Shown one piece after another: positions 1-64,000 of a stretch of DNA of 64,000 nt. This DNA is from Halostella litorea (GTDB lineage: Archaea; Halobacteriota; Halobacteria; Halobacteriales; Natronoarchaeaceae). The first letter of the stretch is position 1. Each line of letters begins with the position of its first letter. Made by a program: the position numbers and the translations under genes. The DNA lies in the NCBI RefSeq assembly GCF_004785955.1, contig NZ_SJER01000004.1:310001-374000 (forward strand). Reading direction: 5' to 3'. A model generated the notes under the pieces. The model searched no databases. It was not told the origin of the DNA and worked only from the letters and a program-made list of their open reading frames with translations.

Positions 1-641
1 CGCGTCGTGTTGATCGGATAGATGCCCAGGTCCATCATCGACGTCCCGTAGCCGGTCGCGTCCGGGTCGAGCCGCCACTGGTCCGGGTCGTCGATGATCG
101 AGAGCAGCGACTGCGAGTTGTTCCCGTATACCTGAACCGGCTCGCCGATGGCCCCGCTCTGGACCAGTTCGCGCGCTCGCCGCACCGCCGGCTCCGTATG
201 CATCCGGTAGGCGACCATCAGCGGGATCCCGCCGTCGTCGGCCGCCTCGACCATCCGGTCGGCGCGCTCGACGCTCGCCTCCATCGGCTTCTCGCAGAGC
301 ACGGCCTTGCCGAGGTCGGCGGCCGTCTCGACGTATTCGAGGTGGTAGGCGTTGGGCGTCGCGACGTAGACGGCGTCGTACTCGTCGCTCGCCTCGCCGT
401 CGTGGTACTCCGCGCCGGAGATTGCGTGGGGTACGTCGGCCTCGTCCGCGAACCGCTCCGCTTTCTCCCGCGAGCGGCTCACGAGCACCGTCGCCTCGCA
501 GAGGTCCGTGTCCCGGATCGCGGGGATGGCCTCGTCGATGGTCCACCAGCCGAGCCCGACGAGCGCGAGCCTGAGCGTTCCCTCCGTCGTCCCCTGCCAG
601 TCCCGTTCCGTGAACGAGTCGACCGTTTCTGGGATACCCAT
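1..641 (-). CDS. gfo6: D-xylose 1-dehydrogenase, Gfo/Idh/MocA family (3' end cut by window)
   Basis: Oxidises D-xylose to xylonolactone with NADP in the cytoplasm, the first step of the haloarchaeal oxidative pentose pathway. The visible N-terminal ~213 residues start at the ATG at 641 and show a Rossmann glycine region (ALVGLGWW), the Gfo/Idh motif CEKPMEAS, and [12 protein letters not shown], all very like Haloferax volcanii Gfo6 (XacA). The C-terminal part lies off the left edge. A TATA-like element at about 666-672 sits 25-31 nt upstream, which fits a leaderless mRNA. A CGCC-TTC-GGCG dyad lies between it and the start. The downstream pathway genes lie on the same strand at 958-3371. Substrate is inferred from the family. 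Confidence 0.85.
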
Positions 642-645
642 ACCA

Positions 646-656
646 CGCCTTCGGCG
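646..656. promoter_or_regulatory. Dyad CGCCTTCGGCG over the gfo6 start region, candidate XacR operator
   Basis: A perfect 4+3+4 inverted repeat lies 5-15 nt before the gfo6 ATG, between the TATA-like element and the start. It differs by one central base from the dyad at 3457-3467 in the xacD/xacR promoter. The position suits repression or activation by the IclR regulator encoded at 3503; this is inference. Confidence 0.45.
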
Positions 657-744
657 GGGAAGTGTCATAAATGGTCATGCCTCGACGCTGGTTTCGACGA
701 ACGTCGTATAAAGAATTATGTGTCCGTCGAACACACCGACCCGT

Positions 745-846
745 ATGCGCTGGAAGTGCCCACGGTGTTCCGGTAGCGTGAAGCGTAGAAACGGCTCGCT
801 CGTCTGTGATACCTGTGGCCACGCGCCCAGACACGGCGCGGACTGA
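745..846 (+). CDS. 33-residue zinc-ribbon microprotein
   Basis: A tiny ORF begins MRWKCPRC and ends VCDTCGHAPRHGAD. It has two CxxC pairs (CPRC and CDTC) spaced for one zinc ribbon and nothing else. It is divergent from gfo6 and lies in a gap with no other gene. The AT-rich stretch about 711-722 could hold its TATA element. Small CxxC proteins are common and often functional in haloarchaea, but the role of this one cannot be read from sequence. The four cysteines in ideal spacing are the main evidence that it is real. Confidence 0.6.
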   Translation: MRWKCPRCSGSVKRRNGSLVCDTCGHAPRHGAD

Positions 847-957
847 CCGCTCGCCGAGCAGTCGGTCCGGGTCGGTGCGGTGCGCGCGGTCGAACCATGA
901 GGGTCCGGGGTCGTCGGTGTCCCGCCTGCCGACACGGGCGGGTCGGGTGGCCGTCGG

Positions 958-1827
958 CTACAGCTGTTCGACGGGGTTCACCAGCGTCCCGACGTTCTCG
1001 ATCTCGATGTTGACGACGTCGCCCTCCTCCAGGGTGAAGCCGTCCGGCGGGATGATCGACGTCCCGGTCAGGAGCGCGGTCGACTCGGGGACGTAGTTGT
1101 AGCGGCGGAAGAACTCCGCCAGTTCGTCGCAGGTCCGGACCATCTCGCTCGTCGACGTCGACTCCGTGAACGCGACGTCGCCGTCGCGCTCGATGGTGAG
1201 CGTCATCTCGACGTCGTGGGGGTCGCCGATGGTCTCCTCGGTGACGATGCAGGGCCCGATCGCGCAGCTCTTGTCGTAGATCTTGCTCTGCGGGAGGTAG
1301 AGGAGGTTCTCGCGTTCGATCTCGCGGCTACAGACGTCGTTGCCGACGGTGTAACCGACGATCTCCCCGTCGTGGAGCACCATCGTGAACTCGGGTTCCG
1401 GCACGTCCCAGTCGGAGTCCCCGCGGATGCCGACGGCGTCGTCCGGGCCGACCGTCCGCGTCGGCGTCGCCTTGAAGTACACCTCGGGGCGGTCGCCCTC
1501 GTACGCGCCAAGGTACGCCTCCTCCAGGCCGCCTTCCCCCTCGCGGGACTCCTGACTGATGGCGTACGTGACGCCCGCGCCCCACACCTCGTCGGGGTCG
1601 AAGGGCCGGATCAGGTTGTCACGGACCGTCTCACGGTCGATATCCGGCGCGTCCGCGAGGTGGCGGCGCGCGACGTCGTCGACGTTCTGGTCCGTCAGCG
1701 ACGCGGCGTCGGCGAGTTGCATAAACGAACTCGGCCCGGGCTCCGTCGCCGTCAGGTCGTACGTGCCCTCCCCGTCCTCCGCAATGAGCGACACAGTTTC
1801 GTCTCTCTGTATGCGGTAGTATCGCAT
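958..1827 (-). CDS. xacE: 2-keto-3-deoxypentonate dehydratase, fumarylacetoacetate hydrolase fold
   Basis: Dehydrates 2-keto-3-deoxy-D-xylonate (arabinonate) to alpha-ketoglutarate semialdehyde, the third enzymatic stage of the pathway. The 289-residue protein follows Sulfolobus KdaD closely: PxEVWGAGVTYA, VYFKATPTR, DSDWDVPEPEFTMVL (metal-binding acids), NDVCSREIERENLLYLPQ, KIYDKSCAIGP, and the closing TGTSIIPP...DVVNIEIENVGTLVNP. Length is typical. The ATG at 1827 has a TATA-like element (AAATATCTT on the + strand) 25-34 nt upstream. It lies between gfo6 and the sugar-acid dehydratase on the same strand but seems to have its own promoter. Function is well supported by similarity and context. 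Confidence 0.85.
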   Translation of the reverse strand: MRYYRIQRDETVSLIAEDGEGTYDLTATEPGPSSFMQLADAASLTDQNVDDVARRHLADAPDIDRETVRDNLIRPFDPDEVWGAGVTYAISQESREGEGGLEEAYLGAYEGDRPEVYFKATPTRTVGPDDAVGIRGDSDWDVPEPEFTMVLHDGEIVGYTVGNDVCSREIERENLLYLPQSKIYDKSCAIGPCIVTEETIGDPHDVEMTLTIERDGDVAFTESTSTSEMVRTCDELAEFFRRYNYVPESTALLTGTSIIPPDGFTLEEGDVVNIEIENVGTLVNPVEQL

Positions 1828-1841
1828 ATCCCCACGTGTAC

Positions 1842-1861
1842 TACCGACCGGTAAATATCTT
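1842..1861 (-). promoter_or_regulatory. Promoter of xacE with TACCG-AC-CGGTA dyad
   Basis: A TATA-like stretch (about 1852-1861) precedes the xacE start by 25-34 nt. A perfect 5+2+5 dyad at 1842-1853 overlaps its downstream edge. The dyad differs from the CGCC-GGCG type at the other two pathway promoters, so it may be incidental. Confidence 0.4.
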
Positions 1862-1863
1862 TG

Positions 1864-2195
1864 TGTTTCGGCTGAATCTAAGCGTCCGGTGATGCCGGAC
1901 GGCGATCCTGCTGAGATTTACGAACATATGGTTGTAAACTAACCCTGAGAGGGGATCGATCCCGATGGTCCCGTCGGGGCCCGTTCCGGCGATGGCGGAA
2001 ACGAGGCAGCCCGCCGGTGACCCGAACTAGTTGGACGAGGATTCGTAGGATGTCGGGTCGATAGTACCGTCGCGCCGACGCGCTGACCCGCCGACAGGCT
2101 CGGCTACCGAGTCGGAACGAACGCGGGTCGGGACGCGGCCGAACGAACCGCGGGCGATGCACCCGCGCGGAAAAGGTGGGACCTGCAGTCTGCGG
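1864..2195. other. Intergenic region, no gene seen
   Basis: These ~330 bases separate xacE from the sugar-acid dehydratase. Open frames here lack ribosome or promoter signals and show no recognisable motif. Nothing is called. Confidence 0.5.
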
Positions 2196-3371
2196 TTACC
2201 GCCTGTCGACTTCGCGTTTCTCCCAGTCCTTCTCGAAGAGGTTGATGGTGTGGACCTTGTCCTCGGTGTAGGCGTGTTCCTCGATGACGTCGTGGTTGAG
2301 TTCGATGCCGTAGCCCGGCCCCTCGGGCAGCTGGACGTAGCCGTCCTCGACCTCCAGCGGATCGACGAGCAGGTCGTCGACCCAGTCGACGTCGTACGTC
2401 TGGAACATCTCCTGGATCCGGAAGTTCGGGACCGAGGTACAGAAGTGGGAGTAGATCGCTCCCGCGACCGGCCCCTGCGGGTTGTGCGGGGCGATGTCGA
2501 CGTGGTCGGCCTCCGCGAGCCCGGCGATCTTCTTCCCCTCGGTGATCCCGCCGGTGTTCATCAGGTCGGGCTGGAGGACGTCGACGTCCGTCCGCGTGAC
2601 CAGCTCGTAGAACTCGTGTTTGGTCATGTGGCGCTCGCCGGTCGCGACCGGGATCGGCGACTTGGCCGCGACCTCACGCAGGCTGTTGATCGAGTCCGGC
2701 GGGCACGGCTCCTCGTACCAGGTGGGGTCGAACTCGTCGAGCTTCCGCGCGATGTCGACCGCCTGTCCGGCCGAGAACCGGCCGTGACACTCGATGAGCA
2801 GGTCGACGTCGGGGCCGACGGCCTCGCGGACCGCGCGGACGATGTCGACCGCGTGGTTGACGTCCTTCTTCGGCATCGACTGCCAGGCGGTGCCGAACGG
2901 GTCGAACTTCATCGCGTCGTAGCCGTCGTCGACGACGCGTTCGGCGGCCTCGGCGAACCCCTCGGGCTCTCCCTGGGTGTCCGTGTACCAGCCGTTCGCG
3001 TACGCGCGGAGTTCGTCGCCGTGGACGGAGCCGCCGAGCAGCTCGTACACCGGCTTGTCCAGCAGCTTCCCCTTGATGTCCCAGCAGGCCATGTCGACGG
3101 CCGAGCAGACGGTGGTGTTGATGACGTTCTTCGAGAACCACTCGTCGCGGTACATCTCCAGCCAGATCTGCTCCGTGTCGAAGGGGTCCTTCCCGACGAA
3201 GAAGTCGGACATCTCATCGAGCGCCTTCGCGACGGTGCGTGGCTTGTCGTGTGTCGTCGCCTCGGCGATCCCGGTCACCCCGGCGTCCGTCTCGAGTTCG
3301 ACGAACACCCACGGCTTCCACGGGTTGGCGACGAGATAGGTCTCGACGCCGGTGATACTTACATCTGACAT
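2196..3371 (-). CDS. xacD: Enolase-superfamily sugar-acid dehydratase (xylonate/galactonate type)
   Basis: A 391-residue member of the mandelate racemase/muconate lactonizing branch that removes water from an aldonic acid to give the 2-keto-3-deoxy acid. It shows an N-terminal capping domain, MKFDPFG with the first base region, IECHGRFS and YEEPCPPDS (metal-ligand acids), TGERHMTKHEF, and APHNPQGPVA at the end of the barrel. The start at 3371 is preferred over an in-frame ATG at 3413 because a strong TATA box (3398-3410) lies between them. The HGRFS/APHNPQGP features are also typical of galactonate dehydratases, so xylonate specificity rests on its neighbours xacE and gfo6. The symbol is tentative. 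Confidence 0.75.
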   Translation of the reverse strand: MSDVSITGVETYLVANPWKPWVFVELETDAGVTGIAEATTHDKPRTVAKALDEMSDFFVGKDPFDTEQIWLEMYRDEWFSKNVINTTVCSAVDMACWDIKGKLLDKPVYELLGGSVHGDELRAYANGWYTDTQGEPEGFAEAAERVVDDGYDAMKFDPFGTAWQSMPKKDVNHAVDIVRAVREAVGPDVDLLIECHGRFSAGQAVDIARKLDEFDPTWYEEPCPPDSINSLREVAAKSPIPVATGERHMTKHEFYELVTRTDVDVLQPDLMNTGGITEGKKIAGLAEADHVDIAPHNPQGPVAGAIYSHFCTSVPNFRIQEMFQTYDVDWVDDLLVDPLEVEDGYVQLPEGPGYGIELNHDVIEEHAYTEDKVHTINLFEKDWEKREVDRR

Positions 3372-3397
3372 TGCGTTCCATCCCTCACGCAGGTCCG

Positions 3398-3410
3398 TAT
3401 TAAATATATT
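3398..3410 (-). promoter_or_regulatory. TATA box of the sugar-acid dehydratase
   Basis: AATATATTTAATA on the minus strand is centred about 33 nt before the ATG at 3371, the spacing expected for a leaderless or near-leaderless haloarchaeal transcript. It argues against the longer reading from 3413. Confidence 0.65.
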
Positions 3411-3453
3411 CATGTGACACCGCCCCCCGCTGGCGCTATCACAGTCGGTTTCT

Positions 3454-3498
3454 TTCCGCCATCGGCGGAACGCCTATATGCTCCCGTGCTAACAGCAC
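3454..3498. promoter_or_regulatory. Two dyads flanking the xacR TATA element
   Basis: TTCCGCC-ATC-GGCGGAA (3454-3470) is a perfect 7+3+7 dyad ending just before the TATA-like TATATG at 3475-3480. GTGCT-AAC-AGCAC (3486-3498) is a perfect 5+3+5 dyad between that TATA and the xacR ATG. The first contains the core also seen before gfo6. They are good candidates for the XacR activator site and an autoregulatory site. Confidence 0.5.
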
Positions 3499-3502
3499 CT
3501 GT

Positions 3503-4264
3503 ATGGCAACACAGGACGCGCCGGTCGGGTCGGTTCAGACGACGGTGACGATCATCCAGGCGCTCCGCGACCTGGAGAGCACCGGCGTCTCCGAGCTCGC
3601 CGACCACCTCGACCTCCCGACGAGCACGGTGTTCGACCACCTCCGGACGCTGGAGACCAACGGGTTCGTAGTCAGCGACGGCGACGGCTACCGGATCGGC
3701 ACCCGCTTCCTGGAGATCGGGGGGTACGCCCGGAAGCAGGATCCGGTGTACAAGGTGGCCGAGCCGGAGATCCAGAAGGTCGCACACCAGACCGGCGAGC
3801 ACGCGAACCTCGTTATCGAGGAGTTCGGTAAGGGGGTGTTCTACGCCAAGGCCGAGGGCGAGGACGCGTTCCAGCTCGACACCCACGTCGGCAAGCAGGT
3901 CCACCTCTCGACGACGTCGGCGGGCAAGGCGATCCTGGCCGAGTTCACGGACGAGGAGATCCACGCGATTCTCGACGAGCACGGCCTGCCGGAGATCACC
4001 GAGCACACGATCACCGACCGCGACCGCCTCTTCGAGGAGATAGCGGAGTGCCGCGAGCGCGGGTTCGCCACCGACGACGAGGAGCGCATCCCGGGCGTGC
4101 GCTGTGTCGGCGCGGCGATCACCGACGACGACGGCGACGTGCTCGGCGCGGTCAGCGTCTCCGGCCCGAAAAGCGGCATGCAGGACGAGCGGTTCCACGA
4201 CGCGATCCCCGACCTCGTGCTCCGGACCGCGAACGTCATCGAGGTCAACATGAAGTACCGGTGA
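3503..4264 (+). CDS. xacR: IclR-family transcriptional regulator of pentose catabolism
   Basis: Controls the adjacent pentose genes; in Haloferax the IclR protein XacR is the pathway activator. The 253-residue protein has an N-terminal winged helix (about residues 8-65, with LADHLDLPTSTVFDHLRTLE as recognition region) and a C-terminal IclR effector domain containing HLSTTSAGKAILAE, RGFATDDEERIPGVRCVGAAI and a final DLVLRTANVIEVN helix. It is divergent from xacD with 131 bp between starts, and the TATA-like element ends 23 nt before its ATG. The effector is likely a pentose-derived intermediate, which is inference. Confidence 0.85.
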   Translation: MATQDAPVGSVQTTVTIIQALRDLESTGVSELADHLDLPTSTVFDHLRTLETNGFVVSDGDGYRIGTRFLEIGGYARKQDPVYKVAEPEIQKVAHQTGEHANLVIEEFGKGVFYAKAEGEDAFQLDTHVGKQVHLSTTSAGKAILAEFTDEEIHAILDEHGLPEITEHTITDRDRLFEEIAECRERGFATDDEERIPGVRCVGAAITDDDGDVLGAVSVSGPKSGMQDERFHDAIPDLVLRTANVIEVNMKYR

Positions 4265-4306
4265 CCGTCCGCAGGAGCCACACACTACCCCTCCCGACGC
4301 GCCCGC

Positions 4307-5275
4307 TCACGCCTCCCGCCACGCCGGCCGGCCGTCCTTCGTCGTCCGCGCCACGTCGCCGCGCTCGACGCGGGCCGCGAGATGCCCCGACAGCGGGTAC
4401 GCCAGGTCGACGTCCAGGCCGTAGCTCCCCCGGCGTTCCACCACGCCGTCAATCGCCTCACGGAGCGTGATCGGGCCGTCCTCCGCGACGAGGTCAAGCG
4501 CCAGCGCGTCCAGTTCCGACGCGAAGGCGAGCGACTCGTCGAGGAACGACTCGACGGCGGCCCCCTCGAAGGGCTCGTAGTGAGTCAGCGACAGCGTGTC
4601 GAGCGACAGCGCGCGCAGCAACTCGACCGTGTTCTCGTACTCGGGGCACAGGTAGTACGGCGGCGGCTGGATGTACTCGCCGTCGACGGTGAACACGCCC
4701 CGGCCGAACGCCGGGTCGCCCCCCACCACGACGTCGTACTCCGGGTCGTAGACCACGAGGTGTCCGCGTGTGTGCCCGGGCGTATGGAGCAGTTCGACGT
4801 CGCGGTCGGCGAGGGCGATCCGTTCCCCGCCGCGGAGGCCGATGTCGATCCGATCGTCCGGGCCCATCATCTCCCGAAGCCACTCGCGCGTCTCGTCGTC
4901 GTACGCGACGCCGTGGTCGTCGGCGAACATGCCGTAGCGCTCGCGCATGATGGCGTCGACGCTCTCCATCAGGGCGACGTCGGCCTCGTGTGCGGCGAGC
5001 GTGACCCCGGGCGCGTGGTCCCGGAGCGTCCGGTTTCCGCCGTGGTGGTCGGCGTCGGCGTGCGTGACGACGGCCAGGGACACGTCCGACAGATCCCATC
5101 CCTCGCTGTCGAGGTACGGTTCGTACACCGTCGTCGGCGCGTCGACGACGCCCGGGTCGACCAGGACCGGCCCGTCGGCCCCGTCGAGCACGTGGTAGCC
5201 GTGGCGTTTCCCGTCGATGACCGTCTCGACGCGGGTGATTCCGGGCGCTATCGTCGTGGCTTCCGGTTCTCGCAT
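4307..5275 (-). CDS. Metallo-beta-lactamase-fold hydrolase
   Basis: A 322-residue cytosolic MBL-fold protein. The metal-binding signature THADADHHGG lies near residue 70, followed by HTPGHTRGH, GGDPAFG and LTHYEPF, giving the usual dinuclear-metal histidine/aspartate set. The C-terminal ~80 residues are helical and probably cap the active site or form a winged helix. No signal peptide is visible. It converges on xacR and lies upstream of nothing obviously linked, so the substrate (thioester, lactone or phosphodiester) cannot be assigned. Confidence 0.7.
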   Translation of the reverse strand: MREPEATTIAPGITRVETVIDGKRHGYHVLDGADGPVLVDPGVVDAPTTVYEPYLDSEGWDLSDVSLAVVTHADADHHGGNRTLRDHAPGVTLAAHEADVALMESVDAIMRERYGMFADDHGVAYDDETREWLREMMGPDDRIDIGLRGGERIALADRDVELLHTPGHTRGHLVVYDPEYDVVVGGDPAFGRGVFTVDGEYIQPPPYYLCPEYENTVELLRALSLDTLSLTHYEPFEGAAVESFLDESLAFASELDALALDLVAEDGPITLREAIDGVVERRGSYGLDVDLAYPLSGHLAARVERGDVARTTKDGRPAWREA

Positions 5276-5340
5276 CGCGGTCGGGACGTTTCCGGCCTAC
5301 CTACTAAAACGTTCAGCCGGCCGACCCGTTGGGACGCCGC

Positions 5341-6855
5341 TCAGTACGCCGCGTCGAGGATGGCCTCGTCGAGGTCGTCGAACCGGTCGAGGTAGGCCAG
5401 CCGTTCCTCGCGGAGCGCCGCCCGCGCGGACTCGAAGTCGTCGACGCGGTCAGGCACGTCGTACGCGTCGACGTCGATGCCCGGCACGTCGGTCGGCACC
5501 GTCAGCCCGAGCGCCGGGTCGGTCTCCCACTCGATGCTCCCCCGGGCGACGCCTTCGAGGATGGCGACGGTCTCCTCGACGCCCACGTCGAGGGGGTCGT
5601 CCGTGCCGACGACGCCCGTGTTGATGACGTAACACTCGACGTCGAGTTCGGCGATGAGGTCGCGGAACCGGTTGCCCTCCGCGCCCTCGGAGCCGACGAT
5701 GAAGGGGTTCGTGCCGACGACGCGGATCGCCTCCCCGGCCCGCGAGGGGTCGCCGGCGCTCGTCTCGACCGACTCGCCGAGCATGAACGCGACCGCCGCC
5801 TGCTCGCTGTCGAGACGGGCGATCGGCGGCATCAGCGGGTTGCGCGTGATGAAAAACACCTGGTCGACGTCGGGCAGGTCGACGTCGTCGGACGCGCTCG
5901 CCAGCACCTCTCGGCGGACGACCGCCCGCGCGTTGCGGCCATGGCGCGGCTCGTCGAAGTGGACGGTGCCGTCGTCGTCGACGGCGACGTTCTCAAGCAC
6001 CGCGCTCCCGTCGGTGGCCGCCCCGTGCAGTTGCGGCTGTTCGTCGGCCTCCAGCCCGATGGTCTTGATGTACAGGCCGCCGCCCTCGCTGCCGGCGACC
6101 GTCCCGGAGGGCAGGAGCGCACAGACGTCGTCCTGGATCATCTCCACGCCCTCGGGGTCGTCCAGTCGGAGGCCGTGGCTGGTCAGCGTCGACTTCCCCG
6201 TCCCGGAGAGGCCGAGGAACAACTGGCCCACTTCGCGGCGGCCGTCCCCGTCGTCTAGGGTGACCCGTTTGCTGCCGGCGTGGAGGCCCAGCCCGCCCCG
6301 CTGTTTCGCACGGAGCATGAACAGCCGGAGGAACGACTTCTTGGCCTCCCCCGTGTAGTCGCTGCCCAGCACCGTCGTCAGGCCAGCGTCGGGGAGCACC
6401 CGAATGACCGGCTCCTCCCTCGCGTCGGGAAGCTGGACCGTGACGAAGTCCGGTTCGCCGCCGTCCGACGGTTCGAGGAGCTTCGCCCACGCGAGGGCGA
6501 TGCGGCCGTACTCCTTCGGGAGGTAGAGCCGGCAGACGTGGGAGGCGTCCGGGTGTCGCCCGACGACGCGGTCGACACAGACCACGTCGTTGTCCGGGTC
6601 CGACACCCAGTCTACGCCCGCCTCGAAGACCGAAAGGTCCGCCCCGTCGAAGGAGTCGTCGACGGCGTTCGCGGTCCGGTCGGCGCTCCGCGAGCGGTAC
6701 TCGCTGGTGTAGGCCGGCGACCCGTACTCGGTCGTCGTCTCTAGCGGGGCCGAGAACTCCCGAAGCGCCTCCAGCGACGGGTTGTACGTGACGTGGTCGG
6801 CCGCCTCCGGGTCCGGATACGTGTCCGGCATCGGCCACTCAGTGGCGTCTGTCAT
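5341..6855 (-). CDS. pckA: Phosphoenolpyruvate carboxykinase (ATP)
   Basis: Converts oxaloacetate and ATP to PEP, ADP and CO2 for gluconeogenesis. The protein (about 504 residues) has the kinase P-loop GLSGTGKSTLTSHGL, the metal-binding IQDDVCAL region, and downstream FDEPRHGRNARAVVRRE and FFITRNPLMPPIARL, all standard for ATP-type enzymes. Length suits the family. The ATG at 6855 is favoured because the in-frame ATG at 6885 overlaps a TATA-like ACTTATGG. The enzyme would feed hexose synthesis during growth on the pentoses and organic acids handled by neighbouring genes, although no operon link is visible. Confidence 0.9.
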   Translation of the reverse strand: MTDATEWPMPDTYPDPEAADHVTYNPSLEALREFSAPLETTTEYGSPAYTSEYRSRSADRTANAVDDSFDGADLSVFEAGVDWVSDPDNDVVCVDRVVGRHPDASHVCRLYLPKEYGRIALAWAKLLEPSDGGEPDFVTVQLPDAREEPVIRVLPDAGLTTVLGSDYTGEAKKSFLRLFMLRAKQRGGLGLHAGSKRVTLDDGDGRREVGQLFLGLSGTGKSTLTSHGLRLDDPEGVEMIQDDVCALLPSGTVAGSEGGGLYIKTIGLEADEQPQLHGAATDGSAVLENVAVDDDGTVHFDEPRHGRNARAVVRREVLASASDDVDLPDVDQVFFITRNPLMPPIARLDSEQAAVAFMLGESVETSAGDPSRAGEAIRVVGTNPFIVGSEGAEGNRFRDLIAELDVECYVINTGVVGTDDPLDVGVEETVAILEGVARGSIEWETDPALGLTVPTDVPGIDVDAYDVPDRVDDFESARAALREERLAYLDRFDDLDEAILDAAY

Positions 6856-6885
6856 TCTACGGGGTACTCGGCCGGATTGTTCCAT

Positions 6886-7383
6886 AAGTGTGTTGATGTC
6901 GGGGTTTTCTCGAGCGAGATTAACTCACGATCGGGTATATCGTTTGGCGTTCATGGAGGTAGCCGTCTGCGTCTCGGGCGCGTCGGTTCGGGTCGTGCTT
7001 CAGAATCGTTGGAGGGGCCGAACTCTCCCCAGACCGGGTTTCGAGTAGCCGTAACTACCTCTCCAAAATATAGTATGTAAATGTTATACTTCTACCCGCA
7101 ATTCATTACTAGTAGTTCGAATATCCGTCTCTGGTGGCTTGAGAAGGCAGTCCTACTTCGCCTAACCAGGGTACTGATCCTATAGAGAACTGACCGAAAA
7201 GCTTGATTTTTGCCCCTGTTTCTCTCGACTGCATCTGAAAATGCGGAAAATCTGACCGAAACCAGATCTTTGGACGGCTATTCCACGGGGAATTGCTAAT
7301 TCCATCGAAACAAGTATTGGATAGATTTTGTAAACTCAAACATATTCAAATTCGTATATAACAACCGCGAGTTGAAACCCCAC
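6886..7383. other. AT-rich island without a convincing gene
   Basis: About 500 bases of clearly lower G+C than both neighbours. The only open stretch, on the minus strand at 7109-7339, has no recognisable family. The composition shift and the absence of a gene suggest relic or inserted DNA, perhaps the remains of a mobile element, but no terminal repeats were identified. Confidence 0.4.
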
Positions 7384-7866
7384 TCACCGGTAGCTGACGT
7401 CGACCCACACCTCCGTCCCGCTGTCGGGGTCGACGGCGGCCCGGACCTCCGGAACTAGCGAGTCGCGGACGCAGTCCCGCCAGACATCCATCTCCCGTTC
7501 GAGGTACTCCTCGACGGTCGCCTCGTCGACGTCGTCCCCGCCGTCGACGCGGGCGGCCCGCCGCGCGTCCTCACGGGTCGGGATCCGGACCGTCGTCCGT
7601 TCGGGGTCGTCGCCGCGGTAGTTCTCGACGAACAGTTCGGGCGGGAGGTCGAGGGGCGTCGCGCCCGCCGCCCGATCCGTCGCCTCGTCGTCGCTAATGG
7701 TCAGTTCCGCGCGCTTCTCGCCGTCGAGCGGCGGCGAGACGCGGAGCACGTGGCGACGCCCGACGGCGTCCTCGTCTCGGTTCCGCTCGAAGGCGGCGAT
7801 GACGGCTTCGGGATCGACGACGACGGTTTCGATCCCCGCGGTCGCCGCGGCGTTCCGGTGTTCCAT
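7384..7866 (-). CDS. Conserved-looking haloarchaeal hypothetical protein
   Basis: A 160-residue, very acidic soluble protein with no membrane segment, signal or cysteine pair. It starts MEHRNAAATAGIETVVVDPEAVIAAF and has a basic-residue-poor C-terminal helix ending VWVDVSYR. Codon use matches neighbouring genes, so it is probably real. I do not recognise the family. It stands alone between the AT-rich island and a histidine kinase on the same strand. Confidence 0.55.
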   Translation of the reverse strand: MEHRNAAATAGIETVVVDPEAVIAAFERNRDEDAVGRRHVLRVSPPLDGEKRAELTISDDEATDRAAGATPLDLPPELFVENYRGDDPERTTVRIPTREDARRAARVDGGDDVDEATVEEYLEREMDVWRDCVRDSLVPEVRAAVDPDSGTEVWVDVSYR

Positions 7867-7940
7867 GCGAGTGCAGTCGGGCTACTCCCCCTTGATAGCT
7901 CCCCCCGGACGGTCGCCCGGCCGACGCGCCTTTCGTTACC

Positions 7941-8987
7941 TTACTGGGGTGTATCGGTCGGAAATTCCGCTCCCCGGATCTCGAAGCGCGCCCCGCCCGT
8001 CTCGCTCTCGGCGACCGTGACCTCCCAGCCGTGGGCTTTCGCGATCCGGGCGACGATAGAGAGCCCGTACCCCGTGCCGTCCTCGCGCGTCGAGTACCCG
8101 TGCTCGAACACGTCGCCCCGGGCCGGTTCGGGGATGCCCGGCCCGTCGTCCTCGATGAACAGCCCACCGTTCGGGAGCGGCCCGACGCGAACCGTGACGT
8201 CGCCGCCGCCGTGTTCGACCGCGTTGCGGAACACGTTGGCGAAGATGTCCCGCAACCTGCTCCGGTCGGCCTCGACCGTCCCGAGGCCGGGTTCGACGAC
8301 CAGTTCCGCCCGACGCGTTTCGGCGGTCCGCCACGATTCGCGGACGCACGCTTCCACGTCGACGGGCTCGGTCGCGCCGATGGACTGGCCCTCCTTCGAG
8401 AGGGTCAACACGTCCTCGACGAGCGTGTCGATCCGGTCGAGCGCCTCGGCGGCCCGGTCTATCTCCGGAACGTCGTGTTCCTCCTGGGCCAGTTCCGTGT
8501 ACCCCTGTGCGACCGAGAGCGGATTTCTGATGTCGTGTGCCAAAAGGTCCGCGAACTCGTCGAGGCGTTCCTTCTGGTCGTGGAGTTCGCTTTCCCGGCG
8601 GCGACGCTCCGTGATGTCCCGGATGATCCCGGTGAAGTATTGGTCGCCGCCGTGTTCGTGCTCCCGGAGGCTGATCAGCGTCGGCACCTCGTGGCCCTCC
8701 TTGTGCAGCGCCGGGAGCTCGATCCCGTCCCAGTCGATGTTTCGCTCGCCGGTTCGGACGTACGCTGCCAGCGCGTCTGCATGTGTCTGCCGGAGCCGCT
8801 CCGGGATGATCTTCATCTTCGAACTCCCGACCAGTTCGTCGGGCGCGTAGCCGAGAATGTCCTCGACGGCGGGGTTCGCGTAGACGATCCGGCTCTCCTC
8901 GTCGATCGTCAGCATCCCTTCCGCGGCGTTTTCCACGAGGGTTCGATAGAACCCCTCGTAGTCGTCCGGTAGCGATCCCGGATTCAT
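7941..8987 (-). CDS. PAS-domain histidine kinase
   Basis: A soluble sensor kinase of 348 residues. An N-terminal PAS domain (about 10-125, ADLGYAPDELVGSS type) is followed by the PAC tail DITERRRRESELHDQ, a HisKA helix pair with the phosphoacceptor in FADLLAHDIRNPLS, and a HATPase domain with N box NVFRNAVEHGG, G1 DDGPGIP and G2 GTGYGLSI. The start at 8987 was chosen because a TATA-like AAAGCTATAC lies about 34-44 nt upstream, and longer readings give unstructured sequence. No transmembrane segment is visible, so it senses an internal cue. No cognate regulator is adjacent. Confidence 0.8.
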   Translation of the reverse strand: MNPGSLPDDYEGFYRTLVENAAEGMLTIDEESRIVYANPAVEDILGYAPDELVGSSKMKIIPERLRQTHADALAAYVRTGERNIDWDGIELPALHKEGHEVPTLISLREHEHGGDQYFTGIIRDITERRRRESELHDQKERLDEFADLLAHDIRNPLSVAQGYTELAQEEHDVPEIDRAAEALDRIDTLVEDVLTLSKEGQSIGATEPVDVEACVRESWRTAETRRAELVVEPGLGTVEADRSRLRDIFANVFRNAVEHGGGDVTVRVGPLPNGGLFIEDDGPGIPEPARGDVFEHGYSTREDGTGYGLSIVARIAKAHGWEVTVAESETGGARFEIRGAEFPTDTPQ

Positions 8988-9168
8988 CAGTTTACTATCA
9001 ATACCACACGGGTTCGTCCAGTATAGCTTTGCTGGTACTACAGGGGGGACGGCGGGAAACGCGATAGCCGACGCGTTCAGACGGGTGCAAGGGGACTGCT
9101 CCCCCCGGAGTCCTCTAGCTCCGTCCCCTGGGCGTGGAGACGGGCGCTCCAGGTACTGGCTGCCGGTA

Positions 9169-9558
9169 CTACCCGAGGTACGCGACGGCGTCGAGTTCGA
9201 CGCGCACGTCGCCCGGGAGCCGAGCGACCTCGACGCAGACCCGCGCCGGGGGGTCACCCGGGAACCGCGCGCCGTAGGCCTCGTTGACGCGGTCGTAGTC
9301 GTCCATGTCGGCGACGTAGACGGTCACCTTCACGACGTCGCTCAGGCCGTCGCCGCCCGCCGCGGTCACCACCGCGGCCAGGTTGTCGAGCACGCGGTCG
9401 GTCTGTGCCTCGATGCTCCCTTCGACCTCCTCGCCCGTGTCGGGGTCGACCGGGCCGAAGCCGGAGACGTACAGCGTGTCGCCGGCGCGGACCCCCTGCG
9501 AGTAGGGGTTGTCGGTGCTCGGTGCGTCGTCCGTGCGGACGCGTTCGGTGTCGCTCAT
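9169..9558 (-). CDS. RidA-family enamine/imine deaminase
   Basis: A 129-residue RidA (YjgF/YER057c/UK114) protein that hydrolyses reactive enamines released by PLP enzymes. Typical motifs include NPYSQGVRAGDTLYVSG, the DRVLDNLAAVV helix, VKVTVYVADM, and a C-terminal PARVCVEVARLPGDVRVELDAVA with the conserved active-site arginine. It begins 18 nt after the stop of a class-III aminotransferase on the same strand, a sensible operon partner. Length is exactly that of the family. Confidence 0.88.
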   Translation of the reverse strand: MSDTERVRTDDAPSTDNPYSQGVRAGDTLYVSGFGPVDPDTGEEVEGSIEAQTDRVLDNLAAVVTAAGGDGLSDVVKVTVYVADMDDYDRVNEAYGARFPGDPPARVCVEVARLPGDVRVELDAVAYLG

Positions 9559-9576
9559 GTGTGGGATGTGGGGGTC

Positions 9577-10956
9577 TCAGGCACCGCTCCCGCCGTCGGT
9601 CGCGTGGGCGACGGCGTCGGCGATCACGTCGAGCGCGGTGTCGGCCAGTTCGCGCGTGAGCACGAGCGGCGGGAGCAGGCGGAGCACGTTGCCGTGGCGG
9701 CCGGCGGTCCAGACGAGGACGCCGTGCTCGAAGCAGTACTGCTGGATCGCGTCGACGGCGTCGCCGTCGGGCACGCCCTCGTCGTCGACGAACTCCGCGC
9801 CGATGAACAGCCCGCGGCCGCGCACTTCGCCGAGGCGGTCGGTCCCCTCGCCGATCTCCCGCAGGCGGTCGCGGATGTGGTCGCCGAGTTCGCGGGCGTG
9901 GGCGAGCAGGTCGTGCTCCTGGACGTACTCGATGGTGCGGGTGCCGGCCCGCATCGCGACGACGTGGCCGCGGTAGGTGCCGGCGTGGTCGCCCGACCCC
10001 CAGGTGTCCAGTTCCTCGCGGTACATCGTCGCGGACAGCGGGAAGCCGGTGCCGCCGAGCGCCTTCGCGGAGGTCATCACGTCCGGCGTGACGCCCTCCC
10101 AGTCGCAGGCCCACCACTCGCCGGTGCGGCCCATCCCGCTCTGGATCTCGTCGAACATCAGCGGGAGGTCGTTGTCGTCGGCGATGTCGCGCAGCCCCTG
10201 CAGGAACCCCTCCGGCGGCGTCACTACGCCGCCCTCGCCCTGGATCGGCTCGACGAAGATGCCCGCGGGATTGGCGAGGCCGCCGTACGGGTCCTCGACG
10301 ATGGCCTTGACTTCCTCCAGCGCGTGTTCGACCGCGGCGTCCGACTCCTTCCCCTGCCGGAACGGGAAGGGGTACGGCGCGTGCACCACGTCGGGGAGCA
10401 GGGGGGTGTAGTCGTCCTTGAACCCCTTGTTCGACGTGACGCTCATCGCGCCGGAGGTCGCCCCGTGGTACGACCCGCGGAAGGCGATCAGCCCGTCGCC
10501 GCCGGTGTTGTACTTCGCGAGCTTGATCGAGGCCTCGACCGCGTCGCTGCCGGTCGGGCCGCCGAACACGACCCGGTTGTTGTCCCGCAGGCCCGCGGGC
10601 GCGATCTCGTTCAGCTTCTCGATGAGGTCGAGCCGGGCCTCGCTCGGGAAGTCGACCGTGTGAACCAGCTTGTCGGCCTGCTCGTGGACGGCCTCCAGCA
10701 CGTACGGGTTCGCGTGGCCGACGTTCAGCACGCCGATGCCCGCGAACATGTCGATGTACGTGTTGCCGTCGGCGTCACGAACCGTCGCGCCCTTCCCCTC
10801 CTCGAACGCGACGGGGATGTCCTCGGGGTACGCGACCGCGCTGCTGTCTATCTCGCGCTGGCGCTGGAGCAGTTTCCGGGACTCGGGGCCGGGCACGCTC
10901 CCGACGTTCGGTGCGTCGTCGTAGTGTAGCTCCGTTATCGGCGGTCCTGCCGTCAT
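9577..10956 (-). CDS. Class-III PLP-dependent aminotransferase
   Basis: A cytosolic fold-type I aminotransferase of about 459 residues, related to acetylornithine/GABA/diaminobutyrate transaminases. It shows [71 protein letters not shown] and the Schiff-base lysine in [11 protein letters not shown]. The start [14 protein letters not shown] at 10956 is preferred; an in-frame ATG at 10968 is the alternative. The TATA-like CTATTTATTACC is 25-35 nt further upstream. It is followed by ridA 18 nt downstream. The exact amino donor cannot be set from sequence. Confidence 0.85.
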
Positions 10957-11143
10957 ACTCGACACCATGTGGAACGGTAATAAATAGTTTATCCACAGTA
11001 TGTATGAGTGCAGTACACAGTAACTGATACACCGGCCGGTTCTTCGGTCGAACTCGGCTACGGGGGACGCGACGGCGCCCGTCCTTGCCACAGAGCGCGA
11101 TACTCTTTTACCCCTCTCCGACTTCGCTGAAATTAGCCGACCT

Positions 11144-11593
11144 ATGCCCTCCACCGTAACCCGCTCCGTCGCCGCCGGTACCGCACTGCTGGGCGCGTTC
11201 AGCCTCCTGACGGCGGTGCTGTTGTTCGCGACGGCTCCGGACGACCCGTCGGTCGCACGGCTCGCGGCGGGAATCGCGGTGACCCCCGCGGGGGTGTGCG
11301 CGCTCGCCGGCACGCTCGCACTCGTCGAATCAGCGGCCCTGTTGCTCGCGGGGCGTCGCCGGAACCCCGCCGAGCGCGCTGAGTGGCTTCTCGCCGGCGG
11401 TGCCGTCGCGGGCGGCCTCTCGGTCCTCCTGCTGGTCACCCCCCTCCTGCCGCGGGTTGTCGACGTGCCGACCCTCGGCCCCGAGTGGGGGCCCGGTGTG
11501 GGGATCGCACTCGTTCCAATCGGCGTCGTCTGCACCGCGGCCGGGGTCGCCGTCCGGCGATACGGGGGTCCACGGTCCGGGACTCCCACCTGA
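11144..11593 (+). CDS. Small integral membrane protein
   Basis: A 149-residue hydrophobic protein with four likely transmembrane helices: [53 protein letters not shown] and [18 protein letters not shown]. Short charged loops contain RRRNP and a C-terminal RRYGG tail. A TATA-like ACTCTTTTAC is about 35-45 nt upstream. It is divergent from the aminotransferase and convergent with the CDGSH gene. No family is recognised. Confidence 0.6.
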
Positions 11594-11616
11594 GATCCGT
11601 CGGTTCTCCCCGCGGA

Positions 11617-11883
11617 TCAGCTCTCGGATCCGTCACCCACCGGTTCCGCGTCGCCGTCGGCGTAGACGATCCGCTCGACCGCCTTCCGCGCCGTGCCGTC
11701 GTCGACGTACCGGTAACAGGCGTCCGCGTCCTCGTCGCGCGTCCCCCTGTGGGAGCCGTCGCAGAACGGGTACTCGTCGGAGAGCCCGCACAGGCAGACG
11801 GCGATGTCGCCCTTTTCGGGGTCGATGTCCGACTCGTCGAGCTTCAGCGGGCCAGTCGCGTCGTGTTCCACTAGCCGTCCCAT
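11617..11883 (-). CDS. CDGSH iron-sulfur domain protein
   Basis: An 88-residue protein with the full mitoNEET-type 2Fe-2S motif CLCGLSDEYPFCDGSH (three Cys and one His ligand) and nothing before it but MGRLVEHDATGPLKLDESD. The role is probably redox or iron-sulfur transfer in the cytoplasm. The ATG at 11883 was chosen since the sequence upstream overlaps the preceding thymidine kinase region and is not homologous. It lies 58 nt after the thymidine kinase stop on the same strand. Confidence 0.85.
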   Translation of the reverse strand: MGRLVEHDATGPLKLDESDIDPEKGDIAVCLCGLSDEYPFCDGSHRGTRDEDADACYRYVDDGTARKAVERIVYADGDAEPVGDGSES

Positions 11884-11941
11884 ACGCGATCCTCTCGTAG
11901 GACGACAATGAGCTTTGTCCGCCAAACCCGACGCCGGGGAT

Positions 11942-12526
11942 TCAGTCGGTCCGCAGGGTGTGACAGCTCCGGCAGCGCGCCTCGTAGGACTCCTCCGCGC
12001 CGACCAGGATCGTCGGGTCGTCGACGTGTGCGGGGTCGCCGTCGATGAGCCGCTGGTTGCGGGTCGCGGGCTCGCCACACTGGGTACAGATGGCCTGATA
12101 CTTGTCGACGTACTCTGCGAGGGTGATGAGCCGCGGGAGCGGTTCGAACGGCTCCGCACGGAATGTCTGGTCGGTGCCGGACACGACCACGCGGCGGCCG
12201 TCGTCGGCGAGGCGCTCGCAGACGTCGACCAGTTCCGCAGAAAAGAAGTTCGCCTCGTCGATCGCGACGACCTGTTCGCCGTTGAGCCGGTCGGGGATCG
12301 TCCGGGCCTCCTCGCCGGGCTCGACCACCGTCGCGTCCCACTGGCGGCCGTTGTGGGTGCCGACCGTCTCGTCGCCGTAGCGGTCGTCCACCGCGGGCTT
12401 GAACGCCGCGACCTCCTGTCCGGCTATCTCGGCCCGCCGGAGCCGACGTAGGAGCTCCTCGGTCTTCCCGGAGAACATGCAGCCGGTGATGACCTCCACC
12501 CACCCGCTGTTCGTTATCTCGTGCAT
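11942..12526 (-). CDS. tdk: Thymidine kinase (TK1 type)
   Basis: Phosphorylates thymidine with ATP for nucleotide salvage. The 194-residue protein has the P-loop TGCMFSGKTEELLRRLRR, the FKPAVDDRYG lasso region, the Walker-B-like VVAIDEANFF with the catalytic glutamate, and a zinc ribbon formed by CTQC and CRSC. Length is typical of bacterial and haloarchaeal TK1. It starts at 12526 and runs toward the CDGSH gene, possibly as one transcript. Confidence 0.92.
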   Translation of the reverse strand: MHEITNSGWVEVITGCMFSGKTEELLRRLRRAEIAGQEVAAFKPAVDDRYGDETVGTHNGRQWDATVVEPGEEARTIPDRLNGEQVVAIDEANFFSAELVDVCERLADDGRRVVVSGTDQTFRAEPFEPLPRLITLAEYVDKYQAICTQCGEPATRNQRLIDGDPAHVDDPTILVGAEESYEARCRSCHTLRTD

Positions 12527-12924
12527 ACCAACAGTGCGCTCAGGGAAGCCTCAAAACGGTTTGTAGTTCGTCGCGCGACCGGCCATCGCTGTCGGTCCCC
12601 ACGGTGAACATGTGATCAGTTACCACACAAAGGTTAAGTGGCGGATGCCGCATTATGGATCCATGAATCGGGCTGTCGACCGACCTGCTCGCGCGTCGAG
12701 CCTCCCGTCCCGACTCGCCTCCGTCCAGACCTCCGTTTCGTCCTATTTTAAATTTTTCACATTTTTTACATTTAAACTGGCGTAGACTGCCACAGCGCGG
12801 GTGAACGCCCGCTCACAGGCAGAAAACGTCAGTCGTCGTCCTGCCCGGGAGCCCTCGCTTTGTGCTCCCGGCACGCCGGAGTCGACACCGAGCGCCCGAC
12901 CGTACCCCACGACACCACACACCA
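12527..12924. other. Intergenic region with AT-rich tract and a doubtful 40-codon ORF
   Basis: This ~400 base gap contains a T-rich run at about 12745-12776 and a small open frame 12663-12785 that begins MNRAVDRPARASSLPS and ends YFKFFTFFTFKLA. The T-rich tract could instead be a transcription stop for a plus-strand RNA. I see no family match and call no gene here. Confidence 0.35.
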
Positions 12925-13194
12925 ATGAACGCCGACAACGAACAGGAGAACCGCGACGCACGACCGTCGTCGACGCCGAACGCGACGCCAGGCTCCGCTC
13001 CGTCCTCGGAGCGCGTAGTAAACCGATCGATCAGGGTACTGCTCGACTCGCACTCGCCCCACCGCTGTGACAACTGCGGCGAGTTGATACGCGAGGGAAC
13101 CCAGTTCCGAAACGTCACGGTCCGCGAAGCCTCCGACGAACTCACCGACTACTCGTTCTGTACCGAGGAGTGCCTCTCCGCCACGAACGTGTAG
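12925..13194 (+). CDS. Small zinc-finger protein with CxxC and CxxxC motifs
   Basis: An 89-residue protein. A disordered, charged N-terminus (about 30 residues) precedes a treble-clef-like zinc site formed by HRCDNCGELI and FCTEECLSA. This matches a widespread haloarchaeal small zinc-finger type of unknown function. The ATG at 12925 gives the shortest sensible protein; longer readings add low-complexity sequence. It may bind nucleic acid or protein. Confidence 0.65.
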   Translation: MNADNEQENRDARPSSTPNATPGSAPSSERVVNRSIRVLLDSHSPHRCDNCGELIREGTQFRNVTVREASDELTDYSFCTEECLSATNV

Positions 13195-13247
13195 CGAGTT
13201 TCCCCGGCCCGGAACCCTTACTTCCCGCTGCTCCGTACACCGTGTCG

Positions 13248-13655
13248 ATGCCCCGTGACGACACACAGCGCCCGACGGGGGCTGTGAAGGATACGGCCGA
13301 CCGCCCGGACGGCGACGCCGCGGCAGCCGAGGGCGACGCCGACCGTGTCGTCCTCTCGTTTCGCGCCCCGGACGGCGACGGGAGCGACGGCTGGTGGACC
13401 CCCGACGCAGAGTGGTTCCGGGAGGGCCTGACCGAACCGACCTACCGGCGGTATCTCCGCCGCGCCCACGCCGGTCCGGTGTCGCCCGGGGACGAGTGGT
13501 CGGAGTTCGTCAGTTGCGGCTGTGCGTCCCCCGCCGACGTGATCCTGCGGGTCGAGCGGGTCGACGGCGGCTCCGCTGTCGGGGCGGACACCGCGTTCGA
13601 CGTCGTTCCCGCGGAATCCGTCGGCGAAGGCGGGCCCCTCGACGAGAGCCACTAG
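13248..13655 (+). CDS. Haloarchaeal hypothetical protein
   Basis: A 135-residue acidic soluble protein. After a low-complexity N-terminus it contains VVLSFRAPDGDGSDGWWTPDAEWFREGL, a YRRYLRRAH helix, and an SCGCASPADV segment with two cysteines. A TATA-like CCCTTACTT lies 26-36 nt before the ATG at 13248, supporting this leaderless start. It stands 53 nt after the zinc-finger gene. No function can be proposed. Confidence 0.55.
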   Translation: MPRDDTQRPTGAVKDTADRPDGDAAAAEGDADRVVLSFRAPDGDGSDGWWTPDAEWFREGLTEPTYRRYLRRAHAGPVSPGDEWSEFVSCGCASPADVILRVERVDGGSAVGADTAFDVVPAESVGEGGPLDESH

Positions 13656-13759
13656 CCCGACGCGAACGCCCGAACGAGCGGCGGCGGCGGATCGGCCACG
13701 GCTCCACCCGTTCCGCCCGGAGGTACATTTAAGGGAAGACGCTGAAATTGTCGGATGTT

Positions 13760-14314
13760 ATGTCATCCCAAGAGGTCAGCCTCGAAAGCACGGTGGGTGG
13801 ATTCACGGCGAACGGCCGACTGCACACGCTCAGCGTCTGGTTCATCCTCGCGCTCCGGTTGATGATGGGGCTGGCGTTCCTCCAGAGCGGGGCCGACAAG
13901 GTGCTCTCCGGGAGTTTCAGCGCCGCCGGCTACCTCCAGAACTCGCCGCCGGCAAACGGCAGCCCGGTGGCGGACCTGTTCGTCTCGATGGGCGAGACGC
14001 CGTGGTTCGTCGACTTCGTCAACGTCGCCGTCCCGTGGGGTGAAGTCCTCATCGGCCTCGGCCTGATCGTCGGCTGTCTCACCCGACTGGCCGCGTTCTG
14101 GGGCGCGTTCATGATGCTGCTTTTCTACCTCGGGAACTGGGAGGTCAGCCACGGGTACATCAACGGCGACTTCGCGTACATGCTCGTGTTCCTGTCGGTC
14201 GCCGCCTTCGGTGCCGGCCGGATCCTCGGCCTTGACGCCTACATCGAACAGTACGACGTCGGCGGCGAGACGCTCATCGAACGGTACCCGTGGGCGCGGT
14301 ACTTCCTGGGGTAG
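13760..14314 (+). CDS. DoxX-family membrane protein
   Basis: A 184-residue integral membrane protein of the DoxX/TQO small-subunit group. It has four transmembrane helices: WFILALRLMMGLAFLQSGADK, VNVAVPWGEVLIGLGLIVGC, LAAFWGAFMMLLFYLGNW and YMLVFLSVAAFGAGRILGLD. The ATG at 13760 is used because the TATA-like ACATTTAAGG at 13726-13736 is 24-34 nt upstream; a TTG at 13748 is an unlikely alternative. DoxX proteins link to quinone or thiol redox, but no partner gene is adjacent. Confidence 0.8.
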   Translation: MSSQEVSLESTVGGFTANGRLHTLSVWFILALRLMMGLAFLQSGADKVLSGSFSAAGYLQNSPPANGSPVADLFVSMGETPWFVDFVNVAVPWGEVLIGLGLIVGCLTRLAAFWGAFMMLLFYLGNWEVSHGYINGDFAYMLVFLSVAAFGAGRILGLDAYIEQYDVGGETLIERYPWARYFLG

Positions 14315-14384
14315 CCGTCGGATACCGTCCCGGTCGGACGGTCGGCCCGTCCGGACCGCGGGATGCCTGCCCGTGATTCATCCT

Positions 14385-15806
14385 TCAACGCGGAAGTTCG
14401 AACTCGAACCGCGCGCCGCCCTCCGCTCCCTCGGTCACGGACACGGTCCAGCCGTGGGCCTCCGCGATACGCTTGACGATGGTCAACCCGAACCCCGTGC
14501 CGTCGCTCGACGACGAGTGGCCCGGTTCGAACACCTCCTCGCGCCTGTCCACCGGGATACCCGGCCCGTCGTCCTCGACGTAGATCCCGCGTTCGCCGTC
14601 ACGGCCGACGCGAACGGTCACGTCCGGGCCGCCGTGCTCCACGGCGTTGCGGAACAGGTTCTCGAACACGTGCTGTAACCGGTCGGGGTCGCCCCGGAAC
14701 GTCAGGTCGTCGACTATCTCGATGCTCGCGCCGTCGGCGTCCACCGTCGCCCAGCACTTCCCGGCGAGGTCGGTCAAACTGACCGGTTCGGTGTCGCCTA
14801 TCGTGTCGCCCTGCCGGGCGAGCGTCAGGGTGTCCTCGACGATCGCTTCCATGCGGTCGAGCGACTGAACGAGCGGGCCGATGTGCTCGCTCTCCGTCTC
14901 CGCCTTCAGGAGCGTCGCCCGGCCCTGAGCGACGTTGAGCGGGTTCCGCAGGTCGTGTGAGATGACGCTCGCGAACTCGTCGAGGCGGTCGTTCTGCCGG
15001 CGTAGCTCCCGCTCCCGCTCGACCCGCTCGGTCACGTTCCGGGTGATCCCAACGAGGCGGCTGACTTCGCCGTCGGTGACCACCGGCGCGAGGTTCGTCT
15101 GCCAGACCTTGGCCCCGTCGTCTATCCGTAGCTCCTCCTGGTACGAGATCGGTTCGCGGGCCCTGATACACCGGTGGTAGTTCGCTTCGAGTTCCGCACC
15201 GTCCGCCTCGCCGAACACCTCCCGGGGCGTCTTTCCGCGCACCGCCTCGGTCGTGATCCCGGTCTCGCGCTCGTAGGCGGGGTTGAGGCGTTCGAACTCG
15301 AACCTGACGCCGTCGTCGCGCTCCTCGACGTCGAGCAGGAAGATGGCGTCCTCCGCGCTGTTCAGCAACTCCTCGTACTCCCGGGCGAGCGCGCGGTGTT
15401 TCCGCTCGCGTTCCTTCCGGTCGGAGATGTCCCGGGTGCTGAGCAGGAGCCCGTCGATGACCTCGTCGTCGAGCCGGTTCCGCATCGTGGCCTCGACCCA
15501 GCGCCAGGTGCCGTCGGCGTGCCGAAACCGGACCTCGACGGTGCGGGGTTCCTCGGGGTTCGCTCGGACGGCTTCGACCGCCTCCGCGGTCCTGGCCCGG
15601 TCGTCGTGGTGGACCAACTCGTAGCCGGTGTGGCCGACCAGCTCTTCGGGGTCGTAGCCGAGAACCCGCGTGACAGCGGGGCTGACGTACGTCATCGTCC
15701 CGTCGACGTCGATGACCGTGGCGACGTCGTGTAGCTCCTCGACCAGCCGCCGATACATGCCCGCACGGTCCTCGCCCCCGTCCTTTGGGCTGTCTGTCCC
15801 TTTCAT
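14385..15806 (-). CDS. Histidine kinase with two PAS domains
   Basis: A soluble sensor kinase of 473 residues. PAS1 (about 20-140, LGYDPEELVGHTG, with DISDRKERERKHR tail), PAS2 (about 150-275, ending GITRNVTERVERERELRR), HisKA with SVISHDLRNPLNVAQG, and HATPase with NLFRNAVEHGG, DDGPGIP and GTGFGLTI. The start MKGTDSPKDGG at 15806 is chosen because earlier codons give unstructured basic sequence. No response regulator is adjacent. The catalytic half closely resembles the other kinases in this window, a sign of family expansion. Confidence 0.8.
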   Translation of the reverse strand: MKGTDSPKDGGEDRAGMYRRLVEELHDVATVIDVDGTMTYVSPAVTRVLGYDPEELVGHTGYELVHHDDRARTAEAVEAVRANPEEPRTVEVRFRHADGTWRWVEATMRNRLDDEVIDGLLLSTRDISDRKERERKHRALAREYEELLNSAEDAIFLLDVEERDDGVRFEFERLNPAYERETGITTEAVRGKTPREVFGEADGAELEANYHRCIRAREPISYQEELRIDDGAKVWQTNLAPVVTDGEVSRLVGITRNVTERVERERELRRQNDRLDEFASVISHDLRNPLNVAQGRATLLKAETESEHIGPLVQSLDRMEAIVEDTLTLARQGDTIGDTEPVSLTDLAGKCWATVDADGASIEIVDDLTFRGDPDRLQHVFENLFRNAVEHGGPDVTVRVGRDGERGIYVEDDGPGIPVDRREEVFEPGHSSSSDGTGFGLTIVKRIAEAHGWTVSVTEGAEGGARFEFELPR

Positions 15807-16024
15807 CGGTCGCAGCAGGTGGTGTTCGTTCGGGCTACCCGCCCGTAAACGGGTGGGATTCGGCGCGGACGTCCGATCGCGGCGATGTCCCCCGATCGGG
15901 CGTGTCGGCGGCCCTGGAACGACCCCTTTCCGACGCGGAGTTCCCGTGGCGTCGCAGGTCACCGGGGTTTCACCCGGCGAACACTGCCCGAAGGTTATTG
16001 CGGTCGAACGGTCTATCCCTCCGC

Positions 16025-16135
16025 ATGGATTGGGGCCTCAGAATCCGGAAAGACGTCCCGTCGTGGGTGCTGAAAGTCGTCCTGCTCGTCGGCATTCTGT
16101 TGATCGCCGGCCTCCAGTATCTCGACGTCTTATAA
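16025..16135 (+). CDS. 36-residue single-pass membrane microprotein
   Basis: The frame from ATG 16025 encodes MDWGLRIRKDVPSW followed by one hydrophobic helix VLKVVLLVGILLIAGLQYL and a stop after DVL. A TATA-like AGGTTATTG lies near 15991-15999, about 26-34 nt upstream, which supports a leaderless transcript. The amphipathic, basic N-terminus predicts a cytoplasmic N-terminal side. Its role is unknown. Confidence 0.55.
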   Translation: MDWGLRIRKDVPSWVLKVVLLVGILLIAGLQYLDVL

Positions 16136-16212
16136 CCGCTGCTCGCCAGTCCCCTCGGCAGTGACGGGCTGACCACCGGTATTCATACGCGTACTGTCCA
16201 TACGGGTCGGAT

Positions 16213-16731
16213 ATGAGTACATACTCGATCGTGGTGCCGTCGCTCATCGCGGTCGTGGTCCTGTTGCTGTTGAGTGCGTTCTTCTCCAGCAGCGAGTCGG
16301 CCATCTTCTCGCTGCCCGACGAACCCGAAGGGACTGCGTCCGAGGGCGGTTCCGGGGACCGCCGTGTACTCCAGCGACTCCGCGCGAACCCGCATCGGCT
16401 CCTCGTCACGCTGCTGGTCGGGAACAACCTCGTCAACGTCGCCATCACCAGCATCGTCACGCTCCTCGTCGCGCGGTTCGTTCCGCCCGGGTTGACCGTC
16501 GTGATAGCGACCCTCGGCGTGAGCGTTCTCGTCCTCGTCTTCGGGGAGATCGTCCCGAAATCCTACGGGCTCGCACACGCGGAGTCCTGGAGCCTCCGCG
16601 TCGCCCGTCCGATCTCGTACGTCGAACGCGCGCTGGGGCCGCTCGTCGCCGTGTTCGACGTCGTCACCCGGGGGCTGACCGCGCTCGTCGGGGGCGACAG
16701 CCACATCGAGAAACCGTACGTCGACGACTGA
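16213..16731 (+). CDS. DUF21 (CNNM transmembrane) domain protein
   Basis: A 172-residue membrane protein consisting only of the DUF21/CNNM module of CorC/HlyC-type divalent-cation proteins. Hydrophobic helices lie at IVVPSLIAVVVLLLLSAFF, LLVTLLVGNNLVNVAITS and TVVIATLGVSVLVLVFGEI, followed by the signature GEIVPKSYGLAHAE. The usual CBS pair and C-terminal CorC domain are missing, which makes it a short stand-alone variant. A TATA-like ATTCATACG is about 25-32 nt upstream. It probably influences Mg or Na movement; the function is inferred from family. Confidence 0.75.
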   Translation: MSTYSIVVPSLIAVVVLLLLSAFFSSSESAIFSLPDEPEGTASEGGSGDRRVLQRLRANPHRLLVTLLVGNNLVNVAITSIVTLLVARFVPPGLTVVIATLGVSVLVLVFGEIVPKSYGLAHAESWSLRVARPISYVERALGPLVAVFDVVTRGLTALVGGDSHIEKPYVDD

Positions 16732-16841
16732 GCGCCCGTCCGGGGGTCGCGTATCTCAGCACCTATCGTAATGGCCGCTGTTTTCACTCGACGGGAATGG
16801 ACGACGTATAGTAAGACCCCCCGCGCGGGAGTTGAAAACGT

Positions 16842-17336
16842 ATGAGACGGGACATGACTCGGCGGGGCTTACTCGGCGCAGGGGGAGCGACGGTCGGACT
16901 CGGACTCGCCGGCTGTCTCGGATTCCGGAACGGGAGCCAGTCGGGCTTGGACGGAACCCTGGCGGTGACGAACGCCCAGCAGTTCAGATCGCCGGGGTGT
17001 AGCTGTTGTGGACGGTACGCGTCCTATCTCCGCGAGCACATCGACGGGACGCTCGACGAAACGGAAACAGACGACGTAGACGCGGTAAAACGCCGTCACG
17101 ACGTTCCCGCGGAGCTACGGAGCTGTCACACGCTCGTCGTCGATTCGTACGTGGTCGAGGGACACGTCCCCGTCGAAGCACTCGCGACAATGCTGGATGA
17201 ACAACCAGCGATCGACGGCATCGCACTGCCCGGGATGCCCGCTGGGTCGCCGGGGATGGGCGGGACAAAGTCCGAGCCGTTCACCGTCTACGGGTTCGGC
17301 GATGGGGAGCGCGGCGACGTGTACGCCGAAATTTGA
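16842..17336 (+). CDS. DUF411 metal-binding Tat lipoprotein
   Basis: A 164-residue exported protein. The Tat/lipobox signal RRGLLGAGG...LGLAGC gives a lipid anchor at Cys ~25. The DUF411 domain follows with the metal-binding SPGCSCCGRYASYLREH, LRSCHTLVVDSYVVEGHVP and IDGIALPGMPAGSPGM. DUF411 proteins are usually linked to copper or other soft-metal handling. Start is ATG 16842 (ATG 16854 also possible). It stands alone. Confidence 0.8.
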   Translation: MRRDMTRRGLLGAGGATVGLGLAGCLGFRNGSQSGLDGTLAVTNAQQFRSPGCSCCGRYASYLREHIDGTLDETETDDVDAVKRRHDVPAELRSCHTLVVDSYVVEGHVPVEALATMLDEQPAIDGIALPGMPAGSPGMGGTKSEPFTVYGFGDGERGDVYAEI

Positions 17337-17685
17337 ACCACCCTGCCGCACCCCGCTGCCGACTGGTCGACGATCCGGGAGCCGGCCGCTTTCCCGTTTC
17401 CCGACCGACGCCGAGACCTTTCGAACCCGCCACATCGGCGGAACCGAGCTACTGGGACCGGACCCAGAAGTCGGTGATCGTGGCTTGGACGGATATCTTC
17501 CGGTCAGTCGGCCGGAGTTGGCCTGCCACTCGGCGTGAGTGCGTTTCACCCGTTCGCACACAGCGTTATTGGGGTCGATACCGAACGTCGAGTCACCAAG
17601 CGATCCCCGTTCCGGCGATCACACCTCGTGCCGTCGCCCCGTAGAACCGCGGCGACCGCCGGACCCGGGGACGCACAACCGAACT
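17337..17685. other. Intergenic region, no gene seen
   Basis: About 350 bases between the DUF411 gene and the molybdopterin-domain gene. Short open frames on both strands have no motif or promoter support. Confidence 0.5.
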
Positions 17686-18186
17686 ATGTCAGAGCTACCG
17701 ACCCACGAAGTCCCGGACGAAGTCGACCCGAGCGACTGGGAACTCCGAATCACGGGCGAAGTCTCGACGCCGCTTTCCCTCGAACGAGAGGACTTGGCAG
17801 GCCTCCCGGATGCGATGCTCACGGATGACTTTGAATGTGCGGAAGGGTGGACAGCAACGGGTCTCTCCTGGTGTGGTGTTCGCGTCCATCACCTGCTCAA
17901 GCGGGCCAGCCCGACGGTCGACGAAGGGTACGTCCTCGTGCACGCGATGGACGGCGACTACGCGTGTGCGTTTCCGCTCGACCGCGTGAACGACGCCATG
18001 CTCGCGTTCGAACTCGACGGTGAGGCCCTCCCCCGCGAACACGGGGGACCGGCCCGACTCGTGCCGACCGCTGCCGGGTCGGACTGCTGGGAGAGCGTCA
18101 AGTGGGTCGCGGAACTGGAGGTCCGGCGCTCGGAACCGGTCGCCGGCGATACGGCCGAGGAGATAGCCCTCGGCAGGCTCGGGTGA
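17686..18186 (+). CDS. Sulfite-oxidase-type molybdopterin-binding domain protein
   Basis: A 166-residue cytosolic oxidoreductase molybdopterin-binding domain. It carries WELRITGEVSTPLSLEREDLAGLP, the conserved Cys ligand region DDFECAEGWTATGLSWCGVRV, YVLVHAMDGDYACAFPLD, and GGPARLVPTAAGSDCWESVKWVAE. This is the minimal catalytic domain without the dimerisation domain of full sulfite oxidases. The substrate is unknown. The downstream methyltransferase starts 8 nt after its stop, so the two are probably one transcript. Confidence 0.78.
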   Translation: MSELPTHEVPDEVDPSDWELRITGEVSTPLSLEREDLAGLPDAMLTDDFECAEGWTATGLSWCGVRVHHLLKRASPTVDEGYVLVHAMDGDYACAFPLDRVNDAMLAFELDGEALPREHGGPARLVPTAAGSDCWESVKWVAELEVRRSEPVAGDTAEEIALGRLG

Positions 18187-18194
18187 TCGAACGC

Positions 18195-18800
18195 ATGACG
18201 ACCTGGGACGAGCGCTTTCGGGAAGGCGAGTACCCGACGGCCCCGGACCCGTCGCCGGTACTGCGACGGTATCTCGACGCCTGTCCGGACGGGAGGGCAC
18301 TCGACGTCGCCACGGGGACGGGTCGCAACGCCGTGTTCCTCGCGACGGAAGGATACGACGTCGACGGGGTCGACCAGTCGAAGGAGGGGCTGCGCATCGC
18401 GAGGGAGAACGCACGCGACCGGGGCGTCGCCGACCGGGCCAACTGGATCCAGGCGGACCTCACCGACTACGATTTCCCCCCGGAGACGTACGACCTCATC
18501 ACGAACAGCTACTATCGTGCTGTCGACCGGTTTCCGGACATCAAGGAGGCGCTCAAGCCCGGGGGAATGCTCTTCGTCCAGCACCACCTCCGGACTGACG
18601 ACCCCGTCGACGGCGGGCCGAGCGGGGACCGGTATCGATACGCCGCCAACGAACTCCTGCACGCCTGCCTGGACCTGACGGTGCTTCACTACGCCGAGCG
18701 AACCCAGGTCCGGGACGACCGTCGAGCCGCGATCGTGGAGATCGTCGCCCGAAACAGTTCGGGCCATCACCAGTCGTACCCTCGGATCGAGTGGGAGTGA
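18195..18800 (+). CDS. Class I SAM-dependent methyltransferase
   Basis: A 201-residue TehB/UbiE-like methyltransferase. WDERFREGEYP at the N-terminus precedes SAM motif I ALDVATGTGRNAVFLA, motif II VDGVDQSKEGL, a post-I IQADLTDYDFP, and motif III ALKPGGMLFVQHH. It begins MTTWDERF at 18195, 8 nt after the Mo-domain gene. It may act on a small molecule such as tellurite or a thiol, but no substrate is visible. Confidence 0.8.
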   Translation: MTTWDERFREGEYPTAPDPSPVLRRYLDACPDGRALDVATGTGRNAVFLATEGYDVDGVDQSKEGLRIARENARDRGVADRANWIQADLTDYDFPPETYDLITNSYYRAVDRFPDIKEALKPGGMLFVQHHLRTDDPVDGGPSGDRYRYAANELLHACLDLTVLHYAERTQVRDDRRAAIVEIVARNSSGHHQSYPRIEWE

Positions 18801-18995
18801 CCGCAGCGAATTCCTCGGCTCTCGGTTGTTCTGGCCGTCCGACGGTCGAGTACGCTACGGAGAACTGACACCGCCTACCGCAGGCGGTCGAGTTGCGATA
18901 CCAACCGTCTCGGTGCTTCCCTTCATCCATGCCCTTATATACTACACGCTCACAAGAGTCCACGAGTAACCCTTGAAGAATACTCAGTGAACACC

Positions 18996-19184
18996 ATGCC
19001 CAAAGTAACCGTAGAAATCCCCCAGGAACTCCTGGACGATATGGAGGAACACGTCGGTGACGACAAGAAGTTCGTCAACAGGTCCGACGCCATCAGAACG
19101 TCGATCAGGAAGACCCTCGATATCATGGACGATATCGACGCCCGACACGGCCGAATGAAGTCGGAAGGTCCGGGTGAGAAGTGA
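18996..19184 (+). CDS. Ribbon-helix-helix (CopG-type) regulator
   Basis: A 62-residue DNA-binding protein. The RHH fold is clear: beta strand KVTVEIPQEL, helix LDDMEEHVG, then FVNRSDAIRTSIRKTLDI. The ATG at 18996 is the second in-frame start; a GTG at 18987 would add three residues. A strong TATA box (TTATATAC) lies near 18934-18944. It is directly upstream of queD-queE-queC, 73 nt before queD, and may regulate or be co-transcribed with them. No toxin partner is present. Confidence 0.78.
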   Translation: MPKVTVEIPQELLDDMEEHVGDDKKFVNRSDAIRTSIRKTLDIMDDIDARHGRMKSEGPGEK

Positions 19185-19257
19185 GTCCGATGATACGGAG
19201 TATTCAGCGGGCACCGACCGGTCGAGTCACGGGAAACGGCGTGACCCTCCAACCTAC

Positions 19258-19695
19258 ATGGCAACCCTAGAGAAACACTTCGAACTGGACGCGGGGCACA
19301 GGCTCAGCGAACACGAATTCGACTGCCAGAACCTCCACGGCCACCGGTACCGATTCGAGGTCGAAGTCGAGGGGTCGACGGACCCGGCGACCGGAATGGT
19401 CGTCGACTTCGCCAACGTGAAAGACCCCGTGATGGAAGCGTTCGACCACAACTTCGTCCTCAACGCCGACGACCCGATCCTCGCCGTGCGGGACGAACTC
19501 GAAGCCCAGCAGGAGAAGGAACTCCACCTACTCGATGGCGAACCGACGGCGGAGAACATCGCCGAGGAATCGCTTGACCTCATCGTCGACAGCCTCTCGG
19601 CGGACGAGCGCGACCGGATCGACCGACTCGAAGTCCGACTCTTCGAGACTCCGAACTCCAGCGTGACGACTGCGAGGCGGTTGGATGACGGATAG
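19258..19695 (+). CDS. queD: 6-carboxytetrahydropterin synthase QueD
   Basis: Converts 7,8-dihydroneopterin triphosphate to 6-carboxy-5,6,7,8-tetrahydropterin on the way to preQ0 and archaeosine. The 145-residue protein has zinc histidines in DAGHRL and NLHGHRYRFEVEVEG, the catalytic Cys in FDCQNLHGH, VVDFANVKDPVMEAFDHNFVLN with the Asp/His pair, and ETPNSSVTTARR at the end. It overlaps queE by 11 nt, indicating translational coupling. Start ATG 19258. Confidence 0.9.
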   Translation: MATLEKHFELDAGHRLSEHEFDCQNLHGHRYRFEVEVEGSTDPATGMVVDFANVKDPVMEAFDHNFVLNADDPILAVRDELEAQQEKELHLLDGEPTAENIAEESLDLIVDSLSADERDRIDRLEVRLFETPNSSVTTARRLDDG

Positions 19696-20515
19696 CGAAT
19701 CCCGACGCCTGCCGGTCGCCGAACAGTTCGCGAGCGTTCAGGGGGAGGGTCGATACATGGGAACCCCGTCGATATTCCTGCGGACCGCCGGCTGTAACTT
19801 CCTCTGTGGCGGTTCCCGGGCGGCAGCGGACTACGAGGGAACGGAACACGCGGAGCGAACACAGGCTATGGCGGCTCGAATGGCCGACGGTGAAGCCACG
19901 TGGGTCTGCGATACCATCGCCGAATGGATGGACGGGTCCGAATACGGGGTAGCGGAACTCGTCGACCGGTGGTCACGGAACGGATTCCTGGACAGGATCG
20001 AACAGGGGAGTCACGTCGTTCTCACCGGCGGCGAACCGCTCCTCCACCAGGACAGCCTCGTCCGGTTCCTCGACCTCCTGGAGGCCGAGGGATACGACCC
20101 GTTCGTGGAGGTCGAGACGAACGCGTCCATCTTCCCCTCCGAGGCGTTCCGGTCGCACGTCGACCAGTACAACCTGAGCCCCAAACTCAGCAATTCGGGG
20201 ATCGAGGAGTCGGTCCGATACGATCCGGACGTGATCGGGCGATACGTCTCGGAGTTCACGGACAGCCCACGGGGTACCCCGAACGCGGACTTCAAGTTCG
20301 TCGTCGGCACGAGTCGGGACTGGGACGAGATCGACTCCGACTTCGTGGACGCGTTCGACATCCCGAAAGAGCACATCTATCTCATGCCCGCCGGTGGCGA
20401 CCAGGACCAGCTTATGATGACACGAACGGACGTCGCGAACCTCGCAGTCGAACAGTCAGTCAACTTCTCCGAGCGACTCCAGATCGTGATCTGGGACGAA
20501 GCTACGGGGGTATAA
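19685..20515 (+). CDS. queE: 7-carboxy-7-deazaguanine synthase QueE with split cluster motif
   Basis: A radical-SAM enzyme that rearranges 6-carboxytetrahydropterin to 7-carboxy-7-deazaguanine. The 276-residue protein has FASVQGEGRYMGTPSIFLRTAG. The first two cluster cysteines are C37 and C41 in CNFLC, but the third is displaced to C75 (TWVCDTIAEW) by a ~33-residue insert rich in charged residues, instead of the canonical CX3CX2C spacing. Later motifs VVLTGGEPLLHQD, FVEVETNASIFPS, NLSPKLSNSG and IYLMPAGGDQ are normal. This extended-loop type is known in some QueE branches. queC follows 3 nt downstream. Confidence 0.88.
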   Translation: MTDSESRRLPVAEQFASVQGEGRYMGTPSIFLRTAGCNFLCGGSRAAADYEGTEHAERTQAMAARMADGEATWVCDTIAEWMDGSEYGVAELVDRWSRNGFLDRIEQGSHVVLTGGEPLLHQDSLVRFLDLLEAEGYDPFVEVETNASIFPSEAFRSHVDQYNLSPKLSNSGIEESVRYDPDVIGRYVSEFTDSPRGTPNADFKFVVGTSRDWDEIDSDFVDAFDIPKEHIYLMPAGGDQDQLMMTRTDVANLAVEQSVNFSERLQIVIWDEATGV

Positions 20516-20518
20516 CGT

Positions 20519-21211
20519 ATGACCCAAGACGGATCCAACGCGAAGGCGTTCGTACTCCTCTCGGGTGGTATCGATTCGGCAGTCTGCCTGCAGACCGCGC
20601 TCGACCGGCACGACGACGTGGAAGCGATCCACTTCGACTACGGCCAGCAGACGGAGGCCATCGAGCGCTCCAACGCCGAGGAACAGGCGTCCCGTGCGGG
20701 GATCCCCGTTCACATCAGCGACTACAGAACGGTCTTCGGGGACTTCGCCGAGGGCACGATCGAAGACAAATCGTACGACAGCGACACGACGGAACGCGAG
20801 GGTCACAGCGTCGGGTACGTTCCGCAGCGGAACCTGCATCTCCTCACGACGGCTGCTGCGACCGCCGAACACAACACGGAAACGGGCCGGGAGATCGTTC
20901 TCTACCACGGTGCCCAGCAGGGCGACGGCGAGGAGTATCCCGATTGTCGACCCGAGTTCGTTCAGGCTGCCACGGAGGCCATCAACCGATCCACCGATCA
21001 GCACGAGATCGACATCGAGACGCCGATAATCGACCACACGAAGGCTGACGTCCTCCGGCTCGGAGAGGAACTGGGCGTAAACTGGGAGCTGACGTTTAGC
21101 TGCTACAACGACGAGGACGGGACCCCCTGTGGTGACTGTCCTGCCTGCTTGGAGCGCAAGGAGGCGTTCGCGGAAGTCGACGTGGCGGATCCCGTTCTTC
21201 GGGACCGGTAA
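20519..21211 (+). CDS. queC: 7-cyano-7-deazaguanine synthase QueC
   Basis: Uses ATP and ammonia to make preQ0 from 7-carboxy-7-deazaguanine. The 230-residue protein has the PP-loop VLLSGGIDSAVCLQTA, the FDYGQQTEAIERSNAE region, VPQRNLHLLTTAAATAEH, and a C-terminal zinc site of four cysteines in FSCYNDEDGTPCGDCPACLERK. It is the last gene of the queD-E-C operon. The tRNA transglycosylase and archaeosine synthase genes are not in this window. Confidence 0.92.
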   Translation: MTQDGSNAKAFVLLSGGIDSAVCLQTALDRHDDVEAIHFDYGQQTEAIERSNAEEQASRAGIPVHISDYRTVFGDFAEGTIEDKSYDSDTTEREGHSVGYVPQRNLHLLTTAAATAEHNTETGREIVLYHGAQQGDGEEYPDCRPEFVQAATEAINRSTDQHEIDIETPIIDHTKADVLRLGEELGVNWELTFSCYNDEDGTPCGDCPACLERKEAFAEVDVADPVLRDR

Positions 21212-21531
21212 CTACTGGAATTTTGCTTCGATTCTATTGGAGGAGCAAGGTGTTCGACGGTGAGTGAACCGCCACGAAACTGGAAATGGGGAGTGAATGA
21301 TAACACTGCAAATGTCATCGGCAGGCCGCCGTTAGTATTGGATACGGTCGCGACGCGGTAGAAACTCACACCGGGATTGAAACTCGGCAATCCCGTTGCG
21401 GTTGTTCCGATGGCGGTATGAAAATAGCGCTCGTAACCGCAGTACTCACAGATAGCCGGAATCGTATTTGGCGACGTAGGGCCATCGAACGTGTTCGTCG
21501 ACGAATCTGAAGCGACAACTAAACCATCCAT
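21103..21531 (-). CDS. Doubtful ORF antisense to queC end
   Basis: A minus-strand frame from 21531 reads MDGLVVASDSSTNTFDG and NTIPAICEYCGYERYFHTAIG with one CxxC pair, then runs antisense into queC for the last ~36 codons. Composition of the first 100 codons is unlike a random shadow, and G+C is lower than in the neighbours. It may be a short real gene, a decayed gene that lost its stop, or noise. Confidence 0.2.
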   Translation of the reverse strand: MDGLVVASDSSTNTFDGPTSPNTIPAICEYCGYERYFHTAIGTTATGLPSFNPGVSFYRVATVSNTNGGLPMTFAVLSFTPHFQFRGGSLTVEHLAPPIESKQNSSSYRSRRTGSATSTSANASLRSKQAGQSPQGVPSSSL

Positions 21532-21569
21532 CTTGGTCCGGGCAGTGGCAGAGTCGGATTGAAAAGTGA

Positions 21570-21585
21570 TTTAGGCTGCCCTAAA
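21570..21585. promoter_or_regulatory. Iron-box-like dyad TTTAGG-CTGC-CCTAAA
   Basis: A perfect 6+4+6 inverted repeat ends 13 nt before the ATG of the HTH regulator at 21599. It shares the TTAGGC/GCCTAA core with the stronger palindrome at 22553. Such cores are typical of DtxR/SirR/IdeR-family metal-repressor sites. Iron-dependent repression is inferred. Confidence 0.6.
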
Positions 21586-21598
21586 CAACGAGCATCTC

Positions 21599-22465
21599 AT
21601 GACGGTCGAGTGTTCAGGGGAGCAGATGACGAGCGAGGGGAACGATGGGATGGCCAAGAGTACAGTCGAATACGTAGCGTTTCTCGTTCGTTCTGAGCAC
21701 CGCCTTCACGTGATCGATCTACTGGCCGGCGGTCCCTGCTCCCGCGAAGAGTTGCGCGAGCGAATGGACGCAACTCGAGTAACGCTGAGCCGGATCCTCG
21801 GTGACCTCGAAGACCGCGGGCTCATCCAGCGAAGAAATTCCGACGGTGAATACGAACTGTCCAGTTTCGGCGAACTCGTCCATCGGGACTTTGCCCGACT
21901 CCTGGGAACGGTATCGGTTGGACAGACCTACCCAAAGCTGATCTCGCGACTACCGACCGACTGGTTCGACTTCGACCCTCGTTGCCTCGTCGACGGCGAG
22001 CACGTCCACGGGAAAAGTGCGGATCCGCTCGCGGCTGCCCGCGTCGTCGCGAACGCTATCAAGGAGGGCTCCTCGTGCGAAGCACTCGTCGGGACGTTCA
22101 CCTCGCTCCCGATGTACGGGTACGAACAGGCCATCCAGAACGGGACCGACTCCGAGGTGCGCGTCATCTTCGATTCGAGCGTTACCGAAACGATGCTAGA
22201 AGACCCGTCCCTGCGCACGAAGTGGCAAGAAATCGAGTCCCGAATCGGTTCGACAGTGTATTACAGTTTGGATGAACGGGTCCCCTGTACGGTCGATTTC
22301 ATCGATGACGAGACCGTGTTCCTCACCATCGACCGGGAGGCGGAGACTGGCTTCGACATCATTTCGTGCTCTCATCCCGACGTGGTAGCGTGGGCCGACC
22401 GGGTGATCAGCGAGCACCGTAATCGCGCGGTGCCGCTCAACCAGCGGACGAGCGATGCGGACTGA
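21599..22465 (+). CDS. HTH regulator with FilR1-type effector domain
   Basis: A 288-residue regulator located before the siderophore transport genes. The N-terminal winged helix (about 20-90) contains HVIDLLAGGPCSREELRERMD, VTLSRILGDLEDRGLIQRR and ELSSFGELVHRDF. The C-terminal half matches the FilR1 (formerly DUF1724) domain of archaeal regulators, with CEALVGTFTSLPMYG, VRVIFDSSVTETML and CSHPDVVAWADRVISEHR. Its promoter carries an iron-box-like dyad, so it is likely part of the iron regulon and may tune the transporter. Ligand unknown. Confidence 0.8.
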   Translation: MTVECSGEQMTSEGNDGMAKSTVEYVAFLVRSEHRLHVIDLLAGGPCSREELRERMDATRVTLSRILGDLEDRGLIQRRNSDGEYELSSFGELVHRDFARLLGTVSVGQTYPKLISRLPTDWFDFDPRCLVDGEHVHGKSADPLAAARVVANAIKEGSSCEALVGTFTSLPMYGYEQAIQNGTDSEVRVIFDSSVTETMLEDPSLRTKWQEIESRIGSTVYYSLDERVPCTVDFIDDETVFLTIDREAETGFDIISCSHPDVVAWADRVISEHRNRAVPLNQRTSDAD

Positions 22466-22552
22466 CGGCGATCGAATACGGCACGAAGTCTGTAACACGC
22501 CGTGAACATCGTTCTCGCCGCGTCAACTCGAACAGCGGGAATCAATAAGTTA

Positions 22553-22570
22553 TTTTAGGCCTGCCTAAAA
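22553..22570. promoter_or_regulatory. Perfect 18-bp iron-box palindrome before the siderophore-binding gene
   Basis: TTTTAGGC-CT-GCCTAAAA has perfect 8-base arms and a 2-base centre. It ends 2 nt before the ATG at 22573 and covers the expected transcription start, next to the TATA-like element at 22544-22552. That is ideal for steric repression by a DtxR-family metalloregulator. Confidence 0.75.
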
Positions 22571-22572
22571 AT

Positions 22573-23733
22573 ATGGCACGTAGACGCCAGGTACTTGCGA
22601 GCAGCGCTAGTCTCATCGCCGCCGGCCTCGCCGGCTGCACCGGAAACGACTCCAACGGGGCGGATAACACGAATCAGTCGGCGAACAACGGGCCGTCGGA
22701 CTCGACGCCGTACACGGTCCAGATGGAACCCAACGACCCCTACACGTTCGAGGAGGTACCCGAGACGTACGGCGTCGGAACCAGTCCCTTCCTGGACATG
22801 GGGATGGCGCTTGGGATTCCCCCGAACGCGACTACCGGTCTCGAACGCGCCCCGCTCAAGTTCTACGACCTCCTCGATCTGGGGTTCGACGAGAGTCAGG
22901 TCACCAAACTCGCCAGCGATGCCGAATCCGGCTACGACAAGGAGAACTTCTACGCCGCCGACGCCGACGTCTGGCTTATCTCCCGCACCAACATCGGTCG
23001 CTACGTCAACTGGGACGACTCCGACTTCGAGGATGTCGAGTCCCTGACGGGACCCTTCCTCGGTACGACCCTCCGGTTCGCTCCCCAGTCCGCCGTCCAG
23101 GACGAACCCAACCCGTACACCATGTATGAGGCCTTCGAGAAGGTCGCGACGATCTTCCAGCGCCAACAGCAGTTCCAGGCGTGGCAGTCGCTCCACGACG
23201 ACCTTATGGGCACCATCGAGGAGGGACTCCCACCCGAGGATGACCGCCCTACCGTCGCCGCCATCTGGCGGGGTGTGAGCCCTGACTCGGGTCAGTTCCG
23301 CATCGCGCCGCTGCACCGCCTCGGGAACAACACCAAGTCGTACTACCGCGTCGGCATGCAGGACGCCTTCGAGGGGCAGTATCCGGACGGCCCCATCGGT
23401 TACGAGGAACTTCTCCGGGCCGACCCCGATTACATCGGTGCCGTCGGTGCGCTTACCTCTTCGACCCACGAGGCGTTCGTAACAAACGTCATCGAGCCGT
23501 TCGAAAACAACGACAACGGTCAGCAGCTCAGCGCCGTCCAGAACGGAAACGTCATCCGGAGCGGCGGCCAGTACATGGGTCCTATCGTCGACATGTTCTC
23601 CACGGAAGCCGTCGCGAAGCAGGTCTACCCCGACGAGTTCGGCGAGTGGCCCGGCGCCGTCGGCGATGTCCCGGAGAGCGAGCAGCTCTTCGACCGCCAG
23701 CGCCTCCTCGAAATCATCGACGGGGACCTGTAG
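22573..23733 (+). CDS. Iron-siderophore ABC transporter substrate-binding lipoprotein
   Basis: A 386-residue exported binding protein. It starts MARRRQVLASSASLIAAGLAGCTG, with a twin Arg and a lipobox Cys at ~21, followed by a low-complexity linker. The body has FecB/BtuF-like features: VPETYGVGTSPFLDMGMAL, an Asp/Glu-rich interdomain helix, and paired acidic residues for permease docking. It lies between the HTH regulator and a FecCD permease that starts 5 nt after its stop, so substrate capture in the iron-uptake operon is the clear role. The specific siderophore is unknown. Confidence 0.85.
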   Translation: MARRRQVLASSASLIAAGLAGCTGNDSNGADNTNQSANNGPSDSTPYTVQMEPNDPYTFEEVPETYGVGTSPFLDMGMALGIPPNATTGLERAPLKFYDLLDLGFDESQVTKLASDAESGYDKENFYAADADVWLISRTNIGRYVNWDDSDFEDVESLTGPFLGTTLRFAPQSAVQDEPNPYTMYEAFEKVATIFQRQQQFQAWQSLHDDLMGTIEEGLPPEDDRPTVAAIWRGVSPDSGQFRIAPLHRLGNNTKSYYRVGMQDAFEGQYPDGPIGYEELLRADPDYIGAVGALTSSTHEAFVTNVIEPFENNDNGQQLSAVQNGNVIRSGGQYMGPIVDMFSTEAVAKQVYPDEFGEWPGAVGDVPESEQLFDRQRLLEIIDGDL

Positions 23734-23738
23734 GACCG

Positions 23739-24851
23739 ATGGGGGAACTGTTCGACCGGCTCGCGGACCGCCGAGCGGCGGCCAGCCGTTGGTACGCCGA
23801 CTCGTCGCTCGCGGGCGTCGTGCTCGGGAGCATCGCGGTGCTGGTCGGTGCGACGCTCCTACAGGTAAGCTTCGGTGCGTTCCCGCTGACGCTCGCCGAA
23901 GCCTGGGGTGCGGTCTTCGACCCGGAGGTCGTGTTTAGCCCGGCGGCGTGGCGGGCGTTCCTGCTCGGCGGCGATATCCCCGAGTGGTTCACCCCCCAAC
24001 AGCACATCGTCTGGAACATCCGGCTGCCGCGCATCCTCGTCGGCGTACTCGTCGGCGCGAACCTCGCCGTCTCCGGGGCCATCTTCCAGATCATCACGCG
24101 GAACGAACTCGCCAGCCCGTACATCCTCGGCGTCAGCGACGGTGCCGGTCTCGTCGTGCTGGTCGTCCTGACGGCGTTCTCCGAGTTGCTCCCGTTCGTC
24201 CCCGTGCTGGCAGCGCTGGGTGGTGGCGCGGCGTTCCTGCTAGTGTACGTCATCGCGTGGAAGAACGGCACCAGCCCCGTCAGACTCGTGTTGGCGGGCG
24301 TCATCGTCGGCACCGTCTTCGGATCGGTGCAGCGCGCGCTGTTCTTCTTCATCGACGACCTCAGTACCGTCATGTCTGCGCAGGCGTGGCTCTCGGGGAC
24401 GCTGCTGAACACCGACTGGGGCGAGGTCCGTATCGCACTCCCGTTCACCGTCCTGGCGCTCGCGCTCGCGTTCACGGTAACCCAGGAACTGGACGTGCTC
24501 GCGCTCGGCGAGGAGACCGCGGATTCCCTCGGCATGCCCGTCGAGAAGATGCGGTTCGCGGTTGCCGGCATCGCCGTGTTGTCGACGGCGGCCGCCATCG
24601 CGGTTGCGGGTCTCATCGGCTTCGTCGGCCTCATCGTTCCCCACATGGTACGGAACGTCGTCGGCGGCGACTCGCGGCGGCTCTTGCTCGGGTGTCTGTT
24701 TCTCGGGCCGGCGCTGCTGGTCGGCGCGGATGTCGGTGCACGCCTCGCGCTCAGCCCAATCCAACTCCCGGTTGGGATCATCACGGGACTGGTCGGCGGC
24801 CCGTACTTCCTCTACCTGATGCGGAAGACCGAGAATCTGGGTGAAGTCTGA
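23739..24851 (+). CDS. FecCD-family iron-siderophore ABC permease
   Basis: A 370-residue BtuC/FecCD permease with about ten hydrophobic helices. Typical motifs are RLPRILVGVLVGANLAVSGAIFQ, SPYILGVSDGAG, GVIVGTVFGS, LGMPVEKMRF, IAVAGLIGFVGLIVPHMVR, GGDSRRLLLG and LPVGIITGLVGGPYFLYLM. The single permease gene probably forms a homodimer. The ATG at 23739, 5 nt after the binding-protein stop, is used. The next gene (ATPase) starts within its stop codon. Confidence 0.9.
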   Translation: MGELFDRLADRRAAASRWYADSSLAGVVLGSIAVLVGATLLQVSFGAFPLTLAEAWGAVFDPEVVFSPAAWRAFLLGGDIPEWFTPQQHIVWNIRLPRILVGVLVGANLAVSGAIFQIITRNELASPYILGVSDGAGLVVLVVLTAFSELLPFVPVLAALGGGAAFLLVYVIAWKNGTSPVRLVLAGVIVGTVFGSVQRALFFFIDDLSTVMSAQAWLSGTLLNTDWGEVRIALPFTVLALALAFTVTQELDVLALGEETADSLGMPVEKMRFAVAGIAVLSTAAAIAVAGLIGFVGLIVPHMVRNVVGGDSRRLLLGCLFLGPALLVGADVGARLALSPIQLPVGIITGLVGGPYFLYLMRKTENLGEV

Positions 24852-25750
24852 TGCAGGAAAACGAGATGTCACGCGAGCACGGAACGAGCCGTGAATCGTC
24901 GGGCGACGGTGCGGATGAGTCGGTGTCGAAGACAGCCCTCGATGCGGACGAACTCGTCGTCGGCTACCCAAGCGCCGACGAACCAGTCATCGACGGGCAG
25001 ACGCTCGCCGTGCCCGAGGGCGAGGTGACGGCGCTCATTGGCCCGAACGGGAGTGGGAAGTCGACGCTGCTGAAGGGGCTTGCGAACCGGCTGGAGCCCG
25101 ACGACGGCCGCGTACTGGTGGACGGTCGGCGCGTCGATTCGTTCGATTCGAAGGAACTTGCGCGAAAGCTCGGTCGGCTCTCCCAGCAGAACACTGCGCC
25201 GGACACCATCAGCGTCGAGGAACTCGTCGAGCGCGGCCGCTACCCGCACCGGGGGTTCTTCGAGTCACAGACGGAGGCTGATGAGGAAGCTGTCGACGAC
25301 GCCATCGCGATGGCGGGCGTCGAACACCTCCGCGACCGCGAGGTCGGCACGCTCAGCGGCGGGCAGACCCAGCTCGTCTGGATCGCGATGGCACTCGCCC
25401 AAGATACCGACGTATTGCTGCTGGACGAGCCGACGACGTTCCTCGACCCGCGACACCAACTGGAGGTGATGCGCGTCGTGGAGGCGCTCCGCGACGAGAG
25501 CGACACGACGGTCGTGCTCGTGCTCCACGATATCTCGCAGGCGGCACGCTATGCCGACAACGTTGTTGCGCTCAAAGACGGCGCGATCCACTCCAGCGGT
25601 CCGCCTGAAGCGGTTGTCACCGATAACCTCCTCGCAGATGTCTTCGATATCGACTCGGAAGTCATCGAGACCGAACACGGGCCCGTGGTCGTTCCACTAG
25701 ATCCGATCGGTGAGGACCCTCCGAGCGGGACAAGCGCGTCGGAACCGTAG
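24851..25750 (+). CDS. Iron-siderophore ABC transporter ATP-binding protein
   Basis: A 299-residue FecE-type ATPase. After an acidic ~35-residue lead it shows Walker A LIGPNGSGKSTLLKGLAN, Q-loop LSQQNTAP, the HRGFF segment typical of siderophore ATPases, signature LSGGQTQLVWIAMALAQ, Walker B VLLLDEPTTFLDP, and the switch His in VLVLHDISQAARY. Its ATG overlaps the permease stop by one base, so it is translationally coupled. It completes the uptake operon. Confidence 0.92.
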   Translation: MQENEMSREHGTSRESSGDGADESVSKTALDADELVVGYPSADEPVIDGQTLAVPEGEVTALIGPNGSGKSTLLKGLANRLEPDDGRVLVDGRRVDSFDSKELARKLGRLSQQNTAPDTISVEELVERGRYPHRGFFESQTEADEEAVDDAIAMAGVEHLRDREVGTLSGGQTQLVWIAMALAQDTDVLLLDEPTTFLDPRHQLEVMRVVEALRDESDTTVVLVLHDISQAARYADNVVALKDGAIHSSGPPEAVVTDNLLADVFDIDSEVIETEHGPVVVPLDPIGEDPPSGTSASEP

Positions 25751-25905
25751 TTCGCCCTCAGTGTCCTATTGCCGATATCACCGACTTTCGGTTACCGGCC
25801 ACTTTGGCCTCCGTACTGCTCTGTGAGGAAAGAAGAAATCACAATTTCGGAAACCACGATTTCCAAAACCGGGAGTTCTATCTGTGAGGGGATGCTACTG
25901 GTTGT

Positions 25906-27303
25906 ATGGAGCAATTCGTTGATCGGGACGCCGAACTCGATCAACTCAGGGACTGTTACGAGTCCGGGACGGCGGACTTCGTCGTGATCTACGGCCGCCG
26001 TCGGCTCGGGAAAAGCGAACTCGTCCGTCAGTCCATCGCTGACCGGGACGAAGCCGTGTACTACCAGGCCGTCGAGTCAACTGCCCAGAACCAACTCGAA
26101 CAGTTCGTGGACACCGCTACGGCCCAGTTTCCCTCGCTGCGCAACGTCCGACGCGACTGGGAGGCACTCCTCGAAGCACTCGGCGGCGAAGACGCTGTGG
26201 TCGTCGTCGACGAGTTCCCGTTCCTCATCGAGGAGGACGAGTCACTGCCGTCACGGATCCAGCGCGTCTGGGACATGGAACTGCAGGAGACCGGCATGAC
26301 GCTCGTCCTCGTGGGTTCCTCGATCAGCGTCATGGAGGACAAGGTTCTCTCCGGAAGCGCACCGCTGTACGGCCGGCGGACTGCGACGATCGATCTCCAG
26401 CCACTCGGTGCAACGGACGCACGCCAATTCGTCCCGGAGTACGATCCGGAGACAGCCATCACGGCGTGGTCGATTTACGGCGGCACTCCGTACTACCTGC
26501 AGACGATCGACCCCGACCAGCCGCTCGGAGCGAACGTCCAGGGGGCGATCCTCTCCGAGCGCGGTCTCCTGTACTCCGAACCCGAGTTCCTGCTCCGTAC
26601 CGAACTCCGACAACCGAACACGTACTTCAGCATCCTCCGTGCGCTCGCTCACGGCCGGCGTACCCCAAACGAGATCGCTGGCATGGCCGGGGTGGAGTCC
26701 GGATCGCTCAGCACGTATCTCCAGAAGCTCCGCCGGCTCCGACTCGTCGAGCGTCACATCCCCGTGACGGAATCAGCAACCTCGTCGAAGCGCGGCCGAT
26801 ACCGCATCGCCGCACCGCTGTTCCGATTCTGGTTCCGGTTCGTGTACGGCAACCAGGACCAGCTTCGCATACTCGGCGACGGCGCATACGACGAACTCGT
26901 AGCACCCGAACTCGCGGACTACGTGAGCCCGCTGTTCGAACGACTCTGCCAACGGGCGTTGCCGACCCTCGTCGATCGGCAGTTCCGGGATGTGGGCCAG
27001 TGGTGGTTCAGGGAACACGAACTGGACGTTCTCGGCCTTACTGACGACGGACTCGTCGCTGGGGAGTGTAAGTTCACGTCCCGTCCCGTGAGCGAAGGGG
27101 TTCTTGCCGATCTCGAACGCACAACGGCGGAGGTCCGCTGGTCAGGGGAACCGGCAGACGGAGAAACGCTATACGTTCTCTTCAGCCGCTCCGGATATTC
27201 CGATGACCTCGAACACGTTGCGGAAACGCGTGACGATGTTCTCCTCTTCGAGTTGTCCGATCTGCTCACCGCCGATAATCACCGGAGCGACCGTCCTCGG
27301 TAG
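25906..27303 (+). CDS. Archaeal AAA+ ATPase fused to a PD-(D/E)XK-like nuclease domain (DUF234 type)
   Basis: A 465-residue protein. An N-terminal P-loop VIYGRRRLGKSELVRQS (about residues 27-43) with Walker B AVVVVDEFPFLI is followed by a winged helix, RTPNEIAGMAGVESGSLSTYLQKL. The C-terminal region has FRFWFRFVYGNQDQL and an RQFRDVGQWWF...ELDVLGLTDDGLVAGECKF stretch, which fits the D-(GE)xK nuclease core of DUF234. Such ATPases are a large orphan family in archaea, often suspected of roles in mobile elements or defence. It stands alone, with a GGAAA/TTTCC dyad about 40 nt before its ATG. Confidence 0.8.
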   Translation: MEQFVDRDAELDQLRDCYESGTADFVVIYGRRRLGKSELVRQSIADRDEAVYYQAVESTAQNQLEQFVDTATAQFPSLRNVRRDWEALLEALGGEDAVVVVDEFPFLIEEDESLPSRIQRVWDMELQETGMTLVLVGSSISVMEDKVLSGSAPLYGRRTATIDLQPLGATDARQFVPEYDPETAITAWSIYGGTPYYLQTIDPDQPLGANVQGAILSERGLLYSEPEFLLRTELRQPNTYFSILRALAHGRRTPNEIAGMAGVESGSLSTYLQKLRRLRLVERHIPVTESATSSKRGRYRIAAPLFRFWFRFVYGNQDQLRILGDGAYDELVAPELADYVSPLFERLCQRALPTLVDRQFRDVGQWWFREHELDVLGLTDDGLVAGECKFTSRPVSEGVLADLERTTAEVRWSGEPADGETLYVLFSRSGYSDDLEHVAETRDDVLLFELSDLLTADNHRSDRPR

Positions 27304-27682
27304 GTCACGGACTCACGGTTCCAGCCATGCCCCTCCCTTCTGAAAGGACGTCGTCGAGTTCCTCCTGACGGCAGATTCCCGTTGCTGACCGGAATGCGGG
27401 CACTCTGTGAAACTATTCCGCGTTGGTGCGGTATGATATCCGCTCAGAATGGGGACATGGGGGCGGGTGAGATACTCGGAAGGACCGCGATGAGTTAACC
27501 AACAGCAGGTCTCTGCCCCGGGAATCTGTTGGTTAACACCTGCGGTCTACCGAGTGCCACTGCGGAAAATCCACTCACACAGCCCCCGTAGAACGGTCAC
27601 TCCCACTCGATCTGGGGTAGACTGGTGACCACCTGTGTTGTTTCGGAGATGATTCCTGTGTAAGATGTCTGTTTCACACCGC
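27304..27682. other. Intergenic region containing a long dyad
   Basis: About 380 bases without a supported gene. It holds the 12-base inverted repeat at 27494-27537 (listed separately). The rest shows no motif. Confidence 0.45.
27494..27537. repeat. Perfect 12-bp inverted repeat GTTAACCAACAG / CTGTTGGTTAAC
   Basis: Arms at 27494-27505 and 27526-27537 are exactly complementary, separated by 20 bases. The left arm begins with GTTAAC and the right arm ends with it. It could fold as a hairpin or be a regulator site, or mark a small mobile-element end. It is upstream of no gene start. Confidence 0.6.
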
Positions 27683-28093
27683 TCACAGTTCGTGACGAAT
27701 GGTAGCAGCGATCTCTTGATTCGTGGGCTTCGAGGAGTCGTCAGGAGTCCAGTGGAGGGTGACCTCGTCGTCCGCATACCGTGGGACAACATGGACGTGT
27801 GCGTGGAACACTTCTTGGCCAGCTGCGGCCCCATTTGACTGGATGATGTTCACGCCGTCCGGGTCATACGCCGATTCAATCGCGTCGGCGACACGGCGAA
27901 CAGTTTGGAAGACACTGGCCACAAGCGAATCCGCCATCTCGGTCAGCGTCTCGTGATGTGCTGTTGGAATCACCAGTGTGTGGCCGGGATTTGCCGGCGC
28001 GACATCAAGAAACGCAAGCGTCCGTTCATCCTCGTAAATCCGGTGTACCTGCCCCTCGCCAGTACCTATCTGGCAAAAGATGCAGTCAGACAT
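27683..28093 (-). CDS. HIT-family nucleotide hydrolase
   Basis: A 136-residue histidine-triad protein that cleaves nucleoside phosphoramidates or dinucleotides. It begins MSDCIFCQIGTGEG (zinc Cys pair), has the core FLDVAPANPGHTLVIPTAHHETL, and ends in the triad HAHVHVVPRYADD with the catalytic histidine. The ATG at 28093 gives the family-standard length; longer readings start in noncoding sequence. Confidence 0.9.
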   Translation of the reverse strand: MSDCIFCQIGTGEGQVHRIYEDERTLAFLDVAPANPGHTLVIPTAHHETLTEMADSLVASVFQTVRRVADAIESAYDPDGVNIIQSNGAAAGQEVFHAHVHVVPRYADDEVTLHWTPDDSSKPTNQEIAATIRHEL

Positions 28094-28303
28094 GGCTGAA
28101 ACTACACACCAGCTTCCCAAAAGTCCATCTCTGAGTGACACGTTCACTTCCCTCCCGGATAAGAGATTCACCGTCAGGTATATCGAAAACTGCCGCTGAC
28201 TCAGGTGGTCTTCGACAGACGGTACTGGGAGAGTGGTAGATACAGGAATGCACGAGCCGGTAGATCCGGCATTTTCTTCAATAGCCTACGAGGGGTTCTC
28301 TGT

Positions 28304-28678
28304 GTGACCTACATCGTTCACGTCCTCTCACGAGCGGACTGGGAGACGTTCCGGGATCAAGGGGAATACCGCCCTCGATCGATCGATGAAGAGGGGTTCG
28401 TTCATTGTTCGAAACTCGGCCAGGTCGGACTCGTCGCCGATTACAACCACGCTGACGACGACGAATTGGTGCTCGTTCTATTGGATGAGTCTCGCCTTGA
28501 TGCACCGGTTCGATACGAGACAGACGGCGAAGACGGCAAAAGCGCATTTCCGCACGTCTACGGGCCCCTGACTATGGACGCGGTTATCGAAACAGTTCCG
28601 TTTGAACAAGATGAAACTGGCTTCCGACTGCCCGAAAACCTACTGAATAACAAACTCACCACCCATAATTCGGAATGA
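28304..28678 (+). CDS. DUF952 protein
   Basis: A 124-residue soluble protein with the DUF952 hallmark EEGFVHCSKLGQV and a later LLDESRLDAPVRYE and FPHVYGPL. DUF952 resembles a glutathione-S-transferase-like or ADP-ribose-fold family of unknown activity. The start is a GTG at 28304 giving VTYIVHVLSRADW. Codon use is less G+C-rich than in the genes on the left. Confidence 0.7.
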   Translation: MTYIVHVLSRADWETFRDQGEYRPRSIDEEGFVHCSKLGQVGLVADYNHADDDELVLVLLDESRLDAPVRYETDGEDGKSAFPHVYGPLTMDAVIETVPFEQDETGFRLPENLLNNKLTTHNSE

Positions 28679-28961
28679 ATAATCCGCCTTTATCGAATAC
28701 GACACACCGCTTTTCGTCGCTACGAGGGGACAAGTGAAAGTAGAATCCGCACAGACCCCTCGTCAAGAGTTGCAATGAACAGCGACTGCAACGGTTCAAA
28801 CTATCACGAACTAATCGTATTTTCGTCCAACAAAGTTGTTATTCAAACCTGACATTATCTTATATTTCTACAGCAACTACCAAGGATGAATACCACGGTT
28901 ATGGCCTATCAACCACGCACCCCCAGTAGGCTTATATTCTCGTTACACCCCTAGTGTTTAT

Positions 28962-31508
28962 ATGTCGAATATAGACGGATCGATGATGTGTCTTTCTGAA
29001 GACTACGTGGTCCTCCACGTAGATGATGATCCCTCTATTACCGAACTCACGTCTGATGCGCTCGAACGCGAAGACGAACGAATGACCGTTCTCACGGAGA
29101 CAAGTCCCCGTAATGGGCTGGCTCGCCTCGAAGACGAGGATATCGATTGTGTTATTAGCGATTACCGGATGCCGGGCATGAATGGGATAGAGTTTCTCGA
29201 AGCGGTCCGAACCAAGTTTCCGGAACTACCGTTTATTCTATTCACTGGAAAAGGGACGGAGGAAGTCGCTAGCGATGCTATCTCGAAGGGGGCAACGGAC
29301 TACCTCAAGAAGGAACTCGACACGGACCAATATACGCTGCTGGCGAACCGGGTGCGAAATGCGATAGAAGCCGCAGCGATGCGTCGGCAGGGGGATCGTC
29401 ATCTCAAGGCGATCGAAACTGCACAGGAAGGGATTAGCATCCTCAACGATGTAGGGAGGTTTAGCTTCGTCAACGAGGCGTATGCGGATCTCTACGGCTA
29501 TGACCCGGAAGAACTGCTCGGCGAGCGCTGGGACCTACTGTATCCGAAAGCCGAAATCCAGTTCGTTCGTGACGAAGTTCTCCCCGCGGTCGAAGCACAC
29601 GGGTCGTGGCACGGGTATACGACGGGGGTCAAAGCTGATGGAAGTACATTCACCGAAGACCACGCCCTCTCGAAAACGGCGGAGGGCGATCTCATCTGTA
29701 CGGTCAGTAAGGCCGACGAATCCGCGGAGTACAACAAAACGCTTCGAAAGTACGAGACACTCGTTCAGGGCATGGACGATCAGGTCTTCCTGCTGGACGA
29801 GAACCTGGTTTGTACGTTCGTCAACGACGCGGCCGTGGAGAATTCGCCGTATTCGTTTGACGACCTCGTCGGAACGAATCCGAAGGATCTGGTCGATAAC
29901 GAGATAGTCGCGGATCCCCAACAGGTTGAGCGCTGCGAATCCTTACTCACGCAAATCATCGACGGCGAACGCGAGACGGCAACTCAGAAGATCACGTTAT
30001 CGCTGCCCGAGGGGAACCGAGTCACCAGCGTCCGGATGTCCGGAGTCGAATCACAGGCGGGCGAAGTGATCGGGGCCGTTCTGGTGGCCCGGAACGTAAC
30101 GGATCGGGAACGGCACCGCCAGAAGTTGGAAGCCCGGACGGAAGCGATCGAAGCGGCGAAAGAGGGGATCGCGATCCTCGACGAGACGGGGGAATATCGC
30201 TACGTCAATCGAGCCCACGCGTCCACCTACGGATACGATAGCTCCGACCCCTTCATCGGAAATACGTGGGAGATCTGCTACGAGGCCGAGGAAGCCACGC
30301 GACTCGAAGAGGAAGTGATACCGATCGTGAACGAGACCGGGGATTGGCGGGGAGAAGTCGTCGGCATGCGGCAAGACGGGAGTACGTTCCCCCAGGAACT
30401 CTCGCTTACCCACCTTAGCGACGGTGGTCTGATATGTGTCGTGAGGGATATCACCGAGCAGAAAGAGCATGAACAGCAACTTCAAGAGACGAATCAGCAG
30501 CTCGAAGCCGTACTGAACACGGTCGACGCCGCGATATTCATCAAAGACACGGAGCATCGATACAAGCTCATGAACGAAGAGTGCCGTCGACTGCTGGGGG
30601 TGGCTTCCGGCGAAGAACTCGACGGACAGACGGACCACGACTTCTTCCCGGCGGACGTCGCTAATCAATTGCAAGCTGATGACCAGCGCGTGCTCGACAC
30701 CGAGCAATCGATCAGAGTCGAGGAAGAGATACTGACGCCGAACGGAACGCAGACGAACCTGACGATCAAATCGCCGGTCTACGATGACGGTGGAGAGCTA
30801 TCAGGCCTGTGTGCTGTCTCGACGGATATCACCGAACGGAAGCGACAGGAGAAGAAGTTAGAGCGCAAAAACGTTCGTCTGGACAACTTCGCCAGTGTGG
30901 TGTCCCACGACCTCCGCAACCCCTTGAACCTCGCTCAGGGCCGCCTGGAGCTTGTCGAACAGGAGTGTGACAGTGTCCATCTTGACCAGATCGGGGACGC
31001 GCTCGAACGAATGGGACGGATCATCGACGACGTCCTGTGGCTGGCTCGGGAAGGAAAAGACATCGGTAGTACTGTCTCCGTGGATCTTCGGGAGAGCGTC
31101 GATGCTGCGTGGCAAGTAGTGGCCAATAAGGATGCTGCAGCCGAACTCGTCTACCACTCCCCTGAAGACGACCACCAGTATCTCATAAAGGCTGATCCGG
31201 ATCGGTTCCGCCAAATGCTCGAAAACCTCTTTCGGAACGCTATCGAACACGGCGGCCCGGACGTAACGGTCCACACAACGCCCATAGTGGACGGATTCGC
31301 AGTTGCAGACGATGGACCCGGGATCCCGCCCGATGAACGCGACCGGATATTCGAAGCCGGGTATTCGTCAGCGGACAGAGGCACCGGATTGGGGCTGCAT
31401 ATCGTGAAACAGGTGGCCGACGCTCACGGTTGGAACATAGACGTGACCGAGAGCTCGACAGACGGAACACGGTTCGAAATCACCGGTGTGACCAGGCCAA
31501 AGCACTGA
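28962..31508 (+). CDS. Hybrid sensor: receiver, four PAS domains, histidine kinase
   Basis: An 848-residue soluble kinase. An N-terminal receiver (about 15-130) keeps the acidic pocket VDDDPS, the phosphoacceptor D67 in CVISDYRMPG and K97 in FTGKG. Four PAS/PAC units follow (about 140-250, 255-375, 380-500, 505-630), ending in tails such as DITEQKEHEQQLQ and DITERKRQEKKLE. HisKA has H649 in SVVSHDLRNPLNLAQG and HATPase carries NLFRNAIEHGG, DDGPGIP and GTGLGLHI. A TATA-like CTTATATTC is ~25-32 nt upstream of the ATG. It converges on halocyanin. Confidence 0.85.
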   Translation: MSNIDGSMMCLSEDYVVLHVDDDPSITELTSDALEREDERMTVLTETSPRNGLARLEDEDIDCVISDYRMPGMNGIEFLEAVRTKFPELPFILFTGKGTEEVASDAISKGATDYLKKELDTDQYTLLANRVRNAIEAAAMRRQGDRHLKAIETAQEGISILNDVGRFSFVNEAYADLYGYDPEELLGERWDLLYPKAEIQFVRDEVLPAVEAHGSWHGYTTGVKADGSTFTEDHALSKTAEGDLICTVSKADESAEYNKTLRKYETLVQGMDDQVFLLDENLVCTFVNDAAVENSPYSFDDLVGTNPKDLVDNEIVADPQQVERCESLLTQIIDGERETATQKITLSLPEGNRVTSVRMSGVESQAGEVIGAVLVARNVTDRERHRQKLEARTEAIEAAKEGIAILDETGEYRYVNRAHASTYGYDSSDPFIGNTWEICYEAEEATRLEEEVIPIVNETGDWRGEVVGMRQDGSTFPQELSLTHLSDGGLICVVRDITEQKEHEQQLQETNQQLEAVLNTVDAAIFIKDTEHRYKLMNEECRRLLGVASGEELDGQTDHDFFPADVANQLQADDQRVLDTEQSIRVEEEILTPNGTQTNLTIKSPVYDDGGELSGLCAVSTDITERKRQEKKLERKNVRLDNFASVVSHDLRNPLNLAQGRLELVEQECDSVHLDQIGDALERMGRIIDDVLWLAREGKDIGSTVSVDLRESVDAAWQVVANKDAAAELVYHSPEDDHQYLIKADPDRFRQMLENLFRNAIEHGGPDVTVHTTPIVDGFAVADDGPGIPPDERDRIFEAGYSSADRGTGLGLHIVKQVADAHGWNIDVTESSTDGTRFEITGVTRPKH

Positions 31509-31536
31509 TCTGCCCACCGCTGCAGCAGTGGATAGC

Positions 31537-32061
31537 TCAATCGACGACGACAGCGCCTTTCATACCGATTCCCTCGTGTGGCACACAGACGTACAGCACG
31601 TCCCCAGACTCGTCGAAGGTCCGCTCGTATGTCGCGCCTTCCTCGGATTTCTGTTCGCTCGAGAAGTCGGCACCGTGCTGTGCCACGACGTTGTGGGTGC
31701 TCCCCTGCCCGGTCCACTCCCAGGTAACCGTCGTCCCAGTGTCGATTCGGATCGCCGCCGGCCCGAACCCGTAGTATGCGCCGTTGGCCTCGACTCCGAC
31801 GTCGACGGTGACGGAGTCGGAGCCGGTCTCGTCGACGACACCGTCGTAGTTGTCCGTTTCCGAGAGGAACTCCTCGACCGAGGGCGAACCCTGCGTCTCC
31901 TCCGGAGTTTCTGTGTCCGTCAACCCCGCGGTCGTCCGGCTGTCTTCGGGTTGGTCCGTGTCTTCGGTCGACGAACCGCCGTCACTGCAGCCGGCAACAG
32001 CGCTTGCAACCGCAACCCCCGAAGCGCGGAGGAGCGTTCGCCGACTAAATCCACTGGTCAT
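31537..32061 (-). CDS. Halocyanin (membrane-anchored blue copper protein)
   Basis: A 174-residue electron carrier. The Tat lipobox signal FSRRTLLRASGVAVASAVAGC anchors it outside the cell. After an acidic Ser/Thr linker the cupredoxin domain shows YYGFGPAAIRIDTGTTVTWEW, the first copper His in GSTHNVVAQHG, and the Cys-His-Met set in YVCVPHEGIGMKG. Start ATG 32061. It is convergent with the kinase and divergent from the amine-oxidase-like gene at 32387, with which it may exchange electrons; that link is speculative. Confidence 0.88.
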   Translation of the reverse strand: MTSGFSRRTLLRASGVAVASAVAGCSDGGSSTEDTDQPEDSRTTAGLTDTETPEETQGSPSVEEFLSETDNYDGVVDETGSDSVTVDVGVEANGAYYGFGPAAIRIDTGTTVTWEWTGQGSTHNVVAQHGADFSSEQKSEEGATYERTFDESGDVLYVCVPHEGIGMKGAVVVD

Positions 32062-32386
32062 GAGTAACATCATGCACAAACGAGGGCAGTACAATATGCA
32101 TTTTGATGTCTAGGTTATACTATGAGACGAGTGTTTGCCTCTATATTAGATTGTGAGTTGGGGGACTCGGACTGATCACCGGGGAAAACGCTCGGATTCG
32201 GTGTTTGCGTTCCGAGCTACGGTCCAATTTGATGCGGTCGAGCAGAGTCGAAACCAGCATCTGTGCTGGGCCGTTTCCCGACGCTCGTCGGTATCTCGCG
32301 TAGGAAGTCGTTGCGCGAAGTGAGACGGGGAGTTTGAATATCACCCAAATACATAAGTGGCATCTAATATCATAATGTGTTAGACC
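32062..32386. other. Divergent promoter region, halocyanin and amine-oxidase-like gene
   Basis: About 325 bases. A TATA-like TAATATCATAATG near 32367-32376 precedes the plus-strand gene. Other AT-rich stretches near 32110-32150 can serve halocyanin. No gene is supported inside. Confidence 0.45.
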
Positions 32387-34318
32387 ATGACAAACGAGGG
32401 AATTACTGACAAGATCAAGCAAACGAGCCGGCGGCAGTTCATCGGAGCGATGAGTGTCGCGGCCGGTGTTTCGCTCGCCGGCTGTAATTCGGGCAGCGAC
32501 GACGGCACGGAGACGGACACGACGACGTCCGACTCCACCACGACAACCGGAGAGACAACGACGACGCAGGAAGAGGAAGAAGAGCCGTCGGATCCGCCCG
32601 AACCGGGCGAACGAATCACCTCGGCCCGACGTGTGGGTCCCCGCGACGTGAGCGATTTCGGCTTTCAGGAGCTCTGGAGCTATCGAAAGCGCCAGGCGAT
32701 CGAAGCGCTCGTCGCTGATCCCCGGGTCAACGACGTCGCCAGTAATTGGGTCGCCTCCTTTGAGGCGTACGACCCGCTGACGAACCGACTCGATGCCGTC
32801 AGCGTTCAGGGAACCACCGGGATGACCGTCGACGGCGGCCCCGACAACACGCCGTTCGAAGTCACTGCCGAGGAACGGCAGGTCGCCTACGGGCTCGTCG
32901 ATCGAGTGACCGACGAACTCGTCGGGCTGAAAATCACCGAACCCACCGACGTAACCTGGACCAGGGGTGACTGGAACGAAACCCAGCGGGCGCGCCACGA
33001 GAAGATGCTGGACAAGGAGGAGATCTGGCAGCATCTCGAAGGCAACGAGTGGTACCCGATGGTCAAGGCCGCGGAGATCATCACCAGCTACGGGGATTAC
33101 GCCCACGGCGAAGCCTCGAACCTCGCGTACTTCGTCATGGACGGGGGCGAACTGAAAGTCGTCAGCGGCTTCATGGACGTCACTGGCGACGAGGCGGAGT
33201 TGATCGACCTCCACATCGTCAACGACTTCGCTGAGCATCCGTCACACAGGATGGCCCAGAACACCGCGACCACGGGCGAGACCGCGCTCGGCGAGGTGCC
33301 GGAACCGCCGATGATGCAGCGGCCACAGATCACCGCGCCCAACGGCTACCACCGCATCGAAGAGCCGCCCGAGGAGTTCGAGCAGAACGGGTGGAGCATC
33401 AGTTGGAGCGGCCCCCGGACGGTCGGCGCGGAGGTGAGCGCCGACTTCAACGGGAAACCCGTGTTCTCGCTGACCGCTCCGTACTCCACGTCGACGTGTT
33501 ACGATATGCCCGAGCGCAACGGGCGGAACACCCGGGAGTGGATGTTCCCCGACGACGAACCGGTCATCAGCGGCGAACTCATCTACTGGGACATCCACAG
33601 TCTCACGCTCGGCGGTCCCGGCATCCTCGGCAAGACGGAGTACCCCTCGAACCAGAGCCGTCCGGGCGGGTTCAACATCCGGACCCACTTCCACACCGGC
33701 GCGGTCCAGAACGCCCGCGACTTCCACTCCGGGCACCGCTTCGCGCCGTACAACTACTACATCAACTACCAGTTCTACGAGGACGGCGTCTTCATGCCCG
33801 TCTTCCAGCGGCACGGGCCCGGCTACGTCAACGAGTTCTACGAGTACCGGGAGCGTGAGAACGACGGGCCAGCCCAGTATTACCTCGAAAACTGGCTGAC
33901 GAAGCCGACGCCGGGGACGACCGACGGCGTCGAGACGCGGGTATTCGACGGCAACGAGTGGCAGACGCCCGACTCCGAGTTCTACCTCGGAAGCGACGAG
34001 GTGAGCGAGGAGATGCAGGTTCGGTTCACCAACCCCGACGGACCCGAGACCATCGACATCCCGCTCGACAACATGAAAGAGGTCGTGGTCGTTCGACCGA
34101 AGGACGGCGAAATCGGGGAGGTCATCCGTGCGAACCCGGAAAACCCGGTCCCGGAGCTTGAGTTCTACCACCCCGCACAGTACGTCGACGACGAGCCGAT
34201 CCAGGGCGAAGAAGTGTTCTTCTGGTTGCTGATGGAGGCTCCCACCGACGAAGTGCCCCACGCCTCGGGCATCACGTCCTACACGCAACTGGGCGAGTTC
34301 AACCTCAGCGGTTACTGA
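32387..34318 (+). CDS. Exported copper-amine-oxidase-like lipoprotein (divergent)
   Basis: A 643-residue protein with Tat signal SRRQFIGAMSVAAGVSLAGC and a Thr/Glu-rich linker. The body shows the folds of copper amine oxidases: SNWVASFEAYDPLT early, GWSISWSGPRTVGAEV with NGKPVFSLTAPYS in the middle, and YNYYINYQFYEDGVF at the position of the topaquinone tyrosine motif (YxY...FYxDG). The asparagine before the cofactor tyrosine and the HxH copper pair normally downstream are not evident, so activity is uncertain. Two aldehyde dehydrogenases lie at 34312 and 36809, the expected next enzyme. Its stop overlaps the convergent ALDH stop by 7 nt. Confidence 0.5.
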   Translation: MTNEGITDKIKQTSRRQFIGAMSVAAGVSLAGCNSGSDDGTETDTTTSDSTTTTGETTTTQEEEEEPSDPPEPGERITSARRVGPRDVSDFGFQELWSYRKRQAIEALVADPRVNDVASNWVASFEAYDPLTNRLDAVSVQGTTGMTVDGGPDNTPFEVTAEERQVAYGLVDRVTDELVGLKITEPTDVTWTRGDWNETQRARHEKMLDKEEIWQHLEGNEWYPMVKAAEIITSYGDYAHGEASNLAYFVMDGGELKVVSGFMDVTGDEAELIDLHIVNDFAEHPSHRMAQNTATTGETALGEVPEPPMMQRPQITAPNGYHRIEEPPEEFEQNGWSISWSGPRTVGAEVSADFNGKPVFSLTAPYSTSTCYDMPERNGRNTREWMFPDDEPVISGELIYWDIHSLTLGGPGILGKTEYPSNQSRPGGFNIRTHFHTGAVQNARDFHSGHRFAPYNYYINYQFYEDGVFMPVFQRHGPGYVNEFYEYRERENDGPAQYYLENWLTKPTPGTTDGVETRVFDGNEWQTPDSEFYLGSDEVSEEMQVRFTNPDGPETIDIPLDNMKEVVVVRPKDGEIGEVIRANPENPVPELEFYHPAQYVDDEPIQGEEVFFWLLMEAPTDEVPHASGITSYTQLGEFNLSGY

Positions 34319-35832
34319 CCCTCGCCCAGGTCCATCGTTATCGACTTCGTCTGGGTGTACTCCCGGAGCGTCTCCAGGGCGCCTTCCCGGCCGATGCCGG
34401 ACTGTTTGTAGCCCCCGAAGGGCTGGCCCGCTGGCAGTCGGTTGAACGTGTTGACCCAGATATTCCCGGCCTTGATATCGTCGGCGATACGGTGCGCGAA
34501 CGAGAGGTCGTCGGTCACTACCCCGGCGGCCAGCCCGTAGTCGACACCGTTTGCGCGGGCGATCATTCCGTCGTAGTCGTCCCACTCGATGATGACTTCG
34601 ACCGGTCCGAAGATCTCCTGCTTTACGACCGCGCTGTCGGGGTCGACGTTCGCGACGACAGTCGGTTCCACGAAACAGCCTTCGGCGAGGATACCCTCTT
34701 CACCGATCCCCCCGCCCCGCAAGATGGTTGCATCGGAATGCTGGGCTATCCCGATGTAGTGGAGCGTCTTCTCGACTTCCGCACGGCTGATCTGGGGGCC
34801 GATATCGGTCGTTTCCGCCAGCGGGTCACCCAGCCGGAGGGACCCGATCTCCTCGAGGAACGCGTCGGTGAACGCATCCGCGATGCCGTCGTGGACGAAC
34901 AGCCGCGTCCCGGCGCTACAGCACTCGCCGCCGTTGAAAAACATCGCGTCGACAGCGATCTCGGCCGCGTCGGTCGGGTCCGCGTCGGGTGCGATGACGA
35001 GGGGGCTTTTCCCGCCGAGTTCGAGTGTGATGTCGCTGAGGTTGTTCGCGGCGGCTTTCATGACGCCCTGACCGACTTCCGTCGATCCGGTGAACGCCAC
35101 CTTCGGGATGCGCTCGTGGGAGACCAGCGGCGCGCCGGCTTCCGGGCCGAACCCGGTGGTAACGTTGACTACCCCGTCGGGCAACACGTCCGAGATCTCC
35201 CGCATAAACACGAGCACGGAGAGCGGGGTCTGCTCGGCCGGTTTGAGGACGACCGTATTGCCCGCGGCAAGCGCCGGGGCCAGTTTCCAGGTGGCGAGCA
35301 ACAGCGGGAAGTTCCAGGGGACGATCTGTCCGACGACGCCGTAGGGTTCCCGTCTCGTCTTGATCTCCAGTTCCCCGTGTGGAACCGTTCGTCCCTCGAT
35401 GGTACGGGCCGCGCCCGCGAAGTAGCGGAGGTGGTCGACGGCGAGTTCGATGTCCTGACGAGCCTCCGTGATCGGTTTCCCGTTGTCGAGGACCTCGATA
35501 CGCGCAAAGTCCTCCGCACGCGCATCGAGTCGGTCGGCCATCGTCTGGAGTACCTGCTGTCGCTCCGCCGGCGTAGTCCCCGCCCAGCGCTTCTCGTATG
35601 CGTCCCAAGCGGCTTCGACCGCGCGGTCGACCTCGTCTTTCGTCCCCTCGTAGATGCTTACTAGCGGGTCTCCCGTCGTCGGATCGATCGACTGGAAGGT
35701 ATCGGCGTCGCTCCCGGATATCCACTCCCCACCGACGAAGTGTTCCAGCGGTCCCGACGGGAGTAACGAATCAGCGAGGTCCGCGTGACGCCGCTTGATT
35801 CGGGGCGTGTCCGTCTCTGGTTGTGATGTCAT
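34312..35832 (-). CDS. NAD(P)-dependent aldehyde dehydrogenase
   Basis: A 506-residue aldehyde dehydrogenase of the betaine/phenylacetaldehyde-type group. It has VVGQIVPWNFPLLLATWKLAPALAAGN (abridged here), KPAEQTPLSVL, FTGSTEVGQGV, the catalytic glutamate in LELGGKSPL, the catalytic cysteine in GGECCSAGTRLFV, and EIFGPVEVI. It follows the winged-helix regulator by 68 nt on the same strand and converges on the amine-oxidase-like gene. Substrate is unknown; the neighbours suggest an amine-derived aldehyde. Confidence 0.88.
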   Translation of the reverse strand: MTSQPETDTPRIKRRHADLADSLLPSGPLEHFVGGEWISGSDADTFQSIDPTTGDPLVSIYEGTKDEVDRAVEAAWDAYEKRWAGTTPAERQQVLQTMADRLDARAEDFARIEVLDNGKPITEARQDIELAVDHLRYFAGAARTIEGRTVPHGELEIKTRREPYGVVGQIVPWNFPLLLATWKLAPALAAGNTVVLKPAEQTPLSVLVFMREISDVLPDGVVNVTTGFGPEAGAPLVSHERIPKVAFTGSTEVGQGVMKAAANNLSDITLELGGKSPLVIAPDADPTDAAEIAVDAMFFNGGECCSAGTRLFVHDGIADAFTDAFLEEIGSLRLGDPLAETTDIGPQISRAEVEKTLHYIGIAQHSDATILRGGGIGEEGILAEGCFVEPTVVANVDPDSAVVKQEIFGPVEVIIEWDDYDGMIARANGVDYGLAAGVVTDDLSFAHRIADDIKAGNIWVNTFNRLPAGQPFGGYKQSGIGREGALETLREYTQTKSITMDLGEGQ

Positions 35833-35845
35833 TTTCCCCTACTCG

Positions 35846-35875
35846 GAGTGTCTGCTATGGTATCGCAGGACACTC
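35846..35875. promoter_or_regulatory. Bulged inverted repeat before the aldehyde dehydrogenase
   Basis: GAGTGTC-TGC and GCA-G-GACACTC form 10-base arms with one bulged base around a TATGGTATC centre. It sits 14-43 nt before the ALDH ATG at 35832. It is a plausible site for the regulator encoded just upstream (35901-36497). Confidence 0.5.
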
Positions 35876-35900
35876 TGTGAGAGCAACGGGGATAAGTGTT

Positions 35901-36497
35901 TCACTGGTTTACCGAAATCCGGTCGGTGTCCTCCCGTTCCAGCGCCTCCCGCTCGGCGGTCTCGGCGTACTCCTCGCCGCCCATCTCACGGAGCAGGTCG
36001 TCGAAAACGGCAGCGGCCGTCTCGAACTTGTGGACCGTCGGGAACGCCGTTTTGTCTATCTGCGCGATGAAGTCCCCGTACTCCCTGACGAACTCGTGTC
36101 GCCACGCCTCGCTCTGTTCCGGGGAGGCGAACTGCGCGACGAACTGCCACTCGTGGTAGTCGTCGGCGCTACAGAAGAGCATCACGTGGGGGTCGTCGAG
36201 CAGTCGCTTGTAACACCGTTCCCAGTTCTCGTCGAAGTTCGAATAATGGAAGGACACTTGGAAGAGGTAGTATTCGAAGATGTTCTGGTTCGGGACCGCA
36301 CGCATCGAGAACACGCCCTCGTCACGCATCTCGTTCAAGATCTCGTTGACGCGATTATGAGAGAGTGAGATATCGAACTCCTCCTCTAAGATATCCCGAA
36401 GTTTACTGACGGGCTTGTCGGGATATTTCACTCTCGCCTTGAGAATAGCTGCGTCGCGTGGCGAGAGATCGAAGTTGAAATCGTTCCCATCGTGCAT
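35901..36497 (-). CDS. Winged-helix transcriptional regulator next to aldehyde dehydrogenases
   Basis: A 198-residue Lrp-like regulator. The HTH (about 12-70) is FDLSPRDAAILKARVKYPD and LSHNRVNEILNEMRDEGVF. A dimer/effector domain follows with YYLFQVSFHY, HVMLFCSADDYHEWQFVAQF and a C-terminal helical acidic tail. Start ATG 36497 is 33 nt inside the convergent reading and gives the standard length. It lies between two aldehyde dehydrogenases, one on each strand, so it probably controls both and the amine-oxidase-like gene. Confidence 0.7.
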   Translation of the reverse strand: MHDGNDFNFDLSPRDAAILKARVKYPDKPVSKLRDILEEEFDISLSHNRVNEILNEMRDEGVFSMRAVPNQNIFEYYLFQVSFHYSNFDENWERCYKRLLDDPHVMLFCSADDYHEWQFVAQFASPEQSEAWRHEFVREYGDFIAQIDKTAFPTVHKFETAAAVFDDLLREMGGEEYAETAEREALEREDTDRISVNQ

Positions 36498-36808
36498 TGT
36501 GTTATGTTGTATTCCGGTCCGTTCGCTATCACAATAAGCGTTCTCCACCCATACTGTGTCAGTTTATACCGATATTCCGGGGAAATTCGATAGCCCGTCC
36601 CTCACCGGGTGAAATACTGTGCCGACACCTCCGTGGGGATCTGATTGAACGGCTACTCCCTATCCAACTCCGGTTCCGTAATGATAGAACCCTGTTTAGC
36701 GGGGCATATATGTTATTGTATCATCGTTATTCCTTCTATAGAGTGACGTATAATATAGTTTCAATTAATTATTTACAATGCCATGTCAAAGACTGCCATT
36801 GTCATCCC
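36498..36808. promoter_or_regulatory. AT-rich divergent promoter region before aldehyde dehydrogenase
   Basis: About 310 bases of low G+C. TATA-like TAATTATTTACA at 36764-36776 is 33-45 nt before the ATG at 36809, and a second TATAATATAG near 36748-36757 could serve a longer transcript. No gene is supported inside. Confidence 0.45.
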
Positions 36809-38341
36809 ATGAGTACAGCTAGCGACGATTCCACAGGTACCGACAGCGAGATCAAACAACGGCACCGTGACGCCGCCGCCGACGTCGTCCCGGACAGCCT
36901 GAACCACTACATCGGCGGGGAGTTCGTGAGTGGGAACGGTCACGAAACAATCGAGACGCGGGACCCGACGACCGGCGAAGTGCTCGGTGAAGTACCGGCT
37001 GGCAACGCCGCCGACATCGACGACGCCGTCGAAGCGGCCCAGCGGGCGTTCGACGAGAACTGGAAAGGCGCCTCGCCGGGCGAGCGCCAGCGCGTCCTTT
37101 CGGAGATGGCCGCCACCGTCGAGGAGCATCAGGAGACCCTCGCCACGCTCGAAGTGCTTGACACCGGAAAGACGATCACCGAAGCGATGGGCGACATGGG
37201 GCTGGTCGTCGACCACCTCACGTACTACGCCGCCGCCGCCCGTAACGTCAACGGGGAGACGCGCCAGACGAACGACCTCTTCGACCGCGAGAAGCAGGTG
37301 TTCACCCTCAAGGAGCCCTACGGCGTCGTCGGTGCGATCGTCCCGTGGAATTTCCCGCTGCTCATTTCCATCTGGAAACTCGGTCCGGCACTCGCCGCGG
37401 GGAACTCCGTCGTCCTCAAGCCGTCCGAGGAGACGCCGCTGTCGATCCTGAAGCTGATGGAACTCGTCGACGACATCGTCCCCGATGGCGTCATCAACGT
37501 CGTCACGGGCTACGGCGAGGACGCCGGTGAACCCCTCTCGAAACACGAGGGAGTGCCAAAGATCTCCTTTACCGGGTCGACGGAAGTCGGCAAGGAGATC
37601 ATCCGGAACTCGGCGGAGGATATCAAGAAGACGACGCTCGAACTCGGGGGCAAGAGCCCGGTCATCGTGTATCCGGACGCCGACCTCGAAGAGGCGGTCG
37701 AGGCGGCGATGATGGCTATCTTCTTCAACAAAGGGGAGTGCTGTGCCGCCGGCTCCCGCCTGTTCCTCCACGAGGAGATCAAAGAGGAGTTCCTCGAAGC
37801 GTTCACCAACGCTGCAGCGGGGATGACTGTCGGCGACCCCTTGCTCGAAGAGACGGACATGGGGCCGAAAGTCTCCGACGAGCAGGTCGAGCGGACACAC
37901 GGCTTTGTCGAGGCCGCTCGCGAGAGCGGCGCGACGATCCGGACGGGCGGTGGGGTGCCGGACAACGATTCACTGGCCGGCGGTGCGTTCTACGAACCGA
38001 CCATCATCGACGATATCGACCACGACCATCGATCGGTTCAGGAGGAGATCTTCGGGCCCGTCATGGAGACGTTCTCGTGGAGCGACGAGGACGAGGCTGT
38101 CAGGTTGGCGAACGATGTCGACTACGGGCTCGCCGCCGGCGTCATCGCCGGCGACGTGACCAAGGCGCTCCGGACCGCTCGACGGCTTGAGGCCGGCGTC
38201 GTTTGGGTAAACCACTACAACGACGTGTCGGCAGGCCAGCCCTTCGGCGGGTACAAGCAGTCCGGAACCGGGCGGGAGAACGCCATGGAAGCCATCGAGG
38301 AGTTCACCCAGACCAAAGCTATCAACGTCAACCTCGGCTGA
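36809..38341 (+). CDS. NAD(P)-dependent aldehyde dehydrogenase
   Basis: A 510-residue aldehyde dehydrogenase similar to, but clearly distinct from, the one at 34312. Motifs are GVVGAIVPWNFPLLISIWKLG, FTGSTEVGKEI, catalytic Glu in LELGGKSPVIV, catalytic Cys in GECCAAGSRLFLH, and EIFGPVMETFSW. The start MSTASDDSTGTDSEIKQRH at 36809 matches the neighbour's N-terminal pattern (KRRHADLA). The pair flanks one regulator, implying isoenzymes of one pathway. It ends 42 nt before a kinase on the other strand. Confidence 0.88.
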   Translation: MSTASDDSTGTDSEIKQRHRDAAADVVPDSLNHYIGGEFVSGNGHETIETRDPTTGEVLGEVPAGNAADIDDAVEAAQRAFDENWKGASPGERQRVLSEMAATVEEHQETLATLEVLDTGKTITEAMGDMGLVVDHLTYYAAAARNVNGETRQTNDLFDREKQVFTLKEPYGVVGAIVPWNFPLLISIWKLGPALAAGNSVVLKPSEETPLSILKLMELVDDIVPDGVINVVTGYGEDAGEPLSKHEGVPKISFTGSTEVGKEIIRNSAEDIKKTTLELGGKSPVIVYPDADLEEAVEAAMMAIFFNKGECCAAGSRLFLHEEIKEEFLEAFTNAAAGMTVGDPLLEETDMGPKVSDEQVERTHGFVEAARESGATIRTGGGVPDNDSLAGGAFYEPTIIDDIDHDHRSVQEEIFGPVMETFSWSDEDEAVRLANDVDYGLAAGVIAGDVTKALRTARRLEAGVVWVNHYNDVSAGQPFGGYKQSGTGRENAMEAIEEFTQTKAINVNLG

Positions 38342-38383
38342 AAGTAGGGGTTCTTCAGAAATCCTGTAGAACCTCTCGGGGGA

Positions 38384-41300
38384 TTACTCGGTCACGAACT
38401 CGACACCGGAGATCTCGAATCGCGCCCCGCCCTCTGTACCGGTGGTCACTCGCACCCCCCAGTCGTGTGCCTCAGCGACCTGCTTTACGATCGCCAGTCC
38501 GAACCCGGTCCCATCCTCGGCCGTCGAGTAGCCCGTCTCGAATACCTCCTGGCGCGCGTCCTCGGCGATGCCAGGCCCGTTGTCTTCGATGTAGAACCCG
38601 TCATCCAGCTCTCCGACCGTGACCACGACATCGTCGCCGCCGTGTTCGACCGCGTTTCGCATGAGGTTCTCCAGGAGTTGCTGGAGCCGAGTTCCGTCGG
38701 CCCGAATTCGCCGGTCGAGGTCGGTTCGCAGGGACGTCTCGGCGGTCGCTACGTTCTGCCAGCAGTTCTGGACGAGCGTCCCGAGATCGACTGACTCGAC
38801 GTCGCCCGTCCCCACGCCTTCCCGTGCCAGCGTGAGGAGATCAGTGATCAGCGTGTCCATGCGTCCGTGCGCCTGAGCAACAGCGTCCAGGTGGTCACTG
38901 TCGCACTCCTCCCGGGCCAGTTCTACGTGCCCCTCCGCGACGTTCAACGGGTTCCTGAGGTCGTGGGACACGATACTCGCGAACTCCTCCAAGCGCTCGT
39001 TTTGTCGCCTGAGCGTTCGCGCTTGGTCACGTTGGGCGGTGATATCGGAGATCGCGGTAACGACCTGTTCGTTCCCCGCCGTATCAGCTGTGAGCGGGGC
39101 CGCATTGACCGACAGCCATCGTTCCGTCCCGTCGGGCCACACGATCCCGTGTTCGTAGTCGAGAACCGTCTCACCGGTCCGTTCCACCCGCGCGAACGGG
39201 AGTTCGTCGTTCGGGATCGGCTCGCCGTCCTCGTCAACGATCTGCCACGCCAGATCGTCATACGTTCGCTCCGTGATCTCAGCTTCAGTGAGCCCGAGTA
39301 CTTCCTCCCCGCGCTGATTCGCCTGCATGATTTCGCCATCGGAGTTGAGGATCGTAACGCCGACTGGAAGCGTCTCGAACAGCGTCGAGAGGAGCGTGTT
39401 CGCCGCTTCGAGTTCCTGTTCGCGGAACCGGAGCTGCTCGGTCCGTTCGGTCTGCTCGAACGCCGCGGCGATGGCATCCGCCAGGATCTCACTGAAGGCG
39501 ATATCCTGCCGATCGAACGCCTCAGGGGTCTCCGACCCGGCCATGAGGATGCCGTAGTCGCCAAGCGGGACGATAAGCTCGCTACGAACCGGCGTTTCCG
39601 GGTTGTAGATGTCGGGGTCGTCGCGGACGTCGTCGAGCGCAAGCGTCTCCCCTCGGTCGTAGACACGCCCGGCGATGCTGTCCCCTCTCCTGAATGTCGG
39701 AATGTCGCCGACGAGATCGCGGGCGTAGTCCGTTGCCGCGATGGGGACGAGCGCGTCCGCCTCGCCGTCAAAGACGTGGATCGTACTCGCGTCCAATCCC
39801 AGGATCGTGGCTGCGGCTTCGACCCCGATCTCGCCGATCTCCTCACGCGTGTCGGCGGTCATCAGGGAGTGCGTGGTCTCGTTGAGGGCTGTGAGACTCG
39901 TCTCGCGTTGCTTGCGTTCGGTGATGTCACGGTCGGAGATGAGCAGCGACACGACCTCACCCGCATCGTCTGTGACTGGCCTGATCACTCCCTCGATGGT
40001 GTAGGGTTCGCCACTCGGGCGTACGAGGTCGGCTTCGAACTCGACGTACTCGCCGCGTGCGGCGCGGTCGATCCAGTCCCGGACGTCGTCCTGGAGCGAT
40101 TCGGAGTGTGCGAACCAGGGGGTTTTCCAGAACGGCATGCCGGTGACCTCGTCGGGCGTTGCATCGACGTACGCCATGGCTGTCCGGTTGATGTTGAGGA
40201 CGTTGCCGTCGGTGTCGATCAGTCCGACGAGGATGTTCGGGTCGTTGAACACGGCCTGATAGCGGCGCTCCTTCCGGCGGAGTTCCTGCTCCCGCTGTTT
40301 CCGCTCCGTGATGTCCCGGTTGTTCGTGATGATGCTCCCGATCGGCGGGTTTTCGAGGTGGTTCGTCCCACGGATCTCGAGCCAGCGCCACTCGCCGTCG
40401 GCCGTTCGGAACCGGGTTTCCTCGGTTATCGTCCCCCCGGGATTCCCAATGAGTTCGGTAAACGACTCGTAGGTATCATTCAGATCGTCGGGGTGGATGT
40501 AATCGAAGCCGTTTTCGCCGAGTAGCTCCCCGGGTTCGTATCCCAGAATCCGCGTGAGTGACGGGCTCTGGTATTTCACAGTCCCGTCCTCACCGAGGAC
40601 TGTGATGATATCCGTCGATCCTTCGAGGTAGGCCTCGTATCGCTCCAACTCGCGTTCCCGTTCTATGCGCTCGGTCACATCGGTGCCGACTCCGAGAACC
40701 GCCCGTCTGTCGGTTCCGTGGAGTTCGTAGGGGAGAACCCGTGGCTCGATGACGTGGGGCTCCCCACGGGAATCCGGGATTTCAACCTCGTCGTACCGCG
40801 TCCGCTCCTCGGACGCGAGTACGTCGTGTATCCTCGCCTGAAACCGGTCGGCAATATCCCCATCGAGCAGGTCGGCGACGTGTGCTCCCTCGATCTCCTG
40901 GACCATCATATCGTGAAAGTCGGCGAGGGCCTCGTTCGCGAGCAGGTACCGGCCGTCTTCGTCAACGACGTACAGGAACTGCGGGAGCGCGTCAATGATC
41001 TCCCTGAGTTGCTCCTCGCTCCGCTCGATCATCTGCTGGGAGTGATAGTGTTCGATAGCGTTCCCGACGCGATTGGCCAGCACCGAGTACTGGTCCGTTC
41101 CGCCTTCCTTCTGGAGGTAGTCGGTCACCCCGGCGGAGATCGCGTCACTGGCGACTTCCTCCGACCCCTTGCCGGTAAAGAGGATGAAGGGGAGATCCGG
41201 ATGGTCTTCGCGGACGGCTTGGAGGAACTCGATGCCGTTCCGCCCGGGCATGTCGTAGTCCGAGATGATGCAGTCGTAGTCCGTCTCGGCAAGGAGTTCC

Positions 41301-41458
41301 AATCCCTCGGTGGCGTTGCTGGCCGTTTCGACGGAGAGCGTGTCCCGTTCGCGTTCGAGGAACGTCGCGGTCAAGTCCGCGAGTCCGGGCTCGTCGTCGA
41401 CGTGCAGGACCCTTTTCGTCTCCGTCGCGGTGTCTGCGAGCGGTGAGAGGACGCTCAT
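38384..41458 (-). CDS. Large hybrid histidine kinase (REC-PAS-PAS-PAS-GAF-PAS-kinase)
   Basis: A 1024-residue soluble kinase. The receiver (about 15-130) has VDDEPG, D67 in CIISDYDMPG and the TGKG lysine. PAS domains lie at about 155-280, 280-400 and 405-530; a GAF domain spans about 535-680 (LGLDASTIHVFDG, LIVPLGDYGILM); a fourth PAS at 695-810; HisKA has SIVSHDLRNPLNVAEG; HATPase has NLMRNAVEHGG, DNGPGIA and GTGFGLAI. Its ATG at 41458 overlaps the stop of the 59-residue gene (ATGA), so the two are translationally coupled. Signal unknown. Confidence 0.85.
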   Translation of the reverse strand: MSVLSPLADTATETKRVLHVDDEPGLADLTATFLERERDTLSVETASNATEGLELLAETDYDCIISDYDMPGRNGIEFLQAVREDHPDLPFILFTGKGSEEVASDAISAGVTDYLQKEGGTDQYSVLANRVGNAIEHYHSQQMIERSEEQLREIIDALPQFLYVVDEDGRYLLANEALADFHDMMVQEIEGAHVADLLDGDIADRFQARIHDVLASEERTRYDEVEIPDSRGEPHVIEPRVLPYELHGTDRRAVLGVGTDVTERIERERELERYEAYLEGSTDIITVLGEDGTVKYQSPSLTRILGYEPGELLGENGFDYIHPDDLNDTYESFTELIGNPGGTITEETRFRTADGEWRWLEIRGTNHLENPPIGSIITNNRDITERKQREQELRRKERRYQAVFNDPNILVGLIDTDGNVLNINRTAMAYVDATPDEVTGMPFWKTPWFAHSESLQDDVRDWIDRAARGEYVEFEADLVRPSGEPYTIEGVIRPVTDDAGEVVSLLISDRDITERKQRETSLTALNETTHSLMTADTREEIGEIGVEAAATILGLDASTIHVFDGEADALVPIAATDYARDLVGDIPTFRRGDSIAGRVYDRGETLALDDVRDDPDIYNPETPVRSELIVPLGDYGILMAGSETPEAFDRQDIAFSEILADAIAAAFEQTERTEQLRFREQELEAANTLLSTLFETLPVGVTILNSDGEIMQANQRGEEVLGLTEAEITERTYDDLAWQIVDEDGEPIPNDELPFARVERTGETVLDYEHGIVWPDGTERWLSVNAAPLTADTAGNEQVVTAISDITAQRDQARTLRRQNERLEEFASIVSHDLRNPLNVAEGHVELAREECDSDHLDAVAQAHGRMDTLITDLLTLAREGVGTGDVESVDLGTLVQNCWQNVATAETSLRTDLDRRIRADGTRLQQLLENLMRNAVEHGGDDVVVTVGELDDGFYIEDNGPGIAEDARQEVFETGYSTAEDGTGFGLAIVKQVAEAHDWGVRVTTGTEGGARFEISGVEFVTE

Positions 41459-41634
41459 CGGGCGTCCCCTTTGGCTGGCGTGATGCCAAGCCGGCCGTTG
41501 TCGGTCGTCACACGTACAGCGTCGTCTGTCGGGAACGGGAACTGCGAATCGGTGCCGAGCCGTGCGGGGATCGTCGCGCACAGCGTGGGAGCGTCGCCGC
41601 GTTCGAACATGCGGCTTGGGTGCGTGGTTACCAT
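41455..41634 (-). CDS. 59-residue protein coupled to the large kinase
   Basis: From ATG 41634 the frame encodes MVTTHPSRMFERGDA through DAVRVTTDNGRLGITPAKGDAR and stops in the ATGA overlap with the kinase start. It is short, with a Leu/Ile-rich end. The overlap and stop position make translational coupling plausible. I do not recognise the family. Longer upstream readings run through noncoding DNA. Confidence 0.5.
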   Translation of the reverse strand: MVTTHPSRMFERGDAPTLCATIPARLGTDSQFPFPTDDAVRVTTDNGRLGITPAKGDAR

Positions 41635-42010
41635 GGGTGTGAAGCTTTGGACACGGATGTGAACGCGGTTAGGAACTGCTGGTGTCTGAGAGAAACGGGC
41701 CCCGCGCATCCACAGCGTGTTCGAGTAGTACCGTATATAGCACCCCACGTGACATAGCTCTGTTGGGATAGAGGTTGTCACAATCTCACGGTTTTCGGAC
41801 GATATCTGATCGCCGTACACGTGCCCGCTATTCGGCAAACGCCTCCGATTCGACGGTACTGTGTTCCATGCAACTAATGTAACTAGCTGATGATTGGTTG
41901 CCGGCTTGAATGCCGAACTGATCCACACCTTGGCCGCTCGGTGGATTGTCGGTCCCAGTGTCGGATTCTGGGGACCTATTCCCCTCTCAACACGGTGTCC
42001 CGGCGAGCCC
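41635..42010. other. Intergenic region, no gene seen
   Basis: About 375 bases. An AT-rich TATATACGGT on the minus strand near 41730-41740 could be the promoter of the 59-residue gene and kinase. No other element is recognised. Confidence 0.4.
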
Positions 42011-42214
42011 TCAAGGTCCGATTGACTCGATCAGGCTGAGGATGTAGGGGCGAGTTTGTGGAAAGACGAGCAGGCTGTGCGCAAGGACAATCACGCCAGT
42101 AATCCGACTTTCCCCGCCGGTATTGAGCATCCCGACCCCCACGACGACAATCAGGAACCCCACCCCATAGACTACCGCCAGTACGACCCAGTCACGGGTC
42201 GTCGGAGCTAACAT
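42011..42214 (-). CDS. Small two-helix membrane protein
   Basis: A 67-residue protein with two hydrophobic helices, VVLAVVYGVGFLIVVVGVGML and ITGVIVLAHSLLVF, separated by NTGGESR. An ATG at 42214 follows an in-frame GTG at 42220. It stands alone upstream of the regulator-free gap; function unknown. Confidence 0.5.
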   Translation of the reverse strand: MLAPTTRDWVVLAVVYGVGFLIVVVGVGMLNTGGESRITGVIVLAHSLLVFPQTRPYILSLIESIGP

Positions 42215-42360
42215 TCCCACGCCGGCCGCGCTACAACGTTCTGCGTGGTAAGAATGGTCCGATTACCGGCGTCGAACGCCCGGGACCTGTAGAATCACAG
42301 TCTATCCGAGTTTATTCGCGCAGCACTGTTTCGGACAGTATCGCTGGTCGGTGGACCCCC

Positions 42361-44022
42361 CTATTCGTCAACTGAACCGGAAGACAGCCCATTGACCGTG
42401 TTCGCATAGTCCTGAAGCACTGCCCACGTGAATTGGTCGTCCGGATACACACTGACGCTCGCGTTCCATTGCTCCGGGTCATCGACCGGATCAGTCGCGA
42501 AATCAAACGGGATCATGAACGTCCAGTTGAGCGCCCCGTTCACGTCGTGGGCCAGGAACTCGTCGAATATCTCGCGGTACTTGTCGGCCCGCTTCTCGTC
42601 TTGGGCTTTCCAGTCGTCGTCCCGACGATCGACCCGGAACTCCCCGTCGTCGTTACTCGGCGCGACCTCACCCGCATACAGCGGCTTTTCGAGGGTTTCG
42701 TGCGCATCGCTGGCGTGGTTCTCGACCCACGTTTTCCATCGCGGGACACCGTCCTCGTCTTCGGCCAGCAGCCCGTTTTTGTTGAGATACATGTGGAACG
42801 TGGCCGCGTCGATCGCATCGGGCTGGTGATTCTCGATGAAGTCCATCCCCTGATCCGATTTCCCCGGCAGGCTCTTGTCCCTCGATTCCTCGTAGTAGCC
42901 GATCTCCCCGGTCGAGAGAAGGTGATTCCCGTCGATGGATTTGATGAACGGTGCCATCTCCTCGATCCAGTCCTGCATGATCGACGTCGCTCCGTCGTTG
43001 TCCAGGAGGTCGGGTTCGTTCACGAGTTCCCACATCATGATCCCGGGGTCGTTGCGATATTCACGGCCGGTGAAGACGTTCACCCGCGTCAGCACCGCCT
43101 CGACGTACTCCTTGTAGAGCGCCCGGCAGTTGGGGTCGGTGTAGAAGTCGTCGTGACTCGACGCCGATGCGGTGTAGTGAACGAAATCGGTGATGCCGGT
43201 GTGGCTGTCGGTGTTGCTCAGGAGCGGCAGAACCAATCGAACGCCGGTTTCGTTTGCCTTGTAGATGGCGTAGTCCAACTTCCGCATCACGGTTTCGTTG
43301 AGCGGCGGCAACGACTCGACGGCGTCCGAACCGTCATCAGCGGGTTCGGGAAGTACTTTGTTGTTATTCCCTTTACAGGCGCCGACGAAGCACTTGCCGG
43401 CGTACACCCACGTCCGAAGTGCCGTTAGCCCGAGGTCGGACGCCTCGGCAAACACCCTGTCGACGTACCACTGGGGCGCTCGTCGGACCATGTCGTTGTT
43501 CCCGCCGCTGAAATAGAACGGTTCCCCGTCCCGGACGAAGTTCCGGCCCTCAGTCTGAATGAAGTGGTCGAGTTTTGGAACCTCGCCTCCGACTTCCAGA
43601 TCACCACGAACCGCTTGGCCGTTCTCGCCCGCCTGGATGGTGAACGGATGGGTGCCGGCCACGAGACCGCCATCGATCGTAAAGGAGAGTGTCGCTGTCT
43701 CGCCCGGGTCGAGGTCGACCGGCTTCGAGTGTTCGGTTTCACCGAGGGCCAGCGAGACAGTGCTTGACCCGGCGCTCTCACCCGAATTCGTTACTGGCGT
43801 GCGGATCTCGAACGTCTCACCGGGAGCAATATCGGCGGGGTAGGTAGGCTGTCCGAACACGAATTCAGCGTCCGCGGGGGCTGTCGTTGTCGTCGACGTA
43901 CTTCTCGTCGTATCAGTCTGGGTCGTCGTGTCCTCGTCCGTTTCCGTGTCGGGATTGGACTCACATCCCGCTAAAAGACTCGTAGAGAGAGTTGCAACCG
44001 CGAGGAACCGACGTCGCTTCAT
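42361..44022 (-). CDS. Exported GH5-type mannan endo-beta-1,4-mannosidase
   Basis: A 553-residue secreted lipoprotein that probably cleaves mannan. A Tat-type lipobox signal KRRRFLAVATLSTSLLAGC and Thr-rich linker lead to a CARDB-like adhesion module (about 55-140), then a GH5 (beta/alpha)8 catalytic domain with FYFSGGNNDM, LRTWVYAGKCFVG, the acid/base Glu in IMMWELVNEPD, YNPN-like metal-free core, and the nucleophile Glu in LYAGEVAPSND. Start ATG 44022 has a TATA-like ATTATTTGTA 23-33 nt upstream. The substrate is inferred from the GH5 motifs. Confidence 0.82.
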   Translation of the reverse strand: MKRRRFLAVATLSTSLLAGCESNPDTETDEDTTTQTDTTRSTSTTTTAPADAEFVFGQPTYPADIAPGETFEIRTPVTNSGESAGSSTVSLALGETEHSKPVDLDPGETATLSFTIDGGLVAGTHPFTIQAGENGQAVRGDLEVGGEVPKLDHFIQTEGRNFVRDGEPFYFSGGNNDMVRRAPQWYVDRVFAEASDLGLTALRTWVYAGKCFVGACKGNNNKVLPEPADDGSDAVESLPPLNETVMRKLDYAIYKANETGVRLVLPLLSNTDSHTGITDFVHYTASASSHDDFYTDPNCRALYKEYVEAVLTRVNVFTGREYRNDPGIMMWELVNEPDLLDNDGATSIMQDWIEEMAPFIKSIDGNHLLSTGEIGYYEESRDKSLPGKSDQGMDFIENHQPDAIDAATFHMYLNKNGLLAEDEDGVPRWKTWVENHASDAHETLEKPLYAGEVAPSNDDGEFRVDRRDDDWKAQDEKRADKYREIFDEFLAHDVNGALNWTFMIPFDFATDPVDDPEQWNASVSVYPDDQFTWAVLQDYANTVNGLSSGSVDE

Positions 44023-44362
44023 AGCGTATCTATCAAATCGAGGGTACAAATAATCTCGGTCAGTCGGGAGATCGGTCGGATCTTATATCGGCGTCAGAAC
44101 CAGCCTGTCAGGTATATTCGGTGGGAATCACGTAACAGAAAGGCGGGGGACATCCGACCCGAGGCCAGTGAGGTCTGGTCACATCACCTTTCGGACAGAC
44201 TGTGCCAGTTAGACGTATGGATCGAACATCTCCACCACGACCCACTATTAGCAATCGAGGGGGTTGCAAATCTGCTTGGGAGAATTCCCACTGTCGGCTT
44301 TTGATCTGCAACTAGTCGGCTACCGAATGGCAACGATGCAGAACCAGCTGTGACGTACGTTC
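44023..44362. other. Intergenic region, no gene seen
   Basis: About 340 bases between the glycosidase promoter and the DUF998 gene. No recognisable element beyond the glycosidase TATA box. Confidence 0.45.
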
Positions 44363-45061
44363 ATGAGTATTGCAGTTGGACTGGAATATCGTCAGATGAA
44401 TTCCTTGGATAGCGGTCCGTCGGCACCGGCCCGAAATAGAAACGCAACGATCGCGGGGGTTTGCATGGTGCTGGCTGGGTTCATCGCGTTTATGGGAATC
44501 ACCACCGCCGAAGTGCTCTACCCCGAGTATTCGACGAGACAGGACATCAGTGACTTGGGATCGACGATACCACCGAATCCGATCATCCACGAGCCGTCAG
44601 CGACGATATTCAACACGACGATGCTGGTAACAGGGGGACTCCTGCTGATTGGGGCGTTCTTCAGTTACCGGTTCGTGGATGGGCGTAGCTTCCCCGTGGC
44701 ACTCACTCTGTTCGGATTTGGGGCGTTCGGCGTCGGGGTTTTCCCGGGCAATATCACTCCCTGGCATGGGTTGTTTGCCTTGCTTACCTTCTTCACCGGC
44801 GGCATTACTGTCGTGCTCTCCTCGCAAGTCGTGACCGGACCGTTCTCCGTTCTCTGTTGGCTCTTCGGCGGTATCTCCCTGCTCACGCTGACCAGTGTCT
44901 TCGTCTACGGGCTGGTTATCGGTGCCCCGCATCCACTCGCATTTCTCGGCTCCGGTGGCATCGAGCGCTGGGTGGCGTATCCGCTCATCATCTGGGTACT
45001 CGCTTTCGGTGGCTATCTGTTGGCAAGCCCGATCGCAACTGGCGAACTTTCTACGGAGTGA
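44363..45061 (+). CDS. DUF998 integral membrane protein
   Basis: A 232-residue membrane protein with six hydrophobic segments and the DUF998 features GITTAEVLYPEYSTRQDISDLGS near helix 1 and FPGNITPWHGLFALLTFFTGG near helix 4. The start is ATG 44363, or ATG 44396. No partner gene is evident. Function of the family is unknown. Confidence 0.8.
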   Translation: MSIAVGLEYRQMNSLDSGPSAPARNRNATIAGVCMVLAGFIAFMGITTAEVLYPEYSTRQDISDLGSTIPPNPIIHEPSATIFNTTMLVTGGLLLIGAFFSYRFVDGRSFPVALTLFGFGAFGVGVFPGNITPWHGLFALLTFFTGGITVVLSSQVVTGPFSVLCWLFGGISLLTLTSVFVYGLVIGAPHPLAFLGSGGIERWVAYPLIIWVLAFGGYLLASPIATGELSTE

Positions 45062-45136
45062 ACTCGTGTTTCCCTGGTAAATAGTCCTCAAAGAGTAACG
45101 CTTTGTATCGTGCGACGGATTCAGGCGAACTACCGA

Positions 45137-45937
45137 ATGAATCCGACTCGGTCGCAACTTCTCTCTCAGTTACGCCGCATGGACGAATACGACTTCGAGG
45201 AGTTGGTCGCTGACATCTGGGCGGAACGGGGCTGGCAGACAACCGTGACAACGGGCTCTAGCGACCGGGGGATCGACGTGATCGCCCGGAAACAGAGCCC
45301 GTTCAGGCAAAAACAGCTCATTCAAGCGAAGCGGTACGCCGCCGACAACAAGATCGGGAGTCCCGACATTCAGCAGTACAGCAGTCTCAAACGGCAGGAA
45401 GACGACGTCGATGCAGTCATCGTCATCACCACGAGTTCGTTTACGTCCCAGGCCGAGCGGACAGCGAACGACCTGAACGTGAAACTCATCGATGGCCCGG
45501 ATCTCGCGGACGTGATTGCTGACCTCGATTCCGACGGGATCGTGTCTGCGTACTTTGGCGATCAGACGAAGACACCCCGTTCGAGTAGTGCCACTACGAC
45601 AGACAAGTCTGAGGGGTCGTCCACAGACCAGAATTCACGCGCATCGCGGTCGGCCACTAGTAGCACGGACGCTACGGGAAGTAGTACATCGGCCGATCCG
45701 TCGGCGTTGCCCGACCGATTCGAGAAGGACGAACGGACGACCAAATTAGGAAAGAGCTGTCCGTACTGCAGCAGTTATAGATCGATCTGGAAGGGGAAAA
45801 CCGCGAACACGGATCCACTGCTCGTCTGTGAAGACTGCGGGACGAAGTGGGTGAAGAAGACGGGGATCATCGCCTCGACGAAGTGGAATGCACTCGGCAA
45901 AGACGAGAAAAAGACGGCCTCGGAGTGGAAGAGCTGA
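45137..45937 (+). CDS. Mrr-type restriction endonuclease-like protein
   Basis: A 266-residue protein. The N-terminal nuclease domain (about 1-130) shows the Mrr core: DEYDFEELVADIWAERGW, SSDRGIDVIARKQ, QKQLIQAKRYA (the D...QxK catalytic set), and DAVIVITTSSFTSQAERTA. A long Ser/Thr-rich linker follows, then a zinc ribbon with CPYC and CEDC and a basic end. No methyltransferase partner is adjacent, so it may be a type IV-like enzyme acting on modified DNA. Confidence 0.8.
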   Translation: MNPTRSQLLSQLRRMDEYDFEELVADIWAERGWQTTVTTGSSDRGIDVIARKQSPFRQKQLIQAKRYAADNKIGSPDIQQYSSLKRQEDDVDAVIVITTSSFTSQAERTANDLNVKLIDGPDLADVIADLDSDGIVSAYFGDQTKTPRSSSATTTDKSEGSSTDQNSRASRSATSSTDATGSSTSADPSALPDRFEKDERTTKLGKSCPYCSSYRSIWKGKTANTDPLLVCEDCGTKWVKKTGIIASTKWNALGKDEKKTASEWKS

Positions 45938-45993
45938 CTTTCCCTATCTTATCGAGGACAACGTAGAAGCCTCTCGAGGCCGATCTTTGCAAT

Positions 45994-46341
45994 ATGGGGT
46001 TCACAGCGTATTACGACGATCACGAGGAACTTGTCCAAACCGGTCTCGCGGTTGTGTTGGCGATTGTCGCGATCAGTTCCTTCCGGAAGGGGAAGCGATT
46101 GCGCGGGTTACTGGCGGGGCTCGGTGCTATCGGCGTCAGCTATCGGATGCAGGGCGAGTCCGAGACGTTGGGGGAGACTTTCGATATCAGTTCCTCCGAG
46201 ACTGGTTCTCCGGGTGACGAATCCGGGGAAGGCGAATTGACCTGTGCTGCCTGTGGTGAACCGATCCACGTGGGGCAAGGGCGGGGTCCAAACGAGAACG
46301 ACGAAATCGTCCACGATACCTGCAAGCAACCGTCTGAATAA
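45994..46341 (+). CDS. Small membrane protein with C-terminal zinc ribbon
   Basis: A 115-residue protein. One hydrophobic helix GLAVVLAIVAISSF, a second weak one LLAGLGAIGVSY, then an acidic linker and a half zinc ribbon CAACGEPIHVG...HDTC. It begins 56 nt after the Mrr-like gene and may form a unit with it. Family unknown. Confidence 0.55.
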   Translation: MGFTAYYDDHEELVQTGLAVVLAIVAISSFRKGKRLRGLLAGLGAIGVSYRMQGESETLGETFDISSSETGSPGDESGEGELTCAACGEPIHVGQGRGPNENDEIVHDTCKQPSE

Positions 46342-46402
46342 TTGATCCCATCCGACTCTGACCCGGGGCTTGGACAAGACAGGACTATCGAACGCCCGTC
46401 TC

Positions 46403-46846
46403 TCAGACTTCCCACTTTATCGCCGTCTCATCCGACCTAATATGCAGAATCACCTTATTACCGCCTTCGAGAAAATTCTCGTCTATGGAGATATCGCTGG
46501 ACGCCGCTTCTGTGTCGTCGACGTGGACTTCGAAGTGATAGTTTCCAGGGTCGGATATGCCCGTGTCGACGGTCACATCCTCGTCAGGTTCTAAGACGTC
46601 GGAAAACACCTCTTCCGAATCCACCAATACCTTCACTTTGGCATCATTCGACCGGCTTTGATCCACTAACAGTTCAACGTGATTTCCAGAGCTAGTCTTA
46701 GCTGTCTCACCAGCCGTTCCGCTATCATCAAACAAACAACCGGATAGAGCCGTTGCCCCCACCACACTGGCCCCAATGAAGCTCCGTCGATTCACATCAT
46801 GGCTTGACAGGGTCGAATTAAATTCTTTCTGTGTGATTCCGTCCAT
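46403..46846 (-). CDS. Exported Tat lipoprotein, hypothetical
   Basis: A 147-residue protein with twin-arginine signal NRRSFIGASVVGATALSGC (lipid Cys near residue 37) after an N-terminal ~18-residue tail. The mature part has an extracellular beta-like fold: VELLVDQSRSNDAKVKVLVD, VTVDTGISDPGNYHFEVHVDD. Related to small haloarchaeal lipoproteins of unknown role. The ATG at 46846 is preferred to longer readings since a separate coding remnant overlaps further upstream. Confidence 0.65.
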   Translation of the reverse strand: MDGITQKEFNSTLSSHDVNRRSFIGASVVGATALSGCLFDDSGTAGETAKTSSGNHVELLVDQSRSNDAKVKVLVDSEEVFSDVLEPDEDVTVDTGISDPGNYHFEVHVDDTEAASSDISIDENFLEGGNKVILHIRSDETAIKWEV

Positions 46847-46910
46847 TACAAAATTCGATCTGGGCCTCTCGGAGTACTCGTCTGTCTTGGTGTTTGACCG
46901 GACTAGCCAC

Positions 46911-47030
46911 TCAGTCATCACTTCTGTTGGTTCCTTCCTCGTTTTCTAGCACGGAGTACTGCACCGTCAAAATGTAGTAGAGGACACTTACGATCAAGCC
47001 ACCGATGACCGACAGAAGCCAAACCTGAAC
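46911..47030 (-). pseudogene. Truncated small membrane-protein remnant
   Basis: A 39-residue open stretch reads VQVWLLSVIGGLIVSVLYYI followed by a polar tail ending NEEGTNRSDD, and is preceded by an in-frame stop at 47031 with no start codon. It looks like the C-terminal part of a one-helix membrane protein whose 5' end was lost, perhaps when the Orc1/Cdc6 unit arrived. Confidence 0.35.
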
Positions 47031-47105
47031 TCAAGATCCGGGGTCATGAATGACGCCATCCGACATGATGATCGTATCGGTAGTATTGTGGAACGGAGCA
47101 ACCAT

Positions 47106-47144
47106 CGTTTCGGAAGAAACGGAAACACCCCCATTCCGTTTATG
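47106..47144 (+). promoter_or_regulatory. Orc1/Cdc6 promoter with CGTTTC-GGAA-GAAACG dyad and GGAAACACC box
   Basis: A perfect 6+4+6 dyad (47106-47121) ends one base into GGAAACACC (47121-47129). Five bases further lies TCCGTTTATG, a BRE/TATA-like element. The box begins 48 nt before the ATG at 47169. The same arrangement precedes the gene at 48287. Confidence 0.6.
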
Positions 47145-47168
47145 TCGCCCGACACGGATGACGGAGGT

Positions 47169-48176
47169 ATGATACAGGATGCTCGGGTTCTCCAGCAGGA
47201 GTTCATCCCCAAGGAGATCGAGCACCGCCACGCCGAGATGAACCGGCTCTCGGACGCGCTCCGGCCGATCCTGGACGGCCAGCAACCGGACAACGTCTTT
47301 ATCTTCGGCCCCACTGGAGCGGGCAAGACCTGTGTCGCACGATACTCGCTGGAGAAACTGCGCGAAGAACTGCTGGATATCCAGTACCAGTACATCAACT
47401 GCTGGCAGGACTACAACCGCTTTCGCGTACTCTATCGGATGCTCGAAGGCATCGACAGCACGCTCGACATTCACCGGCAGAGCACGCCACGGGACGAACT
47501 GTTCGAGCGCCTCCGGGAGTACGACGACATGCCGTACGTGGTCATTCTCGACGAGGTCGACCAACTCGAAGATATGGACGTCCTCTACGACCTCTACACG
47601 CTCCGGAACATCACGATGATCATGATCGCAAACGAGGAACTGGAGCTGTTCGCCGGCATGGACCAGCGGGTGAACAGCCGCCTCCAGAGCAGCCACCGGC
47701 TCCAGTTCGACGCCTACTCGAACGACGAACTGGTCGGGATCCTCAGCGACCGCGTGGAGTGGGGGTTCACGCACGACGCCATCAGCACGCGGCAGCTCGA
47801 AACGATCGCCGACGCCGCGGCAGGCGACGCCCGTGTTGCCATCGGAATTCTGCGGTCGGCGGCCCGGCAGGCCGAACAGGACGGTGCTGACTCCATCGCC
47901 GATACCACTATCACGCAAGCTATCCCGGCAGCACGGTCGGAACTCCACCAGCAGAACATCGAGAAGCTCAACGAGCATCAACAGACCGTCTACGACATCG
48001 TCGCGGACGCCGAAGTCATCACGCCGGGGGAGTTGTACGACCGCTACGAGGGGGCGGTTTCGGATCCGAAAACGAAGCGGACCGTCCGAAACTATCTGCA
48101 GAAGATGGTTCACTACGACCTCATTGAGTCTGAGGGCGAAAAGCGCGGACGGGAGTACAGGCTCAACACGCAGTGA
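47169..48176 (+). CDS. Orc1/Cdc6-family AAA+ ATPase
   Basis: A 335-residue origin-recognition or loader ATPase. Walker A is GPTGAGKT (G47-T54), Walker B VVILDEVDQLED, sensor 1 MIMIANEELEL, arginine finger region VNSRLQSSH, and a C-terminal winged helix ending KRGREYRLNTQ. The start MIQDARVLQQEFIP at 47169 is preferred because the shared promoter box then has the same spacing as the next operon. In-frame ATGs at 47142 and 47046 exist. It may bind a local origin or the promoters beside it. No origin boxes were confirmed. Confidence 0.85.
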   Translation: MIQDARVLQQEFIPKEIEHRHAEMNRLSDALRPILDGQQPDNVFIFGPTGAGKTCVARYSLEKLREELLDIQYQYINCWQDYNRFRVLYRMLEGIDSTLDIHRQSTPRDELFERLREYDDMPYVVILDEVDQLEDMDVLYDLYTLRNITMIMIANEELELFAGMDQRVNSRLQSSHRLQFDAYSNDELVGILSDRVEWGFTHDAISTRQLETIADAAAGDARVAIGILRSAARQAEQDGADSIADTTITQAIPAARSELHQQNIEKLNEHQQTVYDIVADAEVITPGELYDRYEGAVSDPKTKRTVRNYLQKMVHYDLIESEGEKRGREYRLNTQ

Positions 48177-48228
48177 GCTATCGAGCAGGACGCGCTCACG
48201 GCCACATGACGGTGTGAGTCCTCGGAAA

Positions 48229-48262
48229 CGGAAGTTCCGGAAACACCACACCTCCGCTTTTG
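48229..48262 (+). promoter_or_regulatory. RecA-like operon promoter with CGGAA-G-TTCCG dyad and GGAAACACC box
   Basis: A perfect dyad (48229-48239) ends at GGAAACACC (48239-48247), followed after five bases by TCCGCTTTTG. The box begins 48 nt before the ATG at 48287, exactly as in the Orc1/Cdc6 promoter. This predicts common regulation. Confidence 0.6.
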
Positions 48263-48286
48263 CACGGTGTCGCGTTTGGTTCCCGT

Positions 48287-48991
48287 ATGGGATTTCGACA
48301 ACCAGCCAACCGTTCCACGGACGTCCAGCTCCCCGACCAGGTACCGGATCTCAAGCCAGGCGTGACGCTTCTCGATGGCCCCGCGGACCGGTCGGTCGCA
48401 CTCCACCAGCTCGTCCTGACTGACTTCGCGGACGAATCCGGGAACGCATACTGGATCGATGCCCGAAACAACGCCACGACGTACGCGTTCTACGAACTCG
48501 CGGGTGACCGAACCGACCTGTCCGGTCTCCGGATCGCTCGTGCGTTCACCGCGTATCAGCACCACTCGCTGGTCCGGCGGACCGCTCGCGTCGTCACGCC
48601 GAACACGGCAGCCGTCGCAGTGCCCTGCCTCCCGTCGCTGTATCGCGACGACGATGTGCCCGACCACGAAGCGGCGGATCTACTCGAATCGGCGCTCGCG
48701 ATCCTGGCAGAACTCGCCGAGACGCTCGACATCCCCGTCGTCATCACTGCCAATACTGGGAGCGATCACGGCGAACTCGTCGCCGAGTACGTCGACCACG
48801 AGATCAACTGCCGCAAGACGGGACTCGGGCTCCAGTACTCCAGCGAGGACTTCACGACGGACGTCTACTGGCACGACGGCTTCTGGCAGACGACGATCCC
48901 CTACTGGGTCGACCTGTTCGGTGCCGTCTCGGAGACGGACACGGTTCGGCCGCGCCCCGAGACGCCGATTACGGAACTGGAGGTGGTCTGA
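48287..48991 (+). CDS. Degenerate RecA/RadA-like protein of the PolB2 operon
   Basis: A 234-residue protein with the alternating strand-helix pattern of a RecA core. The Walker A position reads DGPADRSVALHQL (G31), without the lysine-serine/threonine, so ATP binding is probably lost. Walker-B-like strands AAVAVPCLPSLYR and IPVVITANTG, and a C-terminal DLFGAVSETDT follow. Its stop overlaps the next ATG. Context (a small protein and a PolB2-like polymerase) suggests an ImuA-like accessory factor; this is inference. Confidence 0.6.
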   Translation: MGFRQPANRSTDVQLPDQVPDLKPGVTLLDGPADRSVALHQLVLTDFADESGNAYWIDARNNATTYAFYELAGDRTDLSGLRIARAFTAYQHHSLVRRTARVVTPNTAAVAVPCLPSLYRDDDVPDHEAADLLESALAILAELAETLDIPVVITANTGSDHGELVAEYVDHEINCRKTGLGLQYSSEDFTTDVYWHDGFWQTTIPYWVDLFGAVSETDTVRPRPETPITELEVV

Positions 48992-49245
48992 TGGGGCGCA
49001 CGAACCCCACCTTCCGCGATTTCCTGCAGACGTTTCGATCGCAGTGGCAACCGTTCCGCCGAGGGTTGCGACGACAGGACAAACCACACTTCGACCGCCT
49101 GTTCGAGCACGCCGAGTCCCACGCGGACGCGGCAGGCTACATGAACGCGACCGACCCGGAGGTCGCGATCATCCTGTCGATGCTCCTCGCACAGGAACGT
49201 GAGATCCGGGAACTCCGAACGCAACTCGACGAGGCGCAGCGATGA
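48991..49245 (+). CDS. 84-residue operon partner of PolB2
   Basis: A small mostly helical protein: MGRTNPTFRDFLQTFRSQWQ, a basic FRRGLRRQDKPHFDRLFEHA, and a leucine-rich C-terminal coiled-coil-like REIRELRTQLDEAQR. It overlaps the RecA-like stop by one base and the polymerase start by 4 nt. I recall conserved small proteins at this place in haloarchaeal PolB2 operons, but not their function. It may bridge or recruit the polymerase. Confidence 0.65.
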   Translation: MGRTNPTFRDFLQTFRSQWQPFRRGLRRQDKPHFDRLFEHAESHADAAGYMNATDPEVAIILSMLLAQEREIRELRTQLDEAQR

Positions 49246-51356
49246 CGTTCAAAGTCGAGTTTCGGAACGGGACGTGTGTCGAGTGGGATCGGACTGCTGA
49301 CGGTGTCAGCCGCACTGAGAACGAACGATACACGCCATCACTGTACATCGACGGTCCGGAGACGCCGCTAGCGGACCTTCGGACTGCATTGGAGCGTGAT
49401 CCGAAGGTCACGGCCACCGCTATCGAACGCTGGTACACGAGCCTGCAAGACACCGCAAAAACGGACGTCCTTCGCGTCGATGTCGACCACGTCGCTGACG
49501 TCCGATCCGTGGCTACCGAGGTGCGAGGGGTTCACGAACGGGATAGCTACGCTCCGGGGACGTTCCGGCTCTACAACGTCGACCTGTCGCCACAGTTCCG
49601 ATACTGCGTAGAGACTGGCACGGACCCGACGCCGGACCATGCGCTGTCGACCTTGTCGCTGCGGATCGGCGACCAGGCACTCGCCACAAAGGACGTGTCG
49701 TCGCTGACGGTCGACGGTGACGAGATCACAGGCTCACCGGCGGCCGTGCTTCAAGCAGTCTACAACCGTGTCCGGACGACCGACCCCGATGTCCTCATCG
49801 TCTCTCACGGGGACCTCGTGCCGGTTCTCTATGAGCAGGCCGACGAAGTCGGACTCTCGGAGTTTCAACTGGGCCGTGAGACCGGGTGGGACAAACTCGC
49901 TGGCGAGAGTACCTACGTGAGCTACGGCCAGGTGGGTCACTCGCCCGCTCGCTACGACGTGCCCGGCCGTGTCCTGCTCAATACCTCGAACAGTTTCCTC
50001 TGGGCGGAAACCAGCCTCAACGGTCTCGTCGACCTCGTCAGCCGGTCGTGGAAACCCCTGCAGGAGCTGGGGTGGGCGAGCATCGGAACAGTGCTGACGG
50101 CGATCCAGATCCGGGAAGCGCTCGAACGGGACGTCCTGATCCCGTGGGACAAGTGGGAACCGGAGGAGTTCAAAGATGTCCGGACGCTCCACGCGGCCGA
50201 CCGCGGTGGATTCACGTTCGCTCCGCAGGTGGGGCTGCACGAGAACGTGTACGAAGTGGACTTCTCGTCGCTGTATCCCCGGATCATCTGCGAGTGGAAC
50301 ATCAGCCCCGATACGATCCGCTGCGACTGTCACAGTGACCGTACCGATATCCCGGAACTCGGCTATAACGTCTGTGACGACGACGGCTTCCTCCCGGCGG
50401 TGTTGCAACCGCTGTTGGACGACAGAGCTGCGATCAAACAGCAACTCCGCGAAACGGACGACCCGGAACGGGAAGCGGAACTCAACTCCCGTTCGGCGGC
50501 GATCAAGTGGATCCTCGTCTCCTGTTTCGGCTATCAGGGCTACCGCAATGCGAAGTTCGGCCGGATCGAATGCCACGAAGCCATCAACGCCGTCGCTCGC
50601 GATATCCTGCTTCGATCGAAAGAACGGCTGGAAGCCAACGGCTGGGAGATCGTCCACGGTATCGTCGACAGCCTCTGGGTGACGCCGATGGACAACACGG
50701 AGACGACACCGCTCTCGTCGGTCACCGATGCGATCTCCGACGATATCGGGATCACTCTCGAACGTGAGAGCAGGTACGACTGGGTGTGTTTCGTCCCGAA
50801 GCGGACGTCGAATGCCGGCGCTCTCACGAAGTATTTCGGGAAAGTAGCCGACACAGACGAGTACAAACTCCGGGGGATCGAAGCCAGACAGCGAAGTACC
50901 CCACCGTACATCGAAGCAGTCCAACGTGACCTGATTCGGATCGTCGAGACCGAGCGAAATCCAGAAGCGGTCTGCGATCGATTGCAGCGGTCGCTAACTG
51001 AACTTCGAGCCGGAGATGTTCCACCCGAGGAACTCGTCATCACGAAGCGGGCGTCCAAAGCACCCGAAGCGTACACGCAGCGGACCCAGACGGTTGCCGC
51101 GCTCGAACGTGCTCGGATGAAGGGACTCGATCCACAGCCCGGTGAGTCCCTCCAGTACGTGGTCGTAAACGACGACACTCGATCGCGGGACCGCGTCAGA
51201 TTACAGTTCGAGGATATTTCGGAGTACGATACGGGATTCTACAGGGGCCAACTCGTCCGTGCGGCGGAAAGTATTGTCTCCCCGTTTGGGTGGGATGCGG
51301 AGCGGATCGAAACGTACCTGAACGATATCGACGACGTGAGCCTCGCCGCGTTTTAG
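49242..51356 (+). CDS. Family-B DNA polymerase, PolB2-like, without clear exonuclease motifs
   Basis: A 704-residue polymerase. Motif A is VDFSSLYPRII (D340), motif B KWILVSCFGYQGYRN (K422), motif C HGIVDSLWV, where the first Asp of DTDS is replaced but the catalytic second Asp (D476) stays. The N-terminal half has no convincing ExoI/II/III acidic set. It is shorter than replicative PolB3. PolB2 enzymes of crenarchaea are damage-tolerance polymerases; haloarchaeal ones are less known. The start overlaps the previous gene by 4 nt. Confidence 0.82.
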   Translation: MTFKVEFRNGTCVEWDRTADGVSRTENERYTPSLYIDGPETPLADLRTALERDPKVTATAIERWYTSLQDTAKTDVLRVDVDHVADVRSVATEVRGVHERDSYAPGTFRLYNVDLSPQFRYCVETGTDPTPDHALSTLSLRIGDQALATKDVSSLTVDGDEITGSPAAVLQAVYNRVRTTDPDVLIVSHGDLVPVLYEQADEVGLSEFQLGRETGWDKLAGESTYVSYGQVGHSPARYDVPGRVLLNTSNSFLWAETSLNGLVDLVSRSWKPLQELGWASIGTVLTAIQIREALERDVLIPWDKWEPEEFKDVRTLHAADRGGFTFAPQVGLHENVYEVDFSSLYPRIICEWNISPDTIRCDCHSDRTDIPELGYNVCDDDGFLPAVLQPLLDDRAAIKQQLRETDDPEREAELNSRSAAIKWILVSCFGYQGYRNAKFGRIECHEAINAVARDILLRSKERLEANGWEIVHGIVDSLWVTPMDNTETTPLSSVTDAISDDIGITLERESRYDWVCFVPKRTSNAGALTKYFGKVADTDEYKLRGIEARQRSTPPYIEAVQRDLIRIVETERNPEAVCDRLQRSLTELRAGDVPPEELVITKRASKAPEAYTQRTQTVAALERARMKGLDPQPGESLQYVVVNDDTRSRDRVRLQFEDISEYDTGFYRGQLVRAAESIVSPFGWDAERIETYLNDIDDVSLAAF

Positions 51357-51372
51357 ACCCGTACGGACGGCA

Positions 51373-51791
51373 ATGATACTGGCCATTGACGAAGGACTCG
51401 TTGGGACGGAGAACATCGACCCCGGGCCTGAAGGCGATATCTCGACGGCCCGGCTGCTAAGTGAAGGATTCAAATCCATCACCGAAAACGGCGTCCTCGG
51501 TGATCCAGCGAAGGCAACAACCGACGCAGGAGAAGTGAAATCCAGAACGTCGTGGAGACGTACGTCGAGCATATCAAACCCGAACGCGAGGCAGTCTGGT
51601 TGAGCGACGAGTGGTCAGCACATTACTGCCCGAGGCGAAGGAACCGTGCGCTGTCGAGGGCGGCAGTGGACTGGCCGGTGTCGAACAGCACGTCGTCGAT
51701 CGCGGCTACGAAGCCCCACTCGCCGCTGAGTCCTGGCGCTGACAACACACGGCATATACCTCATGCCGTGAGCGACGATATCACCCGGTGA
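51373..51791 (+). pseudogene. Decayed gene downstream of PolB2
   Basis: One frame gives MILAIDEGLVGTENIDPGP to GDPAKATTDAGE, then the more protein-like stretch moves to another frame: VETYVEHIKPEREAVWLSDEWSAHY. Together they look like a frameshifted acidic protein of unknown family. Alternatively this is just random open DNA. Confidence 0.3.
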
Positions 51792-51823
51792 GAAAACAAT
51801 ACTACTGGGTTACGTTGCGGTCG

Positions 51824-52822
51824 ATGGTAGACGCGACTCCGACGGAAGGGGCGAACCGATCGTCTGACGTAACTGGCTCGAGTGGGGGGCTTAGCCGACG
51901 CCGGTACCTCGCGCTCACCGGCGTCGTCACGGTGGGCACAGCGGCCGGGTGTATCAGCGGCTCCGGCGGCGGCGACGGTAATGGGGCCACCAGCGGCGGT
52001 GCCGGGAACGCCGACAGCGGCCCTGACCCGTTCAGTTCGGTGGAAGCTGACAACCAGAGGATAACCGCGACGATGGCCCAGGACAAGACTGCCGATGCGG
52101 TCAAGGTAGTCGACCCGAGCGGACAGGACCGCATGGAGGTCGAGGTGACGCGCGGGAGCGCGGAGATACCGGTGTCGACGGTCGGGGACTGCGGGTCCTG
52201 CGAGGAGTTTACGGTACATCTCCCGGGCGGCGAGTACGAACTCGTCGCGATCCGGATCCCCGAAGACGACGCCGAGAGACCGACCGAGGTCGGTCGGCGG
52301 CCGGTGACGGTCGAACGAAGTGCCGAGATCACTGCCGTGGATATAGCGGACGGAGAGGTGGCCGTAACCGTACGAAACACGGGCCAGTTCCTGATCCGCG
52401 CACGGGCGCTCCGGTACGAGCCGACCGACCCCGCGACGACCGCTGCGAGCGAGTTCTACTCCAGGAAACAGTTGCGGAAAAGAATTGGGATAGAGCGAAC
52501 CGATACGCCGGACCACGAACTCCGCAAGACGGAGAGCAGGCCGGTCCTCGAACATATCGTGGTGCCGGGGTCGACCGGGACGTTCACGATGGGTTCCACG
52601 CGTCTCTATCGATCCGAGGAGTTGACGGAGGAGACCGCCTGCACCGGCCAGTCGGTCGACTTTCGGTTCGAGTTCCTCGGCCAAAGCGAGGATATGCGTG
52701 CCGCGGCGACGGGGACGATGAGGTTTAACGGCGGCGTCGAGACGGCGGATGACGAGTCGTTCGCTTGTAAGGAATCACGGATCGATAACGTCAGTTCGGT
52801 CGAGACGCAGGAGACGTCGTGA
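51824..52822 (+). CDS. Exported Tat lipoprotein, hypothetical
   Basis: A 332-residue secreted protein. Signal LSRRRYLALTGVVTVGTAAGC with lipid Cys at about 44, followed by a Gly-rich low-complexity linker. The mature domain has a Cys pair GDCGSCEEFTVHLPGGEYELVAIRIP and later cysteines CTGQSVDFRFEF and FACKES. The beta-rich pattern is like bacterial Ig or adhesin domains. Start ATG 51824. Function unknown. Confidence 0.6.
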   Translation: MVDATPTEGANRSSDVTGSSGGLSRRRYLALTGVVTVGTAAGCISGSGGGDGNGATSGGAGNADSGPDPFSSVEADNQRITATMAQDKTADAVKVVDPSGQDRMEVEVTRGSAEIPVSTVGDCGSCEEFTVHLPGGEYELVAIRIPEDDAERPTEVGRRPVTVERSAEITAVDIADGEVAVTVRNTGQFLIRARALRYEPTDPATTAASEFYSRKQLRKRIGIERTDTPDHELRKTESRPVLEHIVVPGSTGTFTMGSTRLYRSEELTEETACTGQSVDFRFEFLGQSEDMRAAATGTMRFNGGVETADDESFACKESRIDNVSSVETQETS

Positions 52823-52964
52823 TCACGGCCGACCAAACCGGGGCGTGACCCACCATCAGCCCTGAACCACGATGAAGCGTTGGCCCTCTCACGGGACGTT
52901 CCACCCGTCCAAGACGAATGTCGCGAACCCTATCATTAAGGGGACGTCCTCTCATTCCGAAGGC

Positions 52965-55900
52965 ATGGACGCGGACGAGGTGCCGTGGATAGCCCTCGTC
53001 GAGGAACGGTTGGCGTTTCTCGATCGGCTGTCGGAGTCGCCCGCTCACAAGCCTCAACTGGAGACGGACCTCGACTGTTCGCGGTCGACCGTCGACCGCG
53101 CAATTCGACGCCTAGAAGCCGCGGGTCTGGTCGACCGGGTCGGCGACGGCTACGTCACGACGCCGACCGGGCGGGTAGCGGCCCACCGATATCGGTCCTA
53201 CGTCGCCGACCAGCGGACCGTCGACGACGCACAAGCGGTGCTCTCCGTCCTCCCGCCGGACTGCGACGTTCCGCCGGAACTCGTCGCCGGGGGAACGGTC
53301 GCCACGGCCGACGACCGCCCCCACCGTTTGTTCGAACGCCTCGCTCGACACCTCCGCACGGCCGATCGCTATCAGGTCGCGCTGCCAACGCTTGCGGATT
53401 CGCGACACCTCCGCTTGCTCCACGCGCGGGTCCTTTCCGATGGACTGGACGCCGATCTGTTGGTCGCGCCCGCGCTAGCCGACCGCCTCAGAGAGGAGTT
53501 CCCCTCGCTGATCGGCGACCTATTCGCCACGGAGTCGTGTACGATCCGGCGCGCCGATGTCCCGCCGTTCGTGGTCGCCCTTTCGACGAGTGACCCGCCG
53601 ACGGCGGATCCAGCGGCGGCATCGACGCGGGACGGCGGCGCGACAGCCATCGTCGCTACCCACGACGAAGGGGCGCTGGCGGGGACCATCGAAAACGACG
53701 CCGACGCTGCGATCGACCGAGCGCGCACGCTGTTCGCTTCCCTCGGAGAGAACGCCAGATCCCTCGTGAGTCCTCCCGCCGATCGTGATACAAGCACTCC
53801 GCTCCCGGCCGACGACATGCAGACCCACCGCGCCCTCGCCGACGCCGGTATGACCCGCCTCGACCGCGCGTATTTCACGGAGTGCACGCCCGGCGAACCC
53901 GAGACAGCCTGGAGACTGGGGTTCGACCTCGTCGACGCCTACTACGGGTACGCTGTCGGGCGGGTCGACCCATCTCTGGACGAAGGCAAGTCGAACGGCG
54001 ACGCGGCCTCGAAACGGTTGCGAGACCCCGGCGACTTGGACGGCGAGTTCTCCCCATCCGAAACCGAGGCCGGTCTCGAAGCAGGCAGCGACTGGTCGCT
54101 ACCGACCCCACCTGATGTCCCGCAGTCAGACCGAGCCGAATTCGAGGACGGCGTCGCTATCGGCGTCGGAAGCGAGAACGGGGAGACAAGCGGGGGCGAA
54201 GGCGATGGTGAACCCGACAAACCCCGGGCGAGTTCGAGCGGTTCGGTCGTGTCCTCGGTACTGGTCGACCGTCTGGCGGCCGGTGACGACCACGTCGTAT
54301 TGGGTCCGCCGGGGTCCGGGAAGAGCACGGTCTGTCGCCGCGTCGCCTGCCGATGGGTGGAGGCCGGTCACGGCCCCGTCTTCTACCGAGAGGGGGACAC
54401 GTCCGGTAGCGACTTGTCGGGCCTGAAACGAGTCGTGACAGCCGCGGAGGGCCACGCGCTCGTCGTCGTCGAGGACGCCGCCGGCCCGGTAACGGAGCCA
54501 ACGCTCGAATTCCTGCGGACAGTACGGGACGACCCGGAGGTGACCGTCCTCCTCGAGGGGCGTGAAGGGGCGTGGCGCGGTGCTGTCGACGATGTCTCCG
54601 ACCCCCGGTTGCGCGATCTCGCCCGGCGTGTGCTGAGGACTCACCGGCTCCCGGACGTCGACGAGAGGACGTGTCTCCGCGCGATCGCGGCGTTCGAGGC
54701 CGCGACCGGACTGGAAGTCCCGCTCTCCCCGGCCGCGCTCTACGACCGGGTGACGACCGAAGACGGGATCGGCGAGATGTACGTGCTGAGCCACCAGATC
54801 GTCGCTCACGCCATCTCGGCGCCGTGGCTCGACGACGCAACGGCGCCATCGGCGCTCGAGGGCGACGTCAGGGCCGTTTACGACGCGCTCGCACCTCCCG
54901 AGGGAGCCGCCGAGAAGGACTACGAGACGCTTCCGCTCGAGGTTGGGCTCCTCGTGGCTGTGCTTACCGCCGCCGAGCGGTCCGTCACGCCGGGGCTCGT
55001 CCACGCGGTCGCAGCCGAGCGCGCCGACGCCGAGCGCGCCGACCGGGCCCACCGTCGCGTCGAGGAAGTGCTCGACGACCTCGACGGCCGATTGCTCCTC
55101 CGACGCGAGGACTCGGACACTTACCGGACCCAACACCCGCGGTGGGCTATCCGGTTTCTCGAACATGCGACCGACCGGGCCGAACGTGAAACCGTCGCGC
55201 TGTTCGAACGTGCGATCAACGCCGTGCTCGCGCTCGCTGACGACCCCGAAAGGCGAGAACACGTCAGCGATTGGCTCGGTTTCGAACCGCCGTCAGTCAG
55301 TCGGCTGGCGGAGACCGAATCGGTCGACGAACTCGTCGAATCGCTCTTCGGGCTCGCGTTCTCCCACTCGACGCTCGCGCCGCTTTTCGGGACGACCAAA
55401 CACTCGGGCATCGACCTGCCGGACGCCTGTTCGACGGCGGCCCGCCTCGAGTCGATCTCCTGTCGCGGGAAGATGTGGTACGACCACGGCGACGCCGACC
55501 GCGGCGAGACCGAACTGTCGATACTCTGTGACCGCGCGGCGGAGGCGACCGACGAGGGGACGCGCTCGACGTATCTCGCGGAGGGGTACCGGGGACTGGG
55601 GGAGGTCGTGGTCGACCGCGGCGAGACCGAGACCGCACGCGAGTTCCTCGACCGCAGCCTGGCGGCCGCCCGCGACGGGGACGACCCCCGGCACGAGGTC
55701 GGCGCACTGAACTCCCTGGCGTGGGTCGCGATGACCGACGACGATTACGAGCGCGCACAGGAGCACCTCGACGAGGCGCTCGCTGTCGCCGAGGACCTCG
55801 GGCCCTGCGGCGACTACTCGGACACGCTGTACTATCTGGCGCGTCTCGAACGCTCCCGCGGCGATCTGGCCAGCGCCGAGGAGCGACTCACCGAAACCAT

Positions 55901-56594
55901 CGCCCTCGATCGCGCGATTGGCAACCGACAGAACATCTCGTCGTCACTCAAACTGCTCGCCGAAATCGCCGCCAAGCAGGGCGGCGATGACCGCGCCGAG
56001 CGCTACTACCGTCGAAGTATCGAACTCAAACGCGAAGTCGGCGACCGCCCGGGGTTGGCGAAGGCCCTCTACGGGTACGGTGACCTCGTCCGATCCGGCG
56101 GCGATACCGACGCCGCCGAGAGGGCCTTCGAACGGAGCCTGGAGCTCGCACAGGAGAACAATATGCGCCGTCACGAGGGGCGTGTCCTCGGTGGACTGGG
56201 CCGTCTCGCCCTCGACCGTGCGGACCTCGACGCCGCTGCCGATCGGTTCCGCGACCAGCGGGCGATCCACGCGGATCTCGGCTACCGGCGCGGCGTCGCG
56301 GACGCGACCGCCGGGCTGGGTGACGTCGCGACCGAACGAGACGCGCTCGAACGGGCGCGTGAACGCTATCGCGAGAGCGTCGGGGAGTATCGCGAGGTCG
56401 GCGACCGGCGTCGCGCCGCGGAGCGGATGGACGACCTGATCGAGGTCTGTCGGGCGACCGGCGACGAGGCCGCCGCTCTAGAGTGGGCCGAAACCGCCGT
56501 TGCACTCTGTTCCGAGGCGGAACTGCCAGACCTGACGGAGACGTTTCGTGACCACCGCGACGCTTGCGCTCCCGAGAGTGGGCAGGACGACTGA
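52965..56594 (+). CDS. STAND-type NTPase with N-terminal HTH and C-terminal TPR repeats
   Basis: A 1209-residue protein. Winged helix (about 8-70: QLETDLDCSRSTVDRAIRRLE), a FilR1-like regulatory region (about 75-290), an acidic linker, a P-loop NTPase with Walker A GPPGSGKST (G447-T455) and Walker B VVVED (500-504), a winged-helix-like sensor region, and a TPR array (about 868-1190, EYRGLGEVVVDRGETETAREFLDRSL type). The ATG at 52965 has TATA-like ATCATTAAG 24-32 nt upstream. The layout is that of signal-transducing STAND ATPases. Confidence 0.8.
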   Translation: MDADEVPWIALVEERLAFLDRLSESPAHKPQLETDLDCSRSTVDRAIRRLEAAGLVDRVGDGYVTTPTGRVAAHRYRSYVADQRTVDDAQAVLSVLPPDCDVPPELVAGGTVATADDRPHRLFERLARHLRTADRYQVALPTLADSRHLRLLHARVLSDGLDADLLVAPALADRLREEFPSLIGDLFATESCTIRRADVPPFVVALSTSDPPTADPAAASTRDGGATAIVATHDEGALAGTIENDADAAIDRARTLFASLGENARSLVSPPADRDTSTPLPADDMQTHRALADAGMTRLDRAYFTECTPGEPETAWRLGFDLVDAYYGYAVGRVDPSLDEGKSNGDAASKRLRDPGDLDGEFSPSETEAGLEAGSDWSLPTPPDVPQSDRAEFEDGVAIGVGSENGETSGGEGDGEPDKPRASSSGSVVSSVLVDRLAAGDDHVVLGPPGSGKSTVCRRVACRWVEAGHGPVFYREGDTSGSDLSGLKRVVTAAEGHALVVVEDAAGPVTEPTLEFLRTVRDDPEVTVLLEGREGAWRGAVDDVSDPRLRDLARRVLRTHRLPDVDERTCLRAIAAFEAATGLEVPLSPAALYDRVTTEDGIGEMYVLSHQIVAHAISAPWLDDATAPSALEGDVRAVYDALAPPEGAAEKDYETLPLEVGLLVAVLTAAERSVTPGLVHAVAAERADAERADRAHRRVEEVLDDLDGRLLLRREDSDTYRTQHPRWAIRFLEHATDRAERETVALFERAINAVLALADDPERREHVSDWLGFEPPSVSRLAETESVDELVESLFGLAFSHSTLAPLFGTTKHSGIDLPDACSTAARLESISCRGKMWYDHGDADRGETELSILCDRAAEATDEGTRSTYLAEGYRGLGEVVVDRGETETAREFLDRSLAAARDGDDPRHEVGALNSLAWVAMTDDDYERAQEHLDEALAVAEDLGPCGDYSDTLYYLARLERSRGDLASAEERLTETIALDRAIGNRQNISSSLKLLAEIAAKQGGDDRAERYYRRSIELKREVGDRPGLAKALYGYGDLVRSGGDTDAAERAFERSLELAQENNMRRHEGRVLGGLGRLALDRADLDAAADRFRDQRAIHADLGYRRGVADATAGLGDVATERDALERARERYRESVGEYREVGDRRRAAERMDDLIEVCRATGDEAAALEWAETAVALCSEAELPDLTETFRDHRDACAPESGQDD

Positions 56595-56789
56595 GACCAG
56601 CGGACAGGGACTGGCTATCGTCGTAGCAAAGTCACCTGGTTCGCTCTCAGCTCCCAAAGCTGGACGGTTCCGGCGAGTGACGAGACCAAGGCGGCCACCC
56701 GTCGTGAACAGCAGTGTGAATTTTGATTAACTGAATTTCTGCCCCTGCCTCGTTGCGTCCCATTATCGGAACACCCGTCGACCAAGCCA

Positions 56790-57779
56790 CTACAACCCGA
56801 GGTCCCAGCGCTGACTTGTATGCCGCTTCAACTCGTCGCTCGCGCGGTCGGAGATACGATACGTCCGACCCTGCTCGACGACGGCGCCCGCCCGCTCTAG
56901 ATGTTCGAGGTGAGCGTACGCCTCGCCCGGCCCATGGAGGATGTGAATGCCGTCCAGATCCCCGAACAACTCGGCGCTAACCTCCCACGTGTCGAGCGGG
57001 CCCGATCCTTCGAGCACCTGCAGCACGCGCAGCGCCCGTTCCTCGTGATGGTGGATGATGTGTTCGGCCCGGGCGGTCGGATCGTCGATGGGGTCACGAT
57101 GGCCGGGCCATGCGCGAGCGTATTCCGCGTCCGCGATGGCCCGGAGTGCGCGAAGATACTTTTCGAGCGGTTCGTCCACCCGTACGTCAGCACCGCCGAC
57201 GTTCGGTGTGTACTCGGGGAGCAGTGCGTCCCCCGTGAAGACGACGTCGGCCCCGTCGAGGGTCGTCTCGAACAGGCACAACCCCGCAGCGTGCCCCGAC
57301 GTGTGGACGACGCGCAGGTCGTGGCCGTTGACGGCGAACGTATCGCCGTCCTCCATCGGAGTCACCTCCGGTGAGTCATCCATCGACGGCAGGGCCATCC
57401 GTTCCCGGAGCGTGGCCTGTTCGGGGTCCGGGATCCCCCACTCGTCGAAATACCGCTCCTGCATTCCGTGTAAGGCTTCCCACTCCTCCACGTCCCCGGC
57501 GACGAGCGGAGCGTCGTCGGCGTGTACGTACACTTCCGCGCCACTTCGCGATTGGATCGCTCCGGCCAGGCCGGTGTGGTCGGGGTGCCAGTGGGTCAGG
57601 AAGATCCGGTCGATATCCTCGATGGCGACCCCGTGGTCGGATAATGCCTCTTCCAACTGCGCTCGTGTCGCATCCATCCAGTCGCCCGTATCGATGAGCA
57701 CCGTTTCGGGCCCGTCGTCGAAGAGGTACGCGTTGTTGTTTCCCTCGAACGCGGAGTTCGACAGCGTGATACGGTCCAT
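56790..57779 (-). CDS. Metallo-beta-lactamase hydrolase with C-terminal winged helix
   Basis: A 329-residue protein. MBL motifs are VLIDTGDW, FLTHWHPDHTGLAGAI, HTSGHAAG, FTGDALLPEY and AWPGHRDPI. The C-terminal ~80 residues form an HTH-like domain (YAHLEHLERAGAVVEQGRTY), as in other MBL hydrolases of the lactonase or hydroxyacylglutathione type. Start ATG 57779. Substrate unknown. It converges on the STAND gene. Confidence 0.75.
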   Translation of the reverse strand: MDRITLSNSAFEGNNNAYLFDDGPETVLIDTGDWMDATRAQLEEALSDHGVAIEDIDRIFLTHWHPDHTGLAGAIQSRSGAEVYVHADDAPLVAGDVEEWEALHGMQERYFDEWGIPDPEQATLRERMALPSMDDSPEVTPMEDGDTFAVNGHDLRVVHTSGHAAGLCLFETTLDGADVVFTGDALLPEYTPNVGGADVRVDEPLEKYLRALRAIADAEYARAWPGHRDPIDDPTARAEHIIHHHEERALRVLQVLEGSGPLDTWEVSAELFGDLDGIHILHGPGEAYAHLEHLERAGAVVEQGRTYRISDRASDELKRHTSQRWDLGL

Positions 57780-58064
57780 ACCAACCGTAACCAACCCCTG
57801 GGTTTTGGTTGTATCGTCGGAGCCAGGTGACCCTCGTCACGACGACCAGTGTGGATTGATGTCCCCTACTGAGATGGGCCGGTATAGCGAAACGAACCGG
57901 GTTTGAAACGAAATCATTCACCGGATCGATACTAACGGTAAGTACGTTTCAAACTGTCTCGGGAAAATCAGCTGATGGATAAGGTGGTAAACTGAACACC
58001 ACAAACCTGCGCGAATGAAGCCTTTCTGTATAGGGATTCTACATAATCCCGGATGTGAGTGAGA

Positions 58065-58439
58065 ATGTCTCCTAATAACGATCCCGCTGACGAGTCAGGA
58101 GAACAGTCACTAACTGATATCCCCTTATCCCTTGACGCGATTCTCGACATTCTGGCGAATCACCGTCGTCGATTCCTCTTGGAATATCTGTGGGACCAGC
58201 CCGAGAATGTCGGGTCCTTTGAGGAAGCAACTAAATATACAGTGCTGAAAATGGGGCGAAAGCAAGGTGTACAACCAAATCACGACGACGTTCAGGTTGA
58301 TCTCCAGCATCACCACCTACCAAAGATGGCTGACGCTGGCGTCATTGAGTACGATATCCGGAGTCAAACGATCCGCTATCACGAAAACGAACGCCTCGAG
58401 ACGGCCTACGAACGAGTGAACGAGCTTACCGTGACCTGA
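58065..58439 (+). CDS. DUF7344 winged-helix regulator
   Basis: A 124-residue protein of the haloarchaeal DUF7344 type. After an acidic N-terminus it has LDAILDILANHRRRFLLEYLWDQ, a long middle helix, and VQVDLQHHHLPKMADAGVIEYD with RYHENERLETAYERV, an ArsR-like HTH. A HalOD1 protein lies on the opposite strand downstream. Role unknown but probably DNA-binding. Confidence 0.75.
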   Translation: MSPNNDPADESGEQSLTDIPLSLDAILDILANHRRRFLLEYLWDQPENVGSFEEATKYTVLKMGRKQGVQPNHDDVQVDLQHHHLPKMADAGVIEYDIRSQTIRYHENERLETAYERVNELTVT

Positions 58440-58463
58440 CCTTCGAACCGTTGCCCGTCTACT

Positions 58464-58745
58464 CTATTCTTCCGGCTTTTCGACACAGACGGAGCCGTCA
58501 CCGCTGACGTTGACTACGTATCCATTGTAGGAGAAGGACAAGTGTCCACGTCTTCGTTCGTTGGACGGCGTGGGGGCAAAGACTCTGTCTATGGCATCCG
58601 GGTCGATTACTTCGTACAACGGGGGAGTAAGTTCCATCGGGTCGACGCTCTCTGCTTTGGCCATCGCTTCAACTACCGATTCGCTAAGATTCCCGGCCTC
58701 TGCTGTTGCGGTCTGAACCTGGTTCATTGAACCACCGTACGCCAT
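58464..58745 (-). CDS. HalOD1 output-domain protein
   Basis: A 93-residue stand-alone HalOD1 protein: SVVEAMAKAESVDPMELTPPLYEVIDPDAIDRVF then FSYNGYVVNVSGDGSVCVEK. HalOD1 domains are predicted output modules of haloarchaeal signalling. The start is ATG 58745 or ATG 58727. It converges on the DUF7344 gene. Confidence 0.78.
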   Translation of the reverse strand: MAYGGSMNQVQTATAEAGNLSESVVEAMAKAESVDPMELTPPLYEVIDPDAIDRVFAPTPSNERRRGHLSFSYNGYVVNVSGDGSVCVEKPEE

Positions 58746-58807
58746 CCCCCTTCTTGAACCTGTCGTCTATTGTACATTTCGCAGACTGGCTTAAGAGCGA
58801 CTGCGAA

Positions 58808-59296
58808 TTACCCAGTGTCCCCCTCGGTCGTGTACTCCTTTCCCAGATCGTCAAAAGGCTGGGTCCGTTCCCGCTTCATCATCTCTATCCGTTCAATAGT
58901 AACACCAAGTTCTTTCAGTTCGTCGAGGGCTGACTCGATATACTTCCGTGAGTAGCCCACCAGTTCGATAGCGACGTTCTGTTTGTTGGTCAGCAGTTCC
59001 CGAATGCTCACTACCCCCGACACCGCAAGAATCTGTTTGCCCAGTGTCCCCCGACGCCCGTACGGAACTGTGCCGATGGCGAGCAGGTGGTGGTCCAGCC
59101 CAGCCTTCTCATAGTTGACGGTAGGGTGATATCCAGTTATAACACCGTTTTCCTCCAGCTTCTGGATCCGATTCCCGACCGTACTGGAGGAGACACCTAC
59201 CTTCTCAGCTATACCAGCCGTCGTATTGTCCCGGGCATTCTGCTGGAGAAGATACAGAATGCCTTTGTCGACGTTGTCGAGTTTATCCAGAACCAT
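58808..59296 (-). CDS. Lrp/AsnC-family regulator
   Basis: A 162-residue Lrp-type regulator. HTH region DKGILYLLQQNARDNTTAG and VSSSTVGNRIQKLEENGVITGY is followed by a RAM-type effector domain (HHLLAIGTVPYGRRGTLGKQILAVSGVVSIRELL, QNVAIELVGYSRKYIE). Start ATG 59296. Downstream lies a HalOD1 gene. Likely senses an amino acid or small ligand. Confidence 0.85.
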   Translation of the reverse strand: MVLDKLDNVDKGILYLLQQNARDNTTAGIAEKVGVSSSTVGNRIQKLEENGVITGYHPTVNYEKAGLDHHLLAIGTVPYGRRGTLGKQILAVSGVVSIRELLTNKQNVAIELVGYSRKYIESALDELKELGVTIERIEMMKRERTQPFDDLGKEYTTEGDTG

Positions 59297-59728
59297 TGCT
59301 AAACTTCACAGGCCGCATTCTGAAGTGCTTTGGCCCCACCCTGCCCTACAGCCATTACACGAGTGCCATTTTCTATCGATGCATCATCTGTACAGGGTTA
59401 TTGAGATACGCCCTCTGTTATCGGAGGTGACCGTACTCTCCGATAAGTTCCAAGCTCCCCTGTCGAATCTCCTTGGACCAGGGAGAGGGGAGCGGACGAA
59501 CGGCAGTGGGGCGGCCCGGTCTCAGATTCGTCGCGCTGACGTACCTTCTCGGCCAGCGATGCAACCACGAACCTGCGCCGGGCGTTGGCGAGGAGTTCGA
59601 AGAGGGCGTCCGTTTCTACGTCGAGTTTCCTAGGAACGAATAGTCAGTTTTCGTGTGTTCTTTCACCACCTGCTTCTATGCCGCCACGCTGAAACGGGAA
59701 CTCAGTAGATCGACCAGCGGCGGCTATA
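59297..59728. other. Intergenic region with a coding remnant
   Basis: About 430 bases. Near 59508-59643 a plus-strand frame reads FVALTYLLGQRCNHEPAPG and then GEEFEEGVRFYVEFPRNE, followed by a stop, with no start codon. It resembles the end of an acidic haloarchaeal protein, so it is probably a decayed gene fragment. Confidence 0.4.
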
Positions 59729-60115
59729 TCAGTTGTCCTTCCAGATAAGCCCGTAAATCATCGCGTCCAGCACTACGTCCTCGGCTTCGTTCTCACAGGT
59801 AACGTCCCACGTCAACTCGAAGCGGTCGTCCCGTTCGACGACGGTCTCGTAGGTCGCATAACAGACGACTCGCTCACCCGTGTACACTGGTTGGTGGAAC
59901 TCGAACTCCATTTCCGTCGCCAGCACCTCGTGGTCACCACCTAACTTGGTGGGCATCGTTGCCGTCAGGAGGCCCTGAACCATCACTCGGCCGTCGTCGT
60001 CCGGTTCGACGTGTCGGGGCTGGTCATCACCGGAGAGAGACGCAAACTGTTGGACCTCTTCGACGGTGAACGTCCGTTCGTACGTGATGGTCCGTCCCTG
60101 CTTGGGTTCCTCCAT
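59729..60115 (-). CDS. MaoC-like hotdog-fold protein
   Basis: A 128-residue MaoC/hotdog protein. FTVEEVQQFASLSGDDQPRH gives the hydratase-type active-site region (the usual Asp/His pair appears as DDQ-RH), followed by VMVQGLLTATMPTKL, EFEFHQPVYTGERVVCYATYE and DVTCENEAEDVVLDA. A TATA-like ATATTTTAACC lies about 24-34 nt upstream. Possible acyl-CoA hydratase or thioesterase; substrate unknown. Confidence 0.75.
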   Translation of the reverse strand: MEEPKQGRTITYERTFTVEEVQQFASLSGDDQPRHVEPDDDGRVMVQGLLTATMPTKLGGDHEVLATEMEFEFHQPVYTGERVVCYATYETVVERDDRFELTWDVTCENEAEDVVLDAMIYGLIWKDN

Positions 60116-60662
60116 CGTCCGAATCTCGGGGCTCCCGAGGTTAAAATATCCGGAGACAGGCGTCGTCCGCAGCCCCTGTCAACCCCGCCCCCAGCGATCC
60201 CCCGCCGCCCTCGCTCTTGTGACCAGACCTTGTCAGCAACCGCCGGATGCGTGGAATTGGGTTGGTCCTGTGAGCGGTTAGACCCTCTTTGGGGAGTTAG
60301 CGGTCCGGGGCATCACTCACCGCTGTCACCAGCAGTTTCCGGGGCTTCACCGGGGATACGATCCCGACTCGTAGAGTGCGCTCCGCCGGCGTTTCTGTGG
60401 AAGAGAGAATTGAAAGTGGGTGTCGTGGGGCAGCGGCACGAACGACTTGGAGTCGGTCCGCTTTCGCGCCGGGCATGGCCGTATCACACGGTTGGACAAG
60501 CCGCGCCAGAGCCCGGGTCGACGCCTGTCTCGTACGTGCCGTTAGAGGGTACGTCGACGGAAGAGATATAGATTCGGCTGGTAACAATGTTCATCAACGA
60601 ACTACCATAGTAGAACCCGACTGCTCCCGAGAATTATCAGTATCCTATCCGAATCCGGTGCC
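60116..60662. other. Intergenic region, no supported gene
   Basis: About 550 bases. The MaoC-gene TATA element is near 60138-60150. Several open frames on both strands lack motifs. The region looks like decayed sequence leading to the pseudogene at 60663. Confidence 0.4.
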
Positions 60663-60915
60663 GTGCGTCGCCGCAAGCATCTCGCCCTCACAGCCGGCTT
60701 GGCTGCCATGGCCGACTGCTCGGAGGACGGGCCACCCGCCCCGGCGTCGTTCGAAGTCGCCAGCCTGGATGCGCCGGCGACGATCGACACGCAGTCTGAA
60801 GCGGCGGCCACGGTGTCCGTCGGATCCTTTCTCCCGTTGCTGTAGTGGCGGAGACGTTGGTCTATTCCGAAACGACTTCGCGTTGAACACATGGCCACAC
60901 CGTTGTACGTGGTGA
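60663..60915 (+). pseudogene. Frameshifted Tat lipoprotein with CARDB-like domain
   Basis: GTG 60663 opens a frame RRRKHLALTAGLAAMADCSEDG (signal and lipobox) followed by ASFEVASLDAPATIDTQSEA and TVSV, then a premature stop at 60845. An adjacent frame continues GGDVGLFRNDFALNTWPHRCTW to a stop at 60915, which fits the continuation of a CARDB-type beta-strand (VRN-GGDVGLFR). A single shift near 60820-60840 explains it. Confidence 0.6.
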
Positions 60916-61104
60916 GTACGCGAATCCAACTCGCAAATAGCTATATCCGAGTGCATCAACCAGGGCGAGTTAGCCATTATCTGCCATACAAAACGCCACG
61001 GTGAGTCGGTTGGATCTCCGGTGACAGTATCGACGAATCCCCCAGAGGGAACTGTATCGGTCGGGGGCGAGCCCCGAATCACGAGGCGACCATGCAGATC
61101 AGAC

Positions 61105-61761
61105 ATGAGCATAATCGCTGAGCTTACGATCCCGACATCGGAGTTCGCGCTTGGGCAGACACTACAGGCGATACCCGACATCACAGTCGAGTTCGAGCGG
61201 GTCGTCACCCATAGCCAGGAGTGGGTAATGCCGTTCCTCTGGGTGAAAACGGACGATATGGAAACCGTACACCGCGAGATCACCGCCGATCCCACGGTAG
61301 AAGAGGCCACCGTCGCCGACCAGTTCGACGGGGTCGTTCTCTACCAGATCCGCTGGAGTGCGGAGATCCGAGAGTTGATCAACGCGATCTTCGACCAGTC
61401 CGGCGTCCTGATAGAGGGGACTGCCAACGCGTCCAACTGGGACATACTGGTGCAGTTCGACAATCACCAGAGCCTCGGCAAGATCAAGGAGTACTTCCAG
61501 CCGGGACGGACTGCATTCACGCTGGAGCGACTCTATTCGCCCGAGACACCACGGGAGGTGGAGTTCAATCTCACGGCTGCCCAGCGGGATACGCTCGTCA
61601 TGGCGATCGAACGGGGCTTCTTCGAGGTTCCCCGGGAAACGACGCTAGAGGACCTCGCCTCGGAGCTGGATATCACCAGCACCGCCGTCTCGGAGCGTCT
61701 CCGCCGGGCGATCTGCACGCTGGGGAAGAACGCGCTGAGTATCGAGGACGAGATCGAGTAG
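61105..61761 (+). CDS. Bacterio-opsin activator-type HTH regulator
   Basis: A 218-residue regulator. The C-terminal HTH_10 (Bat) helix-turn-helix is LTAAQRDTLVMAIERGFFEVPRETTLEDLASEL and TAVSERLRRAICTL. The N-terminal ~150 residues hold a small ligand-binding-like domain with TVEFERVVTHSQEWVMPFLWV and GTANASNWDILVQF. Start ATG 61105; no leader signal could be fixed. It belongs with the surrounding regulator cluster. Confidence 0.82.
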   Translation: MSIIAELTIPTSEFALGQTLQAIPDITVEFERVVTHSQEWVMPFLWVKTDDMETVHREITADPTVEEATVADQFDGVVLYQIRWSAEIRELINAIFDQSGVLIEGTANASNWDILVQFDNHQSLGKIKEYFQPGRTAFTLERLYSPETPREVEFNLTAAQRDTLVMAIERGFFEVPRETTLEDLASELDITSTAVSERLRRAICTLGKNALSIEDEIE

Positions 61762-61845
61762 GGACGGTCAGGCCGACCGGATAAACCCCTTGAGTGAGAC
61801 GGCCACGGACTGTTCGCTACGGAGGGTGTACTGCAGACCGTAGTA

Positions 61846-62211
61846 ATGGCCCGCAAGAACGACCCTGTAGAGATCAGTAGCCTCGCCCCGACGGGAGAAT
61901 CCAGTGCTGAGCACCGTATCGAGTGTACCGACGACGCGTGTCTGTACCGTCTTTCCGACACGGAGAAGCCGAGTGAGGGAGTCGCCACCGCGGTCAACAC
62001 CCACCTCGAACGCACCGGGCTTGATCTATCGCTCGCTGAGCAGACGCCGCTCTACGACGCTATCGACCCCGACGCGTTGAATAGCCTCTTTTCGCCCCGC
62101 GACGCCCCAACGCAACAGATCTCGTTTTCCTATCACGGGTATAAAGTAAGGGTCACCGGTGACGGAGTGATCTTTCTGGACAGAGGGGACGACATCGGAA
62201 GTAGACGGTAG
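61846..62211 (+). CDS. HalOD1 output-domain protein (second)
   Basis: A 121-residue HalOD1 protein. N-terminal EHRIECTDDACLYRLSDTEKPSEGVATAV, then LAEQTPLYDAIDPDALNSLF and SFSYHGYKVRVTGDGVIFLD. It lies 84 nt after the Bat-type regulator and may be co-transcribed. Compared with the HalOD1 gene at 58464 it has a longer N-terminus. Confidence 0.8.
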   Translation: MARKNDPVEISSLAPTGESSAEHRIECTDDACLYRLSDTEKPSEGVATAVNTHLERTGLDLSLAEQTPLYDAIDPDALNSLFSPRDAPTQQISFSYHGYKVRVTGDGVIFLDRGDDIGSRR

Positions 62212-62549
62212 GGATATCGCCCCTTCTTCCGGATCGTATCTCTCACTGGACTAGCCGTGTGCGGAGGCTTCTCAACGAACACCTGACTCGACGGGGCCGT
62301 TACGCTCGCACCATCCGAACTGGAGATTCGGATCCATTACCGGATCGTCACCCACGAACTCGCTGAAATCATCCGGCTGGGCGTCATCCCTGCCGGTTGG
62401 ATTGCTGTTCGGAGAAGCCTGCTTGTGATACGACCGTGCCGATGATACTTGGATCGGGAGAATGGAACCGGAGGGAGTCTATCAAGCCGAAGACCCATTC
62501 GGACTGTTGACGAGAACCCATTTATCACTACGGATTCAACCCGTTAGCT
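62212..62549. other. Intergenic region with a 7-bp hairpin
   Basis: About 340 bases. ATCCGAA-CTGGAGA-TTCGGAT at 62313-62333 is a perfect 7-base stem with a 7-base loop, possibly a transcript end or structural RNA element of the HalOD1 gene. No gene is supported. Confidence 0.4.
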
Positions 62550-62798
62550 ATGGCGGAAACGCTCACAGCCCTCTCCCAGCGGAACGAAACGTTCTGGATC
62601 GGTTTGGTCGTATTCCTTCTCGGGGTGGCGACGCCGGAGAATCTCCTGCTCGGAGGTGTTGCGCTCTCGAGGGCGCTGATCGTGCTTGGTGGAGGAATCC
62701 TTCTGGTGAGGCTCTTTGTCGGTGTCTATAGAATCCTCAAGACGACGGCGGAGGCAGGGACGGACGGATATCGTGATGGGAAGCGTCCCGACGAGTAG
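62550..62798 (+). CDS. Small two-helix membrane protein
   Basis: An 82-residue membrane protein with helices FWIGLVVFLLGVATP and LLLGGVALSRALIVLGGGILLV and a basic-acidic C-terminal tail GTDGYRDGKRPDE. A TATA-like CATTTATCAC at 62517-62528 is 22-33 nt before the ATG. It is followed by one arm of a duplicated element. Function unknown. Confidence 0.55.
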   Translation: MAETLTALSQRNETFWIGLVVFLLGVATPENLLLGGVALSRALIVLGGGILLVRLFVGVYRILKTTAEAGTDGYRDGKRPDE

Positions 62799-62811
62799 AC
62801 GAACCGTCTCT

Positions 62812-62868
62812 ACCGTCCTCGGAGACCGACGGAATCGTGCGAATTTCGAAGCCTCAGACGGTTAACTT
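62812..62868. repeat. Imperfect ~57-bp direct repeat, copy A
   Basis: Copy A (62812-62868) and copy B (63226-63282) share CCGTC-TCGGAGAC, a degenerate middle and a nearly identical TTCGA-GCCTCAGACGGTT block. Copy A is followed by GTTAAC-TTCCT-GTTAAC (62861-62877). They flank the membrane-protein gene at 62933. Confidence 0.55.
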
Positions 62869-62932
62869 CCTGTTAACTGATAACTACAGCGTCTCAGGTA
62901 GATTCATTTCTGCGCGCTAATTATCGGCGACC

Positions 62933-63208
62933 ATGAAGTGGACGACGTTGCTCGCGGTCGGATTATTCGTTCTTGCCTGGCTCATGATGATTTATCGATC
63001 ACGGAAAGATAGCTGGCATACGAGCCGAATCGTCGGGATGTTTGTTTTCCTCGCTGGTGCTACCTGTGGAGTGTTTCTTGACAACTTGCTTTCCGCCGAG
63101 TCGTCGCTTCTTCCGTGGATAGAACCTATCTCAGCCGTAATTATGCTCGTCGGGCTATACATCGCGTGGGGTTGGAAATCCGAAGGGGACAACCCTCAGA
63201 CACAATAG
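62933..63208 (+). CDS. Small three-helix membrane protein
   Basis: A 91-residue membrane protein with helices TTLLAVGLFVLAWLMMIY, IVGMFVFLAGATCGVFL and PISAVIMLVGLYIAWGW and charged loops. It lies between the two copies of the direct repeat, as if part of a duplicated or inserted cassette. No family recognised. Confidence 0.55.
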   Translation: MKWTTLLAVGLFVLAWLMMIYRSRKDSWHTSRIVGMFVFLAGATCGVFLDNLLSAESSLLPWIEPISAVIMLVGLYIAWGWKSEGDNPQTQ

Positions 63209-63225
63209 ATGCAAGCTCCGTATCC

Positions 63226-63282
63226 ACCGTCGTCGGAGACGACGGATTCGGCGCGGACTTTCGAGGCCTCAGACGGTTGATC
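63226..63282. repeat. Imperfect ~57-bp direct repeat, copy B
   Basis: Second copy of the element at 62812-62868, with TTCGAGGCCTCAGACGGTT as the best-conserved part. It lies directly after the membrane-protein gene. It carries no GTTAAC palindrome. Confidence 0.5.
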
Positions 63283-63421
63283 TCTTGTTTAGCGTAGCCG
63301 GCAGAGCAGAACCAGCATACGGCATCGGGATCCGTCTTCTCATCGATAGATCAACGTCCCGACAGTGGCCGGACTAGTTGCGGACATGGTGGTGGGTGTA
63401 CGCCTGCGCCGCACTCGGTTC

Positions 63422-64000
63422 CTACGGGCCGTCGTGGTCGTGGTGGCGCGAGGCGTCGCGTTCGACGCCGTGGAACTCGAAGCGCGCGCCGCCGGCGTCG
63501 CTCTCCGTGAGCGTGATGTCCCAGCCGTGTGCCGACGCGATATCGTGGACGATGTTCAACCCGAACCCGGTGCCCTCGTCGTGCGTCGTGTACCCCACGT
63601 CGAACACCTGGTCGCGGTCCGCTTCGGGGATCCCCGGCCCGTTGTCCGCGACGAAAAACCCGTCGTCGAGCACGCCGACCGTCACCGTCACGTCCGCGCC
63701 GCCGTGCTGTCTCGCGTTCCGGAAGAGGTTCTCCAGAAGCTGGCCGAGTCGGCTCGGGTCACACGCCACCGTCCCGAGGCCGTCCTGGGTGTGGAGTGTC
63801 GCCGAATCCGTGCCCGCAACCCCCCAGGCGTCGTCGACGACCGCCGCGAGGTCCGCGGTCTCGAACTCGTCGATGTCCGCGCCCTGCCGGGCAAGCGTCA
63901 GGAGGTCCTCGATGAGGGCTTCCATCCGGTCGAGGGCGTCGCGCACCTGCTGGAAGTCCGCCTCGTCGCCGCTCTCCCGGGCGACTCCGAGATACCCGTC
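63422..64000 (-). CDS. Histidine kinase, C-terminal part (5' end cut by window)
   Basis: The visible 192-odd residues are the end of a PAS-type kinase: a HisKA-distal helix (DALDRMEALIEDLLTLARQG) and a HATPase domain with NLFRNARQHGG, DNGPGIP and GTGFGLNI. The HisKA phosphoacceptor lies beyond the right edge. It resembles the other kinases in this window. It runs to the window end. Confidence 0.85.
   Translation of the reverse strand, partial: DGYLGVARESGDEADFQQVRDALDRMEALIEDLLTLARQGADIDEFETADLAAVVDDAWGVAGTDSATLHTQDGLGTVACDPSRLGQLLENLFRNARQHGGADVTVTVGVLDDGFFVADNGPGIPEADRDQVFDVGYTTHDEGTGFGLNIVHDIASAHGWDITLTESDAGGARFEFHGVERDASRHHDHDGP

Follow-up and report, generated by a model that had tools for sequence, protein, structure and literature searches.

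What an Orc1/Cdc6 gene does ahead of a putative damage-tolerance operon is the question raised by this locus. According to the ORF list of the window (the whole 64-kb stretch of DNA that was analyzed), the Orc1/Cdc6 gene is followed on the + strand by three overlapping genes, iRadA, PPB2, and PolB2. A head-to-tail overlap of three genes had been described in a sequence-only reading of the locus and is present, with one base shared between iRadA and PPB2 (TGATG) and four between PPB2 and PolB2 (ATGA). The same reading had placed the Orc under the promoter of the operon. A common promoter element, E1, is indeed found, but a single promoter for both units is ruled out: orc and operon have two separate promoters. 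The Orc is probably the on-switch of the mutasome and not a replication starter. The favored reading, likely though well short of certain, is that of a mutasome operon and a self-regulated non-initiator Orc that binds E1 and activates both units on DNA damage.

The listed Orc ORF opens at ATG 47046. As the family match begins only at residue 43 of that frame and the relatives begin at the motif MI.DAR, the start was set at ATG 47169, approximately 30 nt downstream of TTTATG. Position 47106, with which the region of the earlier reading opens, corresponds to the promoter element.

Table 1. Genes and promoter elements of the orc-mutasome locus (window coordinates).
Feature	Coordinates	Strand	Properties
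E1 of orc promoter	47107..47140	+	CGGAA at 47111 and 47120; TATA-like TTTATG 47139-47144
Orc1/Cdc6-family protein, predicted regulator	47169..48176	+	335 aa; Walker A GPTGAGKT; Walker B DEVD; C-terminal winged helix
E1 of mutasome operon promoter	48225..48258	+	CGGAA at 48229 and 48238; TATA-like CTTTTG from 48257
iRadA, RadA/Rad51 fold without P-loop	48287..48991	+	profile, alignment, and structure-model matches
PPB2, arCOG07300 type	48991..49245	+	84 aa; N-terminal MGRTNPTFRD
PolB2 family B DNA polymerase	49242..51356	+	704 aa; motif C IVD for DTD; degenerate exonuclease

E1 is composed of two YCGGAA repeats, 9 bp apart and directly upstream of the TATA box, and is common to the orc and iRadA promoters. 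The repeat is direct, points at the gene, and keeps a near-fixed distance to the TATA box and the start codon. Two copies in the window stand far above all other sites, and these are also the only strong sites in the 3.7-Mb genome (E 1.5e-6 for orc and 1.9e-5 for the operon), in a scan that had both in its training set and scored 150 of 1452 first-look candidates. On the basis of the genome-wide and window scans, the idea that E1 is merely a general feature of promoters or origins was rejected. Of the 59 sites found, 46 went into the E1 profile, R1; each of these has the 9-bp spacing, and variants with 8 bp also occur. Neither window site was recovered with the first search pattern, YCGGAANNNYCGGAA, which proved overly strict. 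A backwards-pattern control gave approximately the same counts as the motif and is uninformative, the repeat reading nearly alike when reversed. ACTTTC-type repeats were considered for the two window promoters and rejected.

A motif derived from 34 orc promoters alone places 57 of 80 mutasome promoters above the 99% null level, where 0.8 would be expected, the null windows being random locus stretches with real sites excluded rather than other promoters. This level is passed by 1.4% of shuffled operon promoters and by 23 of the 46 operon promoters whose locus contributed no orc to the training set. Within a locus, the orc and operon copies of E1 are more alike than in shuffled pairs (12.58 versus 11.77 of 17, p 0.0018; 26 pairs, kinship ignored). 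Fourteen of the 80 operon promoters carry neither E1 nor a UV-B-type element at threshold.

The distribution of E1 bears on which protein reads it. PolB2 matches were found in 190 of 293 genomes, and 100 listed loci were fetched (40, followed by 60 of 85 regions). Across the 293 genomes, Orc and PolB2 occur together in 152, PolB2 only in 28, Orc only in 46, and neither in 67 (Fisher p 1.5e-14, kinship ignored); ten genomes whose PolB2 matches were weak (E 1e-60 to 1e-20) were scored as negative. In a tree of 104 Orcs, the type of element follows the Orc clade. The strongest rival, itself unlikely, is that another transcription factor reads E1, the Orc being merely a co-target in the regulon that may work together with the mutasome at stalled forks. 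However, E1 goes with this clade of Orcs also at places that show no mutasome gene close by: among 20 Orc loci that were not used for training, 19 have it at -58 to -70 (the sole exception is L254), and in 16 of those 19 no mutasome gene was detected in the fetched stretch. At E<=0.05, E1 is present in 22 of 25 Orc-bearing genomes (17 of 20 once the five donors of training sites are left out) versus 3 of 12 Orc-less genomes, both sets being hand-picked, and these three favor the other-factor explanation. E1 is also seen at mutasome operons without an orc in the stretch (L297 and L299), at operons beside an orc fragment (L298) or an orc (L302), and at a further orc (L301). In 9 of 19 further stretches, hand-picked mostly as not known orc or PolB2 loci, E1-like sites stand solely before other or unrecognized genes, as they likewise do in loci L205-L209, a point against the favored reading. 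In the 46 genomes with Orc but without PolB2, the gene content after the Orc varies, so the Orc may serve further functions beyond the mutasome.

A second element, E2, is informative in the same respect. In 9 of the 80 operons, TTTCACTTTCAC, the Halobacterium UV-B motif, takes the place of E1, and none of the 80 has both. In a sister clade of Orcs, 12 of 26 loci (11 from Haloarculaceae and one from Halorussus) have E2 or its half site in the promoter of the Orc itself, as expected of self-regulating DNA-binding proteins, which argues against another factor; neither is present in the remaining 14. Several E2 operons occur in genomes where no sister-clade Orc was found, and in G022, G030 (78% complete), and G190, the UV motif stands at the operon with 0-2 mismatches, and no close Orc relative was found, as another factor would predict. 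G190 and G291, but not G022, have E2 upstream of a chromosomal Orc that is of a different type. The UV motif itself, TTTCACTTTCA, had no known regulator when it was described, according to the available part of PMC2556686 (Boubriak 2008), a further point for the other-factor explanation. In the genome of the window, the motif lies before radA, not PolB2. The sister-clade Orc as a general regulator of the TTTCACTTTCA regulon is unsupported, given the 14 of 26 loci without E2 and the E2 operons without such an Orc. A broader scheme is put forward tentatively, and is somewhat likelier to be wrong than right: the haloarchaeal damage response would be run by self-regulating Orcs, like that of Sulfolobus. 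One clade would read E1 and drive a private mutasome, and the TTTCACTTTCA motif of the radA1/top6B UV regulon would be read by the sister clade or by another Orc. If so, the likeness of ACTTTC to the Sulfolobus ANTTTC would make Orcs the archaeal counterpart of LexA in damage control, and an ancient one.

In the favored reading of a self-regulated Orc, the winged helix of the Orc would bind E1 upstream of BRE/TATA at both orc and operon, and the bound protein would activate, rather than repress, orc and iRadA-PPB2-PolB2 alike, with DNA damage as the presumed trigger. By analogy with the complex of PMC11791011, a PPB2 trimer and iRadA would hold PolB2 at damaged primer ends, and PolB2 would extend primers past lesions. 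No report of haloarchaeal polB2 or orc expression after damage was recognized in the literature, screened mostly at the level of listings.

The trio is an ordinary member of the known iRadA-PPB2-PolB2 family of archaea and bacteria (PMC4104785, PMC11791011). The earlier reading was right to propose a mutasome for damage tolerance in which PolB2 is joined by a RecA-fold partner and a small helical protein, but its suggestion of a new system that evolved independently in haloarchaea does not stand. The first protein had been read as RecA-like without a Walker A lysine. The lysine is lacking in the window, and the RadA-like profile matches are PF08423 (E 0.0064) and TIGR02237 (E 8.4e-6), both under the curated cut-offs. 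The AlphaFold model (pLDDT 86.2) is closest to DMC1/RAD51/RadA (E 3.4e-11). In the iRadA family, Rad51 is matched by 28 and RadB by 30 of 48 members, the window included, and the P-loop is absent from the displayed rows and found in 2 of the 48. The MGRT-type motif of PPB2 is named in PMC11791011; of 94 related loci, 76 have [MV]GR[TM] close to the start and 18 lack it by the same test, and MGR is invariant across 34 aligned rows (the window and 33 selected from 64).

The PolB2 protein matches NF004418 with 984.5 bits. The exonuclease motifs were claimed to be missing, and the domain does look degenerate: Exo I (FDIE) and Exo II (NFEDFD) of PolB3 from the same genome are not kept, although the alignment is poor in this part and was judged partly by eye. 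Neither outcome that the earlier reading had named as refuting it is seen, the first protein being RadA-like and the exonuclease degenerate in appearance. Against this, Halobacterium PolB2 was said to hold conserved polymerase and exonuclease motifs, data not shown (PMC1906834). The D(K/R) motif that precedes the palm of PolB2 in PMC11791011 may lie elsewhere than at the WDKW of the window, which is not conserved in relatives (commonest form WNSW). The first catalytic Asp of motif C is replaced by Ile in the window; I-V-D is found in 98 of 99 aligned PolB2 proteins. This substitution raises the possibility, quite improbable here, that PolB2 is catalytically dead and the complex a structural or signaling factor at stalled forks, and earlier authors called the family inactivated (PMC4104785). 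However, Dpo2 of S. islandicus has Ile at the same place (PMC11791011), and according to the available part of PMC8764526, it has polymerase activity and extends mismatched ends.

The Orc itself scores 213.7 bits with TIGR02928, above the cut-off; its Cdc6_lid match is above the cut-off as well, and its Cdc6_C match below it. Its AlphaFold model (pLDDT 88.6) matches PDB entries 2qby_A and 2v1u_A with TM 0.76. The family profile score and the DNA-bound archaeal Orc1 structures among the best structural matches are what would be expected if the Orc were a replication initiator, E1 its origin recognition box, and the locus a replicon origin. In the part of PMC3528665 available, 102 of 154 haloarchaeal orc genes have flanking elements of ORB type, the kind of ORB follows the Orc family, and one published ORB includes GCGGAAAC. 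This explanation is nevertheless very unlikely. E1 is a direct repeat toward the gene at a near-fixed distance from the TATA box and start, it also precedes operons without an orc in the stretch, and no G-string ORB lies near it, the one ORB-like match in the 64 kb being at 22642. An origin layout of inverted G-string ORBs around an AT-rich stretch was not found in the 64-kb window; the AT fractions of the two intergenic stretches are 0.48 and 0.40 versus 0.37 for the whole window. In Halobacterium NRC-1, orc1 has an in-frame stop within the winged helix, and no iRadA was found at polB2, so this organism was dropped as a clean test case. Because the gene is broken, its dispensability is uninformative for an intact Orc, and its loss no longer counts against an initiator.

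The complete cassette occurs on plasmids (Halalkalicoccus jeotgali plasmid 1, Haloprofundus salinisoli, and Haloarcula marismortui pNG600). That a mobile element uses PolB2 as its replicative polymerase is scarcely credible despite the many plasmid copies of PolB2, some adjoining a plasmid orc, given the altered motif C, the degenerate exonuclease, and the dispensability of pNRC200 polB2 in Halobacterium (PMC1906834) and, as reported without publication, possible deletion in H. volcanii (PMC7776575).

The protein machine is known, and in the literature searched, its control in euryarchaea has so far been a matter of gene neighborhood and Sulfolobus analogy. With a candidate regulator-operator pair in dozens of genomes, it becomes possible to test directly whether archaea other than Sulfolobus have an SOS-like response. 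The pair also hints at a function for part of the large set of haloarchaeal orc genes not tied to origins, and at proteins that might regulate the UV motif of 2008.

Among known systems, bacterial ImuA-ImuB-DnaE2 is a damage operon that pairs a RecA-fold partner with an error-prone polymerase. The likeness to the present operon is one of analogy only, since the polymerase is of another family, and no polymerase homology is claimed. The published PolB2 mutasome (PMC11791011, PMC4104785) shares with the locus the three proteins, their gene order, the PPB2 MGRT arm, the loss of the iRadA P-loop and of the first Asp of DxD, and a nearby orc1/cdc6. The sources describe orc1/cdc6 as enriched in the neighborhoods, whereas here orc and operon have a defined common element. 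The word “promoter” does not appear in the PMC11791011 main text, the available part of PMC4104785 has no description of a promoter element, and the shared-promoter wiring of orc and iRadA was not found in the literature searched. The UV-B motif lies upstream of TATA, as described in the portion of PMC2556686 at hand, and stands at the place of E1 in the nine operons; its sequence is unlike E1, and its two ACTTTC hexamers fit the Sulfolobus box ANTTTC. In Sulfolobus, as far as the accessible text of PMC9738581 goes, Orc1-2 binds ANTTTC (the DDRE) in its own promoter, and the motif occurs on several damage-response promoters. Both systems have a non-initiator Orc1/Cdc6, a predicted one in the window, whose promoter carries an element that recurs in damage-response promoters, here those of damage-tolerance genes with binding predicted. 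The Orc of the window is not called an Orc1-2 orthologue because E1 is a YCGGAA tandem and not ANTTTC. As a further difference, the set of strong E1 sites per genome looks small. By analogy, the best reading is that Orc control of the mutasome would work like that of Sulfolobus Orc1-2.

The promoters of the Orc1/Cdc6-family gene (Orc) and of the adjacent mutasome operon, iRadA-PPB2-PolB2, share an element, termed E1, in which a tandem YCGGAA repeat precedes the TATA box. In the window, orc and iRadA are each preceded by CGGAA-N4-CGGAAAC-ACC, and a TATA-like box begins 19 nt downstream of where the second CGGAA starts. The ORF list places the Orc ATG earlier; since the family match begins only at residue 43 of the frame and the N-terminus of relatives is MI.DAR, the start was set at ATG 47169. 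A TATA-like TTTATG, read from the sequence, lies 30 nt 5′ of this ATG, with similar spacing at iRadA, as is typical of leaderless haloarchaeal transcripts.

Features of the window, the host genome (G000), and other fetched stretches (L numbers)
Feature	Location	Strand	Basis or context
Orc1/Cdc6 gene	window, ATG 47169, stop 48176	+	ORF and family match
Three overlapping genes (iRadA, PPB2, PolB2)	window, 48287-51356	+	start 110 nt after Orc gene
Mrr-like restriction endonuclease gene	window, 45110-45937		~1 kb upstream of Orc (by eye)
Second, plasmid-type PolB2 mutasome	G000, C6:48137-54198 (L009, L201)
TTTCACTTTCAC-type motifs	G000, C2:634297, C1:797551, C2:1188744, C5:89187 (L051-L054)
E1 before mutasome operon	L297, L299		no orc in stretch
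E1 before iRadA	L298		beside orc fragment
E1 before iRadA	L302		beside orc
E1 before PPB2-like gene	L306
E1 before orc	L301, L307, L310, L311
E1 site directly after Orc	L251, 2599-3794		before putative Cas4/RecB-type nuclease gene (by eye)
E1 Orc of pNG600	L339, 7001-8734		adjoins SOS response-associated peptidase (SRAP) gene
NRC-1 orc1	L338, 4001-4990

The window trio is the mutasome already known, and the complex is not new: PMC4104785 and PMC11791011 describe the three genes, the lost Asp, and nearby orc genes, and the latter also the MGRT arm. iRadA shows weak RadA/RadB likeness by profile, with Rad51 matches in 28 and RadB matches in 30 of 48 family members; it has no P-loop, and its model (pLDDT 86.2) resembles the ATPase domains of DMC1, RAD51, and RadA. 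PPB2, of 84 residues, begins with MGRTNPTFRD; among 94 related loci, 76 have [MV]GR[TM] close to the PPB2 start. PolB2 scores 984.5 bits against NF004418 and carries IVD, compared with DTD in PolB3 of the same genome. Within the limits of a poor alignment over that region, its exonuclease motifs I and II look lost; PMC1906834 states the opposite for Halobacterium PolB2, with data not shown. Dpo2 of S. islandicus is an active extender polymerase (PMC8764526).

Within upstream regions of 230 nt, CGGAANNNNCGGAA occurs at one mismatch or fewer in 36 of 101 operon and 28 of 52 orc regions (34 of 1728 random windows). A motif trained on 34 orc promoters only, thresholded so that 99% of 3297 null windows (random stretches of loci, not other promoters) score below it, passes in 57 of 80 operon promoters, in 1.4% of shuffled ones, and in 23 of the 46 operon loci that contributed no orc to the training. 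Nine of the 80 carry instead a TTTCACTTTCAC-type element, E2, 14 carry neither, and none carries both. The orc and operon E1 of the same locus are more alike than shuffled pairs, with kinship uncorrected. In the host genome, the E1 profile gives two strong sites, both in the window and part of the training set. It also gives two weak sites: one belongs to a second copy of iRadA, on contig C6, and the other is on C4, with no gene identified there. In the C6 mutasome, the promoters of orc and iRadA hold weaker variants of E1, and a replicative-type Orc is encoded immediately downstream on the opposite strand. Of 40 genomes in one family, 11 have an E1 match at E<1e-4, the best ones at orc and iRadA promoters, and 36 at E<=1, a level that chance alone could yield; genome G299 also has sites before other genes (L205-L207).

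E1 also tracks Orc across loci and genomes. Outside the training set, 19 of 20 further Orc loci have E1 at -58 to -70, L254 being the one exception; no mutasome gene was detected in the fetched stretch of 17, PolB2 lies upstream in L252, and iRadA/PPB2 are found in L255 and L256. In a hand-picked set of 37 genomes, E1 reaches E<=0.05 in 22 of the 25 with Orc, five of which had supplied training sites, and in 3 of the 12 without. Orc and PolB2 co-occur across 293 genomes (152 with both, 28 PolB2 only, 46 Orc only, 67 neither), at cut-offs of E<=1e-60 for Orc and E<1e-60 for PolB2, with ten weak PolB2 matches treated as negative and relatedness uncorrected. Of 19 further stretches around E1 matches, nine have a site ahead of orc or a mutasome gene, nine have sites solely ahead of genes that are of another kind or unrecognised, and one has no E1 at threshold. 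E1 sites at orc and mutasome genes and elsewhere in the 19 stretches thus point to a regulon centred on orc and the mutasome, which may have other members.

E1-like sites occur also in stretches where neither orc nor a mutasome gene was found: L205, L206, L293-L296, L300, L303-L305, and L308. By eye, two such sites in a row lie upstream of a subtilase-like gene in L205. In L207 and L209, again by eye, the sites lie ahead of a small ORF resembling a zinc finger, and in L209 a TnpB-like gene comes next.

On Halalkalicoccus jeotgali plasmid 1 and in Haloprofundus salinisoli, the cassette keeps the gene order of the window (orc, iRadA, PPB2, PolB2), and both orc and iRadA have E1. The cassette of Haloarcula marismortui pNG600 is more spread out, and its E1 scores are 26.9 (orc), 8.5 (iRadA), and 8.2 (PolB2), the 99% null level being 4.4. 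In these cassettes, iRadA and PPB2 are annotated merely as hypothetical proteins. SRAP is another damage-linked gene named in PMC11791011. In Halobacterium salinarum NRC-1, orc1 (pNRC200; 52% identity across the matched part) has E1 at -67, and its winged helix is interrupted by an in-frame stop; polB2, also on pNRC200, has a weaker E1 variant at -66. Near polB2 (L241), no iRadA was found; what remains is a PPB2-like stretch, along with an IS200/IS605 transposase gene. The NRC-1 cassette looks decayed, and the dispensability of orc1 and polB2 reported in PMC1906834 therefore says little on an intact system. NRC-1 orc1 is flanked by a drmE-family gene with a transposase and by a parA gene.

Sulfolobus Orc1-2 binds ANTTTC of its own promoter, more strongly with ATP (PMC9738581). 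By analogy, the ATP form of Orc would bind E1 just upstream of BRE/TATA and, on blocked replication, would recruit or stabilise TBP/TFB, so that the levels of Orc and of the mutasome both rise; hydrolysis of the ATP would close the response. The Walker motifs of Orc are intact, and winged-helix K301, R304, R307, and K312 (window numbering) are invariantly Lys/Arg in 18 aligned proteins, features that fit this model. E1 binding by Orc, the signal, and the sign of control are inferred. No report of E1, or of an Orc as a damage regulator in haloarchaea, was found in an open-access collection with few subscription papers.

In a sister clade of Orc, some promoters carry E2. The Orcs of L014 and L015 are 35-37% identical to the window Orc, and their promoters contain E2 at 2 and 3 mismatches; the promoter of a second Orc of L015 is without E2. 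A scan for this type gave 26 loci, 12 with E2 or a half site at -54 to -66, namely 11 of 13 in Haloarculaceae and 1 of 13 in others (families by record names and tree). On a tree of 104 Orcs, of whose E1 promoters up to 34 trained the E1 motif, the E2 label requires 3 changes versus 11.6 in shuffles. A single branch of 27 rows holds all 12 E2 Orcs, together with 13 of neither label and two labelled E1, both on long branches; the remaining 77 rows comprise 70 E1, 7 none, and 0 E2. Promoter element and Orc clade thus go together. Downstream of the sister-clade orc genes of L219 and L221 lie additional CGGAA-like repeats, as would fit a preference of Orc for that core; they form arrays of CGGAA/TTCCG, with repeats ~10 bp apart, in the intergenic stretch after Orc.

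E2 corresponds to the 11-bp UV-B motif of Halobacterium, which lies before radA1, top6B, and others and for which PMC2556686 names no regulator. Genomes G022, G030, and G190 have E2 operons, yet neither Orc type was found in them, so a role of the sister-clade Orc as general E2 regulator is not supported. An E2-like site lies ~62 nt upstream of a different chromosomal Orc in G190 and G291; in L353 and L351, this Orc is canonical-looking, with the UV motif in its promoter. E2 precedes radA, top6B, and a putative RPA-like gene (by eye) in the genomes examined, and in some of them also the mutasome. The host-genome motifs lie, by eye, before radA, a TnpB-like IS gene, a restriction-like gene, and a small ORF; the genes behind the motif are much as in Halobacterium.
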